From the NCBI GenBank assembly GCA_016169945.1, contig JADLSH010000256.1, positions 744,001-808,000 of the forward strand: 64,000 nucleotides of DNA, read 5' to 3'. Below, piece after piece: positions 1 through 64,000 of this stretch. The position numbers and the translations under genes are program-made. The notes beneath the pieces were generated by a model. It made no database searches and was not told where the DNA came from. It saw only the letters and a program-made list of their open reading frames with translations. Source of the DNA: Trachythela sp. YZ-2020 (Eukaryota > Cnidaria > Anthozoa > Malacalcyonacea > Clavulariidae). Numbering within the stretch: the stretch's first letter is position 1; every line of letters begins with the position of its first letter.

Positions 1-496
1 CTGATATACTGTACGACCCTAGCTCGTGGTATAATTGTTATTTAATGTCAATTACACAGGGTGTGGTTGCCCATGCAATTTCCGGAGGGAGAGAATCATG
101 ATACACCTGCCTAGTAGCGAGAGGGTGGTTAAACAGAATGTTATACCACCTTTTTTAAAACTGTCGGTGAATTAATCGGTTAAAACGGATAATTTAAAAG
201 TAACTAGGTCGGTAAGTTTAAAATTTCAAACAACCAAAAATCCAAAATGCGCGACAGACTAGTAACTTTGAGCGCTCGCCGAGATTTAGCCCTAACATTG
301 CCTTTTGCCCTTCGTCGGAAACGTTCTTAGTACAGCACTGACTATAGAAGCGGGTTTAACTCAGCGGTAAGGGGAAGCGAGCTTAGCGCATTTGTCACCA
401 GTGACTCCAACCTAAATATACAAAATACGGAAATACAGGGTTTAAATTATTTTGGAGATGAACAAAAGAATCGGAACGAGTAGCACAGTCAGGTAA
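1..496. other. No gene recognised; intronic flank of the fusion gene
   Basis: This stretch should lie in the intron after exon 4. I searched both strands for the missing RdRP catalytic block and found neither a DxDGD codon pattern nor a plausible exon. Confidence 0.6.
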
Positions 497-1301
497 TCCC
501 GAGCCGGCGCGAAGCGCCGTGCGAGGGTACTAATTCCGATCGGAGATTTACACCCGAGTATTTGAAAACATTGTGGAATGCAAAGTTTTTTGTAAGTTAT
601 GCGCACGCGCGAGTTCAAGCCGAGAGAACACTTCCTTTTTGCAAACTTTTTTCAAAAATAGTTTTGCACTCATTTTATAAGTAAGTCTCCATGTAAGTAA
701 GTTTATATGTTAAGTCTCCAAAACAAGATAAATGAAAATTATTTAGAGGACAAATTAACAAGAGGAAAAACAGTCGAAAGACCGTTCTAAACGGAGCGTT
801 TTAAACGTTTTTAAGTGTCTATTTTGCATGCTTGCTTTGCCGATTTTTTAACATAGCATGCAGTATAGTACGTGTATATCATTCTGTGTGGTCAATACAA
901 CATTGATTGATCTTTAAGAGTATTTTAGTATTGATTCAAATATGTTATAGAAAAATAAAAAAACATTAAATCTCAACGAAGTATAAAAATACTCCTCGAA
1001 AAGCAGTTGAAGTTGTTTGAAAATTTCGAAACGTTTTGTGAACGTCTAAGGTTGAATGTTACAGTAAATCAAAGCTAAAAGAGTACATAATAGCATACCC
1101 ACATTCTATAGTTGGGCAATTGATAATTTTATAAGTAAAAACAAAATAATATTTTGTACAAATTAAAATATAAAAGATATACAATGTTGCGTGTTACCAT
1201 GGTTACAATCGTCGACTCAGTACTTCATGTTACAATAACTTTTGGGGAGTAAATTGTTTGGTTCAAATAGGCGAGGGGATTCTGCATGCATGTATTTCTA
1301 G
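497..1301 (+). mobile_element. Helitron-like non-autonomous element, copy 1
   Basis: It starts TCCCGAGCCGGCGCGAAGC, with a GC-rich palindrome near the 5' end, and ends TGCATGCATGTATTTCTAG. The same ends occur at 27926-28803 and, inverted, at 59386-61098. No target duplication is seen. It sits in the intron downstream of RdRP exon 4. No protein is encoded. Confidence 0.7.
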
Positions 1302-1392
1302 TTATATATTCAACCGGCAAAGACGTAGAGTAGGCAAGAAAAGAATCGATTATTTGCTTCTATTACAAAATAGATTACGACAAACAACACAC

Positions 1393-1643
1393 CTGTCCTG
1401 GTTGTAATACACCTGTCTCGTCCATGACACCCATCATTAAGCGTGCTTCATCTGGTGGTAGAAGAATTCGAGCGCGGGAAAGAAGTTCATGAATACGATT
1501 TCTATGCATAGCGACCAACAGGGACTTAAAAAATGGCTCAGTTGTCAACTGTACGCCACCATTTGATAAAGAGCGATACGACATGGCAACCTTGGACCCG
1601 TTTCCCAAGAATGTGATAGCATCAGTTTCATTAACCAACATAC
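1393..1643 (-). CDS. Fusion gene exon 4: RdRP block before the catalytic core
   Basis: The acceptor TTTTCTGTACAG lies before base 1643. The exon completes Gly1457 and encodes EPFFKSLLVAMHRNRI, RARILLP and LMMGVMDETGVLQPGQ. In known RdRPs this block directly precedes the segment leading to the catalytic aspartates. The donor is CAG|GTGTGT (1392-1387), phase 0. The next exon is not found between 1 and 1392. Confidence 0.9.
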
Positions 1644-4600
1644 CTGTACAGAAAATTAAGATGGAAAAATTATTGAAATATTTTGCACGAAATACACTTA
1701 TTCAGTTAATATTGTTACCTGGTTACAATCGTTGTAGCAAAGGCTGATAACCTTGATTGAACTACATCTATAAACACTAGTATTGCACCATGCTCCTTTT
1801 TAAACATTATGCTCCAAATCACAGTATCTTCCGGCCTATAATTAGTTCGTTTTAGCTTCCTTTCCACAGCGTCCGATTGAACACTGAGGTGATTTAGAAA
1901 TCGACAAGTTACGACAACATTAACTTTTGCGTGAAATTTGTGCAAAAGGTGAGTGATTTAATTGGAACGTTTAAGACAATTAAAAAGTACGCATTATAAT
2001 TGCTCTTCAATAACTATCGTTAGCCTCAACTGAAACAATTTTACCGAATCCCTCAATCGTTCGGTCTCCACATCTTGAGTAGCGTTTTCCTGAAACTTAC
2101 CAGCCATTGTATCAAGCATTTCCTTTTGCAGACCAAGGAATGCCTCATCTGGAACTCCAAGATTCGATAGAAGCATAACAACTTGGTGATTTAGATAAAC
2201 AGCCTGAGGTCGAGATGTGTGGGTAACTTCAAGTCTATGGTGAGTGCTTTCGAATTTCCGCATACTTGGACGAAATGACGCCTTCCTTCCCGGCAACGTA
2301 GGATCACATGCTAGTACTCCTTTGTAACCAGCAAACCGTACTTGAAAAGCAGATGGTGTAAACGGTTTTCCCAACTTCTTTGCAACCTTAAACAAATTAA
2401 CGCGGTACAATTCAATGAAACCATCATATAATTATCTTACTGTCATTTTAACTGCTTTTGTATAAGTTAGGATGGTGGTGCGCTCACGTAATCTGCTCTT
2501 ATAATTTACTCTCACGCAATCGTGCGATTAATATGACTTCCATATTTTATATGGTTGGCGGTAAAGGAATTACGGTTTGGTAAATCGTTTAGGGTGCTCG
2601 ACCAAATTGTTTGGAGAACATAAAGTGAATTCACTGACAAGTGCTGAGACTTATATGAAAGAAAGGTACTGCAAATACTACTTAGAAGCATATATACAAT
2701 GTAAACTCTATTAATGCCTTGTTATGCTTAAATTGTTTGCACACCTCTTCCGCCATCTCCTCCGATATTCTACCCACTCCATCAGAAAAACAATATTCTT
2801 CGTCAGCTGTCATTACGTCATCTTCCTCCGTATGCATTTCATCGTCAGGCGTTTCTACGCTTGCGGTGTCCAGGGATGTAGAAAAGCATTGTCCCATTCG
2901 AGCCATATAAGTCGCCACACATCTAGACAATTACAAGCAAAAGAAAGTGTTTCTTTTAATAATATTTCATGCTGAGTTCTTTTGGCCTTCCTAGGATGTA
3001 TTAATCTTAACAATTATATTGAACTTAGAAAATATTTGTTATAATGCAGGATTGGTATTTTCAGCATGAAATTCGTGCAAAGAACTGTAACTTGTCGCTA
3101 TAATGTTGGTGAAGAAGTCAGTCCTGAAGAATTATATAACACAGTTGCACACGCCTTTGTTCTACATCATCACATGGTCCAATATTCTAAATAGGGAGCT
3201 TAAGAGGCAATGTCCACAAGAATCGAGCAAATCCAACAATTCGTGGCAAGAGTCAAAATTTCGAATTCGCTCTACTTTTAAATATAGTTAGGCCTTTATT
3301 AGATAACAATCGCTGGGCAGCCGGTTTTTGAAAATATTCTATATTTTTTGAGAAAATCGTTATACAAGAGTCCCTACCGGATACGCAAGCGAGAGACGCC
3401 CAACACGCGAGAATTGCGATCAAAATTATCAAACTTCACACAGAGCGTGTGTCAAAAAGAAAATACATATTTCAAATCTTAAACATTTTGCTTATAATAC
3501 AACTCTTTAACGTTGTTTGGGCGGAATTTGACGCTATTTGGGCAGTTGGAAAATATTCTGGAAGACAAAAGTCGGATGTATGTGTTTTCATATGCAAATT
3601 AGTATGCTCGAGAGAAAAAAAATTTTAAGTATCGGCAAGTGTTCTGATTGCAATGAAATTCAGTACATAGACTAAGGAAGAACATATCTTTCTATATTTG
3701 CAAAGTTTGGTTTGGGGAAAATGATTTGAGATTCACAACGATCGCTTCATTTGTTTATAATTATTTGTAAAAATCACGCTTTCCGAACAAAGTTTGACTA
3801 ACAATTTTTCCCAATAAAGAACGATCTGATTGCCGTAAAATTAACGCTAGAAACTAAGTAAGACATGTGCTTTCTGTTTTTGTAAAGTTTGGCTTGTAGA
3901 AATATATTTAGGCTCCAAAGAAAGCATTGCTTTTGTGCAATAATTTACGCACGAAACATTGCTAATTGATGATTGCATGACCGACAGTTCAACTTCACAA
4001 CTAGACGTCTGAATGCAACAAAATTTGCTCTAGAACCTTAAAAGAATCGTTTTTTCTATGCCCCATATACAGTAAGTTTAACTAGAAACATGAAATTCGG
4101 ACTGGATATAAAAGCTTTCAGCATTGTAGTTAATACATCCTGCATGTGCTTGATCAACGCGGCTATGTCGATGATTACATGTTTGGGCTTTTGCTGTTAA
4201 AACCATTGTTGTTTCATGTTGTTGTACTTTAAGCCTAACAAATACAGTAATAAAAACATACAAAACTTACTTACCAAAGCTTCTGATGTTGTTTAGAAGC
4301 CATCAGAATATGTTCGTGAATCGTGATCGTGACATCGATGGAAATAGTATGCACACTAATGTCTGTGACACAGGTAATGGGCTGTTTATATGGAAGCTGG
4401 GCTGGCCAGTTTAGCGAGACAGCCCGGTATTAAAGTGGGATGAATTTCTCTTGTGTTTATATGAGAAAATTTCATCCCGCTTGCCGGGCAATTTTGTTGT
4501 TTTGACATTGTTTTGACAGTTGTTAAAAATAGCTCGCGGCGGCATCTTTGAACTTTCATCCCAGCAAACGGGCCAGCCCGCTTGTCCATGTAAACGCACG

Positions 4601-7600
4601 GTAGTTTTTACTATAAAATTAACTACACAGCTTACCGAGCTGTCTCGCTAAGCGGGCCAGCCCGACTTCCATATAAGCAGTCCCTTAGTAGCTAGTGCAC
4701 TTGGCTCCATTCCGCTCCCATTTCTTAGTATTTTCATGTAGAGCGTTTTGAGTCAGAGATCAAAATGTCTTTATAAAATAGCTAAATTCACAAAGACTTG
4801 TTTAATGTTTTTCCATCGGACAACTATTTGAAGTAACAAATCATCCCTAGGGTGGGTCCTATAGGTAATTTTTTAGCCTTTTTGGCACTGGCACTGATCT
4901 ACAAGTTTTTCCAATAGGTCGATGTATGGCTTTTTTAATCTTCGTGAGCTATTTTTAACAACTGTCAAAACAATGTCAAAACAATGTCAAAACAACAAAA
5001 TTGTCCCGGCAAGCGGGATGAAATTTTCTCATATAAACACAAGAGAAATTCATCCCACTTTAATACCGCTAAACGGGCCAGCCCGGCTTCCATATAAACA
5101 GCCCCTTACCAGTGTTACAGACCTTAGTGTGCATACTATTTGCATCGATGTCATGATCACGAACATATTCTGATGGCTTCTAAACAACATCAGAAGCTTT
5201 GGTAAGTAAGTTTTGTATGTTTTTATTACTGTATTTGTTACGCTTAAAGTACAACAACATGAAACAACAATGGTTTTAACAGCAAAAGCCCAAACATGTA
5301 ATCATCGACTTAGCCGCGTTGATCAAGCACATGCAGCCACGGATGTATTAACTACCATGTTGAAAGCTTTTATATCCAGTCCGAATTTCATGTTTCTAGT
5401 TAAACTTATATGGGGCATAGAAAAAACGATTCTTTTAAGGTTCTAGAGCAAATTTTGTTGCATTCAGACGTCTAGTTGTGAAATTGAGCTGTCGGTCATG
5501 CAATCATCAATTAGCAATGTTTCGTGCGTAAATTATTGCACAAAAGCAGTGCTTTCTTTGGAGCCTAAATATATTTCTACAAGCCATACTTTACAAAAAC
5601 AGAAAGCACATGTCTTTCTTAGCTCCTAGCGTTAATTTTACGGCAATCAGATTATTCTTTATTGGGAAAAATTATTGGTCATATTTTGTACGGAAAGGGT
5701 GATTTTTACAAATAATTATAAACAAATGAAGCAATCGTTGTGAATCTCAAATCATTTTCCCCAAACCAAACTTTGCAAATATAGAAAGATATGTTCTTCC
5801 TTAGTCTATGTACTGAATTTCATTGCAATCACAACACTTGCCGATACTTAATTTTTTTTTCTTTCGAGCATACTAATTTGCATATGAAAACACATACATC
5901 CGACTTTTGTCTTCCAGAATATTTTCCAACTGCCCAAATAGTGTCAAATTCCGCCCAAACAACGTTAAAGAGTTGTATTATAAGCAAAATGTTTAAGATT
6001 TGAAATATGTATTTTCTTTTTGACACACGCTCTGTGTGAAGTTTGATAATTTTGATCGCAATTCTCGCGTGTTGGGCGTCTCTCGCGTGCGTATCCGGTA
6101 GGGACTCTTGTATAACGATTTTCTCCAAAAATATAGAATATTTTCAAAAACCGGCTGCCCAGCGATTGTTATCTAATGAAGGCGTAACTATATTCAAAAG
6201 TAGAACGAATTCGAAATTTTGACTTTTGCCACGATATGTTCGATTCTTGTGGACATTGGCTCTTAAGCAGTAAACGTTTTTGTCAGACTTGACGTCACAC
6301 CTATTTAATTAAGCTGTGAATATTGCGTCAGCCGTTCTTTCTTCTTGCCACAAACTGCTATATACTAAATATATAGATATATAGTTTTAGGCTCGTGATT
6401 TTAAGCTAGAACGGCTGTGTCTATCCTTAGCGGCCCTTTATCGTACAGGTACGCGTGGAATCAATCAGAGAAAACAATCTGTGTTGAGAAAAACGTGGCG
6501 TGTTAAATATCTCAAATATCGTGCAGAAATGATTACCCATTACTAAGTTATGTCGTTAGTAAGTAATTACCCGTGACGACGGAGTTGTCAAATTCTGAAT
6601 CAATATTCAAGGAGAAACTACTGTAGGAAAGTAAACAATATGTGTTAACTGTGACTAACTTTATATGACTGAAGTCTCCCATCCATCGTCGCACGTCCTC
6701 CGCTGGAAAACTGGGCCCCACAAACCAACAGCTATGGTTACGAAGTTGACTGTTTGAAGAGGCTAAGAACTGGAATGTCTTTCCTGCAATACTCAGCCCG
6801 TTGTTTAGAACTTGGTTGACGTTATCCAACAATAAATCAATACTCCCCCTTCCCATAGAAAGTTTCGAAAGATTCTCCTCTCGAATACTAACGCAAAGAA
6901 AATCATCTATTTCATAATGCCTAAGGACGCGATTCTTTACCAAAACCTCAGATGGGTACAGAAGAAGTCTGGTTGGAGTGATAATAACTCGTTTAATTAG
7001 AGCACAATGACTTGGAACTTGATTTCGGTTTTGCTTAGACTGAAGTTTAATGTCTCCAATTAAAAGCGTTTCTAGGGTCCTTTCTGGGTTGCAGAACACG
7101 TCTCGTTCTAACGCTTTACGCAATTTCTCCAAACAAGCCAGAACTACATTCGGATTTCGATTTCGTAGAAGTTCAGCGAGACGCGATTCATCAAGTCTTG
7201 CACGAACAGAAGGGTGGGATTTAAAAATACTCTCTAAGGTATACAGGACGTCAAAATCTAGTTCATCAGGAATATTGATATCTGGAAATCTTCCATAGGT
7301 GTTCTTCACTCTACTATAAAACGTTTTCTTTCCAAATCTCTCATCAAGTGTGGTTAGCAATGATCTTAGAAGTATGTACTCCTTTGAAGGAATTATGAAA
7401 CAATAGGTAAAACACTGACCCCATGCTTTCGCACCTCCTTCAACATCAACTACTCTTTCCCAGTAATTAACATCATCTGCAAAGTTCGGCACAGAACGAT
7501 CACGAAAATTTCTGACGAAGTCTGGGTATTCATCATCAGTGGAGAAACCTTGACTATGCGAATCACTATCCGACATGTCGCTGACGTCAATACCTTCATC

Positions 7601-10564
7601 TTGAACACCATAATCGCCATCATTATCACCATCAATATCGCCATCATTATCACCATCAATATCGCCATCATTATCACCGTCAATATCGCCATCATTATCG
7701 CCATCATTATGACCATCATTAACGCCATTATTGCCATCATCACCGTCGGCGTCAACTTCTTGATACACTCTAGGAGGATGTCTCACTGTAAAGAAAGCTC
7801 TTATCATTTCATCGTTATTCATGCTGCTATCGACCAGAAGAAAATTTTCAAACTCCTCGTACCGAACCTCGAGCTTGTAATTTCTGTTTCGCAATACGAA
7901 AAATATGGTCAACATGTTGAAGCTGTGGTCAAAACGCATGATAACTTCCTTCAGGATTTGGTTGGTAGGCCATTTACGTTCGAACTGAGATAGAGTGACC
8001 AAGGTACCAACAAAGAAGGATCTCGCTGGTACAATATGGAGCGACTCGATGAGCTTGCGAGATTTTTGCGGAAGTAAAGGATGCACCCAAACATTTAGCA
8101 GTTTCTCATTCGATATTGTTGTGATATCACACCACACTTGTGACACATGACAAATGAACTCATCCTTGGATCGAAATTCTTGGTGCATGTTATTCTTTGG
8201 CTGTAGCATAAAAGTAATTAGGGACGACTCTTCTTCTTCGGAGAATATTAGACTGGATAAAGAATCAGACGGGCGTGATGTTGTTGGGACGACATTGAAC
8301 GCGCTCTCAAAGCAATTGGTAACAATTTTCGATTTTTCATCACGACCTTCCTGTTCCTCAAAGAAAAGGACAACTACGGTAATGATGGGGCTGTATCGCT
8401 TAACATCGGGACTCATTTCGATTTCCTTAACTTCAGACGAGGTCAAATCTGGCAGTTTTACTTCGCATTTGAATTCTTTTGCTTGTGGTTCGGCATCTTC
8501 GCTATCCATAACATTAGCAACTGCATCTCTCATATTCCCTTCTTTCACTACTAAATTCATAGCTGAAGCTTTTTCCTTTTCGGTACAAATGACGGCAAAG
8601 TAGCTTCCAGGTCTACGCGAAGCACGACCACGACTTTGTACAAAAGCGCACAAAGTTGCTGCACCCTCAAAGCGGACGACTAAATTGCAAATTGGGACAT
8701 CTAAACCCTCTTCCAAGACACTTGTGCTAACAAGTAGTTTAATGACTCCCGACCTAAAGTCCCGTAATAAGACTTCTTGCTCGTCTTTCCAGGCCATTCC
8801 ATCAAAACTTCCAACTCCATGGCCAACAAATGCAGCAGGATTCAACAAATTGGATACGTCGGTATTCACTCTGAGTTTTTTGCAGAGTTTGTACGCAGTC
8901 TTGCGCATGGAGACAAAAATAATTCCTCTGGAAGATGGATCTTCTTTGACTCGATAAATAAACTGGTGTATCCGATTCTCAAGACATCTGTATCGGTCTG
9001 ACATAGGATAATTCTCGTTAACTTCTTTGGCAGCATGTCCTCTTAGTTCTTGAAATGTATGTTTTGTTCCAATCAATTTCTTTAGAGCACTTTCGGTGGG
9101 ACAAATAGCTTGAATGATGCTGTTTATGTAATCCTCCAGGTACACCAATGCGTCCTTGTAGCAGAGAACTTGGCTTATATCAATAACGCTGAGCAGACGC
9201 ATCATGTGCTCACCAACGATCAAGGCTTTTACCTTGCTATTATCGCCATGACATCTCTCTATTAAATTTCTCAGAGCTCCTCTAAAATGACTAGAAAATA
9301 CAAAGAGCCCTCCAAGTGCCTGTTGATAACCTGGTGTGGATTCAATATAGCTTCTTTGGATATCTACAATATGATCCATTATCAGCCTTTCAAGAATAAT
9401 TTGACGGTTGTCCGTTGTTGTTACTTCGTCGTATGACGTATTGGGAGTGTTGACATGAGCAACCAGATCATCCGATTCAATTGGCATTTTGATTTTGCAA
9501 TGTAGATTTTTCAATAACTTTTGAAGCTTCTCGGTGGTTCTTTCCTTCGTGACTTCCCCAGCTGGTGAAGCGGTCAATCCTAGCACAAGAGGTTTAAAAG
9601 AGTCAGGTGTGACTTTTTTATAAAAATCATTCATGACTTTTTTGTAAGGGTGATTGCCAGTGCAGTGATGCGCTTCGTCGAAGGCGAGGACTGAAATGTT
9701 CGAAAGTCGGATAGCAGAAATTTCCAGAGAATCAAGAAATATTTGATGAGTAAGGACTAAAATATCGACTGCTCTATCGTTTAAGGCTTGATGAATGTTT
9801 TTCTTTTGAAAGGGAACCATTTCGCCTGTTAAAGTCTCAACTCTTAAATGAGGGAGCTGAGACTTAAAATATGCACTTTGTTGATAAGCCAGTGGTACGC
9901 GATCAACGATGAACACCATGAACTTTCCTGGATTAAGTTTCTTCATACAACTGAACACCATCGCTGCAACTAAAGTCTTACCGGAACCAGTAGGGAGATA
10001 GACCAGTGTATTTCCACGCATGACGGACAGAAATAGTTCACGCTGGTAGTTCCGTGGGATCTGACGTGTCAAACTATCGATCTCTTGTGACGTATAGGTC
10101 AAGCCTGTTATGTCGCAGTATTTCATGGGCTCGCAAGGCTGGTACGACTGGCATGTGAATTCGGATGGGAGATATTTGATCACTTCAACTCCTAACCCTT
10201 GAAGAGTATTTGTTATCCGCGCAAGTTTTTTCGTTTCTATCCTCTCTACGCCATTTGAGAGATAAAGGTTATCTACTTTGTAGCAAACAAGCAATTTGGA
10301 GGCGACGTACGTCACATTACCTACATGGTTCCCACATTCTTTGCAACGGATCATATACGGGCAATATCTCGCACTTTTCTTGCTTTTAGGATTTTCTTCT
10401 TTCGTGACCTTTGAATAAGCTTTGTCCTCCATTTCTTCTTTTACAGCAAGATGTTGTTGAGATGGAGGCATTGTTGCTAGGATCAGGATCTCTTTTTTTG
10501 CAAGTTCCGTGGAACAATTTTTGCAGTGAAGTGAAAACTCGTTCCCAAAGTAACTTGATGCCAT
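1393..10564 (-). CDS. RD-like zinc domain + Dicer/RLR-type helicase + cellular RdRP fusion (3' partial)
   Basis: Four exons (10564-6660, 2922-2745, 2386-2101, 1643-1393) join in phase at GT-AG sites to give 1540 residues without a stop. Residues 14-77 hold a C14-x2-C17 ... C74-x2-C77-G zinc pattern like the RNA-binding RD of LGP2/MDA5. Residues 170-680 are a duplex-RNA-activated helicase: PTGSGKT 191-197, DEAHH 296-300, LGLTASP 328-334, STSVLEEGLDVP 613-624, QSRGRASR 643-650. Residues ~1193-1540 follow the eukaryotic RdRP block order: TPTRLLLYP, SQLRNHSCWF, MGDFSHIK, ARMGQCFS, DGVGRIS, PSAFQVRFAGYKGV, SFRPSMRKF, YLNHQVVMLLSNLGVPDEAF, MMGVMDETG. The catalytic DxDGD block is expected left of base 1. 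An in-frame TAA four codons upstream supports the ATG at 10564. Known families: Dictyostelium RdRPs carry a Dicer-like helicase, and nematode DRH helicases work with RdRPs. Inferred role: recognising dsRNA or aberrant RNA and amplifying small RNA. Alternative: adjacent genes misjoined, unlikely because the helicase and RdRP start share one exon. Confidence 0.93.
1715..1945 (-). other. Open frame inside intron 3, not an exon of the fusion gene
   Basis: A 76-codon frame lies between exons 3 and 4. Exon 3 joins exon 4 directly in phase with RdRP continuity. Including this stretch between its candidate splice sites would break the frame. I recognise no family in it. Confidence 0.5.
2101..2386 (-). 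CDS. Fusion gene exon 3: RdRP block
   Basis: The acceptor is TTTGTTTAAG|GTTGCA. Codons 1362-1456 read VAKKLGKPFTPSAFQVRF, then AGYKGV, SFRPSMRKF and YLNHQVVMLLSNLGVPDEAF, the central signature of eukaryotic RdRPs. The donor is GCTG|GTAAGT (2100-2095), leaving one base that pairs with the two bases opening exon 4. The open frame to 1994 past this donor is intronic. Confidence 0.92.
2745..2922 (-). CDS. Fusion gene exon 2: RdRP block
   Basis: The acceptor ends in TTGTCTAG; the first base completes Lys1302. The exon then encodes CVATYMARMGQCFS and, after an acidic stretch, SDGVGRISEEMAEE, both canonical cellular-RdRP motifs. The donor is GAG|GTGTGC (2744-2739), leaving phase 0. Length is 178 bases (1 + 59 codons). 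The longer open reading frame that continues past 2745 is intron read-through. Confidence 0.92.
3198..6268. repeat. 3.07-kb foldback element in intron 1 of the fusion gene
   Basis: The left arm (3198 to about 4538) and right arm (about 4943 to 6268) are inverted copies of roughly 1.33 kb with a loop of about 400 bases. For example, the sequence before AGGCAATGTCCACAAGAAT at 3208 reappears inverted near 6255. Small indels separate the arms. Short frames in the arms mirror each other and I treat them as non-coding. Transcription of the intron would allow a long dsRNA hairpin. Confidence 0.9.
4376..4688. mobile_element. MITE-like unit inside the left foldback arm
   Basis: The ends are inverted copies: GGGCTGTTTATATGGAAGC at the left and the complement of GGCTTCCATATAARCAGYCCC at the right, with inner inverted repeats around GGGATGAAATTTTC. 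A partial inverted copy occupies 4943-5106 in the other arm. The superfamily is not assigned because target duplications are unclear. Confidence 0.55.
6660..10564 (-). CDS. Fusion gene exon 1: zinc module, helicase, RdRP N-terminal part
   Basis: This single exon supplies codons 1-1301 plus two bases. It ends inside the RdRP block WMGDFSHIK at AA|GTTAGT (donor 6659-6654). Between helicase and RdRP motifs (about residues 690-1190) I see no family I can name. A run of Asp/Gly/Asn repeats at residues ~938-1005 sits there. The helicase exon is unbroken, so it is unlikely to be a processed pseudogene or a chance fusion. The plus-strand sequence upstream of the ATG contains a possible 3' splice site (TTTTTTGATAG on the minus strand, about 15 bases before the ATG), so a 5' UTR intron is plausible. 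No promoter is recognisable. Confidence 0.95.
7604..7735 (-). repeat. In-frame minisatellite encoding Asp/Gly/Asn repeats inside the fusion gene
   Basis: A ~24-base unit is repeated three to four times and translates as DGDNDGDI-type repeats at about residues 943-987. It keeps frame. It lies in the linker before the RdRP core, so it probably forms a flexible acidic segment and may vary in length between alleles. Confidence 0.85.
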
Positions 10565-11750
10565 AACTGTCTTTTAAAACCTATCAAAAAATGAGTTAGC
10601 AGTTTACACGAACCCTAAACGAAAGATAAGTGCTCCTGTGTTTACATGAGCCCTGCATGAAAAAACTCAGAGATCCCAAGGATAGCGCAAAGTTTAAAAG
10701 ACTGCGTTGCATTATTGCATGAGCTATGAGTTTTTACATTCTATAAATAGCAATGATATTAGTTTACTTATGGTAGAGCTAAGGGCGGACCATTAGAAAA
10801 GTGATGAGTGGGGGGGGGGAGACTCTTTTCCCATGCCTAATATTTTTTTCGGGTGCTTTGGGTATTCAATAATTTTTTGCCACCAAATTTGTGCATCAAT
10901 GTTTTCCCCCAGGAATTTTTTGTTGACTCTTGGGCAGCATACAATTTGAGATGCAATGTCCATGGTTTGCTAATAATCGCGAAGCAGCGGTACCCAGAAG
11001 TGGCAGTGGTCTTAGTGCAAGAGTCAGAACCAAAATGTCCATATATGCCCTTTTGTGCAAATATATGGAAAGCCATGAAGATGCCTTGGAACATGTCCAG
11101 GAGAAGACAGCATTATGCAGGAGAGAAATTTTAAATACCTCAAAAAGATGGTGGTCATGTTACAAAAGTAATAAAGGAAAGTTTGTTCAAAATCATTTTA
11201 ATTGAAAGTTAAACAAATTTTAATTTATCACTCAATTGTGATTGTTGTGAATGTTGTCCGCTGCTCATGGTTACAACAACCCCAAATGTTGCATGTCTTC
11301 ATTTGAATGTGTAAATCTGTAATCTGTTTTTAGTTTGTTAAGCCAAACTTTTTATAATCAGTTCTTCACCAATCTTTTGCCCCAACTCGAGGAACTGGTA
11401 AAGGAGTGTGAAGAAATGATCAAAAATCTTCAAGAAATTGTGTAAAACTACCGTAGCAAATTTGGCACTTGTTTTACTCAACGGTGGTAGAAAGAAAGCG
11501 CAAACACAATGCTAGAAAAGAAAAAGGGTATGAAGGTAAAAAGAAGCAGCAAAGCAATCAGCCTGCTACATCAGTGATGCTTTATGATAGAGCTCAGATG
11601 AGGATCAATTATGCTGTTAAAATAAACATATTATTCGTTGCATCTATTTAAATGAGATATAAAGCATTTAGAACTAATTAAATGCCTAATTTAGAACTGG
11701 AACTAAAACCTAATTTAGAACTGGATTATATTATATGCTGTAGTTATACT
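10565..11750. other. 5' flank of the fusion gene; no gene assigned
   Basis: A poly-G tract lies at 10811-10819. Short plus-strand frames at 10853-11205 and 11469-11651 look coding-like in composition (the second is Lys/Arg-rich), but I recognise no family and see no consistent splice chain. They may be element debris. Confidence 0.4.
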
Positions 11751-11757
11751 ATATGTC

Positions 11758-12765
11758 ATGTTTCTGTTCAGTTGGTTTAAATGGAACGATGACATTCAGA
11801 AGAAAATATCCAGTTGCTACGCCACATTATCTGTGTTAAGAAAGTTAAAGAATTTTGCACCATTCAAGATCAGGAAACAACTCGCCCAGGCTCTAGTTAT
11901 CTCGAAAATTGACAACAATGACGTTGTCTCTTGTCCTATTCCGGAGTACTTAACAAAACGTTTACAACACGTACAATTGGCTGCTGCTGGTTTTGTACTT
12001 AACAAGTTTGCAAGTATTACTGACATTCTATCCCTTGGTTGGCTTCCCATTAAAGAACGTAGGGACTATCATTTAGCAAAATTAGCGTTTAAAGCAATCT
12101 ATTGTTTTAACTGGCCATCTTATCTTCAAATTGAACAGTACCAACTTCCAAGAAACCTTCGATCTTCCTCTGCTCGTCGCCTAGTAGTCCCTTTCGTATC
12201 TGGTACATTTCAAGATGAAGCAGCACGAGTTTTCAACAGCTTACCCGATGACATAAGTAACTGCACGGACATTAGAGAATACTGCCCAGTGGCGTGCTGG
12301 CAGGGGGGGCCGGGGGGCCATGGCCCCCCCAGCGAAGATTTTGTAGGGGGCGCCAAAACATAAATGGGGCGCCGAAATTGGCACAAAGAATAGAAAAAAG
12401 GAATTTGTGTTTTTTGGAAGTACACATATTGCAAGGGGGCGCCAAATTTCCAGCTGGCCTCCCTTGGTGAACACAAGCCAGCACGCCACTGATACTGCCT
12501 AAACTGCTCAACCTATTTAGACTTCTTGCTATGAGCAGATATAGAGACAATTATTTAATAGTTAGTGTTATAATGTAAAGTGTGTATTACGTCGCGTATT
12601 GTATTATGTTGTGTTGTGTTGTATTGTGCGGTGTTGTAATGTGTCATTATATATTGTATTGTATTTTAAAATTTTTATATATTCATGTCATGTAGCAATG
12701 TAGCATAGAAGAGCCACTTTGTAGAAACGCTATTAAACCATTAATATTATTATTATTATTAAACT
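11758..12765 (+). pseudogene. LINE 3' end: C-terminal part of reverse transcriptase ORF2 and tail
   Basis: The frame at 11758-12285 has the C-terminal RT signature of CR1/L2-type LINEs: a thumb-like stretch, then QLAAAGFVLNKF, ILSLGWLPIKERRDYHLAKL and a final FNSLPDDI. The catalytic RT motifs are absent, so the copy is 5'-truncated. The frame is cut by the MITE at 12287-12491 and resumes after it. The tail ends in (ATT)n near 12750-12765. Confidence 0.85.
12287..12491. mobile_element. hAT-type MITE inserted in the LINE
   Basis: Perfect 15-bp terminal inverted repeats (CAGTGGCGTGCTGGC at 12287-12301, complement at 12477-12491) are flanked by the exact 8-bp duplication ATACTGCC (12279-12286 and 12492-12499). 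An 8-bp duplication with CAGTGGCG ends fits hAT. The element is far more GC-rich than its surroundings. Confidence 0.9.
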
Positions 12766-12889
12766 GTCACTGACAAACCTCTCATTAAAAAGGTTGTTTC
12801 GCCGGTTATTGGAATAATGTGATTTACGTATCACCTCAGTTTTTCTGTCTTTCCAAGACATTAGCATTTACAATTCTACTGCAAATATT

Positions 12890-13185
12890 TCTAATATTCA
12901 ACATGCGCACGCCACATATGAGCGATATTACATTTTAGAAGAACGCTTTACAACAAGTTAAAACCGAAACAAGATTTTTGGCAAACTTTATGTGGACATA
13001 TTCATGCAACTGGAATTGAAATAGCTCGTGTTTGGAATTGTAAATAATGCAATTATTGAAGTCGGTCTCTGAAAATATTTAGCCTGTCTCGCATAGCATT
13101 GCGTGCAATTTAGCAATGCAAAACTGGATAACCCCGTCCTCCAACATTTCCGTCCCTGTGCAAGCCCGGCACACCAGGGCTATCA
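12890..13185. repeat. Interspersed repeat, copy 1
   Basis: The segment containing CGCACGCCACATA, AGAAGAACGCTTTACAACAA and GAAGTCGGTCTCTGAAA recurs at about 54595-54800 in the same orientation, diverged. No coding content is seen. Confidence 0.7.
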
Positions 13186-15136
13186 TCGAAAGGGGACTAA
13201 CAAGTAGGTGATGTATTACAGATGTGGGAAGGTGAAGGGGGGGGGGGGGTACTCCTCCCGAAAATTTTTGTATTCTTGAGTCTCTGTGTCTTTATTTCCT
13301 GCATTTTCAGAGACAATTTTTGATATATCCCATCTAAACGGAGCCAGGTTTTGTTGTGAGAATACCATAACTGTCCTCTAAACGCAGTTTTCCCCCCCTT
13401 TTTGCTTCTACTTTCGACAAAAGGGACCTTCACTGGGGGGGTCAAAATAGCTTACAGGGGGGAGGGGCAACATGGGGGCTGGGGGCAACACGGGGGCTGG
13501 GGCTTTGGCCCCTCCAGTACATTAGTTAAAAAAGGCCCTGCGGCACACGTCAAAGGGACAGTGACCATTTTAATCTTCACGTGACAACAGTAGTGTACAT
13601 ACAAATGTGTGATTTCGTAGTAGAAGTCCCTCCCAACGTTAGTCCGATCTTAACTTAACGCGATGCTAAACTTATCAAAACCACACTATTTGTTCCTTCA
13701 TTAGATCTGTGAAATGCATGCATGCTTTGACCAACCCTTTAATCCCAAGGATCTGTCTCGTTTCGCTGGTTATACTATATCGCGACGGGGCGTGAGCTAC
13801 CATTTTTCCACTTGGAATCAAGCATTTATCGCTTTAGTCTCTCAAATCATAGCGATTTCGTTTTGAGTGATATTATAGTTGAAATTAGTGATGAGACAGA
13901 CATTAATCGAAAATGTCTCATCAAGAAACACGTGCTTGTACTTTGGCTTTAGATAAGCACAAGTTCTTTTCGGTTGTACGGGACCCAATAAACAGTAACT
14001 AAGCGCTTATTGGAGTTAAGTATCAAATATATTTCGAGAACAGAAGTGCATTAAACAAAAGCTGAAGTCAACACAGTATATCAGCTTTACCGGATGGTTG
14101 CAGATTGCCAGATATTACTATAATAAACCAAGCCATTGCTGTTGTAGTCATTTTAGATACATGTGATCATAATAAACATTACTTAAATTTAAGACTACTG
14201 ACGAGTCTATGAGCAGAGTTCAGCAAGCATTGCAAGTCAATAGTCACACAATCTGTATTCTGTAAATTATCCGTATCATTAAAGTCGAAAGCTGGAACAG
14301 GTATATATTATTAATACGTTATCTACAAGATCTAACTTTTTTTTTATCCTTGAACTGGATCATCAATCATTTCAACAAACCAGGGAACACCATTTTTCTT
14401 AATAACATTCTCAATTTGGGGCGAGGGGTTTGCATGTAACGTCATGTAATGTACTTCTGGTATGTAATTGAAGTATTTTAAGTTCTCCGGCACCTGATGA
14501 TGGAGCATTCTGATTGGTCAGAATATTAATTTTGAATTTTTGATTGACGGGAAATTAATGTTGATTTTAATAATAAGCGAATGTATATTGACAATATGTA
14601 TTGAACTATTCTATATGCCTGCTGCCTGGAAGAGTGAACAAAGGATTTCAATCGAAAATCTATTTCTTGGTATAAATGTGATAGCAATTATTCCAACTGG
14701 ATTTGGGATTATATTTACCTTGCATGCTTAGGTGAATAAGTCCACTAGTCGTATTTTATATATTTACAAGATGTCTGGACGACGATTCTATTGGTTTGAA
14801 CAATTGATAAATACGAGATGCATCAATAGTTGGACATTGTACTTGAAATGAGATCAAGAGGCAAAAAATACGATATTTTGATTTGCCCTGCATCTAGAAT
14901 GTTTCTTTACTTTTATGTTCGTCGGCGACCAAACGACGTTTATAATTAATATTTTCAGCAGTGGAGCAAACCGGAAGTCGATAAGCGACTTAAAACTGAT
15001 TGGGCAATGAATTAACAAATGTATTTAATTATTATTCTCGCTCGCAGTGGCAGACAGTATTGAAATTGAAATATGATTTTCAATTTTGAATCAAACGTAA
15101 ACAAACGTCGGGGGGAAGCTTTCTGCTGTAGCTATA

Positions 15137-15473
15137 CAGGGTGTCCCCCAAAAAAGTCCCCCTTTAGAAATCACTCTTGTGCGTTATTATACCTTTGGGA
15201 ATTGAATTGAATTGTACATGAACCGCGGAAGTATTTACAACTTCCCTTCGTCCAAATAATGTAACGCGACGTATAAGTTGTTACGACAAATACTCGTTGC
15301 TCTGTAGTCAGTTGAACCATTCTTACTCGAACTGAGGGTAAGATGAATTTGTAATTTAACATTTTTGTGTTGCTGTTCGTTTTAAAAGCTATTTTAAATT
15401 CCCAGAGGTATAACAACGCACGTTTAACAACAAAAGAGTGATTTATATAGGGGGACTCTTTTGGGACACGCTG
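15137..15473. mobile_element. Mariner-like MITE (TA target)
   Basis: The ends CAGGGTGTCCCCCAAAAAAG and the complement of CTCTTTTGGGACACGCTG lie between TA dinucleotides. Copy B lacks this insertion (near 30846), giving an empty site. A half copy survives at 33238-33385. Confidence 0.85.
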
Positions 15474-17061
15474 TATAGTGTTGTTAGAGAACTCTGTTTG
15501 CGGCCGCGGCGGGAAAGGCGAAAACTACACAGCAACGTTTAAATATAGAGAAAGCGAAATATTATCTACCATGAATTATAATATTACTGATATGTTATTT
15601 TATTTCACAATGAATATCTCGCAAATCAGCCCTAAATTCTATTTCATACAACATCACTACCCTAATAATATTTAAACAATGATAATGTCTGCCCCAAATG
15701 AGAAATCTATCTTGCGAATACACAGTCTCTCAACGTTCGGACCATTAAATATAAACCATGCAGTTAATATAAACCCTCGATATAAACAATGCTTTTTGCA
15801 GACCTAGCTAGCTACAAGGTACAAGCCAACTGAAGGAACTCGAAACCTGAATAGATTTGACTTGCTCGTCTCGCCGAGAAATTCTGATCAAATACAGAAC
15901 ATATATTTTATCAGATGATAAACGATGGCATGCCATCTTGACTATGTTTTTGCTATATTATCCGCACAAATTAATAATACTATGGTATTAATATACCATG
16001 ACAATACCGAAATTATAACGCGTTTAAATGAGCAAAATAACTACATTATATACTATATAATTATAGAGTTTTGAAACACAGTTAAATATATTTTAGAACT
16101 ATATAATGTTTTATCAAGGCAAGAGGAGTCAGAGCAATGCTCGCGTGCAAAACATTCTAGCTTAGTTTTTCGCAAGTTGCTCAATGCATATTTACCTACT
16201 TTTTCGAGCTTACCTTTTATCACAATACCAAAGAATTGTCACGCATGATTCTTCATTTTCAATAACATTCGTTATTGTGTATTGAAGGCAGTTCTTGAAG
16301 CTACAGTATAAAACGAAACTAAATATCATGAAATACTTAGAAGTCGTCAACGAATTCTTGGAACTAGGGCGCATAATTTATGCTGAACTATTTCGTTGCC
16401 TAATATGGAATAGTAACTGCTGATATTGTGGAGGGTCGTGAAGGAGGGTAGCAAATCCCAGTTCCCAGCCAAAATTTAGGTCAAATCCCACTTGCCAGCC
16501 CAATTTTGCCCCAAATCCCAATTACAAAATCTGAAATTGCATTCCTCGACAGGCTATATTTGCAAACTGATGATGTAAAACCATTGATTATGTCACTTAG
16601 ATTAACGAACCCCCACCTACTCTGAAGAAAAAGATGACGACGTGGCTTTTCATATGAGCCGGACTGGCCCTGTAAATCGGACTGCCTTGCGCGGCCACGC
16701 GAGGTAATGTCCCATAAATTATTTATATATATATATATATATGTTTTCGAGATTTCATTCCCTCCTTACTGTATTACTGAACAACACATTCCGTTGACCG
16801 AAGCAAAATTTTGCTTCCCGGTGTTACGTGAAATTTCTGACCTGAGAAATTTCTGACTTTTTTATTTCTGGTCATGCGCAGAGATATGCATAATTGATTT
16901 TTGCTCATAAATTTCGCACGTGTTCAAGTTGCAGAGAAGCGTGCGTCGTAAAAGCTTTCTTTACAAGTTAAATCGTCGTTAAATGGCTCTTATAACTGAG
17001 ACTGCTGTTAACATTGCATCGATAAAGCCTCAAACGAAGATGAGTAAACAAAAGGTATGTA

Positions 17062-17234
17062 CAGGGTGTATAAAAAAACTGAGACCTTTAGAAATTATCC
17101 TATTGACTTTTAATTAACTTCTCCGTGCATAAAATTCGATTCAATTGTGTTTACGCACCCATGGGTTCAGTATAGTACTCAGGCATAACAATAAGGTGAA
17201 TTTCTAAAGGTCTCAGTTTTTTTTATACAACCTG
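17062..17234. mobile_element. Small mariner-like MITE (TA target)
   Basis: It has terminal inverted repeats CAGGGTGTATAAAAAAACTG / CAGTTTTTTTTATACAACCTG flanked by TA. The matching copy at 32412-32590 in unit B is truncated at its right end. Confidence 0.8.
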
Positions 17235-18714
17235 TAGAACTTGATTTAGTCAGATCAGATTGTTGTCCATTACTTTATAAAATTGTGTAAGATGACACTA
17301 GACTCACTAGTATATTATTTTCTCCGTATTTTCAATGCCAAGAAAGAATGCGAACTTGTGTAGGAGAAAAATCACTCACTAGCAGTATTATATGGTTAGT
17401 TTATTAAAAAATGTTCTTGGTATGTCATAAAAATAGGTTTCTGTGCAAGATGTTCTGGAGTTCCTGAAGTCAGGACGCCAGATTCCTGCACACTTCGCCA
17501 ATCTGGAAAAGGCCACGAGGAGAAAAACCTTCCACGCGCTTTCAGAATTCTCAAGAAACTTTGTGTATGAAGGTATCATAGTAACCTAGCTCCCAAGGCG
17601 TTTTCTTATTAAACGTGCATGATTTTTTGTTTATTAAAAATGTTTTTGAAATTTTGTTTTTTAATAATATTTTCCAGGCTGCTGCCTACCATCCCCGAAC
17701 AAATGGTCAAGATGAGCGCATCAATGTTACCCTGAAACGTCATCTCTCAAAGGTAATAATAATCTTAGTAGATTTTAAAATATCTTTAATATTGTAGTTA
17801 CCAGATGATAGTGTTGATCTCTGATAATTTAATATTGTAGTATGTTCTAACTACTTTGCTTTAATGGCACCCAATAAACATTCATATATATGCAAATGAC
17901 GAATTGCAAGAACTTAATATGTTATGATTTGATAGCATTCTGTACTTATTGTTGATGGTCAATGAACAGCAAGATGACTGGGACCTGTTCATAGACCAAG
18001 CATGTTGGGGTGTTCGTTCCTCAAACAATGAGTCAACAAAACATACCCCATACGAAGTCATGCATATAAGGATGCCACGATTCCCATCTGAACAGCCTGA
18101 AGAGGAAGACCTCACCCCTATTAGTCTGGAGGAACCCACCCCTAATGAAGTGACTGACTATGGTCGAAACAAACAGGAACAGCTCATTACAGTGGAAGCC
18201 AAGGTATGTTGCAACCAACAAAACAATAAAATTCATTTACAGTGTGGATTGTGATAGGTATCAGCCTAATGGTGTACATATTTTCTAGAAAAGGTTGCAC
18301 ACAACGTTACCCCTTCAACAGTGTTGTTATGTATTATTTCTCATAATACTGCATGTACTGTACCAGAGGTATTTAAACTTAGAGTCTAAATTGTTCTGTT
18401 GTCAGGTTACTGCTAATAACACACAGGCGAAAGAAAAAGTGAAGAAATATTATAAGTTGAAGAAGATGAAAGGATTTAAAGCCTATAAATTTCATATTGG
18501 CCAAGCTGTCATGAAGGCTAATCCGAAAAAGCTTGGAGGCCGAAAGGGTGACCGCATGACCTCTGATTGGCTTAGTGGTTATGTTGTCGAAACGTTGACG
18601 GATCAACAAGTTGTGTTGCGCAATGTCAAGACCAATAAGGTTTTGAAAAGTATCAGCCATGTTCACATTAAACCATTCAGAGAAAGAGGTGTTGCAGGTG
18701 ATGATGTGGGAGGT

Positions 18715-19010
18715 GCTGACCAGGTAGAAAGTGTTGGTGATGAGCTGGAAAGTGACCAAGTAGTGAGTGAAAATGGTGACGAGGTAGCTGGTGTTAGTGA
18801 TGAGGTTGGTGGTATTGGTGGTAAGATTGTTAGTGGTAGGGTTGCTGGTGTTAGTGATGAGGTTGCTGGTGTTAGTGGTAGGGTTGCTGGTGTTAGTGGA
18901 AAGGTTGGTGGTAAGGTTGCTGACGTGAGTGGAAAGGTTGCTGATGTGAGTGGAAAGGTTGCAGTTGTTAGTGATGAGGTTGCGGTTGTTAGTGATGAGG
19001 TTGCTAAGTT
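18715..19010 (+). repeat. Coding minisatellite (Val/Ser/Gly/Asp repeats)
   Basis: Units of about 21-24 bases encode repeats such as VAGVSDE, VAGVSGR and VADVSGK in the frame of the integrase-bearing exon. The array keeps frame although the neighbouring protease exons have stops. Confidence 0.85.
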
Positions 19011-19799
19011 TTCTGATCAAGTCGAACACTTAAAGCTACTGGCTAGGAGAGCAAAACAACTGTGTGAGCCTTACCTTGATTTTGGGCCTGCTAAATTGGC
19101 AAGAAGAGACATATGGTCCCTCATCCCAACACAAGAGGTTCCATCACAGGAATTAAAGCTCATTAAACATGAAGTTCCTCATTTTATGCCTGGCTGGTTA
19201 TCTCACAGGGTAAGTTAGACTTTGTTTTGCACAATTGGTATAGCTGGATGTAAATAGTAGCTACTTACTATATACAAGCAAACGTGTTTGAGAGACCCTT
19301 TATTGCCGCAATCCTGACAATTAATACACCAGGCAGAAATCTTAATATCGACACCTTACTTACTAATATGTTATTGTTTACCATGTATAGGTCATTGATG
19401 CTTATTTCTGGAGTATGGCAGAGGAGACATGTGGGACTGAATGCTACATTTCGCAGATAGTCCAAAACAATTGTAGCACTAGACGTACATGGTCCAACAT
19501 CAATTTTAGGGTGCTCGAGAAGATCCTGCTTCCCATCAACTCTACTCAAAACCACTGGACATTATTGGTTAGTATAAATCTAAGTATGCCTGTTCGTATG
19601 TAGGCTAGTGTTTGATACTCTGGGTGCAAGGTTGGGTTAGCATATGGAGAGACAGTAATCTTATTATTTAGCATAACCAGAATATTCATCAAACTCGATT
19701 TTGCACAGGTGTTAGACAAAGAGTGAAAACAAAGAATATACATTGACCCTCTCAAGAGTGGACAGGCATCAGCCTCAAAACCAAATTGATGGATCATAT

Positions 19800-20180
19800 T
19801 AACAAATTAAGGTATTGTACAGTACAGTCCAATATCCACAGGATACTAGATTTTATGTTTGGATATACCGGTAGATATCATTTCATTGGTATCCCAATGA
19901 GGCACTCAAAAACTTTCAAGATACATTACAATACCAAGGAAAATAATTTTTTAATGTTAAATTGATACATTGTTGAATGAATAAAAACAGCTTTGTTACC
20001 TTTAAAAATAGATATTGAAAGTTAATTTTTTTTGTTTCCATGACTGGCATATTGATACCAGCATCAACATTTGGTTACCAGATTCAAAATCCTGGCACAT
20101 CCTTCTTGGATAATGCTCAAAAATGTAAATTTCACACCCTGAATTACCATAAACACTTAAAAAAGTGCAAACAATAATAT
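19800..20180. other. Intron-like stretch within the Ginger-like remnant
   Basis: I see no exon here between the Asp-bearing and Cys-bearing parts of the protease. It is AT-rich with no recognised repeat. Confidence 0.4.
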
Positions 20181-22396
20181 TAAACTTTTGATCTTCTAGT
20201 GATTTGGTTAAAATCAAAGCCAACTGGGATGTGACTTCATGGCGATGCCTGCAACCTAGCCACTGTAGACAGCTTGATAGCTAGAACTGTGGCATACATG
20301 TTTGCTATGTGAGTATTTTAAAGATAAATTTTTAAACATAATACATATTTTTATAGAGATTTAAATGTAGATTCTTAGATTATAGGACAATATATGCAGT
20401 GTAGTCTTTTGACACCGTACACTTACAGTGTATATGTATGTTAATTTAGCCTAATTTTGCCATTTCCACCATATTAACAGTGTTCAGTTTGTAATTTGAC
20501 ATGTAATTTAACCATATAATATTTTACTTTGAACATTGTATAGTTTGCACACTGTCTCATCCAAGGAGTATATAAATTATGACAAAACAAGTTAATATGT
20601 CTACTCAGCACAAAGACATATTGTCAACCACATGTGGGTCTTGCTATGATTATGTTAACAAGTAAATCAGACTGTTTGTATTGTTTCACAATATACCAAT
20701 CAGCAAAATTAACCTGGGAGAAAAACATAATTATGTGCAGCATAGTCAAATAATGTACAATATGTTTTTTGTCACAGTGGAAGAAATCCAGGTGTCTGCA
20801 AAATCTGCAGGAAAGATGGTGGTGATAACTGCCTGGGTTGTCACCAATGTGGTCAATTTTTCATGCAAACTGCATTGGCGTGGACTTTGCAACTACCCAC
20901 GGAAATCTTTCTGAATGTGAAATATAAACATCTTCTCACCTGACTGTCCAGTGCGCCATTGTTAAAATATAAATGCCGAACACTTTTACTGTAGTTAGCC
21001 TAGTTATGGCCTAAAATAACTTCAGTTTGTATTTGTAAGCATTTATTCTTAGCCATCTAATCTTTGATAACGATACAAATTGAATCGAGTTTCGGAATAC
21101 TTTTATAAACACCTCCTTTAATTATAATAAACCTAGAAATAAGAAATTTGGCCGAGTCAGAGATTTCGCAGGGGTCAGAGATTTCGCAGAGGTCAGATAT
21201 TATATTCATTTTGAAATCAATGGCATTTCTTGCAATCTGATTGGTCAAAAATAGTGCGATTAATTCCCAAATCGCATCATCTTGAGTATTAATCGCATCA
21301 TTTGTAAACCAATCAGATTGAAGCTCTGCACCACAACAACCAATCAGATTGAATGATATAATTCAACTAGCCGATCAATTTAAAGAAAAATGTGCTCTGG
21401 CAAATGACCAAATCTGTTCACCATAAATTGTCAATACTCTAGAGTGCATTTACTGCAGTTTTTTTCATAAAAATCAACATAAAGGCAAGTCAAACTTAAA
21501 AGAATATCAAATAATTTTTCACAAATAATACAGGCCAAATTATCAACAAAATTTTGAATGAAACATTGTCAAAATGTCAACAAAAACAAGTTTCAGCAAC
21601 AGCCAAAACTGAACACAAAGCTGTCAAAGGCACAAGGTATTAAAATATGGAATGATCGAATGTAGTGTCAATGTTTGAATGCATAAAATCACAAGAAACG
21701 TTTATCAATTTACATGTAAAGTCTACGATATCTTTACACTTACATTTTCGGTCTTTATTTCTAGAAATTCACTCAAATTTTGCTTGTTTATACCACAGAT
21801 TAATAATACGTCTCTATTCTGTGTTTATACCAGGGCTCTCACATCCTGTTGTTAGGAAATCCTTAGATTCAGGGCACAGTATAGGTATTGAGCAGTACGC
21901 TCACTCGGGTCGGAACCTTTGAAGTTTTTGTCCTTGCGCTTGTCATGCCGCGCATGTTTGGCCGCCATGTTGGCAGTAAGGAAAGAGGAGTGAAGATGTT
22001 TAGAATTGTACTACAGAAACATGGTTTTTACACTTAAATGGCAATATTTTTCCGTTTTCTTTCGCCGATTGGCTTCAGATGGATAAAATAACAAATAGAG
22101 GAGGATACTGCTTAGTTTTAGACGCGTTTGGAGTAAAATAAACAAGCAAAAAGGCAGAAAATCGCGACGAAATATGTCAGCTGTTTGTTAGGAGTACGTG
22201 CGGGATATTGGGCAAAGCTCGTTTATTATTACCATTGGTCTTAACAAGTGGGACAAAGGTTTCAATCATGTTGAAAACGGCGTGTATAAGAAGAAAGTCA
22301 AAGTTGTTCTCACAAACATTTGAAGTATTCCTGCAGGAACAGATTGTTCTTATTGCTGTCTAGAGAATACACTGATGGAACATGTACAACTTTACT

Positions 22397-22704
22397 GAGG
22401 GGCAGTTATCCCTCTTACCCGAGATTAAACGAAGCATGCAATGACTTTGTGGTATTGAAATAAGTCATTTGTTAATGATTCGGAAAAATAACATGATCCT
22501 GATGGCTTTGGATTTTGTTCTGTGGAAAAATCAAATGGCAAAATGTTGTTGAGCACTAATTCTTGCGAATATATATTTTTGCATTGATCTATATTTAAAT
22601 TCTTGTTAGCATGTGCTTGTCTGGTTTCATAAGGACTTATTTCAATACCTCAAAGTACGCTTTGTTTAATCTCGGGTAAGCGGGATCGTATAAACTGCCC
22701 CTGA
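22397..22704. mobile_element. MITE nested in the P-like element
   Basis: Inverted ends of about 38 bases surround it: GGGGCAGTTATCCCTCTTAC followed by CCGAGATTAAACRAAGC, and the complement at 22663-22704 (TTTAATCTCGGGTAAGCGGG ... CTGCCCCT). The superfamily is not assigned. Confidence 0.75.
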
Positions 22705-23884
22705 GAGAGACAACTGTAATTATTGTTTGGAAGTAATGATATTCAAGATACATTTGTATTGCAAAATATTAAAACTAGCATGAAGCTACTGTGTACACAT
22801 CTAGGGAGAGGTTTATAAATCCTTGCTCTCAGTGTTAACCCATTGACTGGCAATGCCCCCAAATGTCAGACAATTTTACTCTTTAAGGGGAGAGTATTTG
22901 CCACCCACAGTGCATTCTGTGTACAAAAGTGCGAAGATCTCCAGCATGGATTTTCAAAATTCACAACAATATTCATAATAAAAGTCAAGGTAAAACTGCT
23001 GATCTTCTGCGTTAACTTTACTTCACACAGAATGCACCTATGCTTGCCACTTATGTGTTGATATTAGCAGGTGATAATTATGTGTTCCATCACCCTTGCA
23101 GATTTGTATGGCCAAAGGTCAGTAGCTAGTGGTTCAGCACCCTGGTTTTATTAATACCAGTGGCATATTGAATAAATTATCAACTTAATGTTTGTTGTGT
23201 TGTGTTCTTGTTATATTTAATGCTCAATTATTCAATCTCTTGAAATTGTTTGATCATTTAACTTAATGACATTTAGGATTAACTTGTCAACATACACCAC
23301 ATTACAGTAAAATAACAAAATAGGTTGCATCAATCAGGGTGTATTTCAACCTAGTGGTTAACAAGAGACTTGGCATGGTGTATTGTGCAAGAGCAAGAGT
23401 TTCCCTTGACTAGTTTACTTTATTGCTTAACTTTGTTACATTTCTGACAAAACTTACACAAATGTGCTCTTCTCAAATTTGGCAAATGTCACATTGACTG
23501 CTACATACAATATCAATTGAAATATATTTCTTTATTGCTTTATTATATAAAATTCATTTCATTATTTGTTTCTTTTGCATAATTTCACATTAGGGTATCT
23601 TTGGCTAGATTACAATGTTTACCATATTTCATTGTGAACACAACACATGTAGTACTGTAGGAGTAGTACACTCCCACCAAAAAACCTGCAAGTGGTCAAC
23701 ACCCTTTTATTTTGCCTCCATGTGGATTTCTCTAAATCAACAATCAAGGAATGCATTTGTCTGTATAGTCTTTGGTTTAAATTGTAACTTAGTTTGGCAA
23801 GTGCTTTTTTTATTCTGCCCGATAATGGCAGATGTAGTCATGTAGAGAACTTAGTTTCAAACCGAAAAGAAATCTAACACTAAA

Positions 23885-24630
23885 AGAAAACGTGTGGTGT
23901 TCAGCAGTTAACTGTTCGAAGAGTGATAGTTCAAGTTTCCATCTGAGCCAGAAAAGTACGTTTTACTTCGTCATATTTGTAATTATTCTAAAACTATTCC
24001 TCAGCCTCCTCAGCTGGAAATTGTGCTGCAGATTTTGATGACCTAATCGCTCAGTGTACAGAAACTACCAAGAAGTCAACATCAGTGCTGGCTACAATAC
24101 CTCAACCTCAAACCTTGGCGATTGGACCCACCGAATACAAAGATCCAAATTGTCGTTTCCAACATGGTCGAGGAGAATACTATCACATATGTTGCTGGCT
24201 ATCTACTCCATAAGTGTTCACAAAAACACAGCTGCTCAACCTACAAAGAAGCCCAAGAGTCCAATGATCTGGATGACAATAGGAAATTACTTTCAATTGT
24301 TACTTCAAGGCATATGAGCAAGTCAAATCACAATTTGGAGGTCTGCATGCGCCTTCAGTTAGATTCCTGGAGTATGTCGTTCAACTTGAAGCAATCTTTT
24401 TCAAAAACTTCTTCATTTATACAAAGAGTTCTTCTGTTGGAGGTGATATCCTCAAGTTACTCAAGAAAGAACCTGTGCCGTTCCAGTACTGTGAAGAATT
24501 CCTGCTGGAATATCTGCAGAAGCTGTTCTTGAGAAAAAGAATATATTACTCGTTGAAATTGGCCAACCATGATTTTCGGACAACTAAGAACAAAAAGGAC
24601 AGCAAATATTTGAAGGTGTCACATCTTTAA
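23885..24630 (+). pseudogene. P-element/THAP9-like transposase remnant
   Basis: An exon near 23889-23957 reads VWCSAVNCSKSDSSSFH, the C-x4-C start of a THAP zinc finger. From about 24010 the frame holds SSAGNCAADFDDLIAQC, then after a shift ENTITYVAGYLLHKCSQKHS, then after another shift FGGLHAPSVRFLEYVVQLE and LFLRKRIYYSLKLANHDF with a terminal KYLKVSHL. This resembles the C-terminal region of P-element-type transposases. Several frameshifts mean it cannot be translated as one protein. Middle parts of the transposase are missing. Confidence 0.7.
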
Positions 24631-26119
24631 CCGACATGACTTCAGTCATTATATTCGTTCATATTTTTATTAACGTTTGACATTTATATTGACAATTTAG
24701 AACTTTAGAAGTGCCTATACAGTGGTCTAGCTACTGCCATAATTTGTTCAGGGAGCCTCTTAGAAGAGAACAAAAACCGATCAACTTTGTTTGGCACAGA
24801 GCTGAGAGGACCATATTTAATCATACTGAAAATATTATAAAAATAAACACAGAAAAACAAGCTATAGACCAAAATATATAGCATACTGCCACGGCTGCTA
24901 TTTAGTAGAGTCTAGCAGCCTTATAGTTATAACAAGTTAGAGCACAATTTGTCATTGAAATAGTTTTTCTATTTTACTAAAATTTGACAACTTACCTTTC
25001 TTTTACAAGTACTAGGCATAGAAAGAAAAATTCGTCTACAAAACCTTGAAATAGTGCCAATTTAAGTTTCAATCATGAAAGTAAACATTCAGCCCACTCC
25101 TAACAGCTGACATTCGTCGCGATTTTCTGCCTTTTTGCTTGTTTATTTTACTCCAAACGCGTCTAAAACTAAGCAGTATTCTCCTCTATTTGTTATCTTA
25201 TCCATTTGAAACCGATCGGCGCAAGAAAACGGAAAATTATTGCCATTTAAGTGCAAAAACCATGTTTCTGTAGTACAATTCTAAACAATCTTCACTCCTC
25301 TTTCCTTACTGCCAACATGGCGGCCAAACCGGAAGTCGGATGACTTCGTTGGACACTTTGAACCCCGAGTGAGGTTACTGCTCAATACCTATACTGTGAT
25401 TCAGGGTAAAAATTCCTTAGATTGACTAAAATTTCCTTAAAACCGTGACCGAGCCTGGTTCCCAGGAATATGACGCCTGGAAACTTGTATAAAAAGGCGG
25501 GAAAAAGGCGGGGGAAAAGGCGGGAAAAATTAATTTTGTTATCATCATTCAAATAGAGAATATAAACAAGTGTAAAACAACTGTCAACACTAGTCAGACT
25601 CATATTAATAACAACAATTTTTATTTGTTGTCACATTTTGTTCAATTTTCATGATTTTTGTTAATAAAAGTAAATATTTCAGATAAAATTCAGAATTCCT
25701 TAGAAATTCCTTAAAAAATATAATTCCTCAAACAATTCCTTAAAAAAGTAAAAAAAGGTCGAAATTTCCTTAGTTTAAGGAAATTTCCTTAAAAGTGAGA
25801 ACCCTGGTTTATACTGAGTCAACTTGTCAAATTAGTGAAATTACAATTCATTTTGTTGCTATGCTACTGCATTTCAGGGAGTATCGCGGGTGTGTCAATT
25901 GTAAACAAAGACTAATAAAATACCGCTTCCGGTTTAAAAAAATATTTGGATTTCAAAATGAAGATAATAAAGTGGAAATTGAACTTCGTGTCGTGCAATT
26001 TTGGTCTGAAATCAAACTTGTGATTACAAATCGCACTCCCGCTTCGCGGTCGTGCGATTTTGTAATCACGCGTTTGATTTCAGACCAAATTGCACTCCAC
26101 TCAGTTCAATTACCATTAT

Positions 26120-26510
26120 TAAGCGAGCCAGCCCAGGAAAACAAGCCGGAAATCATGGTACAGTGCATGCTTTATTCCGCCTAGAAACAGTCTAAAAAGT
26201 GTAAGCAAGTTAGGAATCAACGAAACTAAACCTTTTTGAAGCAGTTGCCGACAACAAAAAATATCATTTTGCGAAAGAAGCACAAATTTCGGGTTCCCCC
26301 CAAAATTACGTGGGAATTCCTTTCTAGCGATTGCCGGGCTAGCCCGCCTCATGTGGAGCAAATGACAAACGTATTGGCCCAGCAAAGAGATCCAGTCCAT
26401 TTTACTGGGCCAGCCAGTTTAACCGGATCAGCCCATAGGAAAACTTGGAATTTGAAATGTAACGCGAGTTATAAGAGGGGGGAGGTAGTGCAATTTTTGT
26501 GCAAATATTA
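26120..26510. other. Short repeat-like stretch
   Basis: Ends carrying GCGAGCCAGCCCAGG and GGGCCAGCCAGTTTAACCGG suggest a MITE related to the one at 4376-4688. No gene is seen. Confidence 0.4.
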
Positions 26511-26517
26511 GTACTCC

Positions 26518-27000
26518 TTATTTCATTTTCCGCAGTAATTGGCTTAGCTGTTGCGGTATAAAAATAGCACGATGTTGAGATCTCCGTGCTTCCAATTGTT
26601 TCCATGAAAGTTGTCTGAGCGCATCAGAGCCAGAATGATGAGATGGTGAGTCGAGGATTGTGCGGGAAGCTTTATTCTGCAGGACCTGTAACTCTGCAAT
26701 TTTTGAAAAATTGTGTCGATCTCCCCAAATTATATCACCATAGTCTAATACTGGTAAAATCAGACTGTTGTAAAACATAATCCTCGTTTGTAATAGCAGT
26801 AGATGTTTGATACGCCTAAGCAATACTAATTTTTTGTTGATTTTACCTCTAATATGATCTATGTGATTTCTCCATGTAAAATGATTGTTAATTCTGATTC
26901 TCAAATAGTTAAAAGCTTCAACTTCATTTAAAGACTGTCCTTCAACTTCACAGTCGATGGAGACAATTTTAGCCAATCTCTTGCCGCTAGCAATTAGCAT
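26518..27000 (-). pseudogene. LINE reverse transcriptase C-terminal fragment
   Basis: The 160-codon frame has the thumb and tail signature of CR1/L2-type RT: VEAFNYLRIRINNHFTW, HIRGKINKKLVLLRRIKHLL, LDYGDIIWGD, LQVLQNKASRTIL. It is cut at its 5' side by the start of repeat unit B (27005) and ends early at 26518. It belongs to a different subfamily from the fragment at 11758. Confidence 0.85.
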
Positions 27001-27925
27001 AATTGGCCATCATCGAAAGGGGACTAACAAGTAGGTGATGTATTACAGGTGTGGGAAGGTGAAGGGTGGTCTGGGGGTACTCCCCCCGAAAATTTTTGTA
27101 TTCTTGAGTCTCTGTGTCTTGATTTCCTACATTTTCAGAGACAATTTTTGATATATCCCATCTAAATGGAGCCAGGTTTTGTTGTGAGAATACCATAACT
27201 GTCCTCTAAACGCAGTTTTTGCCCCCTTTTTGCTTATACTTTCGACAAAAAGGACCTTCACTGGGGGGGGCCAAAATAGCTTACAGGGGGGGGGTAACAT
27301 GGGGGCTGGGGGGGGGCTTTGGCCCCTCCAGTACATTAGTTAAAAAAGGCCCTGCGGCACACGTCAAAGGGACAGTGATCATTTTAATCTTCACGTGACA
27401 ACAGTAGTGTACATACAAATGTGTGATTTCGTAGTAGAATCCCCTCCCAACGTTAGTACGATCTTAACTTAACGCGATGCTAAACTTATCAAAACCACAT
27501 TATTTGTTCATTAGATCTGTAAAAGGCATGCATGCTTTGACCAACCCTTTAATCCCAAGGATCTGTCTCGTTTCGCTGGTTATACTATATCGCGACGGGG
27601 CGTGAGCTACCATTTTTCAACTTGGAATCAAGCATTTATCGCTTTAGTCTCTCAAATCATAGCGATTTCGTTTTGAGTGATATTATAGTTGAAATTAGTG
27701 ATGAGACAGACATTAATCGAAAATGTCTCATCAAGAAACACGTGCTTGTACTTTGGCTTTAGATAAGCACAAGTTCTTTTCGGTTGTACGGGACCCAATA
27801 AACAGTAACTAAGCGCTTATTGGAGTTAAGTATCAAATATATTTCGAGAACAGAAGTGCATTAAACAAAAGTTGAAGTCAACACAGTATATCAGCTTTAC
27901 CGGATGGTTGCAGATTGCCAGATAT

Positions 27926-28803
27926 TCCACGAGCCGGTGCGAAGCGCCGTGCGAGGGTACTAATTCCGCTCGGATATTTACACCCGGTATGTGAGAACAT
28001 AGCTGATTCCAAAGTTGTCCGCCATTATGTCATGGACGAACATGGTTTTCTACTTTATGCGCATGCGCGAGTTTAGGCCGAGAAAAAACTTTTTTCAAAT
28101 ATAGTTTTGTTCATTCTTTTGTGCTCATGAGTCGGGAAATAACACAGACAAAACAAAGATAAATGAACATTTTGTACAGGACTTTCACTTACTAAAGTCA
28201 ACAGGAAAAGAAATCAGTCAAAAGACCGAGAAAGGACAAGGTTTTCGAGTTTTAAAACGCGTAAGTGTCTATTTTGCATACTTGCTTTTGCAGTTTTGCC
28301 GTCAATTGGCATGCACTATAGTTTGTGGTTTTCAAAATGCGTGGTTCATTCTGTGTGGTCAATACAACATTGATTAATCTTAAAAAGTGTTTTAATATTA
28401 ATTCTATTGCGTTATAGAATAAGAAACAACATATTTAATCTCAAAAACTTCATGGTATAAAAATACTGTTCAAAAAACAGTTGAAGTTTTATGGCAATTT
28501 TGAAAGGTTTTCTGAGACGTCTCAGATTAAATTTTAGAGTAAATCAAAGCTAAAAGAGTACGTAATGACATAGCTACTTTATATAGTTGGGCAATTGATA
28601 ATTTTACAGTGAAAAGTACAAACCTTATCACTATTTTTCCATTTTGTACAAAAAAATAAAATAAATATACGACCGGTTGCGTGTTACCATGGTTACAATA
28701 GCTTTTGGGGAGTTTAATTGCTTGGTTCTAATTAGCCTGTGTCAGCCGTAATTCTCCCGTAGGTTCTAATGGGCGAGGGGGTTCTGCATGAATGTATTTC
28801 TAG
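27926..28803 (+). mobile_element. Helitron-like non-autonomous element, copy 2
   Basis: Copy A (near 14113) preserves the empty site CAGATATTACTATAA. In copy B it reads CAGATAT, then TCCACGAGCC ... TTTCTAG, then TACTATAA. The insertion is between two T bases with no duplication. Ends TC...CTAG and the lack of a duplication fit Helitron-type insertion. A T|T target is described for the Helentron/Helitron2 group. Confidence 0.8.
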
Positions 28804-29365
28804 TACTATAATAAACCTAGCCATTGCTGTTGTAGTGATTTTAGATACATGTGATTATAATAAACATTACTTAAATTTAGGACTACTGACGAGTCTATGA
28901 GCAGAGTTCAGCAAGCATTGCAAGTCAATAGTCACACAATCTGTATTCTGTAAATTATCCGTATCATTAAAGTCGAAAGCTGGAACAGGTATATATTATT
29001 AATACGTTATCTACAAGATCTAACTTTGTTACTTTTACCTTTGAACTGGATCATCAATCATTTCAACAAAGCAGGGAACATCATTTTTCTTAATAACATT
29101 CTCAATTTGGGGCGAGGGGTTTGCATGTAAGGACATGTAATGTACTTCTCGTATGTATTTAAAGTATTTTAAGTTCTCCGACACCTGATGATGGAGCATT
29201 CTAATTGGTCAGAATATTAATTTTGAATTTTTGATTGACGGGAAATTAGTGTTGATTTTAATAATAAGCGAATGTATATTGACAGTATGTATTGAACTAT
29301 TCTATATGCCTGGCGCCTGGAAGAGTGAACAAAGGATTTCAATCGAAAATCTATTTCTTGGTATA

Positions 29366-29982
29366 CAGGGTGTCCCAAAAAAAAGTGACACTATAGAAAT
29401 TATCTCATTGTTCTTAAACGCGCGTGATTACACACCTGGGAATTTAATGAAATTGTGTTTACATTTAAGCATTTTAAAATGTTTTCGCTTCGTCCAAATA
29501 TTTTAACGCCCGAGTCAAGCAAAACGATTACACTAATAAACGGTTTGCTTTTTATTTTACACGTAACAACAATTGATTAAATTAATGTTTAAGCTATGGG
29601 TCGTGCCCTTCAACATGTCCCCCATTTCTTTTGACACAAAGAATGGTTCGCCTGTGCATTCCGCGCATCACATTTCGAATCATTTCAGGCTGCTGCCGTA
29701 AAGCGTTGAATTCCTCGATTATTGCACTGCGGTTACATTCGGTATTAGGGTAAATTGTGTTACACCAAATACTCGTTGCTCTGTAGTCAATTGAACCATT
29801 ATTGTTACTCCAACTGGTCGTATGACTTACCTGTAATTTGATTTTATGGTAATAGGAGTTATTTTAAATTCCAGAAGCAGAAGTTTATGCACTTGTGGGT
29901 TTAGCATACAGGTAGTACTCAGGCATTCAAATTATAACAATAGGATAATTTCTATAGTGTCACTTTTTTTTGGGACACCCTG
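29366..29982 (-). mobile_element. Mariner-like element with transposase remnant
   Basis: Long inverted ends (CAGGGTGTCCCAAAAAAAAG and complement, about 40 bases) lie between TA dinucleotides; copy A has the empty site near 14672. On the minus strand at about 29750-29600 a remnant reads CNRSAIIEEFNALRQQPEM and RTILCVKRNGGHVE. The R..LCV..NGGHVE ending is characteristic of mariner-like transposase C-termini. The rest of the gene is missing. Confidence 0.8.
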
Positions 29983-32689
29983 TAGATGTGATAGCAATTA
30001 TTCCAACTGGATTTGGGATTATATTTACCTTGCATGCTTCGGCGAATAAGTCCACTAGTCGTATTTTATATATTTACAAGATGTCTGGACGACGATTCTA
30101 TTGGTTTGAACAATTGATAAATACGAGATGCATCAATAGTTGGACATTGTACTTGAAATGAGATCAAGAGGCAAAAAATACGATATTTTGATTTGCTCTG
30201 CATCTAGAATGTTTCTTTACTTGTATGTTCGTCGGCGACCAAACGACGTTTTAACGACGTTATTAGAGACCTTACGATATAGGACGGCAACGCGAACGAC
30301 GACGGCCAAAATAAACTGCTTCAAAATATATAAATCAATTGAATAAAACTTGTCGTGTATTAATAGTATTATCAATCGTATGAATTCACTTCAGTTTGAG
30401 ATAAGAGCTTTTTGGTTTAGAAGATTTCTACTTCAGTACGGAGCCAATTTGCTGAGTACCACTTCTCGCGGCTTGAAATGCAGACGTTGAACACAAGGCG
30501 TAAAAATCTGTAGTTTACCGTTGTAAACAGAGCGAGGATGACGTCTAAAACTCCCGTGGGATTTTAATTATTCATTTCTATTCTAAAATACTATACAGTT
30601 CATAGTACTTATAGCCGTTGTCGTCACGTTGCCGTCTTGAAATCGTAAGGTCTCTAATATTTTCAGCTGTGCAGTAAACCGGAATTCGTTAAACAACTTA
30701 AAACTGATTGGACAATGAATTAACAAATTTATTTAAATTATTATTCTCGCTCGCAGTGGGAGACAGTGTTGAAATTAAAATAATGATTTTCAATTTTGAA
30801 TCAAACGTAAACAAACGTCGGGGGGAAACTTTCTGAAGTAGCTATATATAGTGTTGTTGGGGAACTCTGCTTGCGGCCGTGGCGGGAAAGCAACTTTATA
30901 GAGAAAGCGAAATATTATCTACCATGAATTCTAATACTGATATGTTATTTTATTTCACAATGAATATCTCGCCATCAGCCCTAAATTATATTTCATACAA
31001 TATCACTACTGTAGTAATATGTAATTATTTTTGGTTTTGGTTTACCAAACGAAAAACCTATCTTGCGAATACACATGCAGTCTCTCAACGTTCGGACCAT
31101 TTATAAACCATGCAGTTAATATAAACCCTCGATATAAACAATGCTTTTTGCAGACCTAGCTAGCTACAAGGTACAAGCAAACTGAACTCGGAACCTGAAT
31201 AGATTTGACTTGCCCGTCTCGTCGAGAAATTCTGATGAAGTATAAAACATATATTTTATCAGATGATAAACGATGGCATGCCATCTTGACTATGTTTTTG
31301 ATATATTATCCACACAAAACTAATAATACTATGGTATGAATATACCATGGCAATACCAAAATTTTAACGCGTTTAATCACCGAATGATCCAGGCTCATGA
31401 GAAAAATAACTAAATTATATACTGTATATAGAGTTTGAAACACAGTTAAATATATTTTAGAACTATATAATATTTTATCAAGGCAAGAACAGTCAGAGCA
31501 ATGCTCGAGCGCAAAACATTTTAGCTCAATGCATATTTACCTACTTTTTCGAGCTTACCTTTTATCACAATACCAAAGAATTGTCACGCATGATTCTTCA
31601 TTTTCAATAACATTCGCTATTGCGTATTGAAGGCAGTTCTTGAAGCTACAGTATAAAACGAAACTAAATATCACGAAAAACTTGGAAGTCGTCAACGAAT
31701 TCTTGGAACTAAGGCGCATAATTTATGCTTAACTATTTCGTTGCCTAATATGGAATAGTAACTGCTGATATTGTGGAGGGTCGTGAAGGAGGGTAGAAAA
31801 TCCCAGTTCCAAGCCAAAATTTAGCTCAAATCCCACTTCCCAGCCCAATTTTGCCCCAATTAAATCCCAATTAAAAAATCTGAAATCCCATTCCTCGGCA
31901 GGCTATTTGCAAACTGATAATGACTAAGTAAAACCATTGATTATGCAATTTGGATAAACGTACCCCCACCTTCACGGAAGAAAAAGATGACGACGGGGCT
32001 TTTGATATGAACCGGACTGGCCCTGTAAATCGGGCTGGCTTGTGCGGCCGCGCGAGGTAATGTTCAATAAATTATTTATATATATATATATATGTTTTCG
32101 AGATTTCATTCCCTCCTACTGTATTACTGAACAACACTTTCCGTTGGCCGAAGCAAGATTTTGCTTCCCGGTGTTACGCGAAATTTCTGACCTGCGAAAT
32201 TTCTGACTTTTGTATTTCTGCTCATGCGCAGAGATATGCATAATTGATTTTTGCTCATAAATTTCGCCAGTGTTCAAGCTGCAGAGAAGCGTGCGTCGTA
32301 AAAGCTTTCTTTACAAGTTAAATCGTCGTTAAATGGCTCTTACAACTGAGACTGCCGTTAACATTGCATCGATAAAGCCTCAAACAAGGGTGAGTAAACA
32401 AAAGGTATGTACAGGCTGTATCAAAAAAACTGAGACCTTTAGAAATTATCCTATTGACTTTTAATTAACTTCTCCGTGCATAAAATTTAATTCAATTGTG
32501 TTTACGCACCCATGTGTTCAGTATAGTACTCAGGCATTCAAATTATAACAATAAGGTGAATTTCTAAAGGTCTCAGTTTTTTTTTTATAAAATTGTGTAA
32601 GATGACACTAGACTCACTAGTATATTATTTTTTCTCGTATTTTCAATGCCAAGAAAGAATGCGAATTTGTGTAGAAAAAAAAATGACTG

Positions 32690-33385
32690 GGACCTTCACT
32701 GGAGGGCCCAAAATAGCTTACAAGGGGCAACATGGGGGCTGGGGGGGGGGGGCTTTGGCCCCTCCAGTACATTAGTTAAAAAATGCCCTGCGGCACACGT
32801 CAAAGGGACAGTGATCATTTTAATCTTCACGTGACAACAGTAGTGTACATACAAATGTGTGATTTCGTAGTAGAAGTCCCTCCCAACGTTAGTACGATCT
32901 TAACTTAACGCGATGCTAAACTTATCAAAACCACATTATTTGTTCCTTCATTAGATCTGTAAAAGGCATGCATGCTTTGACCAACCCTTTAATCCCAAGG
33001 ATCTGTCTCGTTTCGCTGGCTATACTATATCTCGACGGGGCGTGAGCTACCATTTTTCAACTTGGAATCAAGCATTTATCGCTTTAGTCTCTCAAATCAT
33101 AGCGATTTCGTTTTGAGTGATATTATAGTTGAAATTAGTGATGAGACAGATATTAATCGAAAATGTCTCATCAAGAAACATGTGGTTGTACTTTGGCTTT
33201 AGATAGGCACAACTTATTTTCGGTACAAGTTCTTTTCGAACTGACGGTAAGATGAATTTGTAATTTGACAATTTGGTGTCGCTGTTCGTTTTATAGAAGC
33301 TATTCTAAATTCCCGGCGGTATAACAACGCACGTTTAACAACAAAAGAGTGATTTATATAGGGGGACTTTTTGGGACACCCTGTA
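32690..33385. repeat. Large repeat unit, copy C (left part)
   Basis: It starts at the equivalent of 13425 in copy A and follows it to about 13985, then jumps to the equivalent of 15330 inside the mariner-like MITE. It is interrupted at a TA by the element at 33388-37953 and resumes to about 38165. Confidence 0.8.
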
Positions 33386-33387
33386 TA

Positions 33388-36300
33388 CACTCTAAAAACA
33401 GGTGTGTTTAATTACACACCAAGGTGTGTTTAATGACACACCAAGGTGTGTTTCATTACACACCAAGGTGTGTACTTTTTACATACCTTTCTACGCACTT
33501 TTGGAAAACACACCTTGGTGTGTTAGAAAACGCACCTTGGTGTGTAAGAGAACACACCATGGTGGGTCACAAAACACACCAAGGTGTGTTATGGAACACA
33601 CTTCCTTTTAGCACAGCTTACTTTGATGACTGTAAGGTTTGTTAAGTTGCACACCTTTTGAATGAAAACACACCTTGGTGTGTTAGACAACACACCTTTG
33701 ACTTTTTATACAAACACACCTTGGTGTTTTACAGAACGCACTTCGCACGGATTTTTTAAACAAAACACAGCATGGAATGAGAAAGGAAATGCCTTTTAAA
33801 GTGGCTCCCTACATTTTCTAAAAGAGATAGTAGATTTTCTATTTAGATCCAATTTTTTTGAGAATTATTTTTGGTTTGAAAAACAAAGAGACTCGACTGA
33901 CTTGAATACAACAGTGATCGAGTTAGCGAGTTGATCGTTAACCAGGGACTGCGGAACAGAGGGGGAGGGGAGGTGGGGAGGAGGGAGGGATTGCACCAAT
34001 AATTTATCATACATATTTGTCATACACATAAGTTAAACATGTTATAATTTTTCACATCTATAAACAAGAAAACTAGAGAAAACATTATATACGCCAACTA
34101 TGATAACTATAAAAGGCTTTTTAAAGCATTTTAAACTGCCATCTTGAAACGTCATTATCACCATAGCAACGGCGGTAATAGATGTTTCTCGAAAAATTTC
34201 AAACCGTTTAGTTATTATTTTGTTAAAAGACCTTAATATATATGTTAATAACCTTCCTTATACCCGAAATCCACATGTATGCTATAATATTTCTACGAAA
34301 ATATTGAAATATATCGGGCAATATATCGGTATGCTCAAGTTTGAAGGGCATCTCAGCGACTATCTATCTATTTAAGAGCTCTATATGTAACACAAAATCT
34401 TAAACATTTACTGGTGATTGAAGTTTTGTCACTCTATCAAAGAATGAACGAATATTCCGCAATGCGCGCTGACTGACAGACTGGTGTCTAGTCTTCTTAC
34501 TACGCGCGCAAAGGTTCTCGGGATAGAGTCATCACACCTCCATATTTTAAAATTTTTATTTTTGTTCTGTTAGTCGAAATCGAGCTCGAAATTTTATATT
34601 TTTTACCCAAGATAAACTGGATTTTCAGAAGCAGTACATCGGCGACTACTGAATAATATTCAGGTAAGGTTATTGTTATGTTTTTTATGTAATAGAGCGA
34701 TTTTGTTAGGAAATATTTGCAATCTTCGTTCGTGGATGTCAAGCATGTTGTGCCCGCTTAAAATTTGAATTTGCCGCGACAATATATGAATTAAAACGCT
34801 GAAAATAATACAGTTCCAACTTAAAATTACTTCAGCAAATGCTACTAAGAAAATCTTCACTTTTACTTGGGCTTTCAAAGTTTATATTTACCAACTGTAT
34901 ATGACAGATTGGCAATTAAATACTCAGAGCCCATCTTGTCCTAGTATATAGCTTTATTTAAAGATTTAACCACTTCAAATATCAGCTACAACTTTCATAT
35001 AAGATTTTAATATAATTATGTTGATACATATGCAGTGAAAATGGAGAAAAAACTATTGTAAAAGTATTGCCTATTCTAAATATATTATTTGAGTTCAAGA
35101 GATTGCATCCGGGCTTGTCACCACTAACTGGTATACTGTCAATCAGAGTCATGTATCTAAATTCTGCTGTATTTTGTAAGCTGGAATGTTTCATCGATAC
35201 TAATAGGTCAGATTCGCATGACTTTTATATATTTTCACATGTCCGAAACCTGTCCAAGAATGTAAAATCACTGGGCCCATTGTCCAACTTTTTAATACTA
35301 TCACATGTGAATGTTCGAATGCCTGGTTGATATATTTTGATTGTGAGAAGTTTATGCACCAGTCAATGTAAATCCATGATGCTCTCATGCTGCCGATAAG
35401 TGGATATTTGGTAGTACCAGGAATATTCTCCCCTTTTACACAAAAATAGCTTGCTTCAAAAGTTAATCATAGATGTTAAATTATATCATGCCTATGTTCC
35501 AAGAGTAGAGAGGACTAACACTATGCCCTACTTATCCATGTATCAGCGGCTTCCCCCTGGGGACCCAGAGGCATTTGCCAAGTGTTTGTATCCCATGGGG
35601 GTGGGGGAAAAGTCAAATTTGGTTCTCAAGCCGAAAACCCACAGGAAAGTACCCAGGAGATTTTGATTTAGAAACTCGCAAATGTGACTTGGATGCTTTG
35701 AATTTATTATGAATTTATAGGATTGGTCTAGGGCCATTAATATTATACATTTCCTATATTTTTCTACAAGTCATTGTTGATATGTTTTAGTGTTTTATTC
35801 AGTGGGTTGTCTCACAACAAGGTAGATTATATATTCTGTCTAAGTGATGAAGCTAGAGATAGCAACTGGTTGTGCTATGCAAATTGTTGATTCTTTAATT
35901 ATTGAAACCTTCAGAAATGCATTGTCTTTAGCCTAGTATTTTAATGCATGCTTATTTGAATAGCAAGAGCAGTTTCCATGGCTTGCTTTGACAATGCTCT
36001 TTCTAACTCCAGACAATTTGAGTTATCAAAGGGAGAGTAGGAGACTGGGTAGACATTATGTACAGGTAATACCATAAGCTATCTCTCTTGGATGAGAAAA
36101 ACCTCTGGTCGCAATAGGGACTTACAAAAATAACAATGAGAATTTTTGTATTTTTATGCGGTGCAAAGATTTGATACAGTATGTAGTTAACTAATTCAAG
36201 GTTATGGCGGTTGACTGAACATGTGTAAAACTACCTGAAAAATACAATAAGAAGTTCGACGTTTCAAGCAAAGGCCCTTTGTCTGGGCTTCTACTAACTT

Positions 36301-37953
36301 CCAGACGAAGTTTTACACAACAGTCAACTGCCATATTTGCTATACTCTACCGACACTGGCACCACACGATCGAGATAATTCAAGGTTAACCGATTAATGT
36401 CCAATGCATTTTAAAATAGTGTATTAATTTTTATTCTCCTAAGATTCTATTGTGGCCAGATGTTTTGCTTAATCCAAGCTAGCTTATAGCATGACATAAT
36501 GTCCAGGCAGTCTACCAGTCTTCAGGTAGTTTTACAGAACAGTCAACTGCCGAGTATCCCACTCTCCTTATAATAACTCAAATAAAGGTTTCAATAATTG
36601 CATAGCATGGCTAGTTGCTAATGTCTAGCTTCACCACTGAGACAAAGTATATAATCTAGCTTGCTTTCTGCAGGACATTTGATGTTTGGCAAGTGCTATT
36701 TACTGCGGTACATTTAATGTTGTGCAAGTACTCTGACCTCATACTTCATATTCTATGTTGGATGTGTAATCGTATTCTAGTTGAGTAGTTGTCTTTTACA
36801 CCAATATCTACATTGACACACACAATATTTTTTTCCATAACCCTCGTCAGCAATTGAGAGTATAGTCCAGGATAAAATGGTCCAGTGTCGTGTCCTGTGC
36901 ACTGGGTGCCCGGAGGATGTACAGTAGACCAGTTAATGATTATTGGGGAGAACCAAGTGTTTGTTGAATGCCCTGGTACTGATGTGATCAACGCTCTGAT
37001 AGACGTCATATCCGCGCACTACCGTACGTTTTCAACGTTTCCTACGCAGATGGTATGGTTGTGGCCTTATCCTTTCTTCAGGAAATTGTGTTGTGATCAA
37101 GCGATAATGCATACAAAGGTACAAAGTACTCAGCATTAATGACTGAACTAAACAGTAGCATGTCAATAGCTGAAAACGAACTGTAGAACTATTCTGTTAT
37201 GAATTAAGCTAACTGTAATCCTACAAAATAGTCTGTACATTATTTAATAATCTTAACATTACTTTATAGTCTTAATAAATTATTTAACAATTATTGTAGT
37301 ATTATGCTTTCTTATATAATGGTAAAACTAGATTCAAAAATCATGGTTTCCACAGAGTAACTTTGAAAATACAAAGCACTACACAATCTGGGAATGGGTA
37401 TAACATTTGAATTATGTGTTTCAACCATCTTGCAATCATTGAAACATAGAATTAAGATGTCAACCATTTTCGATGTGTGCATTGTTTTGTATGTTCTTAA
37501 GCCCGATTCAATTTGTGTGTTCGAAGTTGTGTTTTAGGAAAGGTGTGTAATAGAGTACAGGGTCAATACATGTGTTTTCTAGCACAGCTTTGGCTGCGTA
37601 ATAAAACACACCTTGCTGTGTATCAAAACACACCTTGGTGTGTTTCAAAACACACCTTGATGTGTTAGAAAACACATCTTGGTGTGTTAGAAAACACACC
37701 TTCTTCCAAAACACACCTTTAGGTGTGTTAAAATTTGGACATGCCGAAAACACACCTTTAGGTTTGTTTTCTAACACACCTTATGGTGTGTTTAACACAC
37801 CTTATGGTGTGTTTAACACACCTTAGGTGTGTATCAAAACATACCTTAAGGTGTGTTTAACACACCTTATGGTGTGTTACAAAACACACCAAAAGGTGTG
37901 TTAAAATTTGGACAAAAAAGGTGTGTTAATTTAACACACCTTTTTTTAGAGTG
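33388..37953 (+). mobile_element. TA-flanked element with palindrome arrays at both ends
   Basis: The ends CACTCTAAAAACAGGTGTG and the complement of CACACCTTTTTTTAGAGTG lie between TA dinucleotides; copy A has the empty site CTGTATAGTGTTG at 15471. Arrays of the palindrome ACACACCTTGGTGTGT occupy about 33395-33750 and 37540-37945. The interior is single-copy within this window and holds scattered coding-like stretches. The superfamily is not assigned; TA targets occur in Tc1/mariner and ISL2EU-type elements. Confidence 0.85.
36880..37115 (+). pseudogene. C-terminal remnant of an element-borne gene (ALxxYVFNVSY motif)
   Basis: The plus strand reads GENQVFVECPGTDVINALID and, after a one-base shift, IRALPYVFNVSYADGMVVAL followed by SFLQEIVL and a stop. 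A similar ending (YVLNMEYTPG ... FLEAVLM) occurs at 55700-55870 next to another palindrome array. I recall this ending from uncharacterised, often SAM/PB1-domain, multicopy genes of fish and corals; that link is uncertain. Upstream frames at 35067-35666 may be other exons. Confidence 0.5.
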
Positions 37954-37955
37954 TA

Positions 37956-38165
37956 GTGTTGTTAGAGAACTCTGTTTGCGGCCGTGGCGGGAAAGGCGAA
38001 AACTACACAGCAACGTTTAAATATAGAGAAAGCGAAATATTATCTACCATGAATTCTAATATTACTGATATGTTATTTTATTTCCCAATGAATATCTCGC
38101 AATCAGCCCTAAATTCTATTTCATACAACATCACTACCCTAATAATATTTAAACAATGATGTCTG
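37956..38165. repeat. Large repeat unit, copy C (right part)
   Basis: It matches copy A from 15478 onward (GTTGTTAGAGAACTCTGTTTGC) for about 210 bases and then diverges. Confidence 0.8.
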
Positions 38166-38449
38166 CCCCAAACGAGACAAAATTCATATATACGAACAAC
38201 ATTCATATACATGATCGGCATGAACATGTAACGTATCTGTTATTAGAGTCTTATTCTGCAGAGGCCTTGTAAACTTTATCCTTACCCGATTTTTTAAGTG
38301 CAAAATCGTCGCTTTTTTATTTTTGGGACATCGCTTTTGGAATTTTGGAGCATCGTTTTTTATTTTTGTGGCCTTGCGGTTTTTAGGGCCCCGTGCTTTG
38401 GGGCCGACAGTGTAGAATGTTTTGGGCGAACCCCAGACTGATATTTCGA

Positions 38450-38775
38450 GAGGAAAGAGTTAGCTATACACTTGGCGGAACATCTCCTTCTCCAAGACTT
38501 TATTAATTATTGGCAATATTGAGATTGGTCGATAGTTTTCACAGTTAGTTTTGTCTTCAGATTTATAGATAGGGGATACGCGAGCCCTTTTCTATTTGTC
38601 GACATGGATGCCACATTGGAGTGATAAGTTGAAAATATAAGTCAATGAAGGGGCAATTGTATCCACAGACATCTTTAGAATTTTAGCTGGTATTTTATCG
38701 AGTCCAGTAGATTTATTTGCTTTCAGATTGTTTGGAGTCGAAAAAACATAATTAACAGCAATATCAGAAAAATTA
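38450..38775 (-). pseudogene. LINE reverse transcriptase fragment (N-terminal RT motifs)
   Basis: The minus strand reads LKANKSTGLDKIPAKILKM, then a stop-interrupted stretch, then RVSPIYKSEDKTNCENYRPI and SILPIINKVLEK. These are the RT motif 0-2 blocks of CR1/L2-type LINEs. Both ends are truncated. Confidence 0.85.
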
Positions 38776-38779
38776 CATC

Positions 38780-39735
38780 TTACATATTACAATTACATAT
38801 TTTGAGACAATCATCGTTCTCATCGTTGTCACACGACAAGTCAGCCGCCAATTCCGGCCCAATATTTATAAACTTTTAGCGCGAGTATTGACTTGAGTTA
38901 AGTTGAATGATGAAATACTCAGAACGCTAATATGATATACAATTTTATTTAATATAGAAATTCGTCGGTACAATTTGTTGATTTGTTTTGAAGAGATGTT
39001 CTCTTGAGCGCCAAGCGAGACTGTAATAATTCTACGTTATTTACAAGTTATTTTATAGACAAATGAGTAGGCGTAAAAGCTATTAAGTTCCTGTCAACAA
39101 GTATTAAAATTAAGTGTTATTGCCAAGTGTTACGCCTAAAGGAAATTAACTGTTAATACTATTTAGCGTGGTTAGATTAGTTAAGGTGAGGCCATTTCCT
39201 AAAAGAGTTAGAAACTAAAAATAATGTTTGTAAATGTTCCAAATGTTCGTTGCGCGCAAACAGGAAACCGCATAATATGCGCGTAGTTAAATCGCGTGAC
39301 GAGACACTACAAACTGATAAGCATTTAACGATTCATCAATAAGTTTTGTGTCAGTTAAAGGGCATATGTCACCATTACCTTTTTATTTTAAATATCGGCC
39401 GTGACGAGACAATTCGAATGATATGTATCATTCTTTAAACGGATAAGTACTTCAAGAGATATTTTGGCTCAAACATGCCAAAAAATAGGTATTTTCAAAA
39501 CATGGCAGGGAGAAAAGAGGCTGATTACGAATAGCCGCGATGACGTCAAATCGAAAAGTCATACTTTGTTTACATTATCAAACAATATAGCAAAATATTC
39601 ATATTGGAAGCGAAAAACTGCCGAAATATTCAATTTTCTTGCATATCCGTGGGGAATTCGACTTCAGGATTTTGCGAAAAAGAAAGGTGAACATTGCTTT
39701 TCCCAGAATTTGGTGAAATCTCTCATATTTTCAGG
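38780..39735. other. No gene recognised
   Basis: The stretch is AT-rich. A 115-codon plus-strand frame at 39464-39811 runs into the foldback arm and matches no family I know. Confidence 0.4.
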
Positions 39736-39737
39736 TA

Positions 39738-42560
39738 GTCTAGGACCTGTATTGGAGTTTGTATGCATTTCATTTAGGACAGATTATCTCAACTGTTTTA
39801 GGTTAAAATGACCATGGCGGTCAACATGGCATATGTGCCAAAACCCGAATTCGGGGCGAAAGTCCTGAAAATGACCACACCCAGAAACGGCACTGTCGAC
39901 ATAGCTCTATATCCTGAACCACCAAAGCTACAGTCTTTCTGAATTGTTTATAGTGTTTAGAATGGTTGCTTTTAGGGGTGGTCACTGGAGGGTGAAATTT
40001 GTCTAGGTATCATATTTTACAAGAAAATTACTATCCACCATCCCAGGTCAACTGCTAATTATTCTTCAAATTACTCATTCACCTGGCAAAGTCTATGTTT
40101 TCTTATTTCCTAAAACATTTTGTCATAGGATGAAACAATATGCTTATTTTAATATAATTATTATAAATTTCATAAGGAATGATATTATTTTGTTGAGATA
40201 TAACACATTTCATTTCACTTACCCCCCACCAGTGTTCTGGCGGATTTCAGCCATATTTGCCGATTTGTTTGCTATTTATCGCCGAGCCTCGCAAGTATCA
40301 CCCAAATGTTGTACTTTAACACAATGCTAGTAGACTAAAGAATAATTCAACCAAGTTTCGTCGGGTTTTGGGGTAGTGCCATGTATTTTATTTTCGATTT
40401 TGTGTCCTTCGACATTTCCTCAATTATGTTGCCATTGCAATGTCTCGCGATCGCCGCTTCTCTGCGCGATAAATGCCACTTCTTCGTCCACATCTGTATT
40501 TACATTACAGTATCCAAAAATAATTGAATGTAGAATAGTTCCAATCGAAAAATTGAAAGCATTAGTGCCACTTGGGAGTCTCCGCGCAATCTTCACGAAA
40601 ACTCCTCGTGGGCAACATTACAGGGGGGTGACAATTTTCTCGAATACGTTTTTTCGCGACCACAGCAAATCAAGTAAAGTTCGTGTGTTTAATTGTTTAT
40701 ATGTTTTATGTGAAAATAAATATTCGTGTAATTTTGTATTTTTCTGGTTTCCTTTAGCTATAAAAAAGAAACCAGAGACTTACGCAATCTGTTTGCACCA
40801 TCCTTTTAAGGCTATTCTGTGTAGACGCCTGTAGGTTTCAGCCCTCAGACCTCAGTTTTAAAATAAATCATAATTAATATATCGCACATATATAGTTATA
40901 TACTTTTGACAGATGTAAAAAATACTTCTGTTCGAAATTCGACTATCGAAGTAATCGAAATATTCGGTAAAAGCTCAAAGTAAGAAAAAGTAGTACCTGC
41001 TGGTTTTGTCTTTTGACAAGATTATTTTTTGCGAGAGAGGTGTTTCAATATAGAGACAAAGAGGAAACTGAAATAAAGTGAAATGGTAAGACAAATGTTT
41101 TATAATTATGCTTACAAATTATTTGTGCAGCGTGATAAAAAGCACGTGTAGTAGTAGCACGAAATGTGCGATTAGTATACGGTAGTATAAGCTTTATAAT
41201 TACTAAATTAGACTTTATATTTATTAAACCACTTTGTCCTTGACCGGAAAAAAACTTACATATTTAGGTGATAAGTCGGCCTCCTAAAGGCTTTTTTTGC
41301 CGCGATCACGTAGTTGTCAAAACATGTGTAATGTGTAATTTATAACATGTGCTTTATATGCATGGTTTTTGTAATAGGAAAGACAAGATCCATCAGGTTT
41401 TTAATTAAGAGTAAATAAAACTGAGAGCTGAAACGTACAGGCGTCTACACAGAATAGCCTTAAAAATGGTCCAAAAAGATTGCGTAAGTCTCTGGTTTCT
41501 TTTTTATAGCTAAAGGAAACCAGAAAAATACAAAATTACGCGAGTATTTGTTTATTTTGTCATAAAACATATAAACAGTTAAACACACGAACATTACTTG
41601 GGTTGCTGTGGTCGCGAACAAACGTATTCGTGAAAATTTTCACCCCCCCTCCCCTGTAATGTTGTCCACGAGGAGTTTTCGTGAAGATTGCGCGAGACTT
41701 TCAAATTATTTTGAACCTTTTGTTTTTGATTCTCATTCTTGATCAACGAGGGGAGGTTTTTCACTCCCAAGTGGGACTAAGCTTTCAATTTTTCGATTGG
41801 GACTATTCTACAATGAATTATTTTTGGATACTGTAATATAAATACAGATGTGGACGAAGAAGTGGCATTTATCGGGGAGAGAAGCAGCGAGACATTGCAA
41901 TAGCGACATAATTGAGGAAATGTCGAAGGACACAAAATCGAAGATAAAATACATGGCACTACTCCAAAATCCGACGAAACTTGGTTGAATTATTCTTTAG
42001 TCAACTAGCATTGTGTTAAAGTACAACATTTGGATGATACTTGCGTGGCTCGGCGATAAAAAGGAATCAAATCGGCAAAATATGGCTGAAATCGTGTTCT
42101 GGCGGGGGGGTAAGTGAAATGAAATGTGTTATATCTCAACAAAACAATATCATTTCTTATCAAATTTATAATCATTATATTAAAATAAGCATATTTTTTC
42201 ATCCTATGACAAAAATTTTAGGAAATAAGAAAACATAGCAGTTGACCTGGGATGGGGCATAGTCATTTTCTTGTAAAATATGATACCTAGACAAATTTCA
42301 CCCTCCAGTGGCCCCCCCCAAAAGCAACCATTCTAAACACTATAAGCAATTCAGAAAGGCTGTAGCTTTGGTGGTTCAGAATTTAGAGCTATGTCAACAG
42401 TGCCGTTTCTGGGCGTGGTCATTTTCAGGACTTTCGCCCCGGAGTCGGATTTTGGCACATATGCCATGTTGACCGCCATGGTCATTTTACCCTAAAACGG
42501 TTGAGATAATCTGTCCTAAAGGAAATTCATACAAACTCCTTTACAGGTCCTAGAGTAACG
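39738..42560. repeat. Second foldback element, arms about 1.1 kb
   Basis: The left arm (39738 to about 40866) and right arm (about 41412-42560) are inverted copies. Examples are GACCATGGCGGTCAACATGG at 39810 and its complement near 42468-42487, and CTATTCTGTGTAGACGCCTG near 40811 with its complement near 41440. The spacer is about 545 bases. No transposase is seen. The sequence is unrelated to the first foldback. Confidence 0.9.
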
Positions 42561-43560
42561 ATAGAGAGCAGAAAAACACTTGCTATTAGTTTGTTTAGGT
42601 TTGCATGTCACGTCACATGTATAGCGTGAAATGTTGTATACTATTATTTTCATTTCTCATATTTTCAACTGGCCAACCTCGTGAATAATCCAAACTCATT
42701 TACCTGTTAATGAGACACAGCTGGAAGCCAGTATTTCTTGGGCGATTATGTGCGTATACCAATATACAAACGAGCCAATAATCTACAATCACTCCTTTCT
42801 TAAATTGTGCACGTCAGTAGACATGTCTCGAACGAAGATAGTCAATACAACTCCTAATTCCTCAGCCATCTCTCGAAGTGCTATACCAACGAACAATTAT
42901 GTAACATGACCACCAGTTTACTCTGATGTGACTGACAGGCTGTGCGTAATCTCTCATAATTATAATCATAGCTGGCGGCGATTATGGTTTGGCGTTCAAT
43001 ATTATTCAATGGATTGCGACAAACAAATACGGTTTCATATAATTATGTACTGTATATGGCTATCGTATATGTTTGTAATAACTGTTTAATCGTCATAGTT
43101 GATATCAGGACTTGCTCTCAAAAAAAGTTAATTGCCAAGGTCAATTATTAGTTTATGTTTGTAATAGCATGGCGTTTCGACTCCTATTCTCTGGACTTTT
43201 AACGGGCTATCAACGCAGTAATAACGCCCGATAAACGATGTACTACGCACGGTCGAAAAACACATAAAAAATCCCGTTCAAAAATACTGAACGCGAATCA
43301 AACACCTTTCAAAGCAGAATTTATGAACACATCGCAAACGCTGAATGATTCATTGTGAACGCTTTTAAACATACACAGGCACGCTCAGAAAACGCAAGAG
43401 GTAGACGTGTAAACGATAGAAAAACTCAGTTCATATTTGTTTGGACTCATTACTAACGCCCCGTGAACGCAGCTTCAACTGCATTTTAACGACGTTTTAA
43501 GCAATTTGTGAGATGACTTAAAGTACGTTTTCCTATGAACGGTCACAATTATTCAATGTA
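42561..43560. other. No gene recognised
   Basis: Both strands were scanned without finding a credible coding stretch. The right part may be LINE 5' UTR. Confidence 0.4.
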
Positions 43561-43564
43561 GTTA

Positions 43565-45941
43565 TCCAGAGCCAATGATGAACTCAGCCAGAAGAAACTA
43601 CAAGTATGTCACACACCATAACGGAATTGAGCCTATCTAACAAGAATCTTGAAAACGAGAAGTCAAGTTTACTGAGAGCCCTTCGGCTAATACAAATTGA
43701 CCACAATCAGTTGGGTATAAACTCAAATACCATGGAAAAGCCTTGGAATACTGTGAGCAATCACAAAACAAATCAGATTCAATGCAAATCACCAGAAAAG
43801 CCGCCTATTAACAAGAACGTTATAAACGGCAGCTCTGTTAACAGATATGAAATCCTCAGCGACAACGATCCAGAAATCAATAAAAGAAATCAATAAAAGA
43901 AATCAATAAAAATCATTACCAATAAACCGACAACATCAAAGAAACCGGATAACAAACAAGGATGATAGACAACAAAAACTCCATACAACAGTTAATAGGC
44001 GACTCCTTTATTAAGAACATCAAAGGGCCAAAGCTTGGCAAACAGGTCGGCACGCGGGTAGTAGTGAAATGTTTTACTGGTTCTTCAACAAATTACATGA
44101 GATATTATTTAAAACCTAAAATGGAACGAAGGCCAAATCAAGTTTTTCTCCATTGCAGGACAAATGATCTGAATAATTCGAGTCCCGCTAAAGTTGCCGA
44201 GAAGATTGTAAATCTTGCAAAAGAAGTAGAAAAGAGCTCAAACTAAAGTTATGATTTCAGAACTTGTCTCAAGGCGAGATATGAATGACCAAGTTGTCAC
44301 AGTCAACGAATATCTTAGAAAATATTGCCAAACTAATGGCTGGATACTTATTGAACATCACAATACAACATTTTCTGAGTTGAATAGAGAAGGACTTCAT
44401 TTAAATCATGAAGGTAATTGCAAACTTTTTAAAAGCTTTGTAGATACTATAGCAGCTAGCACGCATGATTGAAATGTATTTTCTTGAATGCCGAGCCTAA
44501 TGCGAGTTCTTTCTATCTTAATCCTGAACTTACCAAAGTGTGTATTTGAATCGTGTATTTGAATTTTGTAACCGTTTTAGTAAATTGTAATATATATAGC
44601 ACTCTCCTGTAAATAGGTTTAAACGCTCTGAAGATGTTGTAAACTAAACAACGAAACGTAAGGAAATAAATTTTACTCTTTTATAAAAATGTCTTGTTTG
44701 AAAGTCATTTGCTGGGCTTTAATATTTAAATTTACATTACCAAAGTCGATACGGAATCGACATCACCTTTTCCAACTAAGCGCGGGTTCAAACTAGCCTC
44801 GTTAAATATAGCTAATCCTGCTTGTTAATTATGCAGTAGATATTCTTAAAATCAATGAAACTAAAATAGATAATTCGATTAAAGATTGCGATGTACATAT
44901 CCCAGGGTATGAAATACTTCGCCGAGATAGAGACCGACATGGTGGTGGTGTTTGTTTCTATATTAAAACCACTATTAACTTTTCGGTAGCTACGTGACGA
45001 ATTGAAAATTTGGAAGATTTATGTATCGAAATTCGAAATCTTAATTTAAACCTTTGTTGTTGTCAACTGGTAGCTATAGGCCCCCCAATTCTCCCGTGGA
45101 ACTATTTACTTCTTTTGAGTCCCTTATTGGGCGACTTGATGCTGAAAATGTCGAGTTTTATTTAATGGGAGATTTTAACTTTAATTTGTCTAAAAATAGT
45201 ACTCAGTATGACAACAATGCTCATCTGCTGTCGAACATTACCGACACATATGGTCTTCAACAACTAATTAATGAGCATACCCGTATTACGAAAACTACCT
45301 AGTTCCGCCTTGATCGACCTAATTTACACTAACTAACCGGAAAGCGTAGTTTGTTCAGGAGTCTCACATTGCGGTATTAGTGATCATAGCCTAATCTATG
45401 CCTACCGCAAATTATCTATAAACACTATATCTACTAGGGGAAGTAGCTACATTTTACCTATAGAAGCTTTAATACGATTTCCTCTCAAGGCTGGGATTAT
45501 AATCTGTCCAACCAGGGCGGAATAAAACACGGGCGGGGAAACGCGCTGATAGCGCGCTGATCTATGTGTGATGCAGGGGGAGACTGGCGCTAGCACGCGA
45601 TTTGCGAGAAAAGTGCGCGATTTGTAAAAGAAGTAGGACAAAAATTTGGAAAAAAAATGTAAGTACTCTTCCTGCGGAGGCAACGTTTAAGTACTCTTCC
45701 TGAAAATCCTACTTTTGAAATAAATGGAATACCGTTAGATCGAGTTTCCACAACAAAGTCACTTGGTGTCTTAATTGACGAAAATCTTACTTTGAGTAGT
45801 TATATCCTTAAGTTGACAAAACCAATTGCTTCAGTTATCGGTGCCGTCAAGCGATTAAGGTCATTTGTTTCATTGAAAACATTGCACATAGTTTATCAAC
45901 CTCCTATACAGCCACATTTTGACTACTGTAATATTCTGTGG
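43565..45941 (+). pseudogene. Decayed CR1/L2-type LINE: ORF1 esterase, endonuclease, RT tail
   Basis: ORF1 remnants at 43606-44472 include an SGNH/GDSL-type esterase-like part (IGDSFIKNIKGPKL, then KPKMERRPNQVFLHCRTNDL, then after a one-base shift LNREGLHLNHEG). ORF2 endonuclease remnants at about 44840-45470 include IPGYEILRRDRDRHGGGVCF and FYLMGDFNFNL. From about 45690 an RT thumb follows (KSLGVLIDENLTLSSY, IQPHFDYCNILW). The RT palm is deleted. Frameshifts and stops are frequent. A TIR element (45942-49335) splits the tail, which resumes at 49336. Confidence 0.85.
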
Positions 45942-46385
45942 CAGGCGGTGTGCGTATTGGGATCGCAAAGCACTGTGGGCGAAGCTTTTTCAAAATGGCG
46001 ACGTAGAAGTTAAAAACAGGTGAGCTATTACACTCATTTTATCCCACTTATAACCAATATTTTATTATGTTTTACACTGATTATACCTTTTTATTGTTTT
46101 ATGAAGCTCCGAGAGCACTTTTCTAGTTTCATTCAAAATCCGTGTGCAAATGGTTTTGTTATATTTTTATGCTCAGATTTGTGCGGTAATTTTAGGGTCA
46201 GATTTGTTTGCAGTTTGCGAGTATTTTTTTGCCGTTCGTTGGCTAAAATTAATGGATATGGCTTATTTAGTACTTCTTCTGTGTAAAAATGTAAACGCTC
46301 CCCAACGCTCCCCATTGCAACACACAGTTCTAAGTAGTTGAACATGGTGATTTTTTCCCTTTGTAGAGGATAGTATTTAGCCACA

Positions 46386-47543
46386 ATGGCATCCAAAAGG
46401 CGTGTGGTTGAAGAAGGCAATGCACCAGGGAAGCCAATAAATAAACGACAAACTGCAAATGTAACGTCAAGAAAAACGCTTTTTCCTGATAAATCGAAAA
46501 ATTCGCGTCCAAGTCGTACAGAATGGTCTGATGAGGAATGTTCAGCTTTAACACAATACATTTGTCTGTTTTGGAATGAAGCATATACAGACAAGTGGCC
46601 TATGATAAAAGACCCAAATTTTGGGATGCTTGTGCTGAGTCCGTCAACAAAGTTTGTAACTCATCTAGAACAGGTTTGTGTTTCTTTTTAAATATATTTA
46701 ACATATAAAATTGTGTATTGGTAATAGTGGTAATACAGCAAAAAATATGGGGAATTGAAATAAAACCACGTTTACATTCAAAAGTATTCTAGTATATCAT
46801 CTTCACGCACCAGTCAATGTAAACCCCAACCCTCTAACCGGTGGCTATGTTGGAATAAGCTGAGCATTACCAGCTTATTCCTATCCCTATCAGTGGGGCT
46901 TCGGTTTTGGCAGGGATTTGACCATTCAACAGAAACAGAGGTTGTTTCCGATGCATGTATGTTCGAGGGCAACGACAATGAGTGATGATTGCAGTCTGTA
47001 TCGTATTCCATATTTGAATCTTCATTCCATTTGGCAGGCATTTATTTCTTTATTAAATTATTAGTATTTTGCCCAGGCAAATATTAGTATTTTGCCTGGT
47101 ATTTAACCCATTGAGCGCCAGTGCTCTCCCCTTAACGAGCAAAGTCGTCACGTTAGGCCGAGAAAAATAATAAGTAGGGCACATTTGGGTGCAATGCAGT
47201 TTAATGCAGTTTAATGATATGGTCATTTTTTTTCTATCAAAGGTGTTTCAAGACTTTGTCAGAAGCAGAGACAGCATTTGACATTGATTACATCAAATCC
47301 GAAGCATTAAATATTGACACTTCCAAATATTGAGCACCACATCAACATACAGATGATTTACTTCAGTGTTCTTGTGCCAATGATGATAACATTGATGATA
47401 ATACAGAAGATTTTTGTGGAGATATTGTAAAGAAATTTTTATCAAGTTATGACACTATGTCATCAAGACTACGAAGAAACGTTTCAAATGTCAGCTGTAG
47501 CCCATCTATTACTTCATCCAACAAGAAAACAATGCCCACTCAC
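46386..47543 (+). pseudogene. Myb/SANT-like protein remnant inside the TIR transposon
   Basis: The frame at 46386 reads a basic N-terminus and then WSDEECSALTQYICLFW and DKWPMIKDPNF, a Myb/SANT-like DNA-binding pattern. A missing base after DPNF shifts the frame. A donor follows at about 46674. A downstream exon begins near 47241 and encodes an acidic stretch (CANDDNIDDNTEDFCGDIVK) with one in-frame stop. Such proteins are common accessory genes in DNA transposons; the role here is inferred. Confidence 0.55.
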
Positions 47544-48290
47544 TGAAACCATTACCTAAAATGTACAATGCCATTCCATAAATGCCAGCACAGTGGAGAG
47601 GGAAATGAAGGGTAGGGGGACAAAAAAAGGCACCCAAATGTTAAAGTACATTGAGGGTGACAAGGTCTGCATTGATAGCGGTAATTCTTACTATGTAGTA
47701 GTATGATGATGATGATGTATTAAACAAATGACAAAAAAATGCAGTGAACTTGGAATATGCTTTCCGTAATTAATCCCCCCCACAATTTGCCTCCTGTTAT
47801 ATTTTGGGTACCCCACTGAGCTGCAAGCAACTTGGCATGTTGCTCCCTCACCTGGACAGCCCCGATACTGGTATATATGTGACACAGTGTGGTTGACGGC
47901 CTTTTGTATCACCCTGAAATCATACATTTTCAATAATTACCTCAGGAGTACTTCATTCTTCCCCATTTTACTGTAAAGGGTCATATACACTTCTGATGGA
48001 TGTGAACAAGTGGACGAGTTATGAATGTTCAACACTAAGAACATTCATAACTCATCTACTTGTTCGTATACATGTGTCAAAGAAAGAAAATTGCACTGGA
48101 AGTGTAAACAGGTCTTAACCAATTAAGTTGCATTGTGCCCTACCTTTATTTTTAAGTTAAGTAAGTAATTTATTATCAAGAAAGGGACTTGCATTAACCC
48201 ATTAAGCTGCAATGCCCCCAACTTTATTTACTTGAGGGAAAAGAGTATTGTGCATGATCAATCTGCTTCCAATATTTGGATAGTACAAAC

Positions 48291-49131
48291 CTTGCAACCA
48301 TAGGTCTGAATCCTCAGTTAGAGCAAAATCTACTTGACCCTTCCCAACCATATAAGCGATTTGGGCATCAGATTCGTATGGAGAAACAATGTATTTAATA
48401 TTTTCCTTTTTGCAGACCTTTTAAAAGAAAAATTTTAAAAAGTTTAGAAATCATACTAATAATTACAGTAGGCCCATTCCATGTAGTCATTGCAAATACT
48501 TACACTGTATGTCAAAATGTAAAAAAGGAATAATTAGTATATGAACTTTTATACTCAACTAACATTTATACAGTTCTCTACATCTTGGTGCACAATGGAT
48601 GTAGCTTGACTTCTCAGTTTCTTTGCTTCTCTTCTGAAATACTAGGCTCATCAGCTCTAGCCAAAAGCTTTGCCTATTTCAAAATATATAACAAAGCTTC
48701 AACTGAATTTCGGCTAATGTCTAGCAAATGCAAACCTATATAATAGATGGTCAAGTTCATTCAGTATATGTAGTTTTCTTACCTCTGTCTACGTTGATGT
48801 TCGATGGCTTTTGCTGGCAAGGCAAACCATCAAATACAACGATTGGAACAATACCTAACTCTTTTGTAATTTGTAAATGTCGTCTATAGATCTCAGCGCA
48901 TCTATGTATAATATAACGAAAACCATTATAAAATCATTATCAATCTACAGTAAAATACTTCATTATAAACAAAAACAATAACATGTCTCGTACTTTATAA
49001 ACTTATCTTTGAGAATTGAGGTTTGAGAATCTTAAAATATCACTCACCCTTCGCGGTTGCCATTCAGGTTCATCGAATATATAGTCCTTTGTGGATCCAA
49101 CATGAAGCGTCTATGGCCACTTTTTGACTCG
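48291..49131 (-). pseudogene. XPG/FEN1-like nuclease remnant inside the TIR transposon
   Basis: Exons on the minus strand: about 49131-49050 (SSQKVAIDASCWIHKG, XPG N-region with catalytic Asp), about 48901-48786 (RRHLQITKELGIVPIVVFDG, then a shift into AIEHQRRQR), about 48680-48600 (KLLARADEPSISEEK, ending at a stop) and 48417-48291 (YIVSPYESDAQIAYMVGKG then LTEDSDL, the XPG-I domain with its acidic metal-binding residues). Acceptors and donors are plausible (TTTTAAAAG|GTC at 48418; CAAG|GTTTGT at 48291). Frameshifts and a stop mark it as decayed. It could in principle be an acquired EXO1/FEN1 host copy, but the location between 31-bp TIRs favours an element gene. Confidence 0.85.
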
Positions 49132-49335
49132 AAAACGTACGCAGATTGTGTTGTTTACCGAATCCTTTAATGAACGGCAGCAAATTGCTAATTCCCATTA
49201 TTCAAATAAGTAAACTTTATAGCAATGAATATTCAACAAAGGTTCAGATGTTTATTCGAGCGTGGTCTGAATGCAAATGAGCTATTTTTTATTTTCACCC
49301 GTGATGCTTTGCGATCCCAATACGCACACCGCCTG

Positions 49336-49885
49336 ATTCTGTGGGGAAATTGTGGTAAAACTTTATCAAATAAACTTGAGAAACTTTCAAATTTTGACGC
49401 CGATGTCAATAGCTTATTGGAAAAACTAGGGTGGGATAATCCAAACATACAATATTAAACTCAAAAAACGTTGATGGTTATTAAATCTTTAATTCCCGAA
49501 TATCTGTGTTCTAAATTTACATATTGCAACAATGTAACTTTTTACTTGCTTCGAGACTCTGTGAACAAACTTGCTGTTCCTTTACCCCGCACCAATTATC
49601 TTAAAAATAGCTTTAACTATAGTGGTGCGGCTTTATGAAACAGCTTACCCGGCAACATAAGACAAGCGGAATCTCTGAATGAATTTCAACAAATGTTGAA
49701 AGATCATATTTGATAGGCACGGCATTAATGAAAAAAAAGGTATAATATAAAATAGATTTCCAACATAATTAGGTATATTTTGTTATTGCATGTTATATTA
49801 ATGTAGATTAAACTTATTGTGAAGCCTGATGAAACCAGCGTGTTTAAATAAAGATTTGATTGTTTTATTGATTGATTGATTGAAA
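49336..49885 (+). pseudogene. LINE tail resumed after the TIR transposon
   Basis: The RT C-terminal frame continues (NKLEKLSNFDADVNSLLEKL, then stretches like LRDSVNKLAVPLPRTN and SGAAL) with stops. It ends with TGAAGCCTGATGAAACCAGC and an (ATTG)n tail at about 49867-49883, as in L2/CR1 elements. Confidence 0.85.
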
Positions 49886-51010
49886 CGGTAGGAACGCTGG
49901 GAACGACAAGAACGCCACAAACGGCAAGAACGGTAAGAATGCCAGGAACAGCAAGAACGCTAGGAATGGTAGGAACGGCAGGAATGGTAAGAACGGTAGG
50001 GACGGAAAAAGCGGTGGGGATGGAAAGAACGGTAGGAACGGTAAGAACGCTAAAAACGCTAGGAACGGCAAAAACGCTAGCAACAGCAAGAACGCCAGGA
50101 ACGGTAGGAACGGAAAGAACTGTAGGAATGGAAGAACGGTAGGAACGCCAAGAACGCCAAGAACGCTAGAAACCGCTAAAACGCTAGTAAGACCAAGAAC
50201 GGCAGGAACGGTAGGAACGTAAAAAAACTGTAGGAATGGAAAGAACGGTAGGAAAGTCAGGAACGGTAGGAACGGCAAGAACGCTAGGAACGGCAAGAAC
50301 GTTAGGAACGGTAGGAACCGAAAGAACGCCAGGAACGATAGGAACGGAAAGAGCGGTAGGAACGACAAGAACGCTAGAACGGTAGGAACGCCAGGAGCGG
50401 CAAGAACGCTAGGAACAGCAAGAACGCTAGGAAAGCCAAGAACGCTAGGAACAGCAAGAACCCTAGGAACGGCAAGAACGCTAGGAATGGCAAGAACGCT
50501 AGGAACGGCAAGAACGCTAGGAACGGACAGAACGCTAGGAACAGCAAGAACGCTAGGAACGGAAAGAACGCTAGGAACGGCAAGAACGCTAGGAACGGCT
50601 AGAACGCTAGGAACGGGAAGAGCGGTAGGAACCGAAAGAACGGTAGGAAGCCAGAAACAATAGGAACGGAAAGAACGCTAGGAACAGCAAGAACGCTAGG
50701 AACGAGAAGAACGCTAGGAAGGCCAAGAACGCTAGGAACAGCAAGAACGCTAGGAACGGCAAGAACGCTAGGAACGGCTAGAACGCTAGGAACGGGAAGA
50801 GCGGTAGGAACCGAAAGAACGGTAGGAAGCCAGAAACAATAGGAACGGAAAGAACGCTAGGAACAGCAAGAACGCTAGGAACGGCAAGAACGCCAGGAAC
50901 GAGAAGAACGCTAGGAACGAGAAGAACGCTAGGAACGGGAAGAACGCTAGGAACGGCAGGAACGCTAGGAATGGCAGGAACAGCAAGAACGCCAGGACCG
51001 CTAGGAATTA
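49886..51010. repeat. 18-bp minisatellite, about 1.1 kb
   Basis: The unit AGGAACGGCAAGAACGCT is made of two related 9-mers and is repeated about 60 times with many variants. A higher-order duplication is visible: 50626-50700 is nearly repeated at 50806-50890. Long frames in either strand (LPFLAF-type on minus) are artefacts of the 3n period. Confidence 0.95.
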
Positions 51011-51049
51011 CGGGAATGTATTGTATAATATGGAACGAATAATTATGAC

Positions 51050-51950
51050 GTCATTTGAGGACTCTTATATGAAATTTCAGCCAATAAATCTGGTATTAAT
51101 AAATGCGAATTTTAATCAATGGATGTGCGGAGGCAAAGGGTTGCGGAAACAGAGTTGCGGAACAATGAATTGCGCATTGTTGTATTGCGGATTGAAGTAA
51201 AGTACAATTACAGGAAAATGAATAGCCTGCGTGGCAGGCAGACTACCCGCGACGGAACACCCACAAGGCGGGCGAGGCAGAGGAGGCGAAAGACCGTCTG
51301 CTGGGTTTGGCAATCTATTTTAAATACACGTCCACCAGTGGACAGGAATTGACGATTGCCTGTATGGGTTTATGCCGATGTCAATCAAGGCAAAATATGC
51401 GTTAATATGTAACACCTACAGTATCAAATTCCGCCATGAAGTAGATGTGTGTGGTCGCCTGTTTACAAACTATATATTTCTCAATATACAAGACACGAAC
51501 TAGCTATGAATCGTTAATAAGAGATCGTGGTTAGAAAATTACTCGTCGGAAAACATGTTTTAGTTGCACTGACCTAGACGAAATGTCCAGAATATTCATT
51601 TGTTCATCATATTGCGAGTATTGTCCATATTGTCTCACGCTGACACAATCAGACACTCAGTAATTCCAAAAGTTTAGCCACGAGATTGAAGATTTCGCTC
51701 TATTTTAAAAAAACTCAGACAAAGTGGCCATATTCATAGGCCTGTATAAATATTAACTGCACCCTTTTGCCGAGTTATGTATAGTGAACGAGATCTCAGT
51801 TTGAAAATTTATCTGTTAGCAAACCGGGGGGGAATGGGGGGGGAAGTCATCAGGCAAACGCCTGAGAAGCAGCTGCTCAACTGCGCATGTTTTGCTGGCA
51901 CTCTGTGACCTTGTCTTCTACCAGGTTGCCTTGTCGTCGAATATTTTATT
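51050..51950. other. No gene recognised, apart from a GC-rich repeat
   Basis: Bases about 51222-51310 contain CCTGCGTGGCAGGCAGACTA and CGCGACGGAACACCCACAAG. The same GC-rich segment occurs inverted at about 54945-55035. Otherwise no coding content. Confidence 0.6.
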
Positions 51951-51954
51951 CAAA

Positions 51955-51977
51955 GATAGATAGATAGATAGATAGAT
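51955..51977. repeat. (GATA)n microsatellite
   Basis: It is a run of GATA units interrupted only at the edges. Confidence 0.9.
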
Positions 51978-51999
51978 TTAATAAAAAAATTAAAGTCGA

Positions 52000-52825
52000 G
52001 TTGTTCAAGCATTTGGGTGGATCGAAGTATAATAATGAGGAGCTATAGGATCGTCTTAAAATATTACAAGATGTAGAGAGAACTAACGTCTTCAGTTTTC
52101 TTATAAAAACAAGACATTTTTGTAGTGTAATTATATCAGAATATGTGATAGCTGACCCTTGAACTCTAATAAATAGAGCTCCGCGTTATTGCTCGTTTAT
52201 GTCTCAATTATATTGAACACTAATATCTAGTCTCTCTTTAGTTTCCCACAAATACAAATAAATACCCACGCATGGTACGTTCGCTCAAACCATTGTAGAG
52301 TATAGATGTTTTACTGTTTTAGAGCGATGCGCCGAATGAAGTGTTGAAGGCGCAATGTTTGTTGTTGGAAATATAATATCCCTCATATTATTTGTCGTCA
52401 GGAATGCGTCTCGCTGAATACTGATATGGAGTCTGTTCAAGCGTTTGGATCAAATCGAAGTATAATAACGAGGAGCTATAGGATCATCTTAAAATATTGC
52501 AAGACGTTGGGAGAACTAAGCTCTTCGGTTTTCTTGTAAAAACTTGACCCGTTTTAATACAGTGTAATAATTATCAAGAATATGTGACAGCTGACCCTTG
52601 AACTCTAATATATTTATTAGTTCGTTATTGCGCGTTTATGTCTGAATTATCATTCAACACTGATTTCTTGTTTCTCTTTAGTTTCTCACAAATACAAATA
52701 AATACCCACGTATGGTTCGCTCAAAGTATTGCAGAGTATAGATGTTTTAGAGCGATGCGCTTTACGATCGTCAAGTCTTCAAGGAGCAATGTTTGTTGTT
52801 GGAAATATAATACTCTCATATAGAC
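52000..52825. repeat. Direct tandem duplication, unit about 430 bases
   Basis: The segment at 52003-52370 (TTCAAGCATTTGGGTGGATC, AGGAGCTATAGGATCGTC, AGCTGACCCTTGAACTC, AATACCCACGCATGGT) recurs at 52437-52810 with about 10-15 percent divergence by eye. No protein is recognised. Confidence 0.85.
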
Positions 52826-53089
52826 TGAAGTATGTCGAATATTTTACATAGTTGGTGACGAATACCAACATGATTTGTACGTTTCTCGTTCGTATTGCAT
52901 TTATCGTACCGTTTCCTTGATGCGTTTAATATTGATCTGGTAAAAACACAATTAGTACGTATCTCAAAATGCGCAAGTATTCTATAAAGATGCATACAAG
53001 ATTGACAAGAACATTGTATGCGTTTTGTGCGGATGACTTGGGTGACCGGGAGGGTGCAAGTTTGTGACACCCTCCAGCCTCGTACCCAG

Positions 53090-53282
53090 GCGCTTTTAAG
53101 GAAAATAAAATTTACACATTCAGCTAATTTATAGAGATCAATGGCTCAACTGAGCGCGCGGGGGTGCTTGGGGAGGTCGCGAAACGCGGGGGTATTTGGG
53201 AGGTCGAAAGCTTAGCCACGGATCTCTATAAATTAGCTGAATGCGTAAATTTTCTTTTCCTTAAAAGCGCCTCCCAGGATTT
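53090..53282. mobile_element. Palindromic MITE
   Basis: About 65-base inverted ends (CCCAGGCGCTTTTAAGGAAA ... GCTAATTTATAGAGATC and the complement at 53218-53282) enclose a short GC-rich centre with GGGAGGTCG-type repeats. Confidence 0.85.
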
Positions 53283-54590
53283 GTTTTCACGTAAAAAAAC
53301 TGGCTTCCTTTGGCAATAGGCTATGGCATTGAGGCAGCATTTCACTTGCGATAGTAACTTCTAGTATTTTAACGTTAATTTCCTTCATTGTAGTGTGTGT
53401 TCAGGGACGTGCATATCGACTTTGGGTGAGGGGAGTGAAGTTTCGAAATGAGACCGACTCATAAATTCAGACCGACTTCTGACCTCCAATTTGAAACATT
53501 ACGTGTGTGGTTCCAATATGTTGAATGGCAACACAGTTCACAAAACAAAATATATACACAAATACTAATGACCACCTTGTATAAGAAAAAAAGTTTTTAT
53601 ATATAATCACACTAATTGGAAATTGAGCAGAAACTTGTTATCTGACTTTCAGTTACATTGGGTACTGCGCATGAGAGTTTATGTCATGCTGCTTTGGTTT
53701 TTAGAAATTACGTACACAGTGCTGTCAGTGCTAATACTCTTAGGTGCTAAAATTATTAGGGACAGGATTCACAGACTTGAGTGGTGTCGCTACAATCCTG
53801 GACAAAAGGTTTGGGACACTGAGAATTTTATAGCTTTAATTTTCAAAACTCACCTTCCCCTCCCCTCCTCCCACCCCTTTTCAATGTTGGAAGCTTGCCA
53901 AATTTCACTTGAACATTCCCGTAAATCCAACATTGTTTGGAGGGGTGGGGGGGGGAGTGTTTAGGAAACTCAGTTGCCCAATAGATGCTGTTTCCTTTAA
54001 GATTTCTATCAAATATAACAAAATGTTAAGGTGTCCCAAGGACTTTTGGCCATGATTGTAGTATCATAATGAAAATTTTGAGTGCAAGCTGATCAAGACA
54101 GTTTATCTTTTATATGTTCGTTGGTGTGCATGAATTAATGAATTATTAAATTTAATCAATATAGTGATATATTTATCAAACGTTCGGGCTTTGTTACTTT
54201 TGATTAATTATCTATTACTTATTCTTATAATACAATAGAATGCAATAACTTGCGCATGAGTAGCCGCACAATTCAACTTGCGTAAGTTACGTTTTATATT
54301 TTTACTGAACTCATGTACACAGGGCAGATCCAGCAGAATAGGACGACTGCATAATGCAGTAGGACACCCATTCGCAGGGGAGTCCCGAGGAATCCTCCTC
54401 TGGGAAATTTTCAAACCTAGGACTTCGTAGATGCGATTTCCTGTGTTCTTTCCGGATAAGAATAAGTTTAGCTTCCTGTATAATAAGTTTGCCATAAAGT
54501 ATTTAATATGTAGATTACGGCAACTGGCAATATTATGGTTCTATTTCAAAGTAGTTTCTTTTAGCATTTACGGTGCTTCAGTAGTTCTGT
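53283..54590. other. No gene recognised
   Basis: A 113-codon frame at 53623-53964 runs through a C-rich/G-rich low-complexity stretch and matches nothing I know. A minus-strand frame at 54208-54495 is also unrecognised. Confidence 0.4.
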
Positions 54591-54594
54591 CAAT

Positions 54595-54800
54595 ATTCAA
54601 CATACGCACGCCACATACAGTATGAGTGATATGACATTCTAGAAGAACGCTTTACAACAAAGATTGAAACAGGATATTCGGCAAACATTATATTTTAATT
54701 AATGCAACGATTGAAGTCGGTCTCTGAAACTATTTAGCCAGTCTCGCATAGCATTACGTTGCATAATGCGTCCAAGTTAACAATTAATATCTTGAGACCG
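54595..54800. repeat. Interspersed repeat, copy 2 (of 12890-13185)
   Basis: It shares CGCACGCCACATA, AGAAGAACGCTTTACAACAA and GAAGTCGGTCTCTGAAA in the same order and orientation as the copy at 12.9 kb, with a deletion in the middle. Confidence 0.7.
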
Positions 54801-54944
54801 ACTGCACATTTTGAGAAATACTGGATCATAATATCTGGGAGGTGTACCACCCACCACAACCCCCCCACCCCACATTTACGCCCCTGTGTGTGTTTACATA
54901 AGCAACCCAACATTTTACTCTAATAGTTAATTGCTAAAATACAC

Positions 54945-55035
54945 TGCAAACCCAGCTGACGGTCTTTTGCCTCCTCCGCCTCGCCCGGCTTGTGGGTGTT
55001 CCGTCGCGGGTAGATCGTCTGCCGCGCAGGCTAGA
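54945..55035. repeat. GC-rich segment, inverted copy of 51222-51310
   Basis: CTTGTGGGTGTTCCGTCGCG and the neighbouring CCTCCTCCGCCTCGCC are the complement of the segment at 51.2 kb, 3.7 kb away. Together the two may mark the ends of one larger element. Confidence 0.7.
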
Positions 55036-55604
55036 CAATGCAAGGCATAAGATTTGAAATATAAAACATGTATAAAGCGATCAACCACCTATGTAATTCA
55101 TGATATTCAAATCTTTTTGCAATGACTTGAGTATATTCATCATTTTTTGAAAACGTCATATTTCGTATCCGAATGTTTTAAGCAAACAGCCCCCAATACT
55201 GATTTAACATTTTACAAGAAGTTAAAATACTAACCTGGGAATTTTTGATAGGTTCCTAGAACTTAATAGGCAAAAATTTTGAAGCAATCGTCTTATTCTG
55301 TCAAAACAACTGTTCATGATCAGTGGGCTTAGTGAAAATAACCGCCGATATAAAAACGAGGCATGAGTGTCTTTAAACAGGCTAAAATTATTATAGTTAA
55401 CTATATACTATATATTTATATGCCTCTTGTTAAATCATTACTTGACCCTTTCGATAATTACGTCATACAATAAACACTTTTATGACACAATTATTTAAAT
55501 ATGCAACAATGTGACTTAGGCTCAGTGTTAAGGGGTGATGTTAAATGCCTAAGGTTAGTCGATATTGAAACTTATAAGCTAAAATCAAAATGAATATTTT
55601 CAGG

Positions 55605-55874
55605 ATGATGATTACTTTGACGAAGAAGTAGAAAAATCCGCCTATGGGACAAATCTACTTAAACTTATCAGGCAAAAAACATTCCAGTGGCTATATGGCA
55701 GTGACCATGCATGCTTATCGCCACGCTTTTTATGTGCTGAATATGGAGTACACTCCAGGAGTTTCCAATATCTACGCCTTCCTGGAAGCTGTTTTGATGG
55801 ACAAGCGCGCTGATGCTAAGAAAAGAATTTCTGTTCAGAAGTTTGTCAATGAGCTGGGACTCCAATGGAAATAG
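55605..55874 (+). pseudogene. C-terminal exon of an element-borne gene (YVLNMEYTPG motif)
   Basis: After an acceptor at TATTTTCAG (55603) an acidic start (DDDYFDEEVEKSAYG) is followed, in a shifted frame, by AYRHAFYVLNMEYTPG, then FLEAVLMDKRADAKKRISVQ and KFVNELGLQWK with a stop. It shares the ALxxYV(F/L)NxxYxxG...FLxxxL plan with the remnant at 36.9-37.1 kb. A palindrome/short-repeat array follows 300 bases downstream, as in that element. Function unknown. Confidence 0.5.
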
Positions 55875-56179
55875 TAAATATACTACATTTACATTAAACT
55901 TCATTTAATGCATGCATAATTGTTGGTTAAAAGTTTTGTGAAAGGATATTTCAAGTGGAAGAATTTTAACAATTGTTAAACTTATGAACAGCTAAGGAAA
56001 ATTAACCCAAAAACTTTATAATAATAATCATGAAACTATTTTCTTGTTTGTATGTAATATTATGGGGCCATTTGGGTGCATGAAATCACTTTAGTGCAGT
56101 GCAAACTAATAACAAAATTAATTGTTATTTTTACCATGGTTAACAGTTAAACTTAAAAACTGGTGTGACTTTAGCACCG

Positions 56180-56612
56180 AGAAGGCGTGTTACTTTAAGT
56201 GTTATTTTAGCGCTGCACAACTAGTGTTAAATTAACTCTAAAAACCTGTGCTATTTTAACAATACAAAATGTGTTGTTTTAGCACCGTAACTAGTGTTAA
56301 ATCAGCACCATCAACGGCGGTGTTAAAATAGCACCCAAAAAAGGTGTCATTTTTTACCTAATTGTTTAGCACCACTTTTTGGTGTTAAATTGACACCCCA
56401 AAATTAAGCGCTACACAACTAGTGTTAAATTAACTCTAAAAACCAGTGCTATTTTAACACTACAAAAGGTGTTGTTTTAGCACCGTAACTAGTGTTAAAT
56501 CAGCACCATCAACGGCGGTGTTAAAATAGCACCCAAAAAGGTGTCATTTTTTACCTAATTTTTTAGCACCACTTTTTGGTGTTAAATTGACACCCCAAAA
56601 TTAACAGTGTGC
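56180..56612. repeat. Two-copy ~195-base tandem repeat with palindromic motifs
   Basis: The unit (ACAACTAGTGTTAAATTAAC ... GGTGTTAAATTGACACCCC) occurs at 56216-56400 and 56410-56600, nearly identical. Its GTGTTAAAATAGCACC / GGTGCTAAAACAACACC motifs are inverted copies. It probably marks the 3' end of an element like that at 33388-37953. Confidence 0.8.
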
Positions 56613-56739
56613 AATGTGTATATATTCTGTATTTATTCGCCTAGTTTTTTGTCTGATCATCATTTTAACTGATGTCAATTAAGAGAAAATTGTGACAGGT
56701 GTAATTGTTCGGAGAGTTATATTTTTTCTGCTCGTAGCT

Positions 56740-57480
56740 GAAATCGCCATTTTCAATATTGTACAGTATTTGTCGGAAAAGTAAAATAATTTTAAAATAA
56801 TCAATTCATGTCTTATGTTGCTTGAATCACGAAAACTACGCATTTGTATTCGTCCGTTGGTGGTGAAAATTGAGTTTTTCCGTCGTTATGTATAGTTTAA
56901 GTGTGTTGTCAAAGCATATAAGTCAATAAATTTTCATTAAAATCCATCGAGCACTTTCTCTCTCAAGTAGGCGTTCAAGTATATATTTCATTACAAGTAA
57001 CTGCATAACGTTAACTCAAATTCACTTCAAGGCAGCTGGCGTATATATGTGTGAAATAATATTGCCTATATACAGAAAAAATAATACTATCTTTAAAAGA
57101 ACACAACAGCCAAATTAAGGTAGGAAAAATTTCAAACTTGTTTGCAATATATTTTTAGGATGTTAATATGTGCTACCGGACTAACAACGCTGTTTCTATT
57201 AAATAGATTAAAACCAACATTATATTATGTTTGCCATAAATTGTATGTTTTAATCTATGATATATTACATTATTAACGCGCATTGCAGTGAATAAAATAT
57301 GTACAGTATTTTGTGGATACATTTATTTACATTATGAAAACTTATAATATAATATGGAACAAAAAGGGAAAGATAAGGGACAGTACATGACGTTCATTTA
57401 AAAATTGCTTAATATATATTTACTTGTAGTTGTATTCTCTATTTACAAAACCACAAATTTTGACGCTTATATATCTAGCA
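56740..57480. repeat. Diverged repeat, copy 1 (partner 61195-62000)
   Basis: Shared order of TTTTCAATATTG, AACTACGCATTTGT, GGTGAAAA, GAGTAGGCGT-like, GCAGCTGGC, ACTATCTTTAAAAGAACACA and a region before ACAACGCTGTTTCTATTAAA. It lies beside the palindrome array at 56.2-56.6 kb. Confidence 0.65.
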
Positions 57481-58835
57481 CGCGCATAAAACATCAATAA
57501 TATCTTGCCTCAACAACACGGGCATGTGCACGGAATTTATGTACCGTAATGAATAACTTTATTCTTCAGAATATATGTTTGAATTCGACATAAAATTATT
57601 TTCAAACGACGGCATATTTGTTATTGTCCTGCACACGCAGCAACGAGGCGCGGTTGCACAAAGCTAGTGAGATCTATTAAATCTTTAATTGTGAGTCAAA
57701 CCGTGAACGATTCACCACACTATTCTATCCTACCATATTTTCAATTCATAAACCAAATAAGCAACAAAATATTTTCCATTGAAGAAAAAAACGAACCACG
57801 ATGCGTTCGGTGCCATAGCATTTACCAATTTCATTACCTCTGAAGGTTTTGCTAAACCATATAGTTCTAACGTTACACAGGTTTATTTGAGCAGAATTGT
57901 TGTAAAATGGAATATATACGTGCAAGAATGAGAAGTCTATAGCACAACAATACACAATCGAATGAGAAGTCTACACACTTTTGGTGTGTAGCGATGGCCG
58001 CGCCGTTGCATACGAAGCACTTTTGGGCGTACAAGACATATATTGAATCAAAAAGAGAAAAAATATAGATTCCAAAATATAGAGCAATGACTCTTCTTTA
58101 GGAAAGCTGGTAGAAAGACATAAATTAAAATTCTAATGACGAGGAGCTTTGCTCGAAACTTCAAGAAGTATATTCTCCCTTTCAAACTCGATTGCTGCAT
58201 GCCACGCCCTACTATAGCTAGAAGGATAGCCTGCCTCTAGATTACTTCTTATCAAGAACAGTAAATTCAGCCAATGACGTGGGCGAATGATGTGAAAGAA
58301 GTAAACATATATTGTTTCAAAAAGTCTTATAGTCTTATTTAATGGATGGGCTAATATTATTCGGGTGCAGATCGCAGTATTGAATCATTCTTTTTGTCCA
58401 GCGCTTTAGTTTATCTTGCAACTTGTTTTAGGTACACTGTGCATGTACATGACTTTTAACACATATAACGTTGTCTCAGAGTAAAGCTAAGCTTTGTGTA
58501 ACTCTTTTAATGTATTTCTTGAATCAAATGGACTAATTTGATCGACAAGTGGCAGTGTTAAACTTTATGATATTCTAAATTTTGAAATATTTGAATGTGA
58601 AAAATATTCAACTCCGTATTAAGCCTAATATAATATTTAGAATTCTAAGCAAGGAGTTGCAGGTATTCGTTGTGTTTTGAAAATATCATTATTTACTGCG
58701 TGTTACGTGGAATCGAACCAGTTGTTCTGCCTCATATGAGAGTACTTACCTACAGATGCATGCGAATGATTTCAACAAGCAGTATTGCAATACTGCATAT
58801 AGTGTCCTCCCAAAGACCGACTGGATATTAGAATT
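57481..58835. other. No gene recognised
   Basis: It is AT-rich sequence without credible frames on either strand. A tRNA-like fragment near 58710-58735 was judged and rejected. Confidence 0.45.
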
Positions 58836-58837
58836 TT

Positions 58838-59280
58838 AACAATGGTAATCAAAGCCCTAAATAAATCTGCACCTCCTTACATTGAAGATACCAACAGAGA
58901 ACAGAATGAACACTAGGTCGTGTGCACGTAAAGACATGCAAATACCAACAGTTAGGTTAAACTTAACTAAACAAGGGCTGCGCTAGCAAGGACCCTTATT
59001 ATACAATCTTTTTAACAAAACAAATAATTTAAGTGGTATATCGGTCCAAAATTTTAAGAAATTATTTATCAAAACATTTTTTAACAGTTTTTAAATTAGC
59101 TCGTCATTAGGTTTTCACTTGAATTGACAATATTAACTTTTTTTATAATAGTAACTATAGTAATATATAATAGTCGATTTATTTAATTGATAGAGGGCCC
59201 TGTGTAAGATTAGCTTTTGCTAACCAGGTTTTGTTACCCTCTTTAAATAAAATTCCTATTCTATTCTATTCAATGAACTG
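58838..59280 (+). pseudogene. LINE 3' end (RT C-terminus and tail)
   Basis: Fragments MVIKALNKSAPPYIED, then diverged stretches, precede a typical CR1/L2 3' UTR (GAGGGCCCTGTGTAAGATTA, TACCCTCTTTAAATAAAATT) and an (ATTCT)n tail at about 59260-59275. Stops are frequent. Confidence 0.75.
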
Positions 59281-59385
59281 AAATATTTAATTTTATACAG
59301 GGTAGTTCAGATACAAACTTCTGCAGCAAACTATTGTAGAATAATATCCATGTTGGACTACACGTTTGGAATTATAGTAGATTAA

Positions 59386-61098
59386 CTAGAAATACAGGCA
59401 TGCAGAATCCCCTCGCCCATTTGAACCAAACAATTTCCCAAAGTTATTGTAACATGAAGGCTGAATCGACCAGTGTAACCATGGTAACACGCAACACTGT
59501 ATATTTTATATATTTATCTTATTTTACAGTAATTTGTAAAAAATATTGATATTTTGTACTTTTAACTATAAAATTATCATCATCAATTGCTCAACGATAT
59601 AAAGTGGATATGCTACTATGTATTCTTTTAGCTTTGATTAATAATGGTAATTGAACTTAGTGGAGTGCAATTTGGTCTGAAATCAAACGCGTGATTACAA
59701 AATCACACGACCGCGAAGCGGGAGTGCGATTTGTAATCACAAGTTTGATTTCAGACCAAAATTGCACGACACGAAGTTCAATTTCCACTTTATTATCTTC
59801 ATTTTTAAAAATCAAAATACTTTTTTAAACCGGAAGCGGTATTTTATTAGTTTCGTTTACAATTGACACACCCGCGATACTCCCTGAAATGCCGTAGCAT
59901 AGCAACAACATGAATTGTAATTTGACAAGTTGACTCAGTATAAACAACAAAAATGTGAGTGAATTTCTAGGAATAAAGACCGAAAATGTAAGTGGAAAGA
60001 TATCGTAGACTTTACATGTAAATTGATAAACGTTTCTTGTGATTTTGTGCATTCAAACATTGACACTACAATCGATCATTCCATATAATACCTTGTGCCT
60101 TTGACAGCTTTATGTTCAGTTTTGGCTGTTGCTCAAATAAAACTTGTTTTTGTTGACATTTTGCCAATGTTTCATTCAAAATTTTGTTGATAATTTGGCC
60201 TGTATTATTTGTGAAAAATTATTTGATATTCTGTTAGTTTGACTTGCTTTTGTGTTAATTTTTATGAAAAAAACTGCAGTAAATGCAGTGTAGAGTACTG
60301 ACAATTTATGGTGAACAGATTTGGTCATTTGCCAGAGCACATTTTTCTTTAAATTGATTGGCTAGTTGAATTCTATCATTCATCCTGTTGTGGCGCAGAG
60401 CTTCAATCTGATTGGTTTAAAAATGATGCGATTAATACTCAAGATGATGCGATTTGGGAATTAATCGCACTATTTTTGACCAATCAGATTGCAAGAAAAG
60501 CCATTGATTTCAAAATGAATATAATAAATTACTTTAACATTCAACCTTAGACGTTCACAAAACGTTTCGAAATTTTGATAAAACTTCAACTGCTTTTCGA
60601 GCAGTATTTATGCTTTTCGAAGTTTTCGAGATTTAATATGTTTTTTTTTTCTATAACGTATTTGAATCAATACTAAAATACTTTTAAGATCAATCAATGT
60701 TATATTGACCACACAGATTGATCTACGAATTTTCAAATTCACAAACTATACGGTATGCTATAAATCGGCAAAGCAAAAATAGACACTTACCCGTTTAAAA
60801 TGCTCTTTTTTCGGTTTTTCGACTGTTTTTCTTCTTGTGGATTTGTATTTTTGATTTGTATTTATTATGTCCTGACTCCTGAGTATTATAAAATGAGTGC
60901 AAAACTATTTTTGAAAAACGTTTTCAAAATGGCAGTCTTCTCTCGGTCTGAACTCGCGCATGCGCATAAGTTAAAAAACCGTCCATTACAAACAAAAATG
61001 GCGGACAACTTTGCATTCCGCTATGTTTTCACATACCCGGATGTAAATATCCGAGCGGAATTAGTACACTCGCACGGCGCTTCGCGCCGGCTCGGGGA
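59386..61098 (-). mobile_element. Helitron-like element, copy 3 (inverted, interrupted)
   Basis: It is the complement of copies 1 and 2, with ends CTAG at 59386 and GGGGA at 61098. A hairpin-rich repeat of about 870 bases is inserted near 59646-60523. A conserved block around GCGCATGCGC and GAGCCGGCGCGAAGCGCCG is present in all copies. Confidence 0.8.
59646..60523 (+). repeat. Hairpin-rich repeat element, uninterrupted copy
   Basis: It matches the split copy at 21190-26112 in reverse. It preserves the empty GTTTATAC site of the P-like insertion. Palindromes at 59672-59760 and 60400-60490. A possible TTA duplication flanks it, but no clear terminal inverted repeats are seen, so the class is open. 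Confidence 0.8.
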
Positions 61099-61194
61099 AT
61101 ATGCGCGCGTTCAAAAATATTTGGTATATTCAAACAAAAAAATGCTGTAACAGGTGAATAATTTTGTGGAATCGTTATATATTAATCTGTAGGT

Positions 61195-62000
61195 ATTCAT
61201 CACCATTTTCAATATTGCTCAGTCGTTATTGGGAAAGTAAAGGTGATGTTATAAACGCGACATCTTTTAGCGACAACTCGCCATGAGAATCGTTAAAAAT
61301 CCAATCAAATATCATATTACTTCATTTGCATTGCAAGTTGTCGCTAAAAGTTGTCCCATCTAACATCGCCTTAAAACAAGCTTGAATTGTTTGGCCTATA
61401 TGCTTGGATAACTGCTGCTCGAATAACAAAAAACTATGCATTGTTATACTCGTGTTTGGGCGGTGAAAACTTTTGAATTTCATCATTGAGGATATAGTGT
61501 ATTGTGAAAACAATATTGGGTTAATCTATTCAAATTCGTCAAACACTTTCACCTGCTGATCCTTGAGTAGACGTCAACGTTTCGTCAAGTACAAATATAC
61601 AGTAAAGGCGTCACGTCCACATCGCATCCATGTGCAGCTGGCATCTTTATGTGTATACTTACTGCCTGCATGTAAAATAATAACACTATATTTAAAAGAA
61701 ACACAGTAAAATTAAGTTACGATTAAATTTCTGATTGTATGGAAAATACTGTAGACTGTATATGCATGTATGCTTCCAGAGCTAACAACATGGAGTGACT
61801 GTTCTCTATTAAAAAGTTGAACAACATGATACCTATTTACCATAAATAGTACGTTAGAATCATTGGGTTATTAGCGTGCATTATCGTGAATATAATAATA
61901 TGTACAGTATTTAGTGGATATTGAAAACAAAAACTTGAAAAAAAAATTACATCTTGACCGCCCGAGATAAGGAGCCATAAGTCAAGACGCCGGCACATAT
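61195..62000. repeat. Diverged repeat, copy 2 (partner 56740-57480)
   Basis: It is collinear with the copy at 56.7 kb, apart from the MITE at 61242-61373. Both copies have the same orientation. Confidence 0.65.
61242..61373. mobile_element. Short MITE (TTTTAGCGACAACT ends)
   Basis: Inverted ends of about 38 bases (AAGGTGATGTTATAAACGCG ... TTTTAGCGACAACT and complement) enclose about 50 bases. The partner repeat at 56.7 kb lacks it. Confidence 0.75.
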
Positions 62001-62580
62001 TGTGTAGGTTATATTTTCTGTACAAAAAGTATTAGTTACAGTGTGCAATATTACATGTCTTTATCAACATATATAGACACAATGCACAAAGAATGTTGCC
62101 AATGTGGTACTGAGCTTAGAATTTGAGTTTGACTTGCTGCTGCATGTTTACTGCATGTTTGTTAAGGCCCAAACACAGCGGTACATTTAGATAACGCAGA
62201 TCTACACTAGAGTCTACAAAATTCGTAATCTTAATTGATATAAAACAAAATAAGGAGCAAATACTTTTCAGTGAACACAAAAAAACCAACTGTGTTCCCG
62301 TAATGGATATCATCCTCATCTTTCGTACAAGCATACACAACAAGCATACGCCATTATACAACATAGGCTACATGCATCCGCAAAAATGTCATTGACTTTG
62401 AAATTGTATAAAGGAAGAATAAAAGTGCAGATATGCATGTAGTGTTGTTCAGGAAATTTCCGAATGAAATTGATAAACACAATATTAAGGGTCAGGACTC
62501 TAAGGTCGATATTGTCAGTATATGTCGCCGTAAGCTCCTTATTTCGCCTACTATCGTGTAGCATGGATACCCTATATAAT
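62001..62580. other. No gene recognised
   Basis: Both strands show only short frames of AT-rich composition and no repeat partner elsewhere in the window. Confidence 0.4.
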
Positions 62581-62584
62581 TTGT

Positions 62585-62711
62585 CATGTAAGGGTTATTT
62601 AAATATAAATATTAAAGCCCAGCAAATGACTTTCAAACAAGACATTTAAAATAAAAGAGTAAAATTTATTTACTTATATACGTTTTGTTGTTTACTTTAC
62701 AACATCTTCAG
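62585..62711 (-). mobile_element. LINE fragment (ORF1-ORF2 spacer)
   Basis: It is the complement of about 44625-44745 in the LINE at 43.6 kb (GAAGATGTTGTAAA, AATAAATTTTACTC, AAAGTCATTTGCTGGGCTTT). Confidence 0.8.
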
Positions 62712-63010
62712 ATGCACTGCAAAAAATCGATTTCTTATTTTAAGAAAATAATTCGTATTTTAAGAACAAAATTACTTGTTTTAAGAAAATTTGGCTTGTC
62801 CCGTGGGTAAGTAAAATATTCTTGACAAGAATCTTATTTCAAGAAAATTATTCTTAAAATAAGAAAATTATTCTTGTTAGAAAAAAAATCTTGGCAAGAA
62901 AATTTTTCTAATTTTGTCCCGTGGGTAAATAAAATATTCTAGCTAAGAAAATTTTTCTTATTTCAAGAATACCTTCTAGAAAAAGAATACCTTCCATTCA
63001 ACAAATTATT
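62711..63010. repeat. AAGAAAAT-type palindrome array beginning CACTGCAAAAAA
   Basis: It starts GCACTGCAAAAAATCG and consists of inverted TTATTTTAAGAAAAT / TTCTTGACAAGAA motifs with two CTTGTCCCGTGGGTAA-type blocks. The CACTNNAAAAA start matches the ends of the element at 33388. Confidence 0.7.
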
Positions 63011-64000
63011 TTTGTAATCTAAAAAAACAGAGTACATTTGTTTCAATATTTTTAAAGTTTTATTATACATGCATGTACGACAACGGATTTTCACACAACA
63101 TGGATATATAAACAGAATGCTATGTATTAAAGTTCTCATTCGATGTCAAATGTTCAATTTGAAATCGCATTCATTGGTAATCTACACGATTCGATGAACT
63201 TATATATATTATTTTTGGATTAATTGCTGGATAAATTAATTATTCTTTCTGAACAAAACATTTGTTGAACAATGGAATGCTCATTCCACACAAGGCAGTT
63301 TATTCCTTCATTGGACAGATCCAGTTGGCTAGAATGTTTTTGTAGATAACTGGTTGCCTTGAATGATGAGTCAACTTTCAAATCATCTTAAAACAATAAA
63401 TGGTGACAATTACAATAGATAATAGACTAAAACAGTATAGTACACTTGGGTGCAATTTGAGGTTTTAAAAGACAATGTTGTAACTCCTATGACTGACAAA
63501 AACTAGGGGGCTTAGTCGAAAGGGCTTTTGAGCCGGAGGGAACCACACTTCGGTTTGACTAATTGAGGGCTTCACACCCCATGCACAAAGGGCCATAGAG
63601 CTCTTTTTTGTGTCTGTGGCATAAGTTGTCAGTAACCTATACAGTGGCAATCACCCTCACAATGAAACCAAACAAGTTTCCTTGACAAGGTTAGGATAAT
63701 AAATTAAACAGGGCACATTGTAATTAAAGGGTTAAAAGTAATTCAGCAAATTAAAAATATATTCTTCCTCAAGTGTACTTTTAACAGTTAAAGGGAGATC
63801 AAGGGAGAACTTAGTGATTTTCAAATTTTGTCTATTGGGAAACAATACTGACCTACCTATGGGATCTTGTTCGAAAGAGCCCCTGGGAGACATGAGCCAC
63901 TTGGACCGGACCCAATGCACCTAGGGTTTCTTTTCAATTAAGGCCGGGAGCCCCCCCTAAGCCAAAGTTAGATCAGTGATTCAAGGTGCATTGGATCTCA
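63011..64000. other. No gene recognised
   Basis: Short diverged repeats with GGGGCTTAGTCGAAAGGGC and GGAGCCCCCCCTAAGCC are present at 63.5 and 63.95 kb. No coding stretch of note. Confidence 0.4.

What the first reader, a model, noticed from the sequence alone, without database searches (positions are those of the whole stretch)
1393..10564. A helicase-RdRP fusion gene in an apparent animal genome
One exon runs from a complete Dicer/RLR-type helicase (PTGSGKT, DEAHH, TASP, QSRGRASR) into the start of a cellular RdRP, and three further exons continue the RdRP with phase-correct splices and no stops. Helicase-RdRP fusions are known to me in Dictyostelium (RrpA-C type); I am not aware of one described in animals. 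One polypeptide would couple dsRNA recognition and unwinding to second-strand synthesis, implying an RNA-silencing or antiviral amplifier.
Basis: partly seen in the sequence, partly recalled or inferred. Interest (0 to 1): 0.95.

Follow-up and report, generated by a model that had tools for sequence, protein, structure and literature searches.

The report
All-in-one coral RNA-amplifying enzyme gene
A soft-coral-like animal genome carries a gene whose single protein joins a virus-RNA sensor tip, an RNA helicase, an RNA-copying enzyme and a (here decayed) RNA-tailing enzyme, jobs that worms and yeast split among separate proteins; the helicase and copying parts together were already in print for two other cnidarians, while I did not find the two outer parts described.

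Summary
One 1341-codon open frame (window 6548-10573, minus; ATG at 10564) runs from a complete Dicer/RLR-type helicase into the start of a cellular RdRP (PF05183), and three phase-correct exons continue it. The gene leaves the window; in the assembly it spans about 22 kb and the RdRP active-site motif GDLDGD is intact.

The closest named relative is octocoral Dendronephthya (67% identical).

Best reading: a single-chain counterpart of RdRP complexes (yeast Rdp1-Hrr1-Cid12; worm DRH-3/EGO-1 plus RDE-3). A role in RNA silencing or antiviral dsRNA amplification is inferred. The three tandem copies each carry an apparent small lesion.

The parts
6660..10564 (-). Exon 1 (from its ATG): RLR-type C-terminal domain, helicase, acidic repeat linker, start of RdRP
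   Evidence: Open 1341-codon frame; Pfam; donor in phase; one-piece alignment with P0124
10169..10543 (-). N-terminal RIG-I-like-receptor CTD/RD fold (residues 8-132), with CxxC pairs at residues 14-17 and 74-77
8489..10066 (-). RLR/Dicer-type helicase with Walker A PTGSGKT, DEAHH, TASP, QSRGRASR (residues 167-692)
7613..7753 (-). Acidic DGDNDGDI repeat linker (residues 938-984)
   Evidence: Translation
6660..6982 (-). Start of the RdRP domain (residues 1195-1301; profile 1-118), inside exon 1
   Evidence: PF05183 E 2.1e-23
2745..2922 (-). Exon 2, RdRP
   Evidence: PF05183 E 8.2e-16; splice sites
2101..2386 (-). Exon 3, RdRP
   Evidence: PF05183 E 4.4e-30; splice sites
1393..1643 (-). Exon 4, RdRP; the next exon lies outside the window at C277:743702-743930
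   Evidence: PF05183 E 1.6e-11; splice sites; continuation
3205..6261 (.). 3057-base palindromic insertion in intron 1, flanked by CTTAAG duplicates, absent from copy A (empty site seen) and from the shorter intron of copy B
   Evidence: Inverted repeats; A/B/C comparison; flanks and length

Best explanation
The gene encodes a large cellular RdRP that carries its accessory activities in one chain: an RLR-type RNA-end-binding domain moved in front of an RLR/Dicer-type helicase, a linker, the RdRP, and a C-terminal TUTase-like module. Shown by sequence and predicted fold: the domains, their order, the intact helicase and RdRP motifs, and the degenerate nucleotidyltransferase motif in this copy. 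Inferred: the CTD and helicase recognise and translocate on dsRNA or structured template ends, feed the template to the RdRP for second-strand synthesis, and the dsRNA serves RNA silencing or antiviral defence. In relatives with an intact nucleotidyltransferase, that domain would tail the template's 3' end to license it, as separate RDE-3 does in C. elegans. In the window gene this module would be structural or regulatory only, with tailing possibly done by the two active-motif paralogues of the same genome.
For: Domains and reading frame. RLR CTD fold and RLR helicase fold. RdRP GDLDGD across exons 5/6. Nucleotidyltransferase module: Pfam PF22600 in P0006, P0011 and P0078, in D160 and E160, PDB sequence matches TUT4, TUT7, Cid1, GLD-2, motif in 24 of 29 long fusion proteins. 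One 9488-base contig holds a 2792-residue relative with all parts in one frame (P0121), where genomic relatives have introns, so probably an mRNA. Copies A and C: 52 non-synonymous and 27 synonymous differences, pN/pS 0.53, binomial p 0.007. The separate-subunit precedents are seen in papers: RDRC = Rdp1, Cid12, Hrr1 (PMC4038458); DRH-3 associates with EGO-1 and EKL-1 (PMC6351104); RDE-3 tails recruit RdRPs (PMC12265681).
Against: No expression, biochemistry or small-RNA data for this organism. Nematostella, which has such a gene, made no detectable secondary siRNAs in the one study seen. Each of the three tandem copies has an apparent lesion: copy A a stop at residue 91, copy C (window) +2 bases in the last exon relative to A, copy B frame changes in two exons. 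The window gene's nucleotidyltransferase lacks the GS..DxD motif, so the full four-activity model does not apply to it. Sequence alone does not separate RLR from Dicer kinship of the helicase.
Confidence: 0.65

Rival explanations
1. The RdRP makes long dsRNA that feeds RLR/interferon-like signalling instead of siRNA amplification: a signal amplifier for the RIG-I/MDA5-type sensors that hexacorals possess.
For: Nematostella RdRP1-3 rise with poly(I:C) together with RLRs and IRFs (PMC8476169, passages), yet no secondary siRNAs were found (PMC12768352). The fused CTD is the RLR ligand-binding domain.
Against: The closest separate-subunit analogues (RDRC, DRH-3/EGO-1) act in small-RNA pathways. 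Which Nematostella RdRP is the fusion was not checked here.
Confidence: 0.25
2. The window copy is a decaying tandem duplicate; only the C160 paralogues work in this genome.
For: Apparent lesions in all three C277 copies, degenerate nucleotidyltransferase motif, copy-specific 3 kb insertion in intron 1.
Against: Exons 1-8 of the window copy read 2593 residues without a stop. The octocoral Dendronephthya model is full length with the same degenerate nucleotidyltransferase, so that loss is shared and old. pN/pS between copies A and C is below 1 (p 0.007). Lesions may be assembly errors or alleles.
Confidence: 0.25
3. Two neighbouring genes, a helicase and an RdRP, wrongly joined.
For: None found; no transcripts from this organism were available.
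Against: Helicase and first RdRP segment share one uninterrupted exon. The same joined architecture is present in separate records from hexacorals, an octocoral, algae, oomycetes, dinoflagellates and a chytrid.
Confidence: 0.02

Closest known systems
DEAD-HelC-RdRP proteins of Hydra, Nematostella, Dictyostelium and peronosporomycete oomycetes (Bollmann et al. 2016, PMC4791657)
   Same: Helicase plus RdRP in one chain, same order; Nematostella P0011 is a homologue of the window gene along the shared length
   Different: That paper's main text has no hit for RIG-I, nucleotidyltransferase, C-terminal or zinc, so the two outer modules seem undescribed there; scleractinian corals, octocorals, ulvophytes, dinoflagellates and chytrids are added here
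RIG-I-like receptors and C. elegans DRH-1/DRH-3
   Same: Helicase fold and CTD fold; DRH-3 works with an RdRP (PMC6351104)
   Different: In the window gene the CTD precedes the helicase, no CARD was detected in exon 1, and an RdRP is fused
S. pombe RDRC (Rdp1, Hrr1, Cid12)
   Same: The same three catalytic kinds: RdRP, helicase, nucleotidyltransferase (PMC4038458)
   Different: Three proteins there, one chain here; no CTD of RLR type is known to me in Hrr1 (recalled, not tested)
TUT4/TUT7, Cid1, GLD-2 terminal nucleotidyltransferases
   Same: Best PDB sequence matches of the module in Acropora P0006 and in gene E160
   Different: Fused behind an RdRP; catalytic motif degenerate in the window gene

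Membership tests
Helicase-RdRP fusion (RrpA/oomycete RDR type) | DExD/H helicase plus Helicase_C N-terminal to the RdRP in one chain | tested here: met
Helicase-RdRP fusion (RrpA/oomycete RDR type) | Intact RdRP catalytic DxDGD | tested here: met
   GDLDGD at the exon 5/6 junction, outside the window
Helicase-RdRP fusion (RrpA/oomycete RDR type) | Helicase falls in the RDR-helicase clade apart from Dicers | not tested
   No Dictyostelium sequence and too few labelled Dicers or RLRs were at hand for a helicase tree
RIG-I-like receptor | RLR C-terminal (regulatory) domain fold with four Cys | tested here: met
   CKNC and CKEC
RIG-I-like receptor | Order helicase then CTD | tested here: not met
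   CTD at residues 8-132, helicase 167-692
RIG-I-like receptor | N-terminal CARDs (present in RIG-I and MDA5, not in LGP2; recalled) | tested here: not met
   No CARD family among Pfam hits to E 0.1 for exon 1
Terminal nucleotidyltransferase (Cid1/TUTase) | Palm domain with GS..DxD, window gene | tested here: not met
   GTSRTMLFHQKSAIELCVL at the aligned place; PF22600 only E 0.003, under cut-off
Terminal nucleotidyltransferase (Cid1/TUTase) | Palm domain with GS..DxD, paralogues D160 and E160 | tested here: met
   GSSATFFFEDTSDIDL and GSSANFLFRLKSDLDL; PF22600 E 1.8e-11 and 2.4e-17
RdRP complex of RNA silencing (RDRC-like) | Second-strand synthesis feeding small RNAs | not testable with these tools
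   Needs biochemistry and small-RNA sequencing

The most novel reading that the evidence does not exclude
The RLR-CTD/helicase/RdRP/TUTase chain is an ancient eukaryotic all-in-one RNA-amplifying machine: the split RdRP complexes of yeast and worms are its dismantled counterparts, and the plain RdRPs of bilaterian animals descend from it after losing the helicase and the catalytic half of the nucleotidyltransferase, whose second half they still carry. In cnidarians it would sense RNA ends, tail the template and copy it in one enzyme.
Probability: 0.3. Interest if true: 0.88.

Novelty: new variant of a known kind. Interest (0 to 1): 0.66.

Why it matters
RdRP-based silencing is usually described as a set of separate proteins that must find each other. 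A conserved single chain with RLR sensor tip, helicase, polymerase and tailing enzyme would give a natural, expressible model of the whole reaction, link RIG-I-type sensing with RNA-dependent RNA synthesis in one molecule, and offer a direct way to ask what RdRPs do in corals and anemones, where siRNA amplification has not been found.

Tried and rejected
Two separate genes: rejected, because helicase and RdRP start share one exon. First description in animals: rejected by PMC4791657. Active nucleotidyltransferase in the window gene: rejected on the motif. Prokaryote-style family names: NCBIfam gave only helicase models under their cut-offs (e.g. Hef nuclease 189 bits against a cut-off of 610). 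Helicase kinship RLR against Dicer: left open; by sequence an ancestral Dicer construct is first, by fold MDA5 and RIG-I. A helicase tree was not built. The RdRP tree (44 rows, quick method) was rooted on a very long branch (C108), so I use it only as unrooted; its fusion rows were partly chosen by a fusion-profile search, and four rows have long branches.

Results against my reading: the CTD profile built from cnidarians did not detect the domain in 7 long fusions that I looked up by name (P0147, P0154, P0166, P0169, P0170, P0172, P0173), although P0154 and P0169 have two CxxC pairs; in Bremia P0153 and Pythium P0160 it is weak (E 4e-4 and 1.5e-4 in a set of 186 sequences). The catalytic nucleotidyltransferase motif is missing in 5 of the 29 long fusions (P0124, P0147, P0149, P0150, P0159). 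Many of the 29 are close oomycete relatives, so they are not independent. The 29 were taken from 185 held proteins by length of at least 1900 residues and two motifs; 35 had the length, and P0001, P0008, P0066, P0093, P0095 and P0181 were dropped.

Literature: 10 searches found no description of the CTD or nucleotidyltransferase ends; the library lacks most subscription papers. A 2014 review on RNAi diversification by Burroughs, Ando and Aravind (recalled), the likeliest place for one, is not held.

Full report
What is in the window. On the minus strand a single open frame of 1341 codons (6548-10573; conserved ATG at 10564) encodes a helicase and the first fifth of a cellular RdRP. Three further exons (2745-2922, 2101-2386, 1393-1643) carry successive parts of the same RdRP profile, joined by in-phase GT/AG splices. 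The in-window product of 1540 residues aligns in one piece with a Dendronephthya gigantea gene model (67% identical; Desmophyllum 56% and Montipora 51% over their main aligned pieces).

Beyond the window. The assembly (G000, 578 Mb, 396 contigs; window = C277:744001-808000) shows the continuation: exons at C277:743702-743930, 740444-741204, 736002-736541, 733748-735377 and a last one ending near 732.3 kb. The RdRP active site reads GDLDGDLYFV across exons 5 and 6. Exons 1-8 give 2593 residues without a stop. Two more copies lie on C277 near 549-569 and 653-673 kb; matching pieces of 1 kb or more are 91-99% identical. Contig C160 carries two diverged fusion genes, D160 and E160; C108 carries a plain single-exon RdRP. 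For E160 the first third was not seen, because 878-882 kb was not fetched.

C-terminal module. In Acropora, Nematostella and Bryopsis, Pfam finds a poly(A)/TUTase-like palm after the RdRP (PF22600, above the cut-off in the first two, 24.9 against 27 bits in Bryopsis). A profile of this module built from seven proteins finds it in the other long fusions too, including oomycetes, Effrenium and Cladochytrium. PDB sequence matches are TUT4, TUT7, Cid1 and GLD-2. The GS..DxD motif is present in 24 of 29 long fusion proteins and in D160 and E160. In the window gene the place reads GTSRTMLFHQKSAIELCVL and PF22600 reaches only E 0.003; Dendronephthya lacks the motif as well. The module is thus kept but probably catalytically dead in this octocoral-type lineage.

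Relatives without helicase. The same profile's second half, without the palm motif, matches the C-termini of plain RdRPs of oyster (P0093, 1.1e-12), Lingula (P0066, 6.4e-10) and Ptychodera (P0039, 2.8e-9), where Pfam shows only the RdRP in the two scanned (P0066, P0093). This suggests that bilaterian RdRPs retain part of the module; E-values are for a set of 186 sequences. In the RdRP tree (44 rows) the window gene and Dendronephthya pair (SH-aLRT 100), the eight cnidarian fusions form one group (100), and fusion against plain needs 3 changes (mean 15 under shuffling, 0 of 500 as low). One origin with losses, or two to three events, are both open.

Is it one mRNA? For this organism there are no RNA data. 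P0121 (2792 residues on a 9488-base contig) holds all parts in one frame where genomic relatives have introns, so I read it as a transcript; its source label 'lgn' I take to mean Logan (recalled).

How it probably works. Inferred: CTD and helicase engage RNA ends or duplexes, pass template to the RdRP, and in forms with a live nucleotidyltransferase the template's 3' end is tailed first. Separate proteins do this elsewhere: Rdp1-Cid12-Hrr1 in fission yeast (PMC4038458, passages), DRH-3 with EGO-1 and EKL-1 in C. elegans (PMC6351104, passages), and RDE-3, whose pUG tails recruit RdRPs and limit Orsay virus (PMC12265681, abstract and passages). Whether the product feeds siRNAs is uncertain: Nematostella RdRPs respond to viral mimics but secondary siRNAs were not detected (PMC12768352 and PMC8476169, passages).

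Functional state. Copies A and C differ by 52 non-synonymous and 27 synonymous changes over 2593 codons (pN/pS 0.53; binomial p 0.007), consistent with some purifying selection, without correction for mutation bias. Against this stand a stop at residue 91 in A, a two-base difference in the last exon between A and C, and frame changes in two exons of B; assembly error or alleles are not excluded.

What is new. The helicase-RdRP fusion in animals is in print since 2016 (PMC4791657, passages). A 2019 survey of animal RdRPs has no occurrence of 'helicase' in its main text (PMC6396948). Ten literature searches returned no description of the RLR-type CTD or the nucleotidyltransferase in these proteins, within a library that lacks most subscription papers. 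I therefore rate it a new variant of a known kind.

Noticed in passing
window 3205-6261: A 3057-base, nearly perfect palindrome (arm pieces 85-99% complementary, longest 454 and 396 nt) sits in intron 1 of this copy, flanked by CTTAAG duplicates; the site is empty in copy A. It looks like a recent fold-back or long-inverted-repeat transposon, and its transcript would form a long dsRNA hairpin inside the gene of a putative dsRNA enzyme.
   Followed up: partly
G000 C277:549-569, 653-673 and 732-755 kb; C160:860-876 and 883-899 kb: At least five helicase-RdRP genes in one animal genome: three close tandem copies with a degenerate nucleotidyltransferase motif seen in the window copy, and two diverged ones with an intact motif.
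   Followed up: partly
P0093, P0066, P0039 and other bilaterian plain RdRPs: Their C-termini match the second half of the nucleotidyltransferase module (overlapping Pfam DUF7752 in related sequences), suggesting a vestige.
   Followed up: partly
P0147 (Ostreobium), P0169 (Effrenium), P0078 (Bryopsis): The fusion occurs in a green alga genus known from coral skeletons and a coral-symbiont-family dinoflagellate (habitats recalled); transfer between coral partners was not tested.
   Followed up: no
[quoted passage not shown] vectensis Dicer1 (passages).
   Followed up: no
window 7613-7753: Acidic DGDNDGDI repeat within the linker between helicase and RdRP; exon 1 of copy B is shorter than those of copies A and C, cause not checked.
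   Followed up: no
window 18289-19218 and 49865-50677: Repetitive open frames (309 and 270 codons); the first has a protein-like start followed by degenerate VSDEVAGVSGKV repeats, the second is a PFLPFLAFLPFL-type repeat.
   Followed up: no
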